Of a stretch of 45,179 nucleotides of DNA, positions 1 through 45,179 are shown one piece after another. Position numbers and translations under genes: made by a program. The DNA comes from Beijerinckiaceae bacterium. Lineage in GTDB: Bacteria > Pseudomonadota > Alphaproteobacteria > Rhizobiales > Beijerinckiaceae. The notes under the pieces are model-generated. The model ran no database searches and had not been told where the DNA came from. It worked only from the letters and a program-made list of their open reading frames with translations. How positions within the stretch are numbered: the first letter of the stretch is position 1; each line of letters begins with the position of its first letter. The stretch lies in NCBI GenBank assembly GCA_009773635.1, contig WSYC01000022.1, forward strand, positions 1-45,179, written 5' to 3'.

Positions 1-783
<783 letters not shown>

Positions 784-836
784 TATGAGATTTTGAACCG
801 GCTAGTCACAACATTTCATTGACGGAGTGCACGATT

Positions 837-854
837 GATATTCTTGCGAATATC
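837..854 (-). promoter_or_regulatory. rRNA leader stem-loop 1 (GCAA tetraloop)
   Basis: In the transcribed (minus) strand this is a perfect 7-bp stem, GATATTC/GAATATC, closed by GCAA, a GNRA tetraloop. It lies about 54 nt upstream of the mature 16S 5' end. Likely a structural element of the pre-rRNA leader used in processing or antitermination; the function is inferred. Confidence 0.75.
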
Positions 855-902
855 AAGGTGTGTACACTCACTGAAACGTTAACTGCCGAAGTCTCGTTTC
901 GA

Positions 903-920
903 GCTCTCATTGCTGAGAGC
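903..920 (-). promoter_or_regulatory. rRNA leader stem-loop 2 (GCAA tetraloop)
   Basis: A second perfect 7-bp stem, GCTCTCA/TGAGAGC, again closed by GCAA on the transcribed strand, 48 nt upstream of stem-loop 1. Two unrelated stems of equal length with the same GNRA loop argue for selection on the fold. Confidence 0.75.
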
Positions 921-961
921 CCCGCAAGGACTCCGCCGTCCACGTTTCTCTTTCTCGGTTT

Positions 962-977
962 CAATTGCCAAACAGCG
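962..977 (-). promoter_or_regulatory. boxA-like antitermination site in rRNA leader
   Basis: The transcribed strand reads CGCTGTTTGGCAATTG, resembling the alphaproteobacterial rrn boxA (TGCTCTTTGACA-type). It lies downstream of both predicted promoters and upstream of the two leader hairpins, where a NusB/S10 site is expected. Confidence 0.5.
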
Positions 978-987
978 TGTGACGAAT

Positions 988-1016
988 TCTCTAGGCCCGA
1001 GTCGGCCCCGGGTCAA
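988..1016 (-). promoter_or_regulatory. rRNA promoter P2 (candidate)
   Basis: On the minus strand, TTGACC (complement of 1011-1016) is followed after exactly 17 nt by TAGAGA (complement of 988-993). It lies downstream of the stronger P1, as in tandem rrn promoters. The -10 match is only moderate. Confidence 0.45.
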
Positions 1017-1072
1017 CCCGGAATTTAGAGAAAAGTCATCGGTGCGCCGCGATGTGCGTCGCCAGTGACGTT

Positions 1073-1101
1073 GGTATAGGCGGGGCGCTTTTCCCTGTCA
1101 A
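1073..1101 (-). promoter_or_regulatory. rRNA promoter P1
   Basis: On the minus strand a consensus -35 TTGACA (complement of 1096-1101) is separated by exactly 17 nt from TATACC (complement of 1073-1078). It points toward the 16S gene and has an A-rich upstream element, so it is the probable main rrn promoter. Confidence 0.8.
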
Positions 1102-1106
1102 CGGCC

Positions 1107-1122
1107 TTTTTCATTTTTTTGC
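1107..1122 (-). promoter_or_regulatory. UP element of the rRNA promoter
   Basis: Reading toward the 16S gene the strand has an A-tract of the form GCAAAAAAATGAAAAAG directly upstream of the -35 TTGACA. This is the place and composition expected for an RNA polymerase alpha-CTD contact (UP element) at an rRNA promoter. Confidence 0.6.
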
Positions 1123-1422
1123 GGCGCGGCACGAGATTCCCTTCCCGCCCGATCAAATCCGCGCTTGCCCCTATATGTATAGATGAGGCGTGCGCGCGCG
1201 AGGCTTGAAAATTCTTTTGCCGGTTTGCTGCTTTTCTCGTGAGAGCGCCGGCGCGTGGAACAGCAGCGGGTCAGACAGGCGGAATCGCGATGGCGCGAGC
1301 GCGCGTTGTCCACGCCAGCGTCATTCGTTCATGGATTATTTTTTCGCGCTGCCTTAGAATCGGCACGTTGAGGCTGTCCACCGCTGCCTTCAAAGCGTGA
1401 CACCGGAGTTTCTTTTCCAGCC
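1123..1422. other. Intergenic region between rRNA promoter and M23 gene
   Basis: No convincing gene was seen. The reading frames here are short and lack ribosome binding sites. The sequence must hold the promoter of the plus-strand peptidase gene at 1423, but no good -35/-10 pair could be picked out. A near-palindromic CTATATGTATAG lies at about 1170-1181. Confidence 0.5.
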
Positions 1423-3420
1423 ATGTCGCAAAGTTCCTATCGGCACATGCCGGCAGATCTTGGTCTTGAACCCCCCCTCACCACCGAGGGCGCGGTGGTG
1501 CAGACGCTTGTGCGCGGGCGGGTCAATGCGCGCTGGCTGATCGGTATCGTGCTGACCGGCGTCACCGGAGCCGGCCTGATGCTGCTCTCGGTGGCTGGCG
1601 CGCTGGGCCCTCTGCGCAATTCCGTTTCCGAACCGCAGCTCGCCAGAGGTGGTCGCGACGATCGCGCTGGCGCGGGTGGTGCATTCATTGCCGCACGAAG
1701 GGGCGACAAGCTCGTCCGGCGGATCAATCTTGTCGCGGCCCGACAGGATTACAAAGCGCCGGTGCAGGTTCGTGTCGGCGATGCCGAGATGACGCGGAAT
1801 GCTGCCTACACGCGGCTGGCGACGCCGCTGGCTCTGGAGTCGCTCGGCTACGCGGACTCCATCCCCGCCTTCAATCTTGCAAAGCTGGTTTCGCTCGCCA
1901 GCGAGGACCGCGCGCTGGTCGAGGGCGAGGGCACCGCCACGACAGATACCGAGGTCGGCCTGTCGCTGCGCAACATCACCGCCGCGCGCGGCGTGACGGA
2001 CAGCAGCATCGGCATGCGCGACGATGACGCCTATTCGCAGGTGGTCGACACCCTGTCGGAACGACGGCGCGATTCCGTGCGCGACGCCGGCCAGTCCCGC
2101 CTCGCCAAGGTCATGCGCGCGCCGAATGAAGGCTCGACCCTGATGGCCTTCACCGCAGGTGTTGGCGATCCCTTCTCGAAGCTGGTTGTGAAGATGGTGC
2201 CGGAGAATGTCTCGCACCTGCCGCGTCAGGACGCCGTCCTGATGCCGATGCCGGTCGAGGAGCGCCTTGTGCTCTCCCGCAGCGAGGCGGCGACGGCGCA
2301 GACGCTGAAGGCCGCTGGCGCCAGACCGCAGCAGATCAAGGAGGTCGTGAGCGCCCTCACCCGCAACGGCAAGGCGAGCAATCTCGACGGCAACCGCATC
2401 CTCAAGCTGACCCTCCAGCCAACCGAGCCCGGCGCGACCAAGGAATTGATGCGCGTCGAGCTCTTCGCCGACGAGCAGCTGGTCGCCTCGACCGGTCGGC
2501 GCGACGATGGCACCTTCTGGCCGATCGAGGCGCGCGATATCGCCGCCAAGTCTGCCACCACATCCTCGAACACTGCCGCCTCCGAGGACGAGGACGAGAG
2601 CAGCGAGAGCAATTCTGGTCGCCTGACGCTCTATGCCTCGATCCACGAAACCGCGCGGCGGCACGAGATCGCCCCGGCGGTCATCGATGAAGCCATTCGC
2701 ACTGTGTTCTTTGACGTCGACCTGCAGCGCCGCGTTGGTCCCGGCGATTCCATCGAGATGCTGGTCTCCGGCGGCGAAGGCGAGAATGCCCGCCCCGAGC
2801 TGCTGCTGGTTTCGCTGGTCACGGGCGGCGTGAAGCGGCGCTACTACCGCTTCAAGCTGCCGGAGGATGAGGTTGTCGACTACTTCGACGATCAGGGTCG
2901 CTCCGTGAAGCAGTTCCTGTTGCGTAAACCGATGGACGGCGGCGAGCTGCGCTCGACCTTCGGCATGCGCCGCCACCCGATCCTGCGCTACTACAGGCTC
3001 CATAACGGCGTCGACTGGGCCGCCCCGGTCGGCACGCCGATCCGCGCCGCCGGCAATGGTGTCGTGCGCATGGCGGAGTGGGATTCGGGTTACGGCCGCC
3101 GCGTCGAGATCGAGCATAACCACGGCTATGTGACGACCTACAATCACATGTCCGCCTTCGGACCCGGCATCACCGCCGGTGCCCGCGTGCGGCAGGGGCA
3201 GATCATCGGCCGGCTGGGTTCATCCGGCCTTTCGACCGGCCCGCACCTGCATTACGAGGTGATGATCAACGAGCGTGTTGTCGATCCGCTCGCGATCAAA
3301 TTGCCGAAGGGCCGCGAACTGGCCGGTCGTCAACTGGCAAGCTTCAAGCGTGACCGCGACCAGATCGAGGCTGTTCTCAAGCTGGCGCCGGGTTCCAGCG
3401 CGCTGGTGGCCCAGAACTGA
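1423..3420 (+). CDS. M23 (LytM-type) peptidoglycan metallopeptidase, membrane-anchored
   Basis: Predicted 665-residue envelope protein. A short cytoplasmic tail is followed by one membrane segment at about residues 37-60, then a long low-complexity periplasmic region, acidic/serine-rich near 385-400. The C-terminal peptidase M23 domain has the zinc ligands HxxxD (H527, D531) and HLH (H608, H610), with a conserved GMRRHP motif at its start. The intact ligand set suggests an active endopeptidase that cleaves peptide cross-links in the wall, rather than an EnvC/NlpD-like activator lacking zinc ligands. The ATG start has only a weak, distant GGAG. The gene stands alone between the divergent rrn promoter and a convergent kinase gene 29 bp downstream. 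The substrate bond is inferred from the family. Confidence 0.9.
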   Translation: MSQSSYRHMPADLGLEPPLTTEGAVVQTLVRGRVNARWLIGIVLTGVTGAGLMLLSVAGALGPLRNSVSEPQLARGGRDDRAGAGGAFIAARRGDKLVRRINLVAARQDYKAPVQVRVGDAEMTRNAAYTRLATPLALESLGYADSIPAFNLAKLVSLASEDRALVEGEGTATTDTEVGLSLRNITAARGVTDSSIGMRDDDAYSQVVDTLSERRRDSVRDAGQSRLAKVMRAPNEGSTLMAFTAGVGDPFSKLVVKMVPENVSHLPRQDAVLMPMPVEERLVLSRSEAATAQTLKAAGARPQQIKEVVSALTRNGKASNLDGNRILKLTLQPTEPGATKELMRVELFADEQLVASTGRRDDGTFWPIEARDIAAKSATTSSNTAASEDEDESSESNSGRLTLYASIHETARRHEIAPAVIDEAIRTVFFDVDLQRRVGPGDSIEMLVSGGEGENARPELLLVSLVTGGVKRRYYRFKLPEDEVVDYFDDQGRSVKQFLLRKPMDGGELRSTFGMRRHPILRYYRLHNGVDWAAPVGTPIRAAGNGVVRMAEWDSGYGRRVEIEHNHGYVTTYNHMSAFGPGITAGARVRQGQIIGRLGSSGLSTGPHLHYEVMINERVVDPLAIKLPKGRELAGRQLASFKRDRDQIEAVLKLAPGSSALVAQN

Positions 3421-3449
3421 TGCACTGACCCCGCCTCGGAAGGCACACG

Positions 3450-4592
3450 TCAGGCGGCGCGCGTTTGATGGCGCGCCTGTGCGAGGTGCGCCATCGCTTC
3501 AAGCACCGAGCGCACGGTAATCGGCTTGCGCACCGCCGCCTCCACAAGCGCGTGGACAGGGTGGCTCGCGTCGATCTCGTCCGCGGAGACAACGAGCACT
3601 TTCGGCCGGATTGCCGAGGGCATCGCGTGGATCTCTGCGATCAGCTCCATGCCATTCCCGCCGGGCATGTTGAGATCGGTCAGCACGAATTCCGGCTGCT
3701 GCGCGGCGATCATCCGCAGCGCTTGCGGCACGCTCGCAGCCTCAAGGCACCGATGGCCAACCGACCCCAGAATCGTCCGCAGCACGAGGCGCGAGGCGGG
3801 GTGATCGTCGACGATCAGGCAATTGGCGAGGTCAGCATGGCTCTCATCGCGCCACTCGAACGTGAAGGTTGCTCCGGCTCCGGCTGCCGAAGGACCTCCG
3901 ATCAAGGTGCCGCCATGCGCCGCCACCAGCCGCCCGGCGATACTCAGCCCGAGCCCGGCACCGCCAGCGCGTCCATCAATCCTGCCGCCGTCGCGGATCA
4001 ACCGCGCAGCATCCTCGGTGCTGATGCCCGGCCCTTCGTCCGTGATCCGGAACCGGAGCCGCCCGGCCGTTGAGCGGGTAACGTCAAGCGTCACCGTGCC
4101 CGCTGTCATCAGGCGAAAGGCGTTATCGATCAGATTTTCGAGCACCTGCCGCAGTGGGCCGGCATCAACCTGAGCCTTCAGGATGCCGTGATCGGCAACT
4201 TCCAGCCGGAATTGCACGGATCGGGCGTTTGCACGGGCCTGGCAGGCCGTTTCCAACGACCCGAGAAGTGTTTCGAGATCGGAACAGCAGGGGCTCGATG
4301 CAACGCCGGCCGCATCAGCGGTATCAGGATTTCCGGGGGCATCGAGAACGCGATCCGCAAGCCCGCGCAGATGCGCAACCGACGCCCTGAGCGCGCGGAC
4401 CACCCGCGTCTGCCCGGCATCGAGCGGGCTCGCCTCCAGCATCTCGACCATGGCCTCGATGCCGCCGAGAGGCGCGCGGAGCTCGTGCGCAACTTCTGCA
4501 ATTTCCTGGGATGACAATGTCTTGATGCCTGGCATGGGCCTGTAATCTCGATCTTCGAAATGAGCATCGGAAGGCCGGGGCATAACGAGCAA
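3450..4592 (-). CDS. Soluble hybrid histidine kinase / response regulator
   Basis: A 380-residue protein with no membrane segment and no recognisable sensory domain. Order: HisKA dimerisation helix with phospho-acceptor H36 in a VAHELRAPLGG motif; HATPase_c domain with N-box (LENLIDNAFR), DEGPGI and GAGLGLSI boxes; then a receiver domain with the acidic pair in LIVDDH, phospho-acceptor D306 in LTDLNMPG and a conserved late lysine. It should autophosphorylate and pass phosphate to its own receiver. No output domain and no regulator gene are adjacent, so the downstream partner is unknown. The longest frame starts at TTG 4592, with AAGGGA upstream; an ATG three codons later (4583) is equally possible. 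The gene is convergent with the M23 gene and divergent from the permease gene. Confidence 0.88.
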   Translation of the reverse strand: MLVMPRPSDAHFEDRDYRPMPGIKTLSSQEIAEVAHELRAPLGGIEAMVEMLEASPLDAGQTRVVRALRASVAHLRGLADRVLDAPGNPDTADAAGVASSPCCSDLETLLGSLETACQARANARSVQFRLEVADHGILKAQVDAGPLRQVLENLIDNAFRLMTAGTVTLDVTRSTAGRLRFRITDEGPGISTEDAARLIRDGGRIDGRAGGAGLGLSIAGRLVAAHGGTLIGGPSAAGAGATFTFEWRDESHADLANCLIVDDHPASRLVLRTILGSVGHRCLEAASVPQALRMIAAQQPEFVLTDLNMPGGNGMELIAEIHAMPSAIRPKVLVVSADEIDASHPVHALVEAAVRKPITVRSVLEAMAHLAQARHQTRAA

Positions 4593-4642
4593 CCCCGTCC
4601 CTTCGATCGCCTCATGAGCTTAACGCAGGCGTCTTAAGCCTT

Positions 4643-4669
4643 GCCTAAATCGACTGGCCTAAATCGACT
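4643..4669. repeat. 13-bp tandem repeat in divergent intergenic region
   Basis: GCCTAAATCGACT occurs twice (4643-4655 and 4657-4669) with one base between. It lies in the 161-bp gap between the divergent kinase and permease genes, so it could be a duplicated regulator site or simply a slippage duplication. Confidence 0.7.
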
Positions 4670-4753
4670 TGCCGGATCAGCGGTTTCGCGCGAAGACACT
4701 GGAAAAATCATCCTCCTTCCTCGAGCGCCACCGCGCCGAAGCGAGACCGCCCC

Positions 4754-5698
4754 GTGTTCATATCCGCCCTTGTGCCGGCCCTTGCGATCGTCGCGCCCGT
4801 CTTCACGCTGGTGGCTCTGGGATACGGCGTAGCTCGTACGGGCCTCGTCAGCGCGAAAGCTGGCGGCGGCCTTTCGGAATACGTCTTCGTGCTCGCCATT
4901 CCCGCGCTGCTGTTCCGGACCGTTACCGGCTCGCCCTTGCCCGATATCAACCCGCTCCCCTACTGGACCGCCTATTTCTTCGGGCTGGTGGCCTGCTGGA
5001 TCATCGCCGGTCGCATTGCACGACGGCTCGGCCGGGAGCCGCGCGAATCGGCGATCATCGGCTTCGCGGCGGCGCAATCGAACACGGTGATGATCGGTAT
5101 TCCGCTCATTCTCGGCATTTTCGGCGAAGCCGGCACGGTGCCGATTATCATGCTGCTGGTGATTCACTCCCCGCTGACCATGACCGCCGTTGCACTTCTC
5201 ATCGCGCGGGATGAAGCGGGCGGAGGCGCGGGCTGGCGCTTGCTCAGGGCTATTTTCACGAACCCGATCCTGCTGTCGATCGGCGCCGGTCTGATCTGGC
5301 GGCAGACGGGCATGCCCATCCCTGCCGTGATGAAAAGCGTGCTCAAATTCCTGGGTGACACCGCCGCGCCTTGCGCCCTCGTGGCGATGGGGATGTCGAT
5401 GATCGAGGCATCAATCGCTGGCAACAAGCGGCTGATCGGCACGGTGGCCGCGCTCAAGCTGCTGCTGCATCCGCTGCTGGCTTATGTTCTGGCCGTGCCC
5501 GTGTTTCATCTGCCGCCCGTCTATGCCGCCTCGGCTATCCTCTTTGCGGCCTGCCCGACCGGGATCAACGCCTACCTCCTCGCCCAGCGCTACCGCAGTG
5601 GCGAATCCGTGACCTCCGGCGCGATCACCCTGACGACCATTCTCGCTATCGTCACAATGACGATCGCGGTGTCTGTGGTCACCGGATTGGGAAAATAG
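4754..5698 (+). CDS. AEC (auxin efflux carrier) family permease
   Basis: A 314-residue, almost wholly hydrophobic protein with about ten predicted membrane segments in two halves. The N-terminal hydrophobic repeat and the C-terminal ACPTGINAYLLAQRY region are typical of the bacterial AEC family. Members move organic anions such as malonate or auxin-like acids across the inner membrane; the substrate cannot be read from the sequence. The start is GTG 4754, giving MFISALVPAL. The stop lies 2 bp from the stop of the convergent gluQ gene, so no separate terminator fits between them. Confidence 0.87.
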   Translation: MFISALVPALAIVAPVFTLVALGYGVARTGLVSAKAGGGLSEYVFVLAIPALLFRTVTGSPLPDINPLPYWTAYFFGLVACWIIAGRIARRLGREPRESAIIGFAAAQSNTVMIGIPLILGIFGEAGTVPIIMLLVIHSPLTMTAVALLIARDEAGGGAGWRLLRAIFTNPILLSIGAGLIWRQTGMPIPAVMKSVLKFLGDTAAPCALVAMGMSMIEASIAGNKRLIGTVAALKLLLHPLLAYVLAVPVFHLPPVYAASAILFAACPTGINAYLLAQRYRSGESVTSGAITLTTILAIVTMTIAVSVVTGLGK

Positions 5699-5700
5699 CC

Positions 5701-6570
5701 TCAGGCAAACCCCAGCTGGCGGCGGATGTCCTGTGGGATGATCCCTTCCGCACGCAAGTCCCGCAAGGGTTTTGACGCCGCGGATTTCGCCAGCTTGCGC
5801 CCGTCGTCATCCCGGATCAGCGCGTGATGGTGATAGACCGGGACCGGCAAACCCAGAACGCTTTGCAAGACACGGTGAATGGCGGTTGCCGCATAAAGAT
5901 CCGTACCGCGCACCACATGCGTTACACCCTGAAGAGCATCATCGAGCACCACAGACAGGTGATAGCTCGTCGGGCATTCCTTGCGCACCAGCACGACATC
6001 GCCCCATTTTTCCGGGCGAGTGCGGATCGTCGTGATCGTTTCGAGCCGCTCGCCGGATGCTTCGTGCCAGTCGAGCGACCTGTCGCCGATCTCGGCCAGT
6101 GCAGCGGCCATATCGAGGCGGAGCGCATGGGGCACGCCGGCGTCAAGCCGGACCTGCCGCTCTTCCGGCGAAAGGGAGCGGCAGGTGCCGGGATAGACCG
6201 GCGCACCATCGGGATCGCGAAGGGCGCCATCAGCGGCTTGTGCGATCTCGCTTCTGGTGCAGAAGCAGGGATAGACGAGATTCCTGCGCTCCAACTCAGA
6301 CGCAACGGCGCGATAACGCGCGAAATGCTCGCTCTGGCGCAGCACCGGCTCCGGCCATTCGAGCCCCAGCCAGGCGAGATCATCAAGGCAAGCCTGCACA
6401 AGCTCAGGCTTGCAGCGGGTGGTATCGATATCCTCGATACGGAGGAGAAAGCGCCCGCCCATGCGGCGCGCAGCATCAGCATTCATGAGCGCCGAATACG
6501 CATGGCCCAGGTGGAGATAACCGTTCGGGCTGGGGGCGAATCTGAAAACGGGTTGCATGAGCTTCGGCAT
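5701..6570 (-). CDS. gluQ: Glutamyl-Q tRNA(Asp) synthetase
   Basis: This is a 289-residue paralog of the catalytic core of glutamyl-tRNA synthetase without an anticodon-binding domain. It has the class I signature FAPSPNGYLHLGH near residue 10, a KLAKS motif in place of KMSKS near residue 266, and a zinc site CxC...YxxxC between about 101 and 130. The family charges glutamate onto queuosine at position 34 of tRNA(Asp), not onto the acceptor end. The length fits GluQ, not GltX. The start is ATG 6570; a second ATG three codons in is possible and neither has a strong ribosome binding site. It is divergent from alkA, 65 bp away. Confidence 0.93.
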   Translation of the reverse strand: MPKLMQPVFRFAPSPNGYLHLGHAYSALMNADAARRMGGRFLLRIEDIDTTRCKPELVQACLDDLAWLGLEWPEPVLRQSEHFARYRAVASELERRNLVYPCFCTRSEIAQAADGALRDPDGAPVYPGTCRSLSPEERQVRLDAGVPHALRLDMAAALAEIGDRSLDWHEASGERLETITTIRTRPEKWGDVVLVRKECPTSYHLSVVLDDALQGVTHVVRGTDLYAATAIHRVLQSVLGLPVPVYHHHALIRDDDGRKLAKSAASKPLRDLRAEGIIPQDIRRQLGFA

Positions 6571-6635
6571 ATGGGATGCGGATTGTGAATGTATCTGCAG
6601 GCAGCTTACACTGATCCGTCACAAGGGGGACACCA

Positions 6636-7280
6636 ATGACCGTGATTGCCGATGAAACCGATATCCAGCGCGGCGTGGACCACCTCAGGCAAATCTGCCC
6701 GCATATGCGGATGATCGCGGAAACCTGCGGTGCGCCGCCGCTGCGCTGGCGCGAGCACGGATTTTCCGGCCTCGTGACGACGATCACCGGCCAGCAGCTC
6801 TCGGTCTCCTCGGCGAATGCGATCCGCGCGAAAATGGATGCGCAGCTCGGCGAGATTACCGCCCTGCGGCTGGCCAGCGCGAGCGAGGACGAGTTGCGCG
6901 CCTGCGGGCTTTCCGGCCCCAAGATCAAGACCTTGCGCTCTCTATCCGAGGCCATCACCTCCGGCTCCCTGCCCTTCGATCGGCTGGCCGACATGCCGGT
7001 TGAGGAGGCGCATGCCGCGATGATCAAGGTGCACGGCATCGGCCCGTGGACGGCGGAGGTCTACATGATGTTCTGCCTCGGCGTGCCCGATATCTTCGCC
7101 CCCGCTGACCTCGCGCTGCAGGAGGGTGCGAAGCTGGCGATGGGGCTGGAAACCCGACCGACCACAAAACAGATGGCGGAAATCGCCACCCGCTGGCAGC
7201 CGTGGCGAGCAGTGGCGGCGCGGATGCTCTGGGCCTATTATGGGCATATCAAGAAGCGGCAGGGCGTCGTTTCGACGTGA
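6636..7280 (+). CDS. alkA: DNA-3-methyladenine glycosylase II (AlkA-type)
   Basis: A 214-residue HhH-GPD superfamily glycosylase. The helix-hairpin-helix is KVHGIGPWTAE, followed by the catalytic aspartate D158 in FAPADLAL. The four-cysteine iron-sulfur cluster of the Nth/MutY branch is absent, which fits the AlkA branch. It excises alkylated bases such as 3-methyladenine and starts base excision repair. It is shorter than E. coli AlkA (282) because the N-terminal extra domain is missing, as in many alphaproteobacteria. GGGGG stands just upstream of ATG 6636. Confidence 0.92.
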   Translation: MTVIADETDIQRGVDHLRQICPHMRMIAETCGAPPLRWREHGFSGLVTTITGQQLSVSSANAIRAKMDAQLGEITALRLASASEDELRACGLSGPKIKTLRSLSEAITSGSLPFDRLADMPVEEAHAAMIKVHGIGPWTAEVYMMFCLGVPDIFAPADLALQEGAKLAMGLETRPTTKQMAEIATRWQPWRAVAARMLWAYYGHIKKRQGVVST

Positions 7281-7395
7281 TCCCCCCGGTTTTGAGCAAA
7301 CGCAAAGCGCTGGCGGACAAACCCATTCAGGAATAGTAATATGTCAGCCCGGCATCAGGATGCCGTCGGCAACACCCGCGAACAGGAGTTTGCCC

Positions 7396-7605
7396 ATGCC
7401 CGTCAACGTTGGAACCATCGACCGCGCGCTGAGAATCATTGTCGGTGTTGCGCTCATCGCCTTTGCGCTCGGCTTCATCGCGCCCGGCAATGCCTATGCG
7501 AAATTCGGCTGGATCGGGATTGTGCCGATTCTCACCGCGATTTTCGGCTTCTGCCCGGCCTACACGCTTCTGGGGCTGAGCACCTGCCCGATGAAGGCCA
7601 AGTAA
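7396..7605 (+). CDS. DUF2892 (YgaP-like) small inner-membrane protein
   Basis: A 69-residue protein beginning MPVNVGTIDRALR, followed by two membrane helices (about 12-30 and 38-55) and the family ending GFCPAYTLLGLSTC. This is the DUF2892 module that forms the membrane part of rhodanese YgaP; here no rhodanese domain is attached. Start ATG 7396 is chosen over longer in-frame starts because AGGAG lies just upstream and the family begins here. The conserved cysteines in FCPAY and STCP are present. The role is unknown, possibly sulfur handling by analogy with YgaP. Confidence 0.88.
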   Translation: MPVNVGTIDRALRIIVGVALIAFALGFIAPGNAYAKFGWIGIVPILTAIFGFCPAYTLLGLSTCPMKAK

Positions 7606-7620
7606 CTGAAGGCCAAGTAA
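7592..7620. repeat. 14-bp tandem duplication at the end of the DUF2892 gene
   Basis: TGAAGGCCAAGTAA (7592-7605), which includes the stop codon, is repeated at 7607-7620 after a single C. The second copy is untranslated. It is a recent-looking local duplication. Confidence 0.75.
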
Positions 7621-7630
7621 GGACCGAATC

Positions 7631-7664
7631 AAAAAATGGCCGCCAACCTCCCGGCTGACGGCCA
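7631..7664 (-). terminator. Rho-independent terminator of the phytase-like gene
   Basis: Read on the minus strand: a 12-bp stem (TGGCCG/CGGCCA outside, then a TCAGCC/GGTTGG inner part with two wobble pairs), a GGGA loop of GNRA type, and a run of six T. It lies 22-55 nt beyond the stop codon at 7686. The same hairpin read on the plus strand has no T-run. Confidence 0.85.
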
Positions 7665-7685
7665 ACTACTCGTTGATCGGCGAAT

Positions 7686-9044
7686 TCACTTCGCCTTGAG
7701 CAGCGCCTCGACGTTCAGCAGGATGAACTCATTGTCATCTGCCTTGTTCGGATCGCGGCTCGACGAAAACGGCAGGTTGTTGTCATTACCGACGATGATG
7801 TGCTTGTCGTCGATGATATCCACATTCTCGATCGTGAAGAACGGGAAGGTCAGCACACCGTTGTCGAGCGGCTTGCGGGATTTCTTGTCCGGGTCCTGGA
7901 TTTTCATCAGGTCGATGTGGCCGATCTTGCGCAGCGGGCCGTTGGCGTTGGCATCGGTCATCTCGACTTTCACGATGCGCTTGAACTTCGCGAGATCGTG
8001 GAAACAGTTTTCAGCCTTCTTGCCCTCCGGGCAGGCCTTGGCGGCGGTGCCTTCGGCATTGTCACGCTCGATGATCAGCCCAGTGGTGGCGTCGATCATG
8101 TTGAAATCGCCGATCGCGGTTGCACCGGGCTCGAGCAGGAACTTCCAGTGGCGGCCGGTCCACTTCTGGTCACCAACAGAGAACTCGAGGATGCGCAGCA
8201 CGGTCTTGCCCTCGAATTTCTCCCAATCCTTCTTCTCCGCATCCCAGAGCGGGCCTTCGAGCATCGGATAGAGGAATTTGCCATCCTTCGAGGCCGCGAA
8301 GCCTTCATAGCCCCTCGAGCGACCGAGATTGACGCTCGCCGGCATCGGCTGGCCGGGGTTCTGTGTGGTGATGCGGAAATGATCCGGTGACATAACCGGC
8401 TTGCCATCGGCCATCGTCTCGAACACGGCCTCGACCTTGCCGTTCATGTCGGTGCGAATGAGATAGGGGCCAAACTCCTCGCCGATCCAGATCTTGTCGC
8501 CGATGATCTGGAAACCCTCGAGGTCAAAGTCTGATCCGGTGAGATAGCGCTTCTCGGTGCCCTCGTGAACGATGCGGAACGGCACTTTCTTGTCGGGATC
8601 GGTGAGGAACACGGTCTTGAGGCGCTCGGCAGTGCCCTTCTCCCAATCCATCCTGTACTGATTGAGATAGAGCGCCGAATCCGGTGAATTCGCCTTCGAG
8701 CCAAAACCGTTGTCAGTGATCACCCAGAAGGTGCCGTCGGCCATCTTCTTGATGCCGGAATGGCCCTGGATCGGCTGGCCCTTGAACGGCACCTTCACGC
8801 CTGTCGGGCGGCCGGCGGACTTGCCCTCGACCGAGCCGAGCGCATCGACGCGCACCGGGCCATTGGCAAACTTGCCGGAGATTTTCAGGTCCGCCGGGGC
8901 ATCGCTGGGGACATCAATGAAAGTTCCGGCGGGAATGACGACATGACCGGCGAGCTTGGCCGGAAATTCCTGATCAACCCCGGCCGCGAAGGCGGATGTT
9001 GCGAGCACGATGGCGGATGTTGCCAGAAGAAGACGCTTGAGCAT
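7686..9044 (-). CDS. Secreted esterase-like / phytase-like family protein
   Basis: A 452-residue exported protein with signal peptide MLKRLLLATSAIVLATSAFA. The body matches the 'esterase-like activity of phytase' family: repeated beta-blade segments with motifs such as GHSGI, FWVITDNGFG, FDLEGFQI and IWIGEEFGPYL, and a late FTIENVDII...NDNNLPFS stretch. Such proteins are predicted periplasmic beta-propellers, sometimes phosphate-releasing; the substrate is unproven. Start ATG 9044 is set by GGGAGG 7 nt upstream and by the signal peptide, although the open frame continues far beyond it, antisense to purL. It is divergent from purL and ends at a clear terminator (7631-7664). Confidence 0.88.
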   Translation of the reverse strand: MLKRLLLATSAIVLATSAFAAGVDQEFPAKLAGHVVIPAGTFIDVPSDAPADLKISGKFANGPVRVDALGSVEGKSAGRPTGVKVPFKGQPIQGHSGIKKMADGTFWVITDNGFGSKANSPDSALYLNQYRMDWEKGTAERLKTVFLTDPDKKVPFRIVHEGTEKRYLTGSDFDLEGFQIIGDKIWIGEEFGPYLIRTDMNGKVEAVFETMADGKPVMSPDHFRITTQNPGQPMPASVNLGRSRGYEGFAASKDGKFLYPMLEGPLWDAEKKDWEKFEGKTVLRILEFSVGDQKWTGRHWKFLLEPGATAIGDFNMIDATTGLIIERDNAEGTAAKACPEGKKAENCFHDLAKFKRIVKVEMTDANANGPLRKIGHIDLMKIQDPDKKSRKPLDNGVLTFPFFTIENVDIIDDKHIIVGNDNNLPFSSSRDPNKADDNEFILLNVEALLKAK

Positions 9045-9185
9045 GAAGACCCTCCCTTGAAGAAGGCCTAGGCTTAGGCGCGGCACATGTCGGGCATGTT
9101 TCGTTGGGATGACGGGGATGTGACGCCGCCTTCGCTCTTTCGTCCTCGGGCTATCCCCGCTATACGGCACCCCACGAGGTGCTCC

Positions 9186-11399
9186 ATGCTGAAGAACGAA
9201 CCTGAAATCACCCCCGAACTCGTCAAGGCCCACGGCCTGAAGCCCGACGAATACGAGCGCTTCGTGCAGCTCATCGGGCGGGTGCCGACGCTCACCGAAC
9301 TCGGGATCGTCTCGGCGATGTGGAACGAGCACTGCTCCTACAAATCCTCGCGGCTGCACCTCAAGGGCCTGCCCACCAAGGGCAAGCGCGTCATCCATGG
9401 CCCCGGCGAGAACGCGGGTGTGGTCGATATCGGCGACGGCATGGTCTGCGCCTTCAAGATGGAGAGCCACAACCACCCCTCCTATATCGAGCCCTATCAG
9501 GGCGCGACGACCGGGGTCGGCGGCATCCTGCGCGATGTCTTCACCATGGGCGCGCGCCCGGTCGCGTGCCTCAACGCGCTGCGCTTCGGCGCGCCGGACC
9601 ATCCGAAAACGAAGCACCTCGTCGCGGGTGTCGTCGCCGGCATCGGCGGCTATGGCAATTCCTTCGGCGTGCCGACGGTCGCCGGGCAGGTCGGGTTCCA
9701 CCCGCGCTATAACGGCAATATCCTCGTCAACGCGATGGCGGTCGGCATCGCCAAAAAAGAGATGATCTTCACGAGCCAGGCCTCCGGCGTCGGCATGCCG
9801 ATCGTCTATCTCGGCTCGAAGACGGGCCGCGACGGTATCCACGGCGCGACGATGGCCTCCGCCGAATTCGACGACAACTCGGACGAGAAGCGCCCGACGG
9901 TGCAGGTCGGTGATCCCTTCGCCGAAAAGCTGCTGCTGGAAGCCAGCCTCGAGATCATGGCCAAGGGCTGCGTCATCGCCATTCAGGATATGGGGGCTGC
10001 GGGCCTCACCTGCTCGGCGGTCGAAATGGGCGCGAAGGGCGATCTCGGCGTCGAGCTCGATCTCGACAAGGTGCCGTGCCGCGAGCCGGGCATGAGCGCC
10101 TACGAGATGATGCTCTCCGAGAGCCAGGAGCGCATGCTGATGGTGCTCCACCCGCACAAGGAGGCGGAAGCGCGCGCGATCTTCACCAAATGGGGGCTCG
10201 ATTTCGCGGTGATCGGCAAGACGACCGATACGCTGCGCTTCGTCATCAAGCACCGGGGCGAGGTGATGGCGGATCTGCCCATCAAGGAGCTTGGCGACGA
10301 AGCCCCGATGTATGATCGCCCGTGGGTGGAAACCCCGAAACGGCAGGCCGTGCGGCGCGGCGATGTCGCCCCGCCCTGCACCAACGCCGAGGCGCTCATC
10401 AAGCTGATCGGCTCGCCGGATATGTGCTCGAAGCGCTGGGTCTGGGAGCAGTACGACCACCTCATCCTCGGCAATACCGTGCAGATGCCCGGTGGCGACG
10501 CGGCCGTGATCCGGCTGGAGAACGGACCGAAGGGCCTTGCCGTCACCTGTGATGTCACGCCGCGCTATGTCGAGGCGGACCCGTTCGAGGGCGGCAAGCA
10601 GGCGGTGGCGGAATGCTGGCGCAACCTCTGTGCCGTCGGCGCGGAACCGATCGCGCTCACGGACAACCTCAACTTCGGCAACCCCGAACGGCCGGAAATC
10701 ATGGGCCAGTTCGTGATGGCCGTGCGCGGCATTGGTGAAGCATCCCGCCGGCTCGATTTCCCGGTCGTTTCCGGCAATGTCAGCCTCTACAACGAGACCA
10801 ACGGGCAAGGCATTCTCCCCACGCCGACGATCGGCGGCGTCGGGCTGCTCGAAGACGTCACCAAGCACGCGACGCTCGCGTTCAAGAAGTCCGGCGATGC
10901 CATCCTGCTCATCGGCGAAACCAGGGGCTGGCTCGGTTCCTCCGCCTATCTCGCGACGCTTCTTGGCAGCGAGGAAGGCGCACCGCCGCCGGTCGATCTC
11001 GATACCGAGTTCCAGCACGGCATCATCGTCCGCAACCTGATCGCCAACGGCAAGGTTTCTGCCGTGCACGATCTCTCCGATGGCGGGCTCGCCGTCGGCC
11101 TCGCGGAAATGGCGATGGCGGGCAATCTCGGCGCGATGATCCAGGATTTCGAACCCGAAATGCCCAAGCACGCGCTGTTCTTCGGCGAGGATCAGGCGCG
11201 CTATATCGTCACCTGTGACGGCGGAACTGCGGCGCAGATCGAGCATCACCTCTCCGAAGCCGGGATCTATGCGCGATTCATCGGGATTGTCGCCGGCACC
11301 ACGTTGAATTTGCCGGGCGAGGTGCCAATATCCGTTGCGGATTTGCGCGGAGCGCACGAAGGCTGGTTCCCGCGCTTCATGGGCGCAGCGGCGGAGTAA
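9186..11399 (+). CDS. purL: Phosphoribosylformylglycinamidine synthase, large subunit
   Basis: This is a 737-residue PurL of the small type, which works with separate PurS and PurQ subunits. It turns FGAR, glutamine-derived ammonia and ATP into FGAM in de novo purine synthesis. Visible motifs are [42 protein letters not shown] with TGVGGILRD, and in the second half [27 protein letters not shown] and [12 protein letters not shown]. Start ATG 9186 ([12 protein letters not shown]) is preferred to the upstream in-frame ATG 9087 because GAGGTG precedes it and the family begins here. purQ and purS are not in the window. bolA follows 5 bp after the stop. Confidence 0.97.
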
Positions 11400-11404
11400 C
11401 GACC

Positions 11405-11635
11405 ATGGCAATGCAGGCAAGTGAAATCGAGCGCATGATCATCGAAGCGCTCCCCGACGCGAAGGTCGAGATCAAGGATCTCGCCGGGGATGGCGATCAC
11501 TACGCCGCGACCGTGGTTTCGGCGTCCTTCAAGGGCCTGCCGAAAGTGAAGCAGCACCAGCTGGTTTACGCGGCCCTCAAGGGCAACATGGGCGGCGTGC
11601 TGCACGCTCTGGCGCTGACGACATCTGCGGAATAA
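11405..11635 (+). CDS. bolA: BolA family iron-sulfur partner protein
   Basis: A 76-residue single-domain BolA/IbaG-like protein with the class II KH-like fold. Motifs: GDGDHYAATVVS and FKGLPKVKQHQLVYAAL, the latter holding the conserved histidine. The family binds CGFS monothiol glutaredoxins through a shared [2Fe-2S] cluster. Here grxD follows 48 bp downstream, which supports that pairing. It begins 5 bp after purL and is probably co-transcribed with it. Confidence 0.94.
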   Translation: MAMQASEIERMIIEALPDAKVEIKDLAGDGDHYAATVVSASFKGLPKVKQHQLVYAALKGNMGGVLHALALTTSAE

Positions 11636-11683
11636 GATCAGGTCAACTCAACGACGCCGGCCTTGACCCGGCAGGAGAAAGAT

Positions 11684-12019
11684 ATGTCCGATATCAACAC
11701 TTTCATCGACAACGAAGTGAAGTCCAACGACGTGGTGCTGTTCATGAAGGGCACGCCGCAGTTCCCGATGTGCGGCTTCTCGGGCCAGGTCGTGCAGATC
11801 CTCGATTACGTCGGCGCACCCTACAAGGCGCACAACGTGCTCGAAAACGCCGACCTCAGGAACGGCATCAAGGACTACGCCAACTGGCCGACGATCCCGC
11901 AGCTCTACATCAAGGGCGAATTTGTCGGCGGCTGCGATATCGTCCGGGAGATGTTCCAGTCGGGCGAGCTTGCGGAAACGCTTGAGGCCAATGGCATCGC
12001 GGTGAAGAAGGCCGGCTAA
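11684..12019 (+). CDS. grxD: Monothiol glutaredoxin (Grx4/GrxD type)
   Basis: A 111-residue single-domain glutaredoxin with the CGFS active site (C30) inside PQFPMCGFSGQ, the WPTIPQLYIKGEFVGG cis-proline loop, and a GGCDIVREM glutathione-binding segment. CGFS glutaredoxins carry and deliver [2Fe-2S] clusters and act with BolA proteins, encoded just upstream. Start ATG 11684 (MSDINTF) has AGGAGAAAG directly upstream; the in-frame start seven codons earlier lacks a site. Confidence 0.96.
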   Translation: MSDINTFIDNEVKSNDVVLFMKGTPQFPMCGFSGQVVQILDYVGAPYKAHNVLENADLRNGIKDYANWPTIPQLYIKGEFVGGCDIVREMFQSGELAETLEANGIAVKKAG

Positions 12020-12026
12020 GCCGCTC

Positions 12027-12314
12027 GTGGTCGTCGATTTCACCGCGCCGCTCTGGCTCTGGAACGGCAAGGGCGCGTGGTACTTCGTCACGCTGCCGGT
12101 GGACCAATCGCAGATCATCAAGATGGCGGTTCCCCGCCGTGGCTGGGGTTCGGTGCGCGTGAAAGCGCGCATCGGCGGGACCAGCTGGGCAACCTCGATC
12201 TTCCCGGACTCAAAATCCGGCGCCTACCTCCTGCCGGTGAAAGCGGATGTGCGCAAGGCCGAGGGCCTCGATCCCGGCGATACCGTCGAGGTGTCCGTTT
12301 CCGTGGATATCTAG
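12027..12314 (+). CDS. DUF1905 domain protein
   Basis: A 95-residue protein made of one DUF1905 domain, a small beta-barrel family of unknown function. Motifs: APLWLWNGKGAWYFVTLP near the start, RRGWGSVRVKARIGGTSW, and SGAYLLPVKADVRKAEGLDPGDTVEV at the end. The start GTG 12027 lies 7 bp after the grxD stop, so it is the probable last gene of purL-bolA-grxD-DUF1905. It is convergent with the hydrolase gene at 12325. No function can be assigned. Confidence 0.85.
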   Translation: MVVDFTAPLWLWNGKGAWYFVTLPVDQSQIIKMAVPRRGWGSVRVKARIGGTSWATSIFPDSKSGAYLLPVKADVRKAEGLDPGDTVEVSVSVDI

Positions 12315-12324
12315 GGTTCGCGCC

Positions 12325-12996
12325 CTAGCGCGCCCGGACGCCTCGGGCAAAGCCGAGCACAGTGCCCACCATCTTGCCATCGATGCCGGCAAAACCATGA
12401 TGACCACGTGCCTGGCAGGGATCACCGTCATTGACCCCGCCATCGAGCCAGACAATGCGCGCGCGGGCTCCCGCCCACTGCTGGAAGGCCGGCACGAGCG
12501 CCGGCAGCGTGACGCGGCAGCCATCCTGCCGATGATGGACGATCAGCGTCGGTGGCAGCGCATCGGGCGAGCCGACGTTCGAGGAAAAATGATCGAGCAT
12601 GCCCGAGGTCAGCACGACGCCATCGGCCGAAAGCGCGCGATGGATGCGGGTTCCGGCGCGGCTGGTGCCGACGACGATGACGGGCCGCGCGATCTTGCGC
12701 ATCGCCTCCACCGCCGCCGCAGGACTGCCGGAGGACGACAGCGAGAGCGTCGCGAAACCACTGGCGGCAAAGGCGCGGCGGTTGCGGATCAGCGAGTTGC
12801 CCTGAAGGCTGGTGATCTCGCCCGTTGAGGTGATGCCGAGATCGCCATCGCCGCCCGGCATCAGGATGATCGACCCGCGCGGCTTGCCCTTCGGGCGCTC
12901 CAGCGAGGCGTCCGTGCCCAACTCCGGCAGAAGCTCCGCCGCGAAGGCACCACAGGAGGTGACGGCCAGAAAAATCGAAACGACGAGTGCACGCAT
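12325..12996 (-). CDS. Exported alpha/beta-hydrolase-like protein
   Basis: A 223-residue exported protein. The nucleophile elbow is VVGTSRAGTRIH (GxSxxG form), an oxyanion-like loop is ILMPGGDGDLG, and a late histidine lies in RGHHGFAGID. The N-terminus MRALVVSIFLAVTSCGAFAA is a signal peptide; VTSC also satisfies the lipobox pattern, so it may be lipid-anchored instead of free. Start ATG 12996 follows GGGGAGAAAG, whereas the longer frame to 13050 lacks a site. The nearest gene on its strand is the AhpD-like gene upstream. The substrate is unknown. Confidence 0.72.
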   Translation of the reverse strand: MRALVVSIFLAVTSCGAFAAELLPELGTDASLERPKGKPRGSIILMPGGDGDLGITSTGEITSLQGNSLIRNRRAFAASGFATLSLSSSGSPAAAVEAMRKIARPVIVVGTSRAGTRIHRALSADGVVLTSGMLDHFSSNVGSPDALPPTLIVHHRQDGCRVTLPALVPAFQQWAGARARIVWLDGGVNDGDPCQARGHHGFAGIDGKMVGTVLGFARGVRAR

Positions 12997-13063
12997 GTCT
13001 TTCTCCCCGATCAAGAACAGAACGCTACGCCGCGTGTCGGCGGATGGCAATCACCGATCGGGA

Positions 13064-13534
13064 TCAGCCCCCCTGTTTCGACGCTGGCGGGGAGAAGCGA
13101 TAGACAACGCCGATGCGATTCCACGCATTGATGACACCAATGGCGGCGACGAGCCCGGCAAGGCCACGATCGCCGAATTCCTCCTCGAATTCCTCGAACT
13201 CCTCATCGGGGATTTCCCCGCCCGCGATCGAGGTCAGCGCTTCCGTGGCATGGAGCGCGATGCGCTCGCGCGGGGTGAAGATGCGTGCCTCGCGCCAGAC
13301 GGCGAGCTGGTCGATCTTCGCCGGCGCGACGCCAAGCTGGCGGCCGAGGTTGATGTGGAACTGCACGCAATAGGCGCAGCCGTTCATCTGCGACGCCCGG
13401 ATCTTCACGAGTTCAACGAGGTCTTTTTCCAATCCCGTCGCGAAGACGGACTGACTGAGCGCGGCAAGCGCGTCGTAGATTTCCGGCGCCATCTTCCTGA
13501 ACGGGCCGATGTCGAGGCGGGTTCCCTCACTCAT
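13064..13534 (-). CDS. Carboxymuconolactone decarboxylase / AhpD-like protein
   Basis: This 156-residue protein has the AhpD-like CxxC motif in NGCAYCVQFH (C53, C56, H60) and the helical CMD fold signatures KIRASQMNGC and WREARIFTPRERIALHATEALT. The CxxC-x3-H arrangement fits alkylhydroperoxidase-like members rather than true decarboxylase. An acidic run EEFEEFEEEFGD lies near the end. GAGGGAG stands upstream of ATG 13534. tlpA lies 37 bp upstream on the same strand, so two thiol-redox genes may be co-transcribed. Confidence 0.9.
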   Translation of the reverse strand: MSEGTRLDIGPFRKMAPEIYDALAALSQSVFATGLEKDLVELVKIRASQMNGCAYCVQFHINLGRQLGVAPAKIDQLAVWREARIFTPRERIALHATEALTSIAGGEIPDEEFEEFEEEFGDRGLAGLVAAIGVINAWNRIGVVYRFSPPASKQGG

Positions 13535-13571
13535 GTCGTTGCTCCCTCGCGCGGCCGATTCAGCCTAGCGC

Positions 13572-14243
13572 CTATTTGAGCGCAGCGCGCACAAAAGCCA
13601 AGGCCTCCGGGCTCGCCCATTCGGCGGGGCCGGCAATATAGGCGAGTTCGCAGCCCTGCGCGTCGATCAGCAGCGTTGTCGGCATGCCGAACGCGCGGCC
13701 CGCCGCCTTCAGGTCCTGGAAGATCTTCGCGGAAGGGTCGGCGTAATACGCCAGATGCGTCACCTTGATCTCCTCCAGGAATTGCCGGGGCTTTTCGAGG
13801 TTGCGCTGATCGATGGAGACCGCGACGACCTCGAAATTTTTCGAACCGAGCTCTGCCTGCACCGCATCGAGCGCCGGCATTTCCTTGCGGCAGGGCACGC
13901 ACCATGTCGCCCAGAGGTTGAGAAGAACCGTCCTGCCCCGGAAAGCGGCCAGCGTCACGGCTTCGCCCTTGGCATTGAAAAAGCTGAGGGAAACAACCGG
14001 CGCGGGCCTGTCCGGCACCTGCAGCGCGGCGACCTCGCCCTTCGCGAGCGGTTTGAGGCTGGCAACCTTCGCCGCCGCTGCCTTGCATTGCCCGGCATTC
14101 GCGACGGTTTTGCCACCGGAGAGGTTGCCGAAGCCGCCAAAGGCATATAGCGAAGCGACAGCCAGAATGAGCGCGAGCACGAGCGGCCCGACCGCAATTT
14201 TTCGCGGCGTGCGCGGGGGTTCTGGCGGGTTCGACATAGTCAT
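13572..14243 (-). CDS. tlpA: Membrane-anchored thiol:disulfide reductase TlpA
   Basis: A 223-residue thioredoxin-like protein: cytoplasmic tail, one membrane segment at about 19-38, then a periplasmic TlpA/ResA-type domain with active site WCVPC (C115, C118) and a cis-proline in [11 protein letters not shown]. TlpA reduces periplasmic targets, classically in cytochrome oxidase copper-site maturation in Bradyrhizobium. The extra cysteines C53 and C194 are family-typical. Its start is 15 bp from the start of divergent argH, so the two promoters must overlap the coding ends. This tlpA-argH head-to-head order is conserved in Hyphomicrobiales. Confidence 0.93.
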
Positions 14244-14258
14244 CTCGAGGAGCGTCCC

Positions 14259-15674
14259 TTGGTCAAAACGGTTTCGTCAAACGAAATGTGGGGCGGTCGC
14301 TTCGCCGAAGGTCCGGCGGCCGTCATGGAAGCGATCAACGTCTCGATCGGGTTCGACAAGCGCCTCGCCCAGCAGGATATACAAGGTTCGATCGCCCATG
14401 CCGAGATGCTGAGCGCCCAAGGCATCATCGATCCGCAGTCCGCGGAAGCGATCATGCAAGGCCTCGCCAAGGTCAAGGCTGAAATCGATGCCGGGACGTT
14501 CACGTTTCGGACAGAGCTCGAAGATATCCAGATGAATATCGAGGGCCGGCTGACCGAGATCATCGGCAAACCGGCAGGTCGGCTGCACACCGCCCGCTCG
14601 CGCAACGATCAGGCCGTGACCGGTTTCCGCCTCTGGGTGCGCGACACGCTTGACGGCATCGATGCCGCACTGGCCGATCTCCAGCTGGCGATGGCGGAAA
14701 AGGCCGTCGTTCACGCCGGCACGGTGATGCCGGGCTTCACGCATTTGCAATCGGCGCAGCCGGTGACCTTCGGCCACCACATGATGGCCTATGTCGAAAT
14801 GCTCGGGCGCGATCGCGGGCGGTTCCGCGATGCGCGGGCACGGCTCAACGAATGCCCGCTCGGCGCGGCGGCGCTGGCCGGGACCTCCTTCCCGATCGAC
14901 CGGCATCGCACGGCCAAGGCGCTCGGCTTCGATCGCCCGACCGCCAACAGCCTTGATTCGGTCTCGGATCGCGATTTCGCGCTCGAAGCCCTCGCGGCGG
15001 CCTCGATTCTGGCGATGCACCTCTCACGCCTTGCCGAGGAAATCGTCATCTGGACCTCGGCGCAGTTCGCCTTCGTGAAGCTCTCGGACAAGTTCACGAC
15101 GGGCTCCTCGATCATGCCGCAGAAGCGCAATCCCGATGCCGCCGAACTCGTGCGGGCGAAATCCGGCCGCGTTTATGGCTCGCTGATGGGGCTCCTCACG
15201 GTGATGAAGGGCCTCTCCCTCGCCTATGCCAAGGACATGCAGGAGGACAAGGAGCAGACCTTCGACGCGCTCGACGCGCTGGCGCTCTCGATCGCCGCGA
15301 CCGCCGGCATGGTCCGCGACATGGAGCCGGACGCCAAGCGGCTCAAGAAGGCCGCCGGCGCGGGTTACGCCACCGCAACCGACCTCGCCGACTGGCTGGT
15401 GCGCACGCTGAAGATGCCGTTCCGCGAGGCGCATCACGCCACCGCGCGCATCGTCGGGCTGGCGTCCGCCCGCAACATCGATCTTGAAAAGCTGACTTTG
15501 GCCGAGATGCAGAGCGTCGAGCCGCGCATCACCGCCGAGATTTTCGGCGTGCTGGGCGTCGCGAATTCGGTGAAGAGCCGCGTCAGCTACGGCGGCACCG
15601 CGCCGGTGAATGTGAAAAAGCAGGCTCGCCGCTGGCTGGCCCAGCTCGCGCGCGAAAAGCGCGCGCCGCGATAA
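14259..15674 (+). CDS. argH: Argininosuccinate lyase
   Basis: A 471-residue member of the fumarase/aspartase superfamily that splits argininosuccinate into arginine and fumarate, the last step of arginine synthesis. Motifs: MWGGRF near the start, [22 protein letters not shown], and the signature [13 protein letters not shown] with the catalytic serine about S283. The start is TTG 14259 with GAGGAG 7 nt upstream; the first ATG in frame is nine codons later, at MWGGRF, and has no such site. The gene begins a plus-strand run with the lipoprotein gene and lysA. Confidence 0.97.
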
Positions 15675-15678
15675 ACGT

Positions 15679-15752
15679 GTCATTGCGAGCATAGCGAAGC
15701 AATCCAGAAACCGCTATGGATGGCTTCGACCTCTTGCCTTCGCCAAGATGAC
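15679..15752. repeat. Interspersed palindromic repeat (GTCATTGCGAG... type)
   Basis: A 74-bp intergenic element begins GTCATTGCGAGC and ends GATGAC. Its core CGAAGCAATCCA pairs with TGGATGGCTTCG (one mismatch) across a 10-nt loop. The motif matches by memory a repeat scattered through many Hyphomicrobiales genomes. It lies between argH and the lipoprotein gene. Confidence 0.75.
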
Positions 15753-15783
15753 CTTGATGTCCACGGGAAACCGGAAACGCCCT

Positions 15784-16044
15784 ATGCCACGCATTGTTCG
15801 CCTCAGTCTTGTTCTATTCCTGATGGCCGGTGGTCTCTCTGCCTGCGGCAAGCGCGGGCAGCTTGATCCACCGCCGTCGCAGAAGCAGGCGGTCGAGGAT
15901 GCCGAGGCTGCCGCACCGGCACCGAAGGCGGCTGGTGCAAAGGCGACCGAAGCCAGCGGCGGGCAGACCAAGCTCGGCGCCCGCAAGCGCATCCCCATCA
16001 CGCCGCCGAAGCGCGAACTCCTGATCGACCGGCTTCTGGACTGA
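15784..16044 (+). CDS. lptM: Small LptM/YifL-type lipoprotein
   Basis: An 86-residue protein with a lipoprotein signal peptide and lipobox LSAC (C21) followed by GKRGQLDPP, the hallmark of LptM/YifL proteins. In E. coli LptM helps LptD fold; whether that holds for the alphaproteobacterial homolog is inferred. The rest is Ala/Pro/Lys-rich and disordered. Start ATG 15784 gives a normal signal peptide; upstream in-frame starts at 15748 and 15757 lie within the palindromic repeat's edge and would add a polar extension. lysA follows 24 bp downstream, the usual order in this group. Confidence 0.85.
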   Translation: MPRIVRLSLVLFLMAGGLSACGKRGQLDPPPSQKQAVEDAEAAAPAPKAAGAKATEASGGQTKLGARKRIPITPPKRELLIDRLLD

Positions 16045-16068
16045 TTTCCGCCCGCCACCGAGGCAACC

Positions 16069-17343
16069 ATGCACCACTTCGACTATTCAAACGGCGTTCT
16101 TTGCGCCGAGGACGTTTCGCTGGAAACAATCGCGGTCGAGGTGGGCACGCCGGTCTATGTCTATTCGAGCGCGACGCTGGAGCGGCATTACCGCGTGTTC
16201 TGCGAGGCCGTAAAACCGCATCAGGACCACGTGTTCTACGCCGTGAAAGCCAACGGCAATCTCGGTGTACTGATGACGCTCGCCCGGCTCGGTGCCGGCG
16301 CGGACACGGTGTCCGAGGGCGAAATCAGGAAAGCGCTTGCGGCTGGTATCCCGGCCTCGAAGATCGTCTTTTCCGGCGTCGGCAAGACCGCGGCGGAACT
16401 CGCCTTCGCGGTCGATGCCGGCATCTACCAGATCAACGTCGAGAGTGAGGGCGAGCTTGAAGCGCTCTCGCGCATCGGCGCGGCTCGCGGCAAGCGCCCG
16501 GCGATCGTGCTGCGCGTGAACCCGGAGATCGGCGCGGGCGGGCACGCCAAGATCACCACCGGCGATGCCGCCAACAAGTTTGGCGTTTCCTTCTCCGAGG
16601 CCGAACGGCTCTACGCCAAGGCGTCGAACATGCCCGGCGTTTCCGTGAAGGGGCTCGCTGCGCATATCGGCAGTCAGGTCACGGAATTCTCCGCCTATCG
16701 CGCGGCCTTTCTCAAGATGCGCGGCGTGGTGGAAAACCTGAGGAAGCAAGGCCATCCGGTCGAGCGGCTCGATCTCGGCGGCGGGGTCGGCATTCCCTAC
16801 GAGATGACCCACCCTTACGAGCACGGCACCGAGACACTCGACGCCTACGGCGATATGATCCGGCAGGTGACGGATGGCCTCGATATCGAGCTTGGCTTCG
16901 AGCCCGGCCGCGTGATCGCGGGCAACGCCGGCATCCTCCTGACGAAGGTACTCTACATCAACGAACGCGCCGACCGCGCCTTCCTCATTGTCGACGCCGG
17001 AATGAACGATCTCGTCCGCCCGGCAATGTATGAGGCCTATCACGAGATCTGGCCCGTCCGGCAGCCGGAGCCCGGCGCGAAATCCGTGGCCTATGACGTC
17101 GTCGGGCCGATCTGCGAATCGGGTGATACTTTCACGACCAGCCGCTCACTGCCGGCGATGAAGCCGGGCGATCTCATCGTGATGAAGACCGCCGGGGCCT
17201 ATGGTGCGTCGATGTCCTCGACCTACAACCAGCGCCTGCTGGTGCCCGAGGTGCTGGTGAAAGGTGGGGACTACGCCGTAACCCGCCCGCGCCAGACCTA
17301 CGAAGAATTGATCGGGCTCGATCGCAAGCCTGGCTGGCTTTGA
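16069..17343 (+). CDS. lysA: Diaminopimelate decarboxylase
   Basis: A 424-residue fold-type III PLP enzyme that decarboxylates meso-diaminopimelate to lysine. The Schiff-base lysine is K60 in FYAVKAN. Further motifs are AHIGSQ, LDLGGGVGIPY, FEPGR and the active-site cysteine C349 in PICESGD. The length and motifs are standard. Start ATG 16069. It sits in the argH-lptM-lysA-DUF4175 run conserved in Hyphomicrobiales. Confidence 0.97.
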   Translation: MHHFDYSNGVLCAEDVSLETIAVEVGTPVYVYSSATLERHYRVFCEAVKPHQDHVFYAVKANGNLGVLMTLARLGAGADTVSEGEIRKALAAGIPASKIVFSGVGKTAAELAFAVDAGIYQINVESEGELEALSRIGAARGKRPAIVLRVNPEIGAGGHAKITTGDAANKFGVSFSEAERLYAKASNMPGVSVKGLAAHIGSQVTEFSAYRAAFLKMRGVVENLRKQGHPVERLDLGGGVGIPYEMTHPYEHGTETLDAYGDMIRQVTDGLDIELGFEPGRVIAGNAGILLTKVLYINERADRAFLIVDAGMNDLVRPAMYEAYHEIWPVRQPEPGAKSVAYDVVGPICESGDTFTTSRSLPAMKPGDLIVMKTAGAYGASMSSTYNQRLLVPEVLVKGGDYAVTRPRQTYEELIGLDRKPGWL

Positions 17344-17462
17344 CGCGATTCCAGCCCTGATCCACATGGCTGGGGACTGGCCATCCGGCGTTTCCGTGCT
17401 ACCTTCCTACTGGCGTATGGTCCGGTTCGTGAGCCCGGCCCGCGCGGTGACAGAGGAACGTG

Positions 17463-20120
17463 ATGGCACCGGCACCCCAAAACCGCACATTTGGACCGGG
17501 CGAACCGCTCGCCGGGGATCGCGCGGCGGGCGATGTCACATCGCGTGAGCGGATGGGCTGGCGCTACCGGCTGACGGCACTGGCCATTCTGAGCGAACGC
17601 ATTCTGCCGGCCCTGCTCCCGGCAGCGGGTCTTGTGGGCTTTTTCCTGCTTCTGGGCTGGACCGGCGCCTTCGAGGTGCTGGAGCCCGGCTGGCGCATGG
17701 CGTTGACGCTGGCGCTTCTGGTCGGATTTGTCTGGCTGCTGCGCCCGCTGCCGGGTGTGCGCCTGCCGGACAGCAGCGCGATCGAGCGGCGCCTCGACAG
17801 GACCAGTGCGGGGTTTCCCCGCCCGCTGGCAACACTCTCGGATCAATTGGCCGGCAAGCAGGACAGCTTTTCGGCGGCGCTCTGGTCGGTCCATCGCCAG
17901 CGCGCCGAACGGGCGAGCGCGGCGCTGCGGACGGAAACCGCCGATGTGAAACTGCGTGAAAAGGATCACTACGCCCTGCGCGCCGCGATGCTGATGGCCC
18001 TGCTGGCCGCCGCCTTCGTCGCGGGCGACCAGCGCGTGAGCCGCATCGCGCAGGCCTTCGACTGGTCGACCCCGCGCATCGCCCCGCCCCCGCCGCGGCT
18101 CGATGCCTGGATCGATCCGCCCGCCTATACCGGCCGGCCGCCGATCTTCCTGTCCGGCAACACCGGGACGCAACCCGACGAGATCATCCGTGCCCCGGTT
18201 GGTGCGACGCTGAGCGTGCGTTCCACGATGCCGCGGCTCGAGGGCAAGGAGCCCGCCGCCGCCAAAATAGACCTGAGCCATGGTGCCGGGCTGGAAATCC
18301 CGAAAGAGGCGGGCGATGCCGCGCCCGGTGACCGCAGCCGCATCGGCGTGACCCTCACAAAACGCGTGATCCGCGCCGACAGCATAGTCAAAGTGCTCCG
18401 TGACGGCCGCGATGTCGCGCAATACCGGCTCGCGGTCATCCCCGATCTGCCGCCAAAGGTGACGCTCAGCGAGATCAGGAGCGAGCCGGCCTCCGCCGAA
18501 CGCCAAACACCGGGCGGTGTGCGCGTGAATTTCACGCTTGAGGATGACTACGGCATCGCAAAAGCCGACCTCATCATCGAGCGCGTGGCAGGCGGGCCCA
18601 AAGCGCGCACGCTGTTCCCGGTCCCGTCGGCATCCGTCCCGCTGCGCCTCGGTGCCGGCGAGGTCGCGATCCCGACCGAGGATCACCCCTGGGCCGGCGA
18701 GGAAGTCCGCATCCGCCTGCGCATCGAGGACGATCTCGGACAGGCGGCGGAGAGCGAAACCAAGAGCGTGACGCTGCCGCAGCGACCCTTCACGCAAGGC
18801 GTGGCGCGGGCGCTCGTCGAGCAGCGGCGCGCGCTGAATTTTTCGCCGGATGATCTTGCCGGAGTGCGGCTCGCATTCGACGGGCTCCTCTATGAGCCCG
18901 AGCGTTTCACGCCGAAGGTCGGCGATTTTATCGCCCTCGACATGATCCGCGCCGGACTGCGCACAGCCCGCACCGACGACAGGTTGCGCGAGATCACCGA
19001 GCAGATCTACGAGCTCGCGCTCTACCTCGAAAACGGCGACATGACCGACGCCGAAAAGCGCCTGCGCGAGGCCGAGGCCCGGCTGCGCGAGGCGCTGGAA
19101 CGCGAGGCTTCGCCTGAGGAAATCAAGAAGCTGACCGAAGACCTGCGCCGTGCGATGGACCAGTTCCTGCGCGAATTCGCCGAGCGCGCGCTGCGCGATC
19201 AGGACCGGAACGCGCAGGACCGCTCGCCCATCAACCCCGATCGCATGCTCACCCAGCGCGATCTCGCGGACATGCTGCGCAAGATCGAGGAAATGGCGCG
19301 CTCCGGCAACATGGCCGAGGCGCAGCGCCTCCTCAACGAATTAAAGCAGGTCCTTGAAAACCTCCGCTCCGCACGCCGGCAGGATGTCGACCCGCGCATG
19401 CGCGAACTCGGCCAGCAGCTCGAAGAACTCGATCGGCTCCAGCGCGAGCAGCGTGACCTCAGGGATCGCACCTTCCAGGAGGGCCAGCAGCGGCGCGGCC
19501 AACAGGGCCAGCAACGCCAGCAGCAGGGGCAACAGGGCCAGCGCGGGCAGCAGCGTGGCCAGCAACAGCAACGCGGCCAGAATGGCGAACAGAGCCTTCA
19601 GGAGCAGCAGCAGGCGCTGCGCGACCGGCTGAAGCAGCTGCGCGAACGCCTCCAGCAGCGCGGCATGCAGGAAAGCGAAGGCTTCGGCGAGGCCGAACAA
19701 GGCATGGGCGACGCCGAAAGCCAGCTCGGGCAAGGCAGCCCCGGTGAGGCGACAGAAGGCCAGCAGCGCGCGCTCGATGGGCTCGGCAAGGCCGGCGAAG
19801 GCATGGCGCAGGAACTTCAGCGCCAGATGGGCCAGGGCGAAGGCGAGGGTGAAGGCATGGGCGAGCCCGGCGGCATGCAGCGCGGGCGCGCCGAGAACAG
19901 AACCGACCCGCTGGGCCGGCGGCCCGGCAGTGGACAAGGCGACGGCAATAACCCGGATAAACTCAACGAGGGCCATGAGACCGATGGCCGCGGCGGCACC
20001 AAGGGCACCATCGGCGAGCGCGCAGATGGCGTGCTGCGCGAGCTTCGTCGTCGTCTCGGCGAGTTCGAACGTCCGCGCGACGAGCTGGAGTATCTTGAGC
20101 GGCTGCTCCGCCAGCGCTGA
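17463..20120 (+). CDS. DUF4175 / TIGR02302 family membrane protein
   Basis: An 885-residue protein of the TIGR02302 family. Two membrane segments lie near residues 45-95 and a third near 175-195; then comes a large proline/charge-rich periplasmic region, a coiled-coil-prone stretch (about 520-660) rich in RxAEARLREALE-type heptads, and a low-complexity Gln/Gly/Arg tract around 675-705 (QQRGQQGQQRQQ-like). The C-terminus ends in DELEYLERLLRQR. Function unknown; the family is nearly confined to alphaproteobacteria and is found beside lysA. ATG 17463 follows AGAGGA; the GTG one codon earlier is less likely. Confidence 0.87.
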   Translation: MAPAPQNRTFGPGEPLAGDRAAGDVTSRERMGWRYRLTALAILSERILPALLPAAGLVGFFLLLGWTGAFEVLEPGWRMALTLALLVGFVWLLRPLPGVRLPDSSAIERRLDRTSAGFPRPLATLSDQLAGKQDSFSAALWSVHRQRAERASAALRTETADVKLREKDHYALRAAMLMALLAAAFVAGDQRVSRIAQAFDWSTPRIAPPPPRLDAWIDPPAYTGRPPIFLSGNTGTQPDEIIRAPVGATLSVRSTMPRLEGKEPAAAKIDLSHGAGLEIPKEAGDAAPGDRSRIGVTLTKRVIRADSIVKVLRDGRDVAQYRLAVIPDLPPKVTLSEIRSEPASAERQTPGGVRVNFTLEDDYGIAKADLIIERVAGGPKARTLFPVPSASVPLRLGAGEVAIPTEDHPWAGEEVRIRLRIEDDLGQAAESETKSVTLPQRPFTQGVARALVEQRRALNFSPDDLAGVRLAFDGLLYEPERFTPKVGDFIALDMIRAGLRTARTDDRLREITEQIYELALYLENGDMTDAEKRLREAEARLREALEREASPEEIKKLTEDLRRAMDQFLREFAERALRDQDRNAQDRSPINPDRMLTQRDLADMLRKIEEMARSGNMAEAQRLLNELKQVLENLRSARRQDVDPRMRELGQQLEELDRLQREQRDLRDRTFQEGQQRRGQQGQQRQQQGQQGQRGQQRGQQQQRGQNGEQSLQEQQQALRDRLKQLRERLQQRGMQESEGFGEAEQGMGDAESQLGQGSPGEATEGQQRALDGLGKAGEGMAQELQRQMGQGEGEGEGMGEPGGMQRGRAENRTDPLGRRPGSGQGDGNNPDKLNEGHETDGRGGTKGTIGERADGVLRELRRRLGEFERPRDELEYLERLLRQR

Positions 20121-20239
20121 GGCGTGCATGGTAACGTCGCCCGGGAACGGGCTCACAACAATGCGCTTGCGAGGGCGGGCTTGCGAGAACGCGATGAAAC
20201 TGCTTTTTCGCGTCAGCGGAGCTTCAGGAGTGAAATGAC

Positions 20240-20419
20240 ATGAACGCAATGGTAGGCGTCGCGGTCGGCGCGGTCACGGTCGTGCTGTTTCTCGGGCTCT
20301 TCAACATGCTCAGAGGCGGCAGCCCCAACCGCTCGCAGCAGCTGATGCGCCTGCGCGTCATCCTGCAGTTCGTGGCAGTCGTCATCATCATGGGCGTGAT
20401 CTGGTATCGCCAGAGCTGA
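20240..20419 (+). CDS. Twin-transmembrane (HIG1-like) small protein
   Basis: A 59-residue protein absent from simple long-ORF lists. It starts at ATG 20240 (MNAMVGVAVG), with CAGGAG upstream. Two hydrophobic helices (about 3-24 and 38-55) are separated by a basic loop RGGSPNRSQQLMRLR, and it ends WYRQS. This is the pattern of the HIG_1_N / twin-transmembrane family, in which RSQxLMRxRVxxQ is conserved. Mitochondrial relatives associate with respiratory complexes; the bacterial role is unproven. It lies upstream of the PduO gene, as in other Hyphomicrobiales. Confidence 0.85.
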   Translation: MNAMVGVAVGAVTVVLFLGLFNMLRGGSPNRSQQLMRLRVILQFVAVVIIMGVIWYRQS

Positions 20420-20500
20420 CCGGCGGGCCGGAGCCTGTTCGCTTTTCATTAACGTTAACCAATTTGATCGAAGGTTTCCGCTCACACGGGAACCTTGTTC

Positions 20501-21064
20501 GTGAATCACCGGCATGCGCTTATCCTGATCGCTGTTCTGCTCTGGCAGAGCGCCGCGCACGCGGCGGATGATCCCGCTCGCGCAGCATCGACGCCCGGCT
20601 TCATCAGCGAATTGCGCCTCGGTATTCTCGCGCACGACCCGCTGAGCCCGGAACGCGGCACGGCCGATTTCCATGGGCAGGTTCTTTTTGCCAGACCGAC
20701 ATTCGCCGCCGGCATTCCCGCCCTCGCCGTCCCGCGTCCGCATCTTGGCGGGGCGCTGAACAGCTCTGGCAAGACCAGCCATCTTCATGCTGGCCTGACC
20801 TGGACCTTCGACATCACGAAGACGGTTTTTGTCGAAATTGGCCTCGGCGGCGCTCTGCACAGCGGCAAGACCGCGAACATTGCACCCGCCGGACGGAATG
20901 CGCTCGGCTGCCCCGCGCATTTCCGCGAATCGCTCGGGGTGGGTTATCGCATCGATGCGAACTGGAGCCTGATCGGCACGCTGGAGCATCTGTCAAATGC
21001 GGGCCTGTGCAAGCACAATCGCGGGCTGACCAACATCGGCGTGAGCCTGGGCTACCAATTCTGA
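20501..21064 (+). CDS. Lipid A 3-O-deacylase (PagL-like), outer membrane
   Basis: A 187-residue protein with signal peptide MNHRHALILIAVLLWQSAAHA and alternating beta-strand character ending in aromatic F, as in outer-membrane barrels. The PagL catalytic pair is visible in EHLSNAG (H163, S165), near a final LTNIGVSLGYQF strand. PagL removes the 3-O acyl chain of lipid A and changes envelope charge and immune recognition. The start is ambiguous: GTG 20501 has GGGA at a good distance; TTG 20495 is too close to it. It interrupts the usual twin-TM / PduO / etfBA order, so it may be an addition to the cluster. Confidence 0.82.
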   Translation: MNHRHALILIAVLLWQSAAHAADDPARAASTPGFISELRLGILAHDPLSPERGTADFHGQVLFARPTFAAGIPALAVPRPHLGGALNSSGKTSHLHAGLTWTFDITKTVFVEIGLGGALHSGKTANIAPAGRNALGCPAHFRESLGVGYRIDANWSLIGTLEHLSNAGLCKHNRGLTNIGVSLGYQF

Positions 21065-21098
21065 GTGTGCAGCTCCTTCCGAGTGTGCTGCTCCTTGC
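21063..21098. repeat. 18-bp imperfect tandem repeat after the PagL gene
   Basis: GAGTGTGCAGCTCCTTCC (21063-21080) is followed directly by GAGTGTGCTGCTCCTTGC (21081-21098), with two mismatches. The first copy overlaps the stop codon of the PagL-like gene. Confidence 0.7.
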
Positions 21099-21156
21099 GG
21101 ACCCGATACCCGGTTTTGGTGCTTGAATTCCATCGGCGCAGCCTGTCAAATGCGGC

Positions 21157-21735
21157 ATGGTCAAGCTCAATCGAATCTATACGAAAACCGGCGACAGCGG
21201 CACCACCGGCCTCGGTGACGGCGAACGCGTCACCAAATTCAACCTGAGGGTGGAAGCCTTCGGCACGGTCGACGAGGCCAATGCCACCATCGGTCTTGCC
21301 CGTCTCCATACGGCGGGTGACGCCGAGATGGACGGCATTCTTGCCCGCATCCAGAACGATCTCTTCGATCTCGGCGCCGATCTCTGCACGCCCGACAAGG
21401 GCCAGAAACTGAGCTGGGAACCGCTCAGGATCGTCGAAAGTCAGGTCACGCGGCTCGAAACCGAGATCGACGCAATGAACGCGCGGCTCAAGCCGCTCAA
21501 ATCCTTCATCCTGCCGGGCGGTTCGCCCGCTGCGGCCTATCTGCATTTGGCGCGGACGGTTTCCCGCCGGGCCGAACGGCAGATGGTGGAGCTCGCATCG
21601 ATGCCGGATGAAAACATCGGCACTGCCGCCCTCAAATACATCAACCGTCTCTCGGACCTGCTGTTCGTGCTCTCGCGCATCGCCAACGCCGATGGCACGA
21701 AGGACGTGCTCTGGGTGCCCGGCATGACACGCTAG
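21157..21735 (+). CDS. pduO: Cob(I)alamin adenosyltransferase, PduO type
   Basis: A 192-residue PduO-type ATP:cob(I)alamin adenosyltransferase. The ATP-binding N-terminus is YTKTGDSGTTGLGDGERV; later motifs are EAFGTVDEANATIG, SRRAER and the C-terminal YINRLSDLLFVLSR. It makes adenosylcobalamin, the cofactor of methylmalonyl-CoA and ethylmalonyl-CoA mutases. A five-helix bundle trimer is expected. No cobalamin riboswitch was recognised upstream. It lies upstream of etfBA. Confidence 0.95.
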   Translation: MVKLNRIYTKTGDSGTTGLGDGERVTKFNLRVEAFGTVDEANATIGLARLHTAGDAEMDGILARIQNDLFDLGADLCTPDKGQKLSWEPLRIVESQVTRLETEIDAMNARLKPLKSFILPGGSPAAAYLHLARTVSRRAERQMVELASMPDENIGTAALKYINRLSDLLFVLSRIANADGTKDVLWVPGMTR

Positions 21736-21843
21736 GCGCGGTGAACGCGGCGATAAATGCAGCGCTTCGTCAGCCGCACGACAAAACCTGCTCCCGCCGC
21801 CGCGTATGGGGAGCTTCGAGATCAGGATTGCTCAGGCAGATAT

Positions 21844-21865
21844 TTTAGTTCATATGTGAACTAAA
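21844..21865. promoter_or_regulatory. Perfect 9-bp inverted repeat, MarR-type operator upstream of etfBA
   Basis: TTTAGTTCA (21844-21852) and its exact complement TGAACTAAA (21857-21865) flank the spacer TATG. The TAGTTCA-N4-TGAACTA form fits a winged-helix dimer such as MarR. It lies 85 bp upstream of etfB and overlaps a possible -10 (CATATG at 21851-21856, 17 nt after TTGCTC at 21828). No MarR gene is in the neighbourhood, so the regulator acts from elsewhere. Confidence 0.7.
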
Positions 21866-21949
21866 TCGCTACGCATACGAGATGACAGGACTTGCGACCA
21901 AGACCCGGTGCGGCTACGCATCGGGCAGGAAACGGACAGGAAGACGGCC

Positions 21950-22699
21950 ATGAAGATCCTTGTGCCCGTAAAACGGGTTGTTGATTACAACGTGAAAATC
22001 CGGGTGAAGGCGGACGGCTCGGGCGTCGAGCTTGCCAACGTCAAGATGTCGATGAACCCCTTCGATGAGATCGCGGTCGAGGAGGCCCTGCGGCTCAGGG
22101 AAGCCGGCAAGGCCTCCGAGGTTGTGGTGGTCTCGATCGGCCCGGCGCAGGCGGCGGAAACCATCCGCACCGGCCTTGCGATGGGCGCGGATCGCGGCAT
22201 CCACGTCAAAACCGACACCGTCGTCGAGCCCTTGGCGGTGGCCAAGCTCCTGAAGGCGATCATTAGCACGGAAGCGCCCGGCCTCGTCATTCTCGGCAAG
22301 CAGGCGATCGACGATGACATGAACGCCACCGGCCAGATGCTGGCCGCGCTCACCGGCTGGGGCCAGGGCACCTTTGCCTCGAAGGTTGTCGTCGGGGACG
22401 GCACGGTCGATGTGACCCGCGAGGTCGACGGCGGCTTGCAGACCGTGTCGCTGAAGCTTCCGGCGATCGTGACGACCGACCTGCGCCTCAACGAGCCGCG
22501 CTATGCAAGCTTGCCGAACATCATGAAGGCGAAGAAGAAGCCGCTGGATGAAACCTCGGCGGAAGCGCTGGGTGTCGATATCTCAGCCCGCCTCGAAGTG
22601 CTGAAAACGGTCGAACCGGCCACCCGCAAGGCGGGCGTCAAGGTCGCCTCGGTGGAAGAATTGGTTGCCAAACTCAAGAACGAAGCGGGAGTGATCTGA
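21950..22699 (+). CDS. etfB: Electron transfer flavoprotein, beta subunit
   Basis: A 249-residue EtfB/FixA-type subunit starting [15 protein letters not shown], with the adenine-nucleotide-binding region [17 protein letters not shown] and the recognition-loop region near residues 190-200 ([16 protein letters not shown]), the docking site for acyl-CoA dehydrogenases. It passes electrons from acyl-CoA and related dehydrogenases to ETF:quinone oxidoreductase. ATG 21950 has AGGAAG upstream. Its stop shares a base with the etfA start (TGATG), showing translational coupling. Confidence 0.97.
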
Positions 22700-23628
22700 T
22701 GGCTGTTCTGGTTCTCGCTGAACATTCGAATGCCGCGCTGAACGATGCGACGGCGAAGGCCGTCACAGCCGCCGCCGCTATCGGCGGAGACGTGCATGTG
22801 CTCGTCGCCGGCATGGGCGCGAAGCCCGCTGCCGAAGCCGCCGCGAAACTCGCCGGCGTCGCCAAGGTCCTGCTGGCGGATGACGCCGGCCTTGCCAATT
22901 CCCTCGCCGAACCCGTGGCGGCGCTGCTGGTGAGCCTCGCTTCCGGCTATGACGCCATCGTCGCGCCGGCTACCGCCAACGGCAAGAACATCCTGCCCCG
23001 CGCGGCTGCCCTGCTTGACGTGCAGGTGATCTCGGCGGTCACCAAGGTGATCTCGGCCGATACCTTCGAGCGGCCGATCTACGCCGGCAACGCGATCCAG
23101 ACCGTGAAATCCAAGGATGCGAAAAAGCTCCTCTCCATCCAGCCCGCGAGCTTTGCAGCGGCGGGTGCGGGCGGCGCGGCGGCGATCGAGACCATCGCGG
23201 CCCCGACGGCTTCCGGCGCGTCGAAATTCGTCTCCGAAGAAGTCTCGAAGTCGGACCGGCCGGAACTGGCTTCGGCAAAGATCATCGTCTCCGGCGGCCG
23301 CGCGCTCGGCTCTTCCGAGAAGTTCCGCGAAGTCATCGAACCGCTGGCGGACAAGCTCGGCGCAGCGGTCGGCGCGTCGCGCGCGGCGGTCGATGCAGGC
23401 TATGCCCCGAACGATCTCCAGGTCGGCCAGACCGGCAAGGTGGTCGCCCCGGCGCTCTACATCGCCTGCGGCATCTCCGGCGCGATCCAGCATCTCGCAG
23501 GCATGAAGGACAGTAAGGTCATCGTCGCCATCAACAAGGATGCCGACGCCCCGATCTTCCAGGTCGCGGATTACGGCCTTGTCGCCGATCTCTTCGAGGC
23601 CGTGCCGGCGCTGGAGAAGGCGCTCTGA
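22699..23628 (+). CDS. etfA: Electron transfer flavoprotein, alpha subunit
   Basis: A 309-residue EtfA/FixB-type subunit. The C-terminal FAD-binding domain shows [54 protein letters not shown] and [21 protein letters not shown]. It forms the ETF heterodimer with EtfB and holds the FAD. It starts at 22699, overlapping the etfB stop by one base. Confidence 0.97.
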
Positions 23629-23659
23629 CGCGTTATTCGCGGAAAAGAGTTGCGAAATT

Positions 23660-23686
23660 GGCATTCCGGCGCTTGAGCCGGATGCC
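23660..23686 (+). other. Strong hairpin between etfA and hbd
   Basis: GGCAT-T-CCGGC pairs with GCCGG-ATGCC around the loop GCTTGA, with one bulged T: ten base pairs in total. No T-run follows, so it is not a typical terminator. It may protect the etfBA 3' end or be a short repeat. Confidence 0.55.
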
Positions 23687-23740
23687 CTGCCCGGACTATC
23701 CTCTCGCCTGAACGCAAAACGGCGGAAACGAGAGCGGGCC

Positions 23741-24622
23741 ATGCAGGGCGGAATTCGCAAGATCGGGATTATCGGCGCAGGTCAGATGGGCAGCGGCATC
23801 GCGCATGTCGCGGCATTGGCCGGATTCGACGTGATGCTGAACGATGTCAGCGAGGAGCGGGTGCAATCCGGCCTCGCGACCATCACCGGCAACCTCGCCC
23901 GGCAGGTGCAGAAGGGCACGATTTCGGACGAAGCCCGCCAGCAGGGGCTGAACCGCATCAACGGCGCGCCCTCGCCCGACCTCCTCGCGGATTGCGACCT
24001 CGTGATCGAGGCGGCGACCGAGAGCGAGGAAATCAAGCGCAAGATTTTCCAGGGCGTGACGCGGCATCTGAAGCCCGAAGCGATCATCGCCTCGAACACC
24101 TCCTCGATCTCGATCACGCGGCTCGGAGCCTCGACGGACCGGCCGGAGCAGTTCATCGGCATCCACTTCATGAACCCGGTGCCGGTGATGCAGCTGGTGG
24201 AGATCATCCGCGGCATCGCGACCGACGACCGCACCTTCAACCTCGCGCGCGATTTCGTGACCGCGATGGGCAAGACGGTGACGATGTCGGAGGATTTCCC
24301 GGCGTTCATCGTCAACCGCATCCTGCTGCCGATGATCAACGAAGCCATTTACACGCTCTACGAGGGCGTGGGCTCGGTGGAAGCCATCGATACCGCGATG
24401 AAGCTCGGGGCCAACCACCCGATGGGGCCGCTGCAGCTGGCGGATTTCATCGGGCTCGATACCTGCCTCTCGATCATGCAGGTGCTGCACGATGGGCTCG
24501 CGGATTCAAAATACCGCCCGTGCCCGCTCTTGGTGAAATACGTCGAGGCCGGCTGGTTGGGGCGCAAAACCAAGCGCGGGTTCTATGATTATCGCGGCGA
24601 AAAGCCTGTGCCGACAAGGTGA
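23741..24622 (+). CDS. hbd: 3-hydroxybutyryl-CoA dehydrogenase
   Basis: This 293-residue NAD(P)-dependent 3-hydroxyacyl-CoA dehydrogenase has the Rossmann motif GIIGAGQMGSGIAH near the start, SNTSSISIT, the catalytic histidine H142 in GIHFMNPVPVM with the partner E154, and the C-terminal domain ending RGFYDYRGEKPVPTR. It interconverts acetoacetyl-CoA and 3-hydroxybutyryl-CoA in butyrate or PHB metabolism. With etfBA and a cobalamin adenosyltransferase upstream, it fits short-chain acyl-CoA metabolism. The start is ATG 23741. The gene at 24651 begins just downstream, where base composition changes sharply. Confidence 0.94.
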   Translation: MQGGIRKIGIIGAGQMGSGIAHVAALAGFDVMLNDVSEERVQSGLATITGNLARQVQKGTISDEARQQGLNRINGAPSPDLLADCDLVIEAATESEEIKRKIFQGVTRHLKPEAIIASNTSSISITRLGASTDRPEQFIGIHFMNPVPVMQLVEIIRGIATDDRTFNLARDFVTAMGKTVTMSEDFPAFIVNRILLPMINEAIYTLYEGVGSVEAIDTAMKLGANHPMGPLQLADFIGLDTCLSIMQVLHDGLADSKYRPCPLLVKYVEAGWLGRKTKRGFYDYRGEKPVPTR

Positions 24623-24650
24623 GAAAGTAGCTAGCTGCCGATGGGCATAC

Positions 24651-25715
24651 TTGATTGGATTTCCAATTTTGATTCGGCCCCCATTTCAAATATTAAAGTC
24701 AGTCTGGTCGCGCCTTGCAGATGGCAGCTGGGGCATCACGGATTTAAATGGCTTAACACTTAAGCCAATAGCAGGTTATTCAGAAACGTTCTTTAAGTTA
24801 GATTGGGAAGTCAATCTTTTAACCACGCGCCCCAGCAACAATCCCTATGAGTTATTTTCATCTTTTGGATCGACTGAATTTCTTCTCCGACAAAGCATAT
24901 TGCCTGTCGTTTCTTGGCGGCACGGTGACGAAGTCATTCGCTGCGTAGGAACAGCGTCAGTAATTAGTTGTACAGGTTATTTATTGACAGCTGCTCATGT
25001 CCTGATGGATCCGTTTGAGCAGAAGAATGGAGTGATTAAAAAAGAAGGGAAAACGACTTTCTGCGATGACTTTGAATTCGGCGTCCTGATACCTTACCAA
25101 CGGGAAGGTAGTCGTGGCATCCTAGTTTGCCCTTTTGAGAAGCTTTGGATTTGGGGTCACTGGGAACAGAGCCCTTTGCTCAATCAAAACGATAGGTTTA
25201 ATTACACAACTGATATTGCGGTTTGCAAAATTCCACCTCTACCGCTTAACGCTGCCTATCAGCCATTCGCTATGTCTCTCAACGCATTTGTGAAGGACGA
25301 GGCAGCATATGCAATTGGCTATGCGGAAATGGATGACATCCCAATTTCGTACAAGAACGGCCAACTAGTAATTGCTGAGTTCAATGCGCATTTATTCGTA
25401 TCCATTGGAGAAGTTATGCAGGTCTTCTCCGACAACCATCTGCTCCGCGATGTTCCAACGCCCGGACCCTGCTTCGATTTTTGCGCTAGAATCCCGGGGA
25501 AAATGAGCGGCGCACCCATTTTTGGAGCAAGAGGTGCAGTCATTAGAGGTGTCGTCAGCCGTAGTTTTTCGGGCGAAAGCCATGCGTATGGAGCGATGCT
25601 AGGCCCCGGAATGAATATGCCTCTCGACGAGCCAAACCTACCCTCGAAATCACTATATTCTCTTATGATTGAAGGCAACGAAGGCATCGCTCAGCTCATT
25701 GGCGAAGGCCTTTAA
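24651..25715 (+). CDS. Trypsin-like serine protease, AT-rich, possibly frameshifted at its 5' end
   Basis: The main frame encodes a protein with a trypsin-fold triad: H116 in LLTAAHVL, D188 in TTDIAVCKI and S286 in GKMSGAPIFG (TTG 24651 numbering). No signal peptide or PDZ domain is visible. The start is unresolved. The frame is open back to ATG 24585, inside hbd; TTG 24651 is the next usable start. In another frame ATG 24641 begins MGILDWISNFDSAPISNIKVSL, which looks like a natural N-terminus but stops after about 40 codons. One extra base near 24700-24725 would join the two. Base composition and codon choice are much more AT-rich than both neighbours, which suggests horizontal gain between hbd and the antiporter gene. 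Its role is unknown. Confidence 0.7.
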   Translation: MIGFPILIRPPFQILKSVWSRLADGSWGITDLNGLTLKPIAGYSETFFKLDWEVNLLTTRPSNNPYELFSSFGSTEFLLRQSILPVVSWRHGDEVIRCVGTASVISCTGYLLTAAHVLMDPFEQKNGVIKKEGKTTFCDDFEFGVLIPYQREGSRGILVCPFEKLWIWGHWEQSPLLNQNDRFNYTTDIAVCKIPPLPLNAAYQPFAMSLNAFVKDEAAYAIGYAEMDDIPISYKNGQLVIAEFNAHLFVSIGEVMQVFSDNHLLRDVPTPGPCFDFCARIPGKMSGAPIFGARGAVIRGVVSRSFSGESHAYGAMLGPGMNMPLDEPNLPSKSLYSLMIEGNEGIAQLIGEGL

Positions 25716-25732
25716 TGCACTAACATCCCCTC

Positions 25733-27511
25733 TCACGTCGTCTTCGCCTTGATGGCATGGGTCGTCTCGCCCCCGGCGGCGGTGATGAGATCGGCGCGGA
25801 ATTCGTCGCGCTTCTCGTGGATCGAGGCGATCACCTTGCCCATGGGCACGCCGAGGTTGACGAGCGCCGCCTCGGAGAGCTGGAGGCTCGCCTCGATGGT
25901 TTCCGGCACCGCTTCCGTCACGCCCTTCGCGTAAAGCCGCCGCGCATGCGTGGCATCCCGCGCGCGCGAGATGATCGGGATATCCGCCCGGAGCGAACGC
26001 ACCAGCTTCACGATGGCATCGATGGCTTCGGGCGTGTGGATCGTGATGATCACCGCTGACGCATCCTTCAACCCGCAGCTCTCCAGAAACGCCGCATCCG
26101 TCGCGTTGCCGTAATAGACCGGATGCCCCGCCCGCCGGTCGCGCGCCACCGCGATCGCATCGCTGTCGGTGGCGGTAAAGCTGCGCTTGTGCCGCACCAG
26201 CATCGCGGTGACGACCTTGCCCACGCGCCCGTGGCCGACCACGATCGCATGCCCGACCTGCGCCTCCGGCCGCGCGAGAACGGCGGGATCGACCGGTTCG
26301 GGCGGCGCGTTTCGCTTCTTGATCACGCGCCCGAGCGCACCCAGACCGGGGATCAGCGCCATCGAGATTGCCGTCACCGCGAGCGCGAACCGCGCCGCGC
26401 CGGGCTCCACCACCCCCGCCGCCAGCGCCGCGCCGATGCCGACAAAGGCAAATTCGCCGCCGGGGCTCAGCAGCAGCGCGGTCTCCAGCGCGCCATAGCG
26501 CGGGATGAGAAACAGCCGCCCGAGCAGGAAGGTCGTGAACGCTTTCACACCGATGAGCGCGATCACCGCCGCCGCCAGCCACAGCGGCTCGCGCAGGACC
26601 TCGCGGATGTCGATGCTCATCCCGATCGTGAAGAAGAAAATCCCGAGCAGCAGCCCCTTGAACGGCTGCATCAAGGCCTCGATCGCCTTGCGATACTCGG
26701 TTTCCGCCAGCATCAGCCCGGCGACGAATGCGCCAAGCGCCATCGACAGCCCCGCTACCGCCGCGACAACGCCGGTGACGACAATCACGAACAGCGTCGC
26801 GGCGATGAAAAGCTCGTTCGACCCGCTGCTGGCCACCAGCCGGAACAGCGGCCGGAGCAGAAAGCGCCCGAACAGCAGGATCGCCGCCAACGCCGCGCCC
26901 GCCTGCCCGAGCGCCAGCACCAGCCCGCGCCAGATCGAGCCCTCCACCCCGGCACCGAGCACCGAGATCAGGAACAGGAGCGGGATCACCGCGAGATCCT
27001 GCGCCAGCAGCACCGCGAAGCTCGCGCGCCCGGCGGTGGTGGTCATGCGCCCCTGCGCTGCGAGAACCTCGACGACGATCGCGGTCGAGGACAGCGCCAG
27101 GCACGCCCCGAGCACCAGAGCCGGCCCCGCGGGCACGCCCATGAGGCGCGCAACCGCCGCGATCAGCATGGTTGAAACCACGATCTGCGCCGTGCCGAAG
27201 CCGAACACCAGCCGTCGCATCGTCATCAGGCGGGCGAAGGACAATTCCAGCCCGATCAGGAACAGGAGGAAGACGATGCCGAGCTCGGCGATGCCGGAAA
27301 CATTGCCGGCATCAGACACCGTGATCCAGTGGAGCGGCGGCACAACCCCGGCGAGCGCACCGAGCCCGAGCGGGCCGAGCAGCGCGCCGGCAGCGAGATA
27401 GCCGAGCACCGGGCTCAGCCCCCAGCGCTGCACCATCGGCACCACGATGCCCGCCGTGCCCAGCACAACCAGCGCATCGCTGTAGACCCCGATATTGATG
27501 CTGGCTGCCAT
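25733..27511 (-). CDS. KefB/CPA2-type cation:proton antiporter
   Basis: A 592-residue protein: about 13 membrane helices of a Na+/H+ exchanger domain (residues 1-400) followed by an RCK_N/TrkA-N domain with the nucleotide-binding motif AIVVGHGRVGKVV (about 425-437). Typical motifs are LLFLIGLELSF, STAIVVEVLA and SPGGEFAFVG. It is probably a K+/H+ antiporter gated by a nucleotide or glutathione adduct, as for KefB/KefC; no ancillary KefF/KefG gene is adjacent. ATG 27511 has GGAG upstream. The stop lies 17 bp from the stop of the convergent protease gene. Confidence 0.92.
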   Translation of the reverse strand: MAASINIGVYSDALVVLGTAGIVVPMVQRWGLSPVLGYLAAGALLGPLGLGALAGVVPPLHWITVSDAGNVSGIAELGIVFLLFLIGLELSFARLMTMRRLVFGFGTAQIVVSTMLIAAVARLMGVPAGPALVLGACLALSSTAIVVEVLAAQGRMTTTAGRASFAVLLAQDLAVIPLLFLISVLGAGVEGSIWRGLVLALGQAGAALAAILLFGRFLLRPLFRLVASSGSNELFIAATLFVIVVTGVVAAVAGLSMALGAFVAGLMLAETEYRKAIEALMQPFKGLLLGIFFFTIGMSIDIREVLREPLWLAAAVIALIGVKAFTTFLLGRLFLIPRYGALETALLLSPGGEFAFVGIGAALAAGVVEPGAARFALAVTAISMALIPGLGALGRVIKKRNAPPEPVDPAVLARPEAQVGHAIVVGHGRVGKVVTAMLVRHKRSFTATDSDAIAVARDRRAGHPVYYGNATDAAFLESCGLKDASAVIITIHTPEAIDAIVKLVRSLRADIPIISRARDATHARRLYAKGVTEAVPETIEASLQLSEAALVNLGVPMGKVIASIHEKRDEFRADLITAAGGETTHAIKAKTT

Positions 27512-27775
27512 GCTGGCTCCATTCGTCAGGGGCGGAAGGCGGAAACCATCGATGCCCCGCCGTTCGCGCCAGAATGCACCATGACCGATTCGGCGGGTTG
27601 CACCAAAGACGTTGGGCGCCCCGAATTCCTGCGCGAAGGGTGCCCGATGCCCTCTTCACACGCGCGTCACATCCGCCCTACACTGTTGATGTCGGCGGCA
27701 GCGCGCCGATTCGTCGTTAGGGAAGTGCCTCAAGACCTGTAAGCCGTTTTCCAGCGTTTGATTTTGGGGGTATGC

Positions 27776-28345
27776 GTGACTGTTCATGTCCACCCGCTCG
27801 TCTCTCCGGAAGCCTGTCCGGCGCTTGTGCTCAACGCCGATTACAGGCCGTTGAGCTATTATCCGCTGTCGCTCTGGTCCTGGCAGGACGCGATCAAGGC
27901 GGTCTTCATGGACCGCGTGAACATCGTCTCCGAATACGATCGTGCGGTCTCGAGCCCGTCATTCTCGATGCGGCTGCCATCGGTGGTTTCGCTCAAGACT
28001 TACGTGAAGCCTTCGCGCACCCCGGCCTTCACGCGGTTCAACGTTTTCCTGCGCGACAGGTTCACCTGCCAGTATTGCGGCAGCCACGAGGACCTGACCT
28101 TCGATCACGTGATCCCGCGCTCGAAAGGCGGGCTGACGACCTGGGAAAATGTCGTCGCGGCGTGCTCGCCCTGCAATCTCCGGAAGAGCGACCGCCTGCC
28201 GCAGGACATCGGGATGCTGCCGTTCCAGCGCCCCTTCGCCCCAACCGTGCAGGACCTGCATCAGAACGGCAGGCATTTCCCGCCGAACTACCTGCACGAA
28301 AGCTGGTTCGACTACCTCTACTGGGACAGCGAACTCGAGCCCTGA
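27776..28345 (+). CDS. HNH endonuclease family protein
   Basis: A 189-residue protein. The C-terminal half is an HNH domain: CxxC zinc knuckle (C98, C101) in CQYCG, catalytic FDHVIPRSKGG (D110, H111), the WENVVAACSPCNLRK box with a second CxxC-like pair, and a conserved tail FPPNYLHESWFDYLYW. The N-terminal half holds LNADYRPLSYYPLSLWSWQDA, typical of a conserved single-copy family in Hyphomicrobiales. Probably a DNA nuclease; no target is known. GTG 27776 follows GGGGG; the TTG six codons earlier is a weaker choice. Its 3' end overlaps the opposite-strand membrane protein gene by 28 bp. Confidence 0.88.
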   Translation: MTVHVHPLVSPEACPALVLNADYRPLSYYPLSLWSWQDAIKAVFMDRVNIVSEYDRAVSSPSFSMRLPSVVSLKTYVKPSRTPAFTRFNVFLRDRFTCQYCGSHEDLTFDHVIPRSKGGLTTWENVVAACSPCNLRKSDRLPQDIGMLPFQRPFAPTVQDLHQNGRHFPPNYLHESWFDYLYWDSELEP

Positions 28346-29199
28346 GCCGGCGTGCGGTGCTCGCGCCGCAGGACCTCGGTCTGTGCACGATCGGCCTCGT
28401 GTCTGGCTGCTGCGATCTCGAAATCAAGATCGGAATCACGGATTTCCCAGGTCTTGACCAGCCAGTAACTGCCGAACCCGAAGACCGTGAGCGATTCCAG
28501 GATAATAATGGTATAGGCGCCCAGCTTCTGCCCGGAGCCAGTGACATGGAGGATTGTCACCGCCAGCAGCAGCGAGATCGTGACAAGGCAGATACCGGCA
28601 TAGATGCTCCGGAAGCGGTCAAAGAATTCATCAATGGAAATCCACTGCCTTTCCCCGAACGGCAGCTTGCTTGACCGGACGCGCGCAACGCCCTTTTCCC
28701 GAAGCAGATCCAGCGTTTCGCGATGCAGGAACGTCATCACGAACAATACGAGCAGCGCGGCCACGAGCGCGGATACGCCGTGATAGTTGTTCCCGAATGG
28801 CCACTGCGCCCAATCGCTGCGGCCATCATGCTGCATCGGGAAGATGGCCACGCCCAGCAAGCCGAGGCCTGCGATCGTCAGCAGCTGGTTCTCGCGGTCG
28901 GAATAGCCGCGATAGATGGCGAGGGCTGCCCCGACAACAAACAGGAAGCCACAGAACCATTTCCGGATCGGGTTGAGATCAACGTATTTTTGCGGATCTG
29001 ACAGCGCAAAATAATAGTGGCTCAGGGAATACTGCGTCTCTATGCCCCAGAGCCACAGTCCCGACAGCACGACGACCACGGGAAACAGGATCACGGAAAC
29101 GCCGATCAACATCCTGAAGCGGACGTAGTTCTGGCCGGGCAGAAAGTTGATTTCTTTCCCGCGCGAGAGATCCTCGATTTTCTTGAAGGTCTGTAACAT
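28318..29199 (-). CDS. Uncharacterised multi-pass membrane protein
   Basis: A 293-residue protein with about six predicted membrane helices. An early SLSHYYFALSDPQ segment and a following arginine-rich YRGYSDRENQ resemble the SxSxYYY...R pattern of DUF998-like membrane proteins; this likeness is from memory. The C-terminal tail is charged and cytosolic-looking, with REHRTPAQGSSSLSQ at its end. Start ATG 29199 (MLQTFKKIEDL) is set by GGAGGAG immediately upstream, although the frame is open to 29250. No function can be assigned. Confidence 0.75.
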   Translation of the reverse strand: MLQTFKKIEDLSRGKEINFLPGQNYVRFRMLIGVSVILFPVVVVLSGLWLWGIETQYSLSHYYFALSDPQKYVDLNPIRKWFCGFLFVVGAALAIYRGYSDRENQLLTIAGLGLLGVAIFPMQHDGRSDWAQWPFGNNYHGVSALVAALLVLFVMTFLHRETLDLLREKGVARVRSSKLPFGERQWISIDEFFDRFRSIYAGICLVTISLLLAVTILHVTGSGQKLGAYTIIILESLTVFGFGSYWLVKTWEIRDSDLDFEIAAARHEADRAQTEVLRREHRTPAQGSSSLSQ

Positions 29200-29283
29200 C
29201 ACTCCTCCGGCAATCAATTGGGGAAGAACGAAGAATCCGAAAACGTGCATATATCTTGAAGAACAACCGATGGTATCGCAAAT

Positions 29284-29772
29284 TTACGATTTGGCAACGC
29301 GCCAGCACAGCCCCGCGATCATCGCGGAAACCACCGCATTCCAACCCGCAAACGAGAGCCCGAGAACACGCATCGGCGCCTCGTTGCACAGGACGACCCG
29401 CGCGGTATTGAGCGACTTCCTGAAGTCCTCGAGGCTCATTTCAGCGCCGCCGAGGCGGCCGCCGCACGGCGCCGGGAACCACTTCCACTCGACGCCCGCG
29501 TGATAGGCCCCCAGTGCCATGGAGCCGAGGAAGATCACGCCGATCACCCCCGCGAGCATCGGAAGATGGCGCGCGTGCGATCCCCGCGCCATCACGAGCG
29601 CGCCGACCATAAGCGGCAGGCCGATATAGTACGGCCACCGCTCCCAGAGGCAGAGCATGCAGGGCACATAGCCCAGCACCAGCTCCGAGAACCATGCGCC
29701 GGAAATGGCGCCGAACGCGAGCAGCATTGCCAGCACAAACCGGCTCTCGGTGGTCGCGAACCAGGCGCGCAT
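29284..29772 (-). CDS. dsbB: Disulfide bond formation protein DsbB
   Basis: A 162-residue, four-helix inner-membrane protein that reoxidises DsbA with quinone. Both periplasmic cysteine pairs are visible: C38 and C41 in YVPCMLCLWERWPYY, and C103 with C129 in APCGG...VVLCNE. The length is normal for the family. It lies 9 bp downstream of yqaA on the same strand, so the two are probably co-transcribed. No dsbA is in the window. Confidence 0.92.
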   Translation of the reverse strand: MRAWFATTESRFVLAMLLAFGAISGAWFSELVLGYVPCMLCLWERWPYYIGLPLMVGALVMARGSHARHLPMLAGVIGVIFLGSMALGAYHAGVEWKWFPAPCGGRLGGAEMSLEDFRKSLNTARVVLCNEAPMRVLGLSFAGWNAVVSAMIAGLCWRVAKS

Positions 29773-29781
29773 GTGCCCCTC

Positions 29782-30363
29782 TCAGAACAGGTATTTTGCC
29801 GCAGCAAAGCCGCCGATAATGGCGAGAATACTGCCGATGCCGACCGCCGTCAGGTTTTCCTCGATCAGGCGGCGCAAGGGTGCCCCGAAGCGGTTCATGA
29901 TCCCCGCGACGAAGAAGAACCGCGCCGCGCGGGTGATCGCGCTCAAGAGCACGAACATCAGGAAATCATACCCGGCAAGCCCGCTGGCAATGGTAATCAG
30001 TTTGAACGGGATCGGCGTGAAACCCTTGATCAGGATGATCCAGTGCCCGTGCTGCTGATAGAGTGCCCGGAAGGCATCCATCTTGTCGCCGTAGCCATAA
30101 AGCCTGATCAGCCACGCCCCGGCCGTATCGTAAAGCAGTGCGCCGATGCCATAGCCGGCGATGCCGCCGAGCACGGAGGCAATGGTGCAGATCAGCGCGT
30201 AATTCCACGCCCGCTCCGGTTTCGCCATCACCATCGGCACCAGCATCACGTCCGGCGGGATGGGAAAGAACGAGCTTTCAGCGAAGGATACCGTCGCCAA
30301 CGCTTGCGGCGCGCGCGGCGATGCGGAGAGCGACAGGGTCCAGTCGTAGAGTTTCTTGAACAT
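29782..30363 (-). CDS. yqaA: YqaA-type DedA/VTT superfamily membrane protein
   Basis: This 193-residue protein of the SNARE-associated/VTT (DedA-like) superfamily has the early motif FAESSFFPIPPDVMLVPM, a central GGIAGYGIGALLYD, and the amphipathic GFTPIPFKLITIASG. DedA relatives take part in lipid scrambling and envelope homeostasis; the YqaA branch is not well characterised. Its gene precedes dsbB with a 9-bp gap. Confidence 0.87.
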   Translation of the reverse strand: MFKKLYDWTLSLSASPRAPQALATVSFAESSFFPIPPDVMLVPMVMAKPERAWNYALICTIASVLGGIAGYGIGALLYDTAGAWLIRLYGYGDKMDAFRALYQQHGHWIILIKGFTPIPFKLITIASGLAGYDFLMFVLLSAITRAARFFFVAGIMNRFGAPLRRLIEENLTAVGIGSILAIIGGFAAAKYLF

Positions 30364-30587
30364 GGGCCGGGCATAGATGATTTTCGGGCGGAGCGGTATC
30401 CGTCTTTGCCGAATTTTTCGCCCTTCCGGCTTTCGACATTCCGGTCTCAGAACAGGCCGCTTTGCAGGCCCGCGTGCGGGCGAGCAGGTGCGTTGGCCGC
30501 TTCCCCGGCCCCGTTGACCCCGGGCCTTTCGCCGTGATACGCGCTGGAGCGTGCGAGGGCTTGCCTATGTTGCGGCTTGGCTTTTGC

Positions 30588-30672
30588 GCCCCTGTGGCGG
30601 AATTGGTAGACGCGACCGACTCAAAATCGGTTTCCGCAAGGAGTGCTGGTTCGATTCCGGCCAGGGGCACCA
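30588..30672 (+). tRNA. tRNA-Leu(CAA)
   Basis: The acceptor stem GCCCCTG/CAGGGGC, an anticodon stem ACCGA/TCGGT around the loop CTCAAAA (anticodon CAA), a long variable arm and an encoded CCA define a class II leucine tRNA of 85 nt. Its 3' end is the integration target of the adjacent island. A possible -35 TTGACC lies at 30514-30519 but no good -10 was found. Confidence 0.96.
30655..30672 (+). repeat. attL: 3' end of tRNA-Leu
   Basis: TTCCGGCCAGGGGCACCA is the T-arm 3' side, acceptor and CCA of the tRNA. A near-copy lies at 35598-35614. The element's left end abuts it. Confidence 0.85.
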
Positions 30673-30795
30673 CATCACCTTCCGTAGACGCCCGAGAGCG
30701 TCCGCAAGTGTCTGAAAAATCAAAGTAAATCAACGTTTATGTGTCCGAAGGCGTCTTCTGGCGTCCGTTTTCGTGCGCTTGAAGCCAGCGAATTT

Positions 30796-30856
30796 GTTGG
30801 TATCTTTGTTGGTATCGCTGAAAATACCAACAGCCGGATACCAACAGGATACCAAC
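30796..30856. promoter_or_regulatory. Five GTTGGTAT repeats (integrase arm-type / autoregulatory sites)
   Basis: GTTGGTAT occurs at 30796-30803 and 30808-30815, and its complement ATACCAAC at 30824-30831, 30838-30845 and 30849-30856; the last touches the integrase ATG. The inner two can form a hairpin with an 8-nt loop. The layout fits arm-type integrase binding sites that also cover the int promoter. Confidence 0.75.
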
Positions 30857-31230
30857 ATGGCGCTCACCGACGTTGCGATTCGAGCCTTGAAGCCAGCCGA
30901 TAAAGTTCAGAAAATTTCTGACGGTGAAGGGCTGCAATTGTGGGTAATGCCGGTTGGTTCGCGGCTTTGGCGCTATGCCTATCGCTACAGTGGCGAACAA
31001 AAAACGCTGGCTTTGGGCGCTTATCCTGAAATCACTTTGGCCGAAGCCCGCAAGAAGCGCGACGAAGCACGGGCCTTGTTGGTATCCGGCGTCGATCCCG
31101 GCCAACAGCGCAAGCTCGAAAAGATCACGAAGGCGATATCCGACGCGGCAACATTCGATGCCGTCGCCGAAGAATACCTTGCCAAGAAAATGCGCGAAGG
31201 GATGGCGGCAAGCACGGTGATCCGCCATGA
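30857..31230 (+). pseudogene. Truncated P4-type tyrosine recombinase (integrase), N-terminal part only
   Basis: From ATG 30857, with AGGA 8 nt upstream, the frame encodes MALTDVAIRALKPADKVQKI...GLQLWV, then YRYSGEQKTLALGAYPEITLAEARKKRDEAR, the DUF4102/arm-binding domain of P4-like integrases, and the start of the core-binding domain (FDAVAEEYLAKKMREGM). Homology ends near 31220. The frame then runs on to 31459 through the complement of the HIRAN gene. The catalytic domain with the R-H-R-Y residues is absent. A deletion or replacement placed the HIRAN gene against the break, leaving an island that cannot excise with its own enzyme. Confidence 0.88.
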
Positions 31231-31686
31231 TCATGCCTCTTCCACTGTAAGTCGTATCATCGGATCGCCGCTCGCAAACGCGGTGAAAACCAGTTCGTCG
31301 GGCACTTCGCTTGATCGTCGGATATCCAGCATCCGCACAACTTCCGCCGTGACGCGCTCGCCACGGTCCAAGAGTCGGGCAACGGGGCTGTTGGCTTCCC
31401 TTGGAATGAACCCTAGCTTCAGCCCGTCCAGATGGACCGCAACGGCGTCCGCGTCATAGGGGTTCGCCGCTTCACGGACCAAGGCAAGCTTCGTTCCCGG
31501 CGTGATGCGCCCCAAGGCGGTTTCAAGGCCGTGGTGGTGCCCCCCGGCAATGGCAAAATCGAACAGCGTCACCGAAGGCCGCGCAACGGCTTGCCGCCCG
31601 CCGACAATCGCAAGCGCCGTCGCCAAAAGCGCCCGGTTCACATCGCGGCGGGAAAAGGTGCCCGGTGCGGATTTTCCTTCGATCAT
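31231..31686 (-). CDS. HIRAN-domain protein with Tat-like N-terminus
   Basis: A 151-residue protein. The N-terminal 38 residues hold a twin arginine in FSRRDVNRALLATALAIVGG followed by QAVARP, resembling a Tat signal peptide. The rest is a HIRAN domain: FDFAIAGGHHHG, LALVREAANPYDADAVAVH, LKLGFIPREANSPVARLLDRG. HIRAN domains of HLTF/Rad5 bind 3' single-strand DNA ends; in bacteria they occur alone or fused to nucleases and helicases. Export would be odd for a DNA-end binder, so either the signal is spurious or the domain has another ligand. The gene is divergent from the restriction-modification gene across 101 bp and abuts the truncated integrase. Confidence 0.82.
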   Translation of the reverse strand: MIEGKSAPGTFSRRDVNRALLATALAIVGGRQAVARPSVTLFDFAIAGGHHHGLETALGRITPGTKLALVREAANPYDADAVAVHLDGLKLGFIPREANSPVARLLDRGERVTAEVVRMLDIRRSSEVPDELVFTAFASGDPMIRLTVEEA

Positions 31687-31787
31687 CTGTTATCCCAAGC
31701 GGCGGCTTCCCGGCGTTGCTCCAATATGCTCTTCTTCAGAATATGACTGCAATCCGCGCTCATTTGATTCGTGTATAGAAACAATCG

Positions 31788-34700
31788 ATGCAAACGATCA
31801 TTTCTTCCATCATCGATTACGTATCAGAGACGCGGCAACTCGACTCGCAACCGTCTTCGACGGAAAATACATTCTATCCGGCAATCAAGAACCTGATTTC
31901 GGCGATCCTGAAGGAGCGCCGCCTTCCGTTTGAAGTCCGCGTCAACACGTCCGAAGCCAAGGGCAAGGCGCGGGATATGCCCGATTTCGTTCTTGGCGAC
32001 GACAAGATGTTTGTCGGCGTCTATGGCGAAGTGAAGCGCCCGAACGCTTCGCTTGAAGACCTTGCCGTTTCGACCGAACAGAACGACCAAATCGGGCGCT
32101 ATCTCGCGCAAACCGGCGTCGTGCTGATTTCGAACGTGCGCGGCTTCGGCTTGCTCGCTTGCGTTGCTGGCTATGATCGCCCGGCAATTGGCACGGTTCC
32201 GCCTGACAAGCGCACTCTGATTAAAACCGTCGATGTTTGGTCCGCCGTCACGGGCGCGGGGCCGAAGGCCAAGGCCGATGAAGCCGCCGTCGCCGAACTG
32301 TTAGAAATTTTCGAACGGTCCGTCACCGACTACGCCCCGCTTGCCGATCCTGCCAGCTTGGCGAAGGTGCTCGCAAGGCAAGCACGCGATGCGAAAGATC
32401 AGCTTCCCGAAGACCTGAAGGCAGTCAAACCGCTGTTGGATGATTATCGCCAAGCGCTTGGCCTGTCCTTCAATATTGACGATGAAAAAGGCGATCGGTT
32501 CTTCCGGTCTTCATTGGTGCAAACGGCGTTCTATTCGCTCTTCGCCGCATGGGTGTTGTGGGATAAATCCAAGGAAGAGGAACGGCTAAAGGCGGCCGCT
32601 GAAAGTCGCCCGGTGCCCGTCGAAGCACCATTCGATATCGACGATGCCCATAGCTATCTTCCGATCCCGTTTCTTGATGCGCTGCTTCACGATATACGCC
32701 ACCCAAAGCGGCTGAAAGCGCTTGGGCTTGAAGATCATCTTTCCCGCGCCATCGCCACGCTGAATCGCGTCAACCGTCCGCTGTTTCGCACGCGGATGAC
32801 CTTCCCGACGATCGACGAACAGACGACGGCGGCGGCGATAACCTATTTCTATGAACCCTTCTTGGAAGCCTTCGATCCGAAGCTTCGCGATGATTTGGGC
32901 GTCTGGTACACGCCGCCCGAAATCGTGCGCTATCAGGTGCGCCGGGTTCACCACATTCTGAAAACCGAACTCAACCGCCCGCGCGGCCTTGCCGATCCCG
33001 ATGTTGTGGTTCTGGACCCCTGTTGCGGCACGGGTGCCTATCTCTTGGAAGTGGCGCGCTGCATTGCCGACGAAGCCAAGGCGGACGGCGACGAATCCGC
33101 CATCGGCTTAGAACTCTCGCGCGCTTTCCATGAACGCGTGATCGGGTTCGAAATCCTCACCGCCCCGTTCGCGGTCGCGCAACTGCAACTCTATCTCTTG
33201 CTCGATAGTCTTGGCGCGAAACCGGACCCTGAACGGCGTCTGACGATCTTCCTCACCAACTCGCTATCCGGCTGGCGAGACAGCGGCGACGTGAAGTTGA
33301 CTTTCCCCGAAATGCGCGAGGAATTCGACGCGTCGCAGGAAGTGAAGCGCAAGGCGAAGGTAATCGTCGTCATTGGCAACCCGCCATACGATCGCTTCGC
33401 GGGCGCGGCGCAATCCGAAGAATCGGAGTTGGTCGCGCATTACAAAGGCATTCAACTTGTCGATGACGTCGATTCCAAAACCAAACAGGTGAAGCGCGAC
33501 GAATTCGGCAATCCGAAACGCAAGCAGCGTGGGCAAAGCGCACTTTATCTCGATTACGGCGTTCGCAAGCAGCTTTTGGACGATCTTTATATTCGCTTCT
33601 TCCGCATGGCCGAAGAACGCATCGGCGAAGCAGCCGAATTCGGCATCGTCTCGTTCATCTCGAATTCGTCGTATTTGACCGGGCGTTCGCACCCGATCAT
33701 GCGCAATTCGCTGTTGTCGAATTTCCACTGCGCTTGGATCGACAATTTGAACGGCGACAAATACCGCACGGGCAAGCTCATTCCAGAAGGCTTGCGCGGC
33801 GCTGGCACTTCGGACCAAAGCGCCTTCAGCACCGAAATGGATGCACGCGGCATTCAGCCGGGAACGGCGATCATCACGCTTGTGAAGCGGGCCGAAGCCA
33901 AGACCGCGCCGATATCGACGGCAGTTCACTATCGCGACTTTTGGGGCTTGGCGAAGGATAAGCGGGCTGAACTGATTGCATCATTGCCCACTGGCGTGGG
34001 GAATGCGTCGAAGCCCTATGATACCATCGCACCGACACGCGAAAATCGCTGGCGCTTGTCGCCCACAATGATGGAAGGCGGCTTTGAAGCTTGGCCTGCC
34101 TTGGATGAATTGTTCCCGACGTCCTATCAGGGCGTGAACCACAATCGCGGCATCGATGGCGGCATTATCGGATACACGCGGCACGAAATTGAACAACGCC
34201 TTGGTGGCTACTTTGCCGCGAGTTCGTTCGCCGTAGCCATGACACAATACCCGGAAGTTGCCGCCGAACGCGCACGGTATGAGCCAGAAGAAACTTGGAC
34301 GAAACTAAAGGCAGAAGGACACTATCAAGCCCAAGCTGTGAAAGCTTTTTTGGCGTTCCCACTTGATCAGCGGCATATTTATTATGTCGATCGCTACAAA
34401 TGGTTGAACGAAGCGCGACCGGATTTTGCCGCGAATATTGATGGGAACGAATTTTTTCTTACTGTTCCGGAACCACGAAAAGAATCGGAAACAAGGCCGG
34501 TTTTTTCAACCGCATTGGCAAACCTTCACGTTCACGAACGGGGTTCCGTCGTGTTCCCGCGTGAAGTTCAGGAAGGTTTTTCCGCCGAACGTTATGCCAA
34601 TCTTGGCGAAGCCGTCTGGCGTGTTTTGGGCGTTCATTTCGGGCTTACCGAACCCACGGAAACAGACCGTCGCTTCACGTTCTTGCGCGATAGCGATGTT

Positions 34701-35384
34701 GCCCGCGCCTTTGTGGGCAAGCTGTTCCGCGTCGGCTTTGCGATCCTTCACGCCCCGGCCTATCAGGCCGAACACAAGAGCGCGCTTTCAGCCGATTGGG
34801 CGCATCTTCCCATTCCGAAAGACGCTGAACTTGTCGAAAGGCTTGTTGCCAAGGGCGAACAGGTGACACGCCTGCTTGATGCCAACCGCGATGCCCGCGA
34901 CGTGATCGAAGCCGTTCTTGGCCGTGAACGCGCGGCCCTGCTTGGCCCGCTCAAACGCACGGACGGCGGCAATCTTCGTCCCGACGATCTCAAAATCAAC
35001 ATCACCTATTGGGGCGGCGGCAAGGGCCGTTGGAAGCCCCGGCCCTTTGCGATCGACGATGCCCCGGTTGAAGCATGGGGCGCGGACGTGTGGGGCGAAC
35101 GCACGGGCGATCTCTATATCAACGACGATGCCTTCTTCGCCCATGTGCCCGAAGCTGTCTGGACCTACCAGCTTGGCGGCTATCCCGTGCTCAAGAAATG
35201 GCTTGGCTACCGTCAAGCCGATCGCCGCGACGGCAACCCGCTCACCGACGACGAACGCAAATGGTTCCGCCAAGTCATTCAACGCATCGCGGCACTTCTC
35301 GCGCTTGGGGTTGAACTGGACGCCCTCTATCAGCGAGCGGCGGCGGATGCCTTCACCGCGTCAGAATTGGGGATTGAGCGGTGA
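31788..35384 (+). CDS. Single-chain restriction-modification enzyme: nuclease, N6-adenine methyltransferase, specificity domain (type IIG / ISP-like)
   Basis: A 1,198-residue protein. The N-terminal PD-(D/E)xK nuclease has D66 in MPDFVLG and E81-x-K83 in YGEVKRP. A helical linker (about 130-380) follows. The gamma-class N6-adenine methyltransferase has motif I DPCCGTGAYLL (D410) and motif IV NPPY (N531). The C-terminal part resembles the type ISP specificity domain (QRHIYYVDRYKWL; GYPVLKKWLGYR...PLTDDERKWFRQVIQRIAALLAL). No Walker A/B or helicase motifs lie between nuclease and methylase, unlike LlaGI-type ISP enzymes of about 1,570 residues. It should therefore cut and methylate from one chain without translocation. 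No Shine-Dalgarno precedes ATG 31788; TATAGA at 31774-31779 may be a -10 giving a leaderless or nearly leaderless mRNA. Sequence specificity cannot be read. Confidence 0.9.
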   Translation: MQTIISSIIDYVSETRQLDSQPSSTENTFYPAIKNLISAILKERRLPFEVRVNTSEAKGKARDMPDFVLGDDKMFVGVYGEVKRPNASLEDLAVSTEQNDQIGRYLAQTGVVLISNVRGFGLLACVAGYDRPAIGTVPPDKRTLIKTVDVWSAVTGAGPKAKADEAAVAELLEIFERSVTDYAPLADPASLAKVLARQARDAKDQLPEDLKAVKPLLDDYRQALGLSFNIDDEKGDRFFRSSLVQTAFYSLFAAWVLWDKSKEEERLKAAAESRPVPVEAPFDIDDAHSYLPIPFLDALLHDIRHPKRLKALGLEDHLSRAIATLNRVNRPLFRTRMTFPTIDEQTTAAAITYFYEPFLEAFDPKLRDDLGVWYTPPEIVRYQVRRVHHILKTELNRPRGLADPDVVVLDPCCGTGAYLLEVARCIADEAKADGDESAIGLELSRAFHERVIGFEILTAPFAVAQLQLYLLLDSLGAKPDPERRLTIFLTNSLSGWRDSGDVKLTFPEMREEFDASQEVKRKAKVIVVIGNPPYDRFAGAAQSEESELVAHYKGIQLVDDVDSKTKQVKRDEFGNPKRKQRGQSALYLDYGVRKQLLDDLYIRFFRMAEERIGEAAEFGIVSFISNSSYLTGRSHPIMRNSLLSNFHCAWIDNLNGDKYRTGKLIPEGLRGAGTSDQSAFSTEMDARGIQPGTAIITLVKRAEAKTAPISTAVHYRDFWGLAKDKRAELIASLPTGVGNASKPYDTIAPTRENRWRLSPTMMEGGFEAWPALDELFPTSYQGVNHNRGIDGGIIGYTRHEIEQRLGGYFAASSFAVAMTQYPEVAAERARYEPEETWTKLKAEGHYQAQAVKAFLAFPLDQRHIYYVDRYKWLNEARPDFAANIDGNEFFLTVPEPRKESETRPVFSTALANLHVHERGSVVFPREVQEGFSAERYANLGEAVWRVLGVHFGLTEPTETDRRFTFLRDSDVARAFVGKLFRVGFAILHAPAYQAEHKSALSADWAHLPIPKDAELVERLVAKGEQVTRLLDANRDARDVIEAVLGRERAALLGPLKRTDGGNLRPDDLKINITYWGGGKGRWKPRPFAIDDAPVEAWGADVWGERTGDLYINDDAFFAHVPEAVWTYQLGGYPVLKKWLGYRQADRRDGNPLTDDERKWFRQVIQRIAALLALGVELDALYQRAAADAFTASELGIER

Positions 35385-35519
35385 AGCGTTGCAAAGCTGC
35401 AATTGCCAATCAGGGCGAATAGCATGGCGAGGCGATCAGGCGCGGGCGCTTCTGTGTCGTCGGGTGCGAGCTATCAAGCGCGCATAGTCCGCCCACATCC
35501 GCCCCTAGCCGACAAAAAT

Positions 35520-35539
35520 GTTGGTCTTTTTGCTGGTCT
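35520..35539. repeat. Degenerate right-arm copy of the integrase repeats
   Basis: GTTGGTCT (35520-35527) and GCTGGTCT (35532-35539) are spaced 12 bp start to start, exactly as the first two GTTGGTAT units on the left (30796 and 30808). They lie 59 bp inside attR and probably form the other arm-type integrase site. Confidence 0.65.
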
Positions 35540-35597
35540 TTTGAAAACCTCATTCTTTTTAAATCAGCAATATCAATTAGATAAATTGCTTATTTGG

Positions 35598-35614
35598 TTC
35601 CGGCCAGGGCACCA
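35598..35614. repeat. attR: displaced copy of the tRNA-Leu 3' end
   Basis: TTCCGGCCAGGGCACCA equals the tRNA 3' end except for one missing G in the GGGG run. It marks the right boundary of the island. Confidence 0.82.
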
Positions 35615-35857
35615 ACCGTTTTTCGAAATCATATCAATTACTTAATGCGAAAAAATTGTCTCAAAACTTCCGAGGCTTGGCGGAGATGTCCTCACAAAGC
35701 TCAGACCACACTTCATCCTTGCGGGTTGAGTTGAGACTATATCCTTTAACGAGCAATCCGATTTTCCTCTGACAGTGCTCTCGAGCCTGTCAGAACGAGC
35801 CGGCCATCTGAGCCGAACGCACCGCTCTTGACTCGGGGCAGTGGTTTCATGGTATCA

Positions 35858-35872
35858 GAACATATCATGAAC
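35858..35872. promoter_or_regulatory. LexA (SOS) box of imuA-imuB-dnaE2
   Basis: GAAC-N7-GAAC (GAACATATCATGAAC) is a perfect match to the alphaproteobacterial LexA direct-repeat operator. It lies 22 bp upstream of the imuA ATG, the expected place for DNA-damage control of this operon. Confidence 0.88.
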
Positions 35873-35894
35873 ATTCGAATGCCCCTGCCGGCTG

Positions 35895-36638
35895 ATGTCA
35901 AAAGCCATGCGTGCTTCCATTCATAGCCACCCCGCTGACTTTGTGCTGCCATCTGAAGGGTTGCATGAGTTCTACGCGGCCACTCACATGGACGCGGCCT
36001 GTCTGACTGGTGCTGCCCTGATGCTGGGGCAAGCCGTCAAGCCTGTCCCTTATCTCTGGGTCCGGCATGGCGATGGCGACCGCGAGGCGGGGAGCCCCTG
36101 CCCGGCAGGTTTGAGGGAACTGAACACCGATCCTGCACAGGCCATTCTGGTTCTGTCGCGCGATCCGGCATCAGCGCTTCAGGCCGCGCTGGAAGGCGCG
36201 CGTACGCCCCGTCTCGGCGCGGTGATCGTGGAGCTTTGGGGGGCGGCACCTGCTTATGACCTCACCGCGAGTCGCCGCCTTGCGCTGGCGGCAAGGGCCT
36301 CATCTGTATCGGTGCTGGTCGCGCGTGTGGCCGCTTCTCCCACGCCTAGCGCGGCGGAAACGCGCTGGCGGGTGCGCGCCGCTCCTTCACGCGCGCTGGC
36401 AGCCAACGCGCCCGGCAACCCCGCCTTCGAGATGACCCTGCTGCGCGCCCGCAACGGGCAGGAAGGCCTATGCTATTGTGTGGAGTGGGATCGTGATGCC
36501 CATAAACTCGTCTCCCGTTTTCTCCCCGGCATCGACGATGCCCTCATCCAGCCCGCGCCGCTATCTGGCACTGTGGTTCCCGTTTCTTTCAACCGACCGG
36601 GCGTGCCGCCAGATGAACCCCGCAGGCAGGCGGGATGA
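35895..36638 (+). CDS. imuA: SOS mutagenesis accessory protein ImuA
   Basis: A 247-residue RecA/SulA-like protein that acts with ImuB and DnaE2 in translesion mutagenesis after DNA damage. Recognisable stretches are FVLPSEGLHEFYA, GAALMLGQ, DPAQAILVLSRDPASALQAALEGARTPR, LTASRRLALAARASSVSVLV and the C-terminal LLRARNGQ...CVEWDRDAHK. The Walker A motif is poorly conserved, as in other alphaproteobacterial ImuA. ATG 35895 lies just downstream of the LexA box. Its last 143 bp overlap the start of imuB in another frame. Confidence 0.9.
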   Translation: MSKAMRASIHSHPADFVLPSEGLHEFYAATHMDAACLTGAALMLGQAVKPVPYLWVRHGDGDREAGSPCPAGLRELNTDPAQAILVLSRDPASALQAALEGARTPRLGAVIVELWGAAPAYDLTASRRLALAARASSVSVLVARVAASPTPSAAETRWRVRAAPSRALAANAPGNPAFEMTLLRARNGQEGLCYCVEWDRDAHKLVSRFLPGIDDALIQPAPLSGTVVPVSFNRPGVPPDEPRRQAG

Positions 36639-38202
36639 ACGCCCCTTTGTGCTGGTGGAGAAGGATCGCGGCGCCCTCCGGATCGCCGCCCTTGATGGCA
36701 CCGCCGCGGGGATGGGCCTGCGCATCGGCATGGCGCTCACCGAGGCGCGGGCGCTGGTGCCGGATATCGCCACGGCCGAGGCCTGCCCGGAGGCTGATGC
36801 TTCTCTCCTGCATGCCTCCGCCGCGGCCTGCGAAATATTCACGCCGCTGGTCGCGTTGCGGGGCGAGGATGGGCTCCTGCTCGACATCACCGGCTGCGCG
36901 CATCTCTTTGGTGGCGAGGCAGGGCTCGGAGCCGGGGCGCGCCGACCTCTTCATCGGATGGGACTGACAACACAGGCCGCCATCGCCGGCACGCCGGAGG
37001 CGGCCTGGGCTTTAGCGCGGCATCGGCGGAGCACCATCGCCATGCCCGGTGAAGAAGAGACGCTGGCGCGGGCCCTGCCGATCACGGCGCTCGATCAGGA
37101 AAGCGGCACAACGCTGGCCCTGAGCCGAGCGGGGTTTCGGACGTTGGGCGATCTCGCAGACCGGCCTTCGCCATTGCTCTCCGCCCGCTTTGGCGAGGGG
37201 CTGGTGGCGGCACTCCGACGTATTCTCGGACGCGAGGATATTCGCATCACCCCCTTGCGCGCCCCGCCGGAGGTGATGGCGGAAAAACATTTTCCCGAAC
37301 CGCTCTCGGCCATGGAAAGCCTGCTCGGCGCGCTGGAAAAACTCGCGGGCGACATCATGGCCATGCTGGAAAAGCGCGGTGCAGGCGGGTGCGCCTTCGA
37401 GGCAAGTTTCTTCCGCGCCGACGGCATGGTGCGGCGGATCACGTTGGAGACCGCGCAGGGCACGCGCGAGGTTCCGCGCCTGATGCGTCTGATCCGGCTC
37501 AGGATCGAGGTGCTCGCGGATCCGCTTGATCCCGGCTTCGGGTTTGATGCCATCCGCCTTGCTGTCACACGGAGCGAACCGCTTCACGCCGCGCAACAAA
37601 CTCTCGCTGGAGGACAGGATGCGCAGGATGAAGCAAGGAGCGTGGCCGACCTCGTAGACCGGCTGGTGGCGCGCTTCGGGCGCGGCTGCGTGCGGCGTTT
37701 CGTGGCGGCGGACACGCATGATCCCGTGCTGGCGGGCGGCACGGTGCCTTATCTTTCGGATGTAATTTCCGCGCCATGGCATGGAGCATTTTCGAGCGAA
37801 GTGGATATCGGTTCGCGTGAAGAAAATGCGACAAAGCAAAAAGGCAGAGAAAATTTCCGATCCCATCAGATTGGAAATTTTTCTGCGCCGGAGCCGGGGC
37901 ATCCGCCCCTGCGTCCAATCACGCTTTTCACGCATCCCCAATGGATCGAGGTGATGGCCGAAGTGCCGGATAGTCCGCCTCTGCGCTTCCGCTGGCGGCA
38001 CGTGCTGCATCAGGTGACACGCGCCGAGGGGCCGGAGCGCATCGCACCGGAATGGTGGCGCGACGCTTCGCCCGCGCCCGCCACGCGCGATTATTACCGC
38101 GTGGAGGATGCCAACGGGCATCGTTTCTGGATTTTCCGCGAGGGGCTTTACGAGGATTCCAACGCGCGCCCGCGCTGGTTTCTGCACGGACTTTTCGCAT
38201 GA
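36496..38202 (+). CDS. imuB: ImuB, Y-family polymerase-like protein with an in-frame repeat insertion
   Basis: A 568-residue catalytically dead Y-family polymerase relative. It begins its fold at RRYLALWFPFLSTDR, where active polymerases carry the first catalytic aspartates, and it acts as a hub linking ImuA, DnaE2 and the sliding clamp. Conserved parts follow up to RFGRGCVRRFVAADTHDP and, after an insertion, PPLRPITLFTHPQWIEV and FRWRHVLHQVTRAEGPERIAPEWW. About 34 codons at 37785-37886 are an interspersed palindromic repeat read in frame. ATG 36496 follows GGAGTGGG; GTG 36478 and ATG 36538 are alternatives. The stop overlaps the dnaE2 start as ATGA. Confidence 0.92.
   Translation: MPINSSPVFSPASTMPSSSPRRYLALWFPFLSTDRACRQMNPAGRRDERPFVLVEKDRGALRIAALDGTAAGMGLRIGMALTEARALVPDIATAEACPEADASLLHASAAACEIFTPLVALRGEDGLLLDITGCAHLFGGEAGLGAGARRPLHRMGLTTQAAIAGTPEAAWALARHRRSTIAMPGEEETLARALPITALDQESGTTLALSRAGFRTLGDLADRPSPLLSARFGEGLVAALRRILGREDIRITPLRAPPEVMAEKHFPEPLSAMESLLGALEKLAGDIMAMLEKRGAGGCAFEASFFRADGMVRRITLETAQGTREVPRLMRLIRLRIEVLADPLDPGFGFDAIRLAVTRSEPLHAAQQTLAGGQDAQDEARSVADLVDRLVARFGRGCVRRFVAADTHDPVLAGGTVPYLSDVISAPWHGAFSSEVDIGSREENATKQKGRENFRSHQIGNFSAPEPGHPPLRPITLFTHPQWIEVMAEVPDSPPLRFRWRHVLHQVTRAEGPERIAPEWWRDASPAPATRDYYRVEDANGHRFWIFREGLYEDSNARPRWFLHGLFA
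37785..37886. repeat. Interspersed palindromic repeat inserted in frame within imuB
   Basis: About 102 bp with lower GC than the gene around it. It holds two inverted repeats: GCATTTTC (37786-37793) with GAAAATGC (37822-37829), and GAAAATTTCC (37849-37858) with GGAAATTTTC-like (37873-37883). The left part, TTTTCGAGCGAAGTGGATAT then CGGTTCGCGTGAAGAAAATG, matches by memory a repeat common between genes in Rhizobiales. Confidence 0.75.
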
Positions 38203-41200
38203 AAGGCCCGCTCCTTTCTCTGACGCCTGCCTATGCCGAACTCGCCTCAGCGACCAATTTCTCCTTTCTGCGTGGGGCTTCGCCGGCGGCTGATCTTGTC
38301 CTCACCAGCCTGCTGCTGGGGCATTCGGGGCTCGGTATCGCGGACCGTAATACTGTGGCCGGGGTTGTGCGGGCCTGGGGCGCGCTCAGGGAATTGCGCG
38401 AAGGCGGGGTGTTGCCGCTAGTGAAGCAGCGCGAAGGTTCCGGGCCGGGCGAATATCGTTTCGAGATCAATGCGCTCTCGCCTGACGAGGAACAGGCCGA
38501 AGTCTTTCGGAGGGAGGTTCAGGAAAGGGCGCAAGATTTCAGGCTCGTTACCGGTGCGCGGCTCGCCTTCGCCGATGGCACACCCGAGATCATCGCCTAT
38601 CCCGAAAACCGGGTGGGCTGGGGCCGGCTCTGCCGGTTGCTCACGACAGGCAACCGGCGTGCGAAAAAGGGAGAATGCCACCTTACGTTGGAGGACTTGC
38701 TCAGCAATGCGCGCGATCTCCTGCTGATCGTGATGCCGGGGCGCGACACGGCCTCGCTTCCCGCGATGCTCCCGCGCCTTGGCGAAGCTGCGCCCGGCTC
38801 CGTGTGGCTTGGTGCAACCATGCCGAGACGCGGCGATGACCGGCGCAGGCTCGCGGGGCTGAAAACAATCGCGGAAGACGCGGGCATTCCGCTGCTGGCC
38901 ACCAATGACGTGCTCTATGCTGCTCCCGGCCAGCGCGATGTACAGGATATTCTCACCTGCATCCGCGAGGGGCGCACGCTGGAAAATGCGGGCCGCCTGT
39001 TGGAGGCCAATGCCGAGCGCCATCTCAAGCACGCCGGCGAGATGGCGCGCTTGTTCGCGGATGCCCCGGAGGCCATCACCGAGACGGAAAACCTCCTCGC
39101 GCGCATCAGTTTCGATCTTGGCCAGTTGACCTATGAATACCCCGATGAGCCGGTTCCGCCCGGCAAGGATGCGCAGGGCTGGCTCGAGGAGCTCACGTGG
39201 CGCCATGCCCAGATGCGCTACCCGGATGGCGTGCCCGAGAAGGTCGAGCGCCTATTGCGTCAGGAACTCGCGCTGATCGGCAAGCTCGATTACGCGCGTT
39301 ATTTCCTCACCATCCATGACATCGTGCGGGTGGCGAACGACAAGGGGATCCTGTGTCAGGGGCGCGGTTCGGCGGCCAATTCCGCCGTATGCTACGTGCT
39401 GGGCATCACCGCCGTGGACCCCGCCGAAGGCAATCTGCTCTTCGCGCGGTTCATCTCCGAGGAGCGCAAGGAGCCGCCGGATATCGATGTCGACTTCGAA
39501 CACGAGCGACGTGAGGAGATTATCCAGCACATTTATACCCGCTACGGCCGCACACGCGCCGGACTGGCCGCTACGGTGATCCATTATCGCCCTAAAAGCG
39601 CGATCCGCGATGTCGGCAAGGTGCTGGGCCTCTCCGAGGATATCACCGCCGCGCTCTCGGGCACGCAATGGGGAAGCTGGGGCTCCGATATCACCCGCGC
39701 TCAAGTGAAGCAGGCGGGGCTTGATCCGGAGAACTCTTCAATCGCCCGCGCGGTGCGCTTTGCCAGACGGTTGCTGGGGTTTCCGCGCCATCTCTCGCAG
39801 CATGTCGGCGGCTTCGTGCTGACGCGCGGGCGGCTCGACGAACTGGTGCCGGTCGGCAATGCGGCGATGGCGGAGCGCACCTTCATCGAGTGGGACAAGG
39901 ACGATATCGACACGCTGAAATTGATGAAGGTCGATGTGCTGGCGCTCGGCATGCTCACCTGCATCCGCAAGGCCTTTGAGCTGCTCAAGGATCACGAGCG
40001 ACTGGACCTTGCCCTCGCCGACGTGCCGCAGGGCGACAAGCCCACTTATGACATGCTGGCCCAAGGCGATTCCATCGGCGTGTTTCAGGTCGAAAGCCGG
40101 GCGCAGATCAACATGCTGCCGCGCCTCAAACCGAAAAAATTCTATGATCTCGTCATTCAGGTTGCGATCGTCCGCCCCGGCCCGATTCAGGGTAATATGG
40201 TGCATCCCTACCTCAGGCGGCGCTCCGGCGCGGAACCGGTAAGCTTCCCCTCGCCCGCGCCTCCGCATGATCCCGACGAGCTTCGCAGCGTGCTTGGCAA
40301 GACGCTTGGCGTGCCGCTGTTTCAGGAGCAGGCGATGCAGCTTGCCATGATCGCCGCAGAGTTCTCCGATGTGGAGGCCAACCAGTTGCGGCGCGCCATG
40401 GCGACCTTCCGCAACCTCGGCACCATCGGGCGCTTCGAGGGAATGATGGTGGAGCGCATGGTGGAGCGGGGCTATGCGCGGGAATTCGCGCAGGATTGTT
40501 TCAACCAGATCAAGGGCTTCGGCTCCTATGGCTTTCCCGAAAGCCATGCCGCAAGCTTCGCCAAGCTGGTTTACATCTCCTCCTGGCTCAAATGCCATCA
40601 TCCGGCGGTGTTCGCCTGTGCCCTGTTGAATTCTCAACCGATGGGCTTTTATGCCCCCTCGCAGATCGTTCGCGATGCGCGCGAGCATGACGTCGAGGTC
40701 CGCGCCATCGATGTGAACGAGAGCTTCTGGGACAACACCCTCGAACGCACCGCCGAAGGTGCGCTGGCCTTGCGTCTCGGCTTCCGGCAGGCCGAGGGCA
40801 TCCATGAGGTGGCGGCGCAGCGGTTGGTGGCGGCGCGGCGCAACGGTTTCGTGAGAGTGGAGGATGTGGCGCGCCGCGCGCGGCTGCATGGCCTCCCGAT
40901 GCGCGCATTGGCCGATGCGGATGCCTTCCGCTCCATCGGGCTTGATCGGCGCGCCGCGCTATGGGAGGTCAGGCGCCTGCCGGAGGATGATCCTCTCCCG
41001 CTCTTCGCCGCCATGGACGCGCAGGAACTCGGCGACGAGCCCGATGCCATGCTGCCCGGGATGTCGCTCGGCGAACATGTCGCGACCGATTACCAGACCA
41101 TGCGGCTTTCTCTCAAAGCGCACCCGATGGCCCTGCTGCGCCCGCTGTTTGCGCGGGAGGGGGCGTGCAGCGCTGCCGAGGTCAACGCCCGCGTCGATGG

Positions 41201-41636
41201 CCGTTTTACCCGCATGGCCGGGCTGGTGCTGGTCCGCCAGCGCCCCGGCAAGGGCAATGCGATTTTCATCACGCTGGAGGATGAAACCGGCATCACCAAT
41301 TGCGTGCTCTGGGCGCGCGAGTTCGAGCGCCTGCGCCGTCCGGTGATGGCCTCCAGGCTGATGCTGGTGGAGGGCCGAGTGCAACGCTCGCCGGAAGGGG
41401 TTGTCCATCTGATGGCGAGCCACGTCATCGACCGCTCGGCTGCGCTCGACCATTTGTGCGGTGCGCATAGCTCCGGCCTTGCGCTGACGAAATCGCTGTC
41501 CTCGCCGACAGATGAAAGCTTAACATCTGGTGACCCTGGCAATACCAGAGAGACCCATCACCCATCCTCTGCGCCACCACGCCACCGCCACCCGCGCGAT
41601 GCCCGCATCCTGCCCAAAAGCCGGGATTTTCATTAA
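38199..41636 (+). CDS. dnaE2: Error-prone DNA polymerase III alpha subunit DnaE2
   Basis: A 1,145-residue C-family polymerase that carries out translesion synthesis with ImuAB. An N-terminal PHP domain begins YAELASATNFSFLRGAS; the polymerase core has GRGSAANSAVCYVLGIT and the catalytic PDIDVDFEHERREE; an OB-fold region near 1,010-1,090 has GLVLVRQRPGKGNAIFITLEDETG; and the tail ends HPRDARILPKSRDFH, the DnaE2 hallmark. ATG 38199 overlaps the imuB stop by 4 bp, so translation is coupled. It belongs to the LexA-controlled operon that starts at 35895. Confidence 0.96.
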   Translation: MKGPLLSLTPAYAELASATNFSFLRGASPAADLVLTSLLLGHSGLGIADRNTVAGVVRAWGALRELREGGVLPLVKQREGSGPGEYRFEINALSPDEEQAEVFRREVQERAQDFRLVTGARLAFADGTPEIIAYPENRVGWGRLCRLLTTGNRRAKKGECHLTLEDLLSNARDLLLIVMPGRDTASLPAMLPRLGEAAPGSVWLGATMPRRGDDRRRLAGLKTIAEDAGIPLLATNDVLYAAPGQRDVQDILTCIREGRTLENAGRLLEANAERHLKHAGEMARLFADAPEAITETENLLARISFDLGQLTYEYPDEPVPPGKDAQGWLEELTWRHAQMRYPDGVPEKVERLLRQELALIGKLDYARYFLTIHDIVRVANDKGILCQGRGSAANSAVCYVLGITAVDPAEGNLLFARFISEERKEPPDIDVDFEHERREEIIQHIYTRYGRTRAGLAATVIHYRPKSAIRDVGKVLGLSEDITAALSGTQWGSWGSDITRAQVKQAGLDPENSSIARAVRFARRLLGFPRHLSQHVGGFVLTRGRLDELVPVGNAAMAERTFIEWDKDDIDTLKLMKVDVLALGMLTCIRKAFELLKDHERLDLALADVPQGDKPTYDMLAQGDSIGVFQVESRAQINMLPRLKPKKFYDLVIQVAIVRPGPIQGNMVHPYLRRRSGAEPVSFPSPAPPHDPDELRSVLGKTLGVPLFQEQAMQLAMIAAEFSDVEANQLRRAMATFRNLGTIGRFEGMMVERMVERGYAREFAQDCFNQIKGFGSYGFPESHAASFAKLVYISSWLKCHHPAVFACALLNSQPMGFYAPSQIVRDAREHDVEVRAIDVNESFWDNTLERTAEGALALRLGFRQAEGIHEVAAQRLVAARRNGFVRVEDVARRARLHGLPMRALADADAFRSIGLDRRAALWEVRRLPEDDPLPLFAAMDAQELGDEPDAMLPGMSLGEHVATDYQTMRLSLKAHPMALLRPLFAREGACSAAEVNARVDGRFTRMAGLVLVRQRPGKGNAIFITLEDETGITNCVLWAREFERLRRPVMASRLMLVEGRVQRSPEGVVHLMASHVIDRSAALDHLCGAHSSGLALTKSLSSPTDESLTSGDPGNTRETHHPSSAPPRHRHPRDARILPKSRDFH

Positions 41637-41769
41637 TGTGAACAATGCCGCGCCACTATATCCGTTTTGCGCCCCAAAGCGGTCGCTCGCTGTGGCAGAT
41701 GGTCATCCCGAAAGCGGATGTTGCCTGGGCCAGACTTCATCCTCTGCAAGCCACGGATGCCCCCACTCC

Positions 41770-42765
41770 TCAATCGAGTTGCAGGCCAGCGCCTTTGATC
41801 AGCGGAACCCAGCGATCGATCTCCGACTGGATGAAGGCCTTGAAGCCCACCGGATTGTTGGTGGCATCGTTCGGCATTTCGAGCCCCAGGGGGGAGAGCC
41901 GCGCGCGGAGAGTGGGATCGGCCGTCGCCTTGCGGATCGAGGCGTTGAGCCGGCCGACGATATCGACCGGCGTTCCCTTTGGCGCGAGATAGCCAAGCCA
42001 GACCGGAAAATCGAGGCCCGCGACGCCAAACTCGTTGGTGGAGGGCACCTCCGGCAGGGTTGCGATCCGTGCAGAGCGAAACACGGCCAGCGGACGAATG
42101 TTTCCACCCTGAATCTGCGGCATCGCCGTCAGGGAAACCTCGACCATGAAATCGATCTTGCCGGAGATCAGGTCATTCATCGCCGGACCGGTACCGCGAT
42201 AGGGTACCAGCGTGACTTTCGAACCCAGGCGGACATTGAGCATCGCCCCGCCCATATGCGAGGAGGAGCCGGGTCCGGCGGTGCCGGCATTCATCTTGTC
42301 GCCGTTCTTCTTCACGTAATCGACGAATTCGCGAAAATCCTTGACCGGCAGATCCTTTCTGACGATCAGAATCTGCGGGAGATCGCCGAGCAGACCGAGA
42401 TGCTCGTAATCCGTGACAGGGTTGTACCCGAGCGACTTGTAGAGCCCGACGCTGGAAACATGCGTTCCGGCCTGCCCGATCTGGATCGTGTAGCCATCCG
42501 GATTTGCCTTGGCGGCTTTTGTCGAACCGATGGTGCCGCCCGCGCCCGCAATGTTCTCGATCACGAAGGTCTGGCCGAGATCGCGGCTGAGAAATTCGGC
42601 ATAGACACGGGCGATCGCATCGGTTGGCCCACCTGCGGCGAAGGGCACGATGACGGTGACGGTACGGGCGGGATAGCTCTGTGCGCGGGCCGTATAGGGG
42701 GCAAGCAATGCGCCTCCAAGCCCGATCGAAAACGCACGGCGGGTGATTCGGGTTTCGTGACTCAT
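41770..42765 (-). CDS. TctC/Bug-family periplasmic substrate-binding protein
   Basis: A 331-residue extracytoplasmic binding protein of the tripartite tricarboxylate transporter (TTT) type. The Tat-like signal TRRAFSIGLGGALLAPYTARA is followed by YPARTVTVIVPFAAGGPTDAIAR, IENIAGAGGTIG and the DMVV-equivalent KIDFMVEV. Bug proteins bind carboxylates or amides; the ligand is unknown here. No tctA/tctB membrane genes are adjacent, as is common for orphan Bug genes. GGGAG precedes ATG 42765. The gene lies 20 bp downstream of the lyase gene, so the two form an operon controlled by the GntR regulator next door. Confidence 0.92.
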   Translation of the reverse strand: MSHETRITRRAFSIGLGGALLAPYTARAQSYPARTVTVIVPFAAGGPTDAIARVYAEFLSRDLGQTFVIENIAGAGGTIGSTKAAKANPDGYTIQIGQAGTHVSSVGLYKSLGYNPVTDYEHLGLLGDLPQILIVRKDLPVKDFREFVDYVKKNGDKMNAGTAGPGSSSHMGGAMLNVRLGSKVTLVPYRGTGPAMNDLISGKIDFMVEVSLTAMPQIQGGNIRPLAVFRSARIATLPEVPSTNEFGVAGLDFPVWLGYLAPKGTPVDIVGRLNASIRKATADPTLRARLSPLGLEMPNDATNNPVGFKAFIQSEIDRWVPLIKGAGLQLD

Positions 42766-42785
42766 GGTGTTTCTCCCTCGGAATT

Positions 42786-44177
42786 TTATGATTTTGAGTT
42801 GGTTCCGGCCAAAGCGCCGGCGCGGGACAGAACGCGGTCGACCATCTCGCGGGCTGCACCCAGATAATTTGCGGGATCGCAGAGCGCGTCCAAGCGGTCA
42901 GGCGGCAGTGCGGCGGCGACGACAGGGCGATCGAGCAGCGCCGCGAGCAATGTGCCGTTCGAAGCGATGGCCGCACGGCAGGCGGCATAAACCTCGTCAT
43001 GCGCGCTCTGGCGACCCAGAACAGGGGCAAGCCCCATCATCACCGCTTCGGCCACGATGAGGCCTTTGGTCAACGCGAGGTTCTGCCGCATCCGTGCCTT
43101 GTCCACCACAAGGCCGGCGAGCATGAACTCTGCCTGCACCAGCGAGGACGAGGCCAGCATGAAGCTCTGCGGCAGGGCATGCCATTCGGCATGCCAGGGG
43201 CCGGTGGCGCGTTCGAGATCCTGCACCATCGCATCCAGCATCAGCGCGGAAAGATCGCGCGAGGCCTTGGCGTTGGCGAGCAGGATTTCAGAGGAGATCG
43301 GGTTGCGCTTCTGCGGCATGGTGCTGGAAGCGCCGCGATGGGAGGCGAACGGCTCGAACACCTCGCCGATCTCGGTCGCCATCAGGAGCATGACATCGTA
43401 GCCGATCTTGCCAAGCGCCCCGCAGATTGTCGCAAGGGTCTGCACGAGGCCGACCAGTCCGTCGCGGGCGACATGCCAGGTGATGTCGGCCTCGCCCAGT
43501 CCGAGCTCTTCCGCATAGGCTTTGAGAACATCGAGACCGCAATTCCCCAGCGAGGAAAGCGTGCCGGCCGCGCCGCCCAGCTGCACGACGAGGGCATCAG
43601 CCTTCGCCCTTTCGAGGCGCACGGACAGCCGTTGCAACATCGAGAGCCACACCGCCGCCTTGTGGCCGAAGGTGATCGGCAGCGCCTGCTGCAAATGGCT
43701 GCGCCCGGCCATGATCGTCTCGCGATGCTCGACGGCAAGGCGCGCGAGTTCAGCCATCACCCGGCCAAGCTGCGTTTCGATCAGCGCGACACCGTCCCGC
43801 GCCTGAAGTACGGTGCCGGTATCCATGATGTCCTGCGTCGTTGCGCCCCAGTGAAGATAGCGCCCGGCCTCGCTGCAGCCCTCCGAAAGCTGGCGCACAA
43901 GACCGACGATGGGATAGCCGACATTCTCCGCATCGTGCTTCAGCAAAGCGATATCGAGAACGACGCGCGGCGCCTTCCCACGAATGATCTCCGCTGCCTC
44001 CACGGGAATGACGCCGGTTTTGCCCTGCGCCACCGCGAGCGCGACCTCCGCCACGACATAGGCCTCCACCTGCGCCTTGTCCGAAAAGATCGCGCGCATC
44101 GCCGGCGGGCAAAAAACATCGCCGTAAAGCGCGTGGTCGAAGAGCGTTGCACCGGAGAGCAAAGCAGTTCCTTTCAT
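42786..44177 (-). CDS. Fumarase/adenylosuccinate-lyase superfamily lyase (carboxymuconate cycloisomerase-like)
   Basis: This 463-residue protein has the superfamily signature GASSTMPQKRNPIS with the catalytic serine near S284, HWGATTQDIMDTG, and GRSHLQQALPITFGHKAA. Length and motifs put it with adenylosuccinate-lyase-like and 3-carboxy-cis,cis-muconate cycloisomerase (PcaB-like) proteins. A second housekeeping PurB is unlikely here because it is coupled to a carboxylate-binding protein and a GntR regulator, which suggests catabolism of a polycarboxylate. The start is ATG 44177; the frame is open to 44852 but that part is antisense to gntR. It is the first gene of the lyase-TctC operon. Confidence 0.87.
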   Translation of the reverse strand: MKGTALLSGATLFDHALYGDVFCPPAMRAIFSDKAQVEAYVVAEVALAVAQGKTGVIPVEAAEIIRGKAPRVVLDIALLKHDAENVGYPIVGLVRQLSEGCSEAGRYLHWGATTQDIMDTGTVLQARDGVALIETQLGRVMAELARLAVEHRETIMAGRSHLQQALPITFGHKAAVWLSMLQRLSVRLERAKADALVVQLGGAAGTLSSLGNCGLDVLKAYAEELGLGEADITWHVARDGLVGLVQTLATICGALGKIGYDVMLLMATEIGEVFEPFASHRGASSTMPQKRNPISSEILLANAKASRDLSALMLDAMVQDLERATGPWHAEWHALPQSFMLASSSLVQAEFMLAGLVVDKARMRQNLALTKGLIVAEAVMMGLAPVLGRQSAHDEVYAACRAAIASNGTLLAALLDRPVVAAALPPDRLDALCDPANYLGAAREMVDRVLSRAGALAGTNSKS

Positions 44178-44178
44178 T

Positions 44179-44218
44179 AAATGTCCGCTTAATTTAAATG
44201 TTCGGACATTTGTGTCAA
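44179..44218 (-). promoter_or_regulatory. Promoter and inverted-repeat operator of the lyase operon
   Basis: AAATGTCCG (44179-44187) and its exact complement CGGACATTT (44203-44211) are 15 nt apart. A nested palindrome AAATGT-TCGG-ACATTT lies at 44196-44211. On the minus strand TTGACA (complement of 44213-44218) and TAAATT (complement of 44191-44196) are spaced 16 nt, so the repeats cover the spacer and -10. A bound GntR dimer would block this promoter. Confidence 0.75.
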
Positions 44219-44261
44219 GAGCCCTCTTCACACCCCGCTCGTTCATGCTAGACAGGCTCTC

Positions 44262-45002
44262 GTGAAACCCGCCTCGACCATGCCGCTTTATGAAGAAATC
44301 GCCCACGACCTGATCGGAGCGATCGATGCCGGCGTGCATCCCGTCGGTTCGCTGATGCCGACCGAACTGGAACTCGTCGAGCGCTACAAGGTCAGTCGTC
44401 AGACCGTGCGGATGGCGATGCAGCGCCTGACCGAAATCGGTGCGGTGACACGGCGGGCCGGTTCGGGCACCCGGGTCGAGGCGCGGCGGCAAGCCTCCGG
44501 CAGCTTCCAATGGACGCTGGCCTCGCTCGGCGATCTCACGCGCCTCGCCGCCATGACGACGCGCGATGTCGAGATCATCGAGCCCGTCATCATGGACAAA
44601 AGCGCCGCCCGCAATCTCGGCGCGGCGCCCGGCTCGCGCTGGATGCGGCTCTCGTATATCCGCCGCCCGGTCACACCCGGCGCGAAACCACTCGCCTGGG
44701 TCGATGTCTATGTCGAGGAACGTTACGCCGATGTGCTGCTCAACCTCGGTGACAATCCGGCCCTGGTGTGCGATCTCATCGAAAATCGTTACGGCGCGCG
44801 CGTCTCGGAAGTCCGGCAGGAGGTGAGCGCGGTGGCGCTCGAAGCCGATCACGCCAAGGCGCTCAAAGCCGAAGCGGGCACGCCGGCGCTCAAAGTCCTA
44901 AGACGCTATTACGATCAGCGTTCAAGCCTGTTTGAAGTCACTGTCAGCACGCATCCGGCCGGGCGGTATTCGATTTCATCCACCCTGAAGAGGCTCGCCT
45001 AG
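44262..45002 (+). CDS. GntR-family (HutC/UTRA) transcriptional regulator
   Basis: A 246-residue regulator. The N-terminal winged helix-turn-helix (about 8-72) has LYEEIAHDLIGAIDAG, PTELELVERYKVSRQTVRMAMQRL and the wing GAVTRRAGSGTRV; the C-terminal UTRA ligand-binding domain (about 95-240) ends YDQRSSLFEVTVSTHPAGRYSI. It probably senses a metabolite handled by the divergent lyase and TctC gene products. The GTG start at 44262 lies 84 bp from the lyase ATG, with the inverted-repeat operator between them. Confidence 0.93.
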   Translation: MKPASTMPLYEEIAHDLIGAIDAGVHPVGSLMPTELELVERYKVSRQTVRMAMQRLTEIGAVTRRAGSGTRVEARRQASGSFQWTLASLGDLTRLAAMTTRDVEIIEPVIMDKSAARNLGAAPGSRWMRLSYIRRPVTPGAKPLAWVDVYVEERYADVLLNLGDNPALVCDLIENRYGARVSEVRQEVSAVALEADHAKALKAEAGTPALKVLRRYYDQRSSLFEVTVSTHPAGRYSISSTLKRLA

Positions 45003-45179
45003 CTATGAGCCATTTTCCGGCGCCAAGTTGAGTTCTCTGCGTTTTCCGAAAGCGCCCCCATCCGGCCATTAGATGCGCCTTAGGGTCCAGACCCATTAAT
45101 TTCGGCGCGACGGTCGTGCGAAGGAAGCCCGAGGCTGCGGAGCAAGCCTGCCGGAAGTCGCCTGACTTTCAAAGGCTTG
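45003..45179. other. Gene-free right end, possible insertion-sequence remnant
   Basis: No reading frame of note is present. A palindrome GGGTC-CA-GACCC lies at 45083-45094 and the surrounding sequence resembles, from memory, ends of IS5-type elements found in this order. Too little is present to decide. Confidence 0.3.

Follow-up and report, generated by a model that had tools for sequence, protein, structure and literature searches.

Downstream of a tRNA-Leu gene, the window (the whole 45,179-nt stretch analysed here, contig WSYC01000022.1 of the Beijerinckiaceae bacterium assembly GCA_009773635.1) very probably holds a decayed tRNA-Leu island whose cargo is a self-contained restriction-modification (R-M) enzyme and in which the adjacency of a HIRAN gene is incidental. 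A previous sequence-only reading had proposed both a tRNA island with a single-chain R-M enzyme and a functional pairing of that enzyme with the HIRAN gene; the first proposal stands and the second does not. In the scenario we favor, an integrase, presumably a P4-type tyrosine integrase, would have inserted the island into the tRNA-Leu 3′ end and most of its gene would have been lost afterwards, while the HIRAN gene may be a separate arrival or an older neighbor of the same tRNA. For the island itself little changes: it adds another case of a restriction enzyme carried by a tRNA island.

The anticipated bracketing of the island by a repeat of the tRNA-Leu 3′ end was confirmed by three kinds of observation. 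A copy of this end lies 4.9 kb downstream of the tRNA-Leu 3′ end, and the two copies are the sole matches in the window on both strands allowing up to two errors (Table 1). A 21-nt repeat of integrase arm type occurs just inside both island ends and nowhere else in the window (≤3 mismatches), which is independent support for the island ends. Finally, comparing the 45 bases to the right of the repeat with the tRNA-Leu downstream flanks at 17 sites ranked two same-genus genomes at the top, G010 (score 17) and G009 (score 15), the likeness spanning about 20–37 bases only; 17 was reached by 3 of 2000 random window stretches. The G010 and G009 sites are regarded as empty, a search there having found no related integrase. 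This tRNA-Leu is an integration hotspot: a related integrase adjoins it in five of 20 relatives' regions (G001, G005, G006, G013 and G018), several of the 20 being short (3.1–7.8 kb) and G014 showing no tRNA-Leu. The locus therefore combines what marks a tRNA island, namely a direct repeat at the borders, a (truncated) integrase beside the tRNA and an empty site in relatives. GC content is 55.8% in the integrase remnant, 57.2% in the enzyme gene, 62.5% in the HIRAN gene and 63–64% in the flanks. In a blastn search of plasmids with the whole island, just pieces of the enzyme gene matched, in five records.

Table 1. Features of the tRNA-Leu island and its right flank (window coordinates)
Feature	Position	Strand	Evidence
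tRNA-Leu (CAA)	30588-30672	+	ARAGORN
Left attachment-site copy, tRNA-Leu 3′ end TTCCGGCCAGGGGCACCA	30655-30672	+	repeat search
Left integrase arm-type repeat TGTTGGTATCTTTGTTGGTAT	30795-30815	+	repeat search; putative arm role
Integrase remnant, reduced to the N-terminal arm-binding domain (PF13356)	30857-31234	+	Pfam, homology
HIRAN protein, 151 aa, N-terminal Tat-like signal	31231-31686	-	Pfam PF08797 (E 3.5e-11), relatives, model
Tat-like signal segment, residues 1-37 (SRRDVNR, hydrophobic stretch, AVA)	31576-31686	-	hydropathy, model; heuristic
Gap between divergent start codons, 101 bp	31687-31787	.	no conserved or promoter-like element found
Single-chain nuclease-methyltransferase-specificity enzyme, 1198 aa, Type IIL/IIG-like	31788-35384	+	Pfam, PADLOC, motifs
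PD-(D/E)xK-type nuclease motif (PD..ExK), residues 65-83	31980-32036	+	motif search
Methyltransferase motif I DPCCGTG, residues 410-416	33015-33035	+	motif search
Methyltransferase motif IV NPPY	33378-33389	+	motif search
Type_ISP_C specificity domain, residues 774-1159	34107-35264	+	Pfam
Right integrase arm-type repeat TGTTGGTCTTTTTGCTGGTCT	35519-35539	+	repeat search; putative arm role
Right attachment-site copy TTCCGGCCAGGGCACCA, tRNA-Leu 3′ end minus one base	35598-35614	+	repeat search
Right flank, like the tRNA-Leu downstream side in G010 and G009	35615-35655	+	alignment

The content attributed to the island, a broken integrase, a HIRAN gene and a 1,198-residue enzyme, agrees with Pfam and homology. 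Against a 406-aa relative, integrase homology covers the protein up to residue 123 and breaks off at 31225, leaving 6 bp to the end of the HIRAN gene; a search of the window for the C-terminal part gave nothing convincing, and longer relatives of this integrase adjoin the same tRNA in other genomes.

The enzyme gene has an intact reading frame, and Pfam (Type_ISP_C at 9e-28, N6_Mtase at 6e-8), PADLOC (REase_MTase_IIG at 4.8e-72) and the motifs listed in Table 1 all support a single-chain R-M enzyme, as had been proposed; NCBIfam at 1e-5 gave no match. The layout is that of Type IIL/IIG: one polypeptide combines a nuclease (recognized by its motif only) with N6-adenine methyltransferase and specificity domains. 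The closest known kind is formed by the DrdII-type and TaqII/TaqIII-type single-chain enzymes (Type IIG/IIL). An enzyme encoded by plasmid pDrdII of Deinococcus wulumuqiensis, which, going by the plasmid name, would be the characterized DrdII, shares the layout and is 32.8% identical over 83% of the window enzyme. TaqII is described as a single-chain enzyme in a literature abstract. The methyltransferase region is also homologous to that of the Type ISP enzymes LlaGI and LlaBIII, and Type_ISP_C is present; however, these two possess a helicase-like ATPase according to PMC4872093, whereas the window enzyme has neither a Walker A nor a DExH match, nor any Pfam helicase match at an E-value of 1, and is shorter (1198 aa versus 1578 in LlaBIII). 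A true Type ISP enzyme was thus rejected, the helicase-like ATPase domain being absent. With a predicted N-terminal PD-(D/E)xK nuclease, N6-adenine methyltransferase and C-terminal target-recognition domain, the enzyme would, judging from its relatives, methylate its recognition sites and cleave those left unmethylated. Its next of kin, a partial match in G032 (86–88% identical), lies 607 bp after a tRNA-Val with no HIRAN gene upstream. Six other genomes of a 100-relative sample carry relatives of the enzyme; HIRAN was found in that sample in the window genome only.

The HIRAN assignment is firm (43.2 bits in Pfam against a gathering score of 24.7), and the protein contains no further Pfam domain and no NCBIfam match at 1e-5. 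Its identification as the PADLOC candidate defence protein PDC-M03B was rejected, since the match covers the HIRAN core only (positions 129–208 of 245). Ahead of this core lies a segment with a twin-arginine motif, a hydrophobic stretch and an AxA-like end, recognized by eye and hydropathy; the hydrophobic 10-mer mean is 2.66, residues 13–27 form a helix in the best of five predicted models (mean pLDDT 79, pTM 0.63), and TatC is encoded in the window genome. The same layout is found in the next of kin (L044). A hydrophobic 10-mer mean of at least 1.6 precedes the core in 69 of 80 relatives (the best 80 of 323 found), a count that depends on the chosen start codons: among the other 11, at least three (L045, L069 and L101) had starts set too far downstream. 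A few relatives (L098 and L116) have no clear signal. Given this twin-arginine-like N-terminus, apparently present in most relatives, the window protein is probably periplasmic, with predicted export via the Tat pathway. If the core of the window protein behaves as the HIRAN domain of HLTF does, it would bind DNA ends, a property described for that domain (PMC4666394).

One possible, though unlikely, origin of the gene is that it is a resident neighbor of tRNA-Leu around which pieces of the island were inserted or rearranged. Among the best 80 of 323 relatives its next of kin, 69% identical and from a Mesorhizobium-labelled metagenome-assembled genome (L044), adjoins a tRNA-Leu in the order HNH-dsbB-dedA-tRNA-Leu-HIRAN (the name dedA being our presumption), and neither an integrase nor the enzyme was found there; the GC content of the window HIRAN gene equals that of the genome, and the proximity of the integrase homology end to the HIRAN gene points the same way. 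However, both attachment-site copies lie outside the HIRAN gene, the right flank resembles the G010 and G009 sites, which are both without HIRAN, and none was found in the 16 same-genus genomes searched. Identity with L044, moreover, is 69% for HIRAN against 41% for dedA and 35% for dsbB, although HNH reaches 79%.

Rather improbable, in our judgment, is that the exported HIRAN protein is encoded by an independent defence or DNA-sensing gene riding islands and defence loci, so that its proximity to an R-M enzyme would reflect a defence island and not a pair. A WYL regulator occurs at 18 of the 80 loci (best 80 of 323), directly upstream, on the same strand and within 450 bp in 14 of them. At six of these 80, HIRAN sits between WYL and cas3 in type I-C or I-G CRISPR operons, with one further case in the phylum sample (L197), and the PDC-M03B match is to the HIRAN core. 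Against this reading, that match is confined to the core, TsaB is nearby in 37 of the 80 relatives (best 80 of 323), in a neighborhood of housekeeping type that includes genes for GNAT and uracil-DNA glycosylase, and HIRAN was present at only two of the 24 type I-C regions in which cas3 could be seen (31 Cas8c places, of which 28 were examined after excluding three contig-end pieces, 24 of the 28 showing cas3). CRISPR arrays were seen neither in a crude scan of eight cas-bearing loci nor in a repeat search of six loci. The neighbor family scan drew on 128 of the 174 ORFs left after filtering (from 220) at 19 of 22 loci selected among the 80 and, among the matches listed, gives 25 of the 115 Pfam families and 25 of the 62 PADLOC families, so it is informative on families present and not on absent ones.

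As a by-product, then, there is a bacterial HIRAN family marked by export-like signals, whose genes in some genomes run in the same direction as WYL and cas3. Among the matches listed by our search of the open-access literature there was no report of an exported or CRISPR-linked HIRAN, part of that search being weak because the term overlaps with surnames such as Hirano. Stand-alone HIRAN proteins in bacteria have already been noted (PMC4666394), so that any novelty would be confined to the export signal and the WYL/cas setting. HIRAN having been studied in HLTF as a DNA-end binder, the question raised is what role such a binder would have outside the cytoplasm. We would speculate, while holding it improbable, that an exported stand-alone family in Proteobacteria joins WYL at the head of some type I-C and type I-G CRISPR operons and may act as an inner-membrane receptor for incoming DNA ends (phage, plasmid or transforming), priming or switching on intracellular defence, the window protein being a diverged, island-borne member.

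The sequence-only reading had linked HIRAN and enzyme through a shared control region. The genes are indeed divergent with 101 bp between start codons, and this gap has no sigma-70-like match; neither side is conserved relative to the nearest relatives, homology ending at the coding ends, which argues against a conserved control region. No repeated pairing emerged in the loci examined. None of the 80 HIRAN loci (best 80 of 323, biased toward Thiobacillus-like genomes; examined with flanks of up to 7 kb, 62 of them with 2 kb or more on each side) carries such an enzyme as searched with five enzyme queries, and neither does any of 19 further HIRAN loci from phylum and class samples. Some of the phylum-sample loci apparently repeat loci of the genome-contig set, L194 having the coordinates of L078 and L195 those of L095. 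Conversely, HIRAN was found by tblastn or profile at none of 24 enzyme loci (positive control 20/20), which comprise 13 from two genome samples (distinct matches with E-values up to 1e-30 and 1e-60) and 11/24 plasmid records; in 22 of the 24 the upstream sequence reaches 700 bp or more beyond the extrapolated start, and some are distant, partial matches of 24–30% identity. A tblastn search of plasmids with HIRAN gave four partial matches, the two examined having no annotated R-M gene within 4-kb flanks, and viral contigs searched with a single HIRAN protein yielded no relative. Since both genes lie between the attachment-site copies, co-transfer is possible; the export-like N-terminus is not what one would expect of a protein assisting a restriction enzyme in the cytoplasm. 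A divergent two-gene defence unit, in which HIRAN would bind DNA ends and aid restriction or shield the host, is therefore extremely unlikely given the absence of co-occurrence (0/80 of the best 80 of 323, 0/19 and 0/24), the export-like signal, the unconserved gap and the differing GC contents, even though the genes are divergent and close, the island is very small, the HIRAN domain of HLTF binds DNA ends (PMC4666394), HIRAN domains are found at loci with a proposed defence or toxin-antitoxin role (PMC8262856, PMC11706625) and HIRAN is listed among domains that may derive from R-M systems and similar mobile elements (PMC2292703). What had been suggested as a possible R-M accessory is a member of a distinct family that occurs in other settings, and a false accessory claim is averted.

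Compared with known HIRAN proteins, the core is alike by sequence to the HLTF domain and to lp_0118 (3k2y), whereas the window protein stands alone and carries an export-like signal. It likewise differs from the bacterial HipN and HipL, proposed to act in a defence or toxin-antitoxin context (PMC8262856), whose HIRAN is fused to HipS-like or kinase domains. The branch formed by the window protein and L044 has two known members only, so its own partnerships are barely sampled, and it has diverged, with a 17-residue insertion and a replaced FQYH motif. In an alignment of the window protein and 33 of the 80 relatives (34 rows), the residue aligned with HLTF Y72 is Tyr in 28 rows, Phe in five and His in the window copy; the Y72 equivalent is hence lost, while that of HLTF Y93 is retained.

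The HIRAN gene and the single-chain nuclease-methyltransferase-specificity protein (the enzyme) on the tRNA-Leu island had been proposed as a two-gene defence unit with a shared control region, an idea that our survey of both families does not support. Scanned with an alignment, the genome collection returned 323 HIRAN relatives; no ISP-type enzyme was detected in the loci of the best 80 of these (five queries, 1e-3; 62 of them with at least 2 kb on each side), nor at 1e-5 in another 19 loci with HIRAN drawn from the phylum and class samples. On the enzyme side, 24 loci (13 from genomes and 11 of 24 plasmid records, including some distant or partial relatives) were probed with four HIRAN queries as well as a profile of the domain that detected 20/20 positive controls, and no HIRAN gene was found; 22 of these loci include 700 bp or more of upstream DNA, counted from the extrapolated enzyme start. 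Within a 100-relative sample HIRAN is present in the window genome only and enzyme relatives are present in six other genomes (1e-30), while a 385-genome class sample shows HIRAN only in the window genome and in G134, which is not one of the six other enzyme carriers.

The closest kin of the two genes also live apart. The nearest HIRAN relative (L044, 69%) lies in a Mesorhizobium-labelled MAG in the order HNH-dsbB-dedA-tRNA-Leu-HIRAN, adjoining tRNA-Leu(caa), with no integrase or enzyme found in the 14 kb of that locus; the gene read as dedA had no Pfam match above cut-off. The nearest enzyme relative (G032) is 86-88% identical over residues 1-493, where the contig end cuts it, and begins 607 bp after a tRNA-Val, which suggests that the enzyme is carried by an island at another tRNA as well. 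As for the 101-bp gap read as a control region, it holds no sigma-70-like promoter, and DNA similarity is confined to the HIRAN coding part plus two stretches of <20 bases in L044 and begins exactly at the enzyme start codon in G032. We conclude that the adjacency is incidental, noting that the HIRAN branch of the window and L044 counts just two members.

Coordinates of the island features and of the compared loci
Feature	Position	Strand	Remarks
tRNA-Leu(caa)	30588-30672	+	sole tRNA gene of the window
tRNA-Leu(caa) 3′-end copy	35598-35614		last 18 bases, minus one base
21-nt repeat	30795; 35519		just within both island ends
HIRAN gene	31231-31686	-	151 aa, PF08797
Enzyme gene	31788-35384		1198 aa; PD..ExK, DPCCGTG and NPPY motifs, Type_ISP_C specificity domain
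Apparent SOS mutagenesis cassette	35895-41636		right of the island
Nearest enzyme relative (G032)	L013:10010-12127		
WYL-HIRAN-cas3	L045:5893-9835		
WYL-HIRAN-cas3	L078:3099-9791		
WYL-HIRAN-cas3	L081:5744-13011		
WYL-HIRAN-cas3	L088:4999-12111		
WYL-HIRAN-cas3	L116:5294-13054		
WYL-HIRAN-cas3	L117:5862-13056		
Second HIRAN-like stretch	L088:4345-4692		upstream of the WYL gene
Longer signal-less HIRAN (G814)	L251:2189-2971		261 codons, stop to stop
HIRAN by manganese catalase	L192:3902-4306		Pelagibacterium plasmid

The island itself was described correctly by the sequence-only reading, both in the direct repeat of the tRNA-Leu 3′ end that brackets it and in its content of a broken integrase, a HIRAN gene and a 1,198-residue enzyme. 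Copies of the tRNA end occur at just two places in the window (up to 2 errors allowed), as does the 21-nt repeat, a candidate arm site of the type bound by integrases. Beyond the second copy, the right-hand flank aligns with the tRNA-Leu flank of the same-genus genomes G010 (score 17, equalled by 3/2000 random window stretches) and G009 (15), the top two of 17 sites, and the sequence to the right of tRNA-Leu itself matches element left ends found in other relatives (best score 25; 0/2000 random). Taken together, these repeats and alignments on each side indicate that both borders are real.

Comparison of the tRNA-Leu regions of 20 relatives (several merely 3.1-7.8 kb, and G014 without a detected tRNA-Leu) shows that the site is an integration hotspot, with a related integrase adjoining the tRNA in five (G001, G005, G006, G013 and G018); no HIRAN or ISP-type enzyme was found in any of the 20 at 1e-5. 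The island is followed on its right by an apparent SOS mutagenesis cassette including an error-prone DNA polymerase (NCBIfam) and two ORFs, presumably imuA and imuB, which lack a Pfam match at 1e-5. None of its genes was found in the 20 relatives' regions, which points to a rearrangement of the right flank shortly after ~35650.

Three genes lie between the borders. The integrase remnant keeps the arm-binding domain only, its homology to relatives of 406-445 aa ending at 31225. The enzyme has nuclease, methyltransferase and specificity parts and no helicase motifs, and thus a Type IIL/IIG layout. Type IIL/IIG relatives such as DrdII mark adenine and cut unmarked DNA with one enzyme. The window enzyme, too, most likely acts alone: its methyltransferase part would mark the target adenine and its nuclease part would cut unmarked DNA. 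Type ISP enzymes are set apart by an inserted helicase-like ATPase, according to PMC4872093, whereas the window enzyme lacks such motifs. GC content is at the genome level for the HIRAN gene (62.5%) and off it for the enzyme (57.2%) and integrase (55.8%). Island and enzyme are ordinary, of a kind already known.

The HIRAN protein carries from residue 10 a twin-arginine-like signal, TFSRRDVNRALLATALAIVGGRQAVARP, and relatives share this N-terminal layout (e.g., MNKRNFLRGLLAALGAGIATGAAAQ and MSRRAFLNSLTGLIGCFALPAATQA). A hydropathy rule is passed by 69 of the best 80 of 323 relatives, at least 3 of the 11 failing ones having starts placed too far downstream; L098 and L116 lack a clear signal, and two HIRAN proteins without a signal, taken for contrast, score <0. 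The window genome encodes TatC. Of five models of the protein, the best (mean pLDDT 79) places a helix at 13-27 before a strand-rich domain. The protein is probably exported, with a task unrelated to the enzyme, and may plausibly bind the ends of nucleic acids, either at the inner membrane or outside it. Whether the window copy binds DNA is uncertain given the residues aligned with HLTF Y72 and Y93, which stack on DNA bases (PMC4666394): the Y72 equivalent is Tyr or Phe in 33/34 aligned rows and, in contrast to HLTF, His in the window copy alone; that of Y93 is Tyr in 13 (window included), His in 19 and Phe in 2.

Among the best 80 of 323 HIRAN loci, 37 have a TsaB gene nearby, alongside GNAT and uracil-DNA glycosylase families, and 18 have a WYL regulator, directly upstream on the same strand within 450 bp in 14. 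Six show the order WYL-HIRAN-cas3, with HIRAN-to-cas3 gaps of 23-173 bp and mostly an export-like signal, at the head of type I-C or type I-G CRISPR operons, assigned by NCBIfam for L117 (I-C: Cas5c, Cas8c, Cas7) and L081 (I-G: Cas3g, Csx17, Csb1) and by similarity to these for L078, L088 and L116 (I-C) and L045 (I-G); L077 has a weak, distant cas3 match only. In the phylum sample, WYL is found in 8/18 other HIRAN loci (not adjacent in L206) and type I-C cas3 in three (L197, L210 and L194, which appears to repeat L078). Starting from CRISPR loci, the association proves rare: among 24 type I-C regions in which cas3 is visible, a HIRAN gene occurs in two, one of these genes being longer and signal-less. 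Among the matches listed in the open-access library searched, none dealt with exported or CRISPR-linked HIRAN, a weak indication of absence; the exported family and its occasional CRISPR-operon position form a modest lead, separate from the island.

In L088 a second HIRAN-like stretch leaves the WYL gene flanked by two HIRAN copies, and in L251 another type I-C cas operon has a longer signal-less HIRAN upstream of it, so that two different HIRAN kinds stand by type I-C loci. Exported-type relatives also occur in metagenome bins with doubtful Bordetella parapertussis labels (L084, L102), and in L192 the HIRAN gene follows a manganese catalase gene by 1 bp on the same strand.
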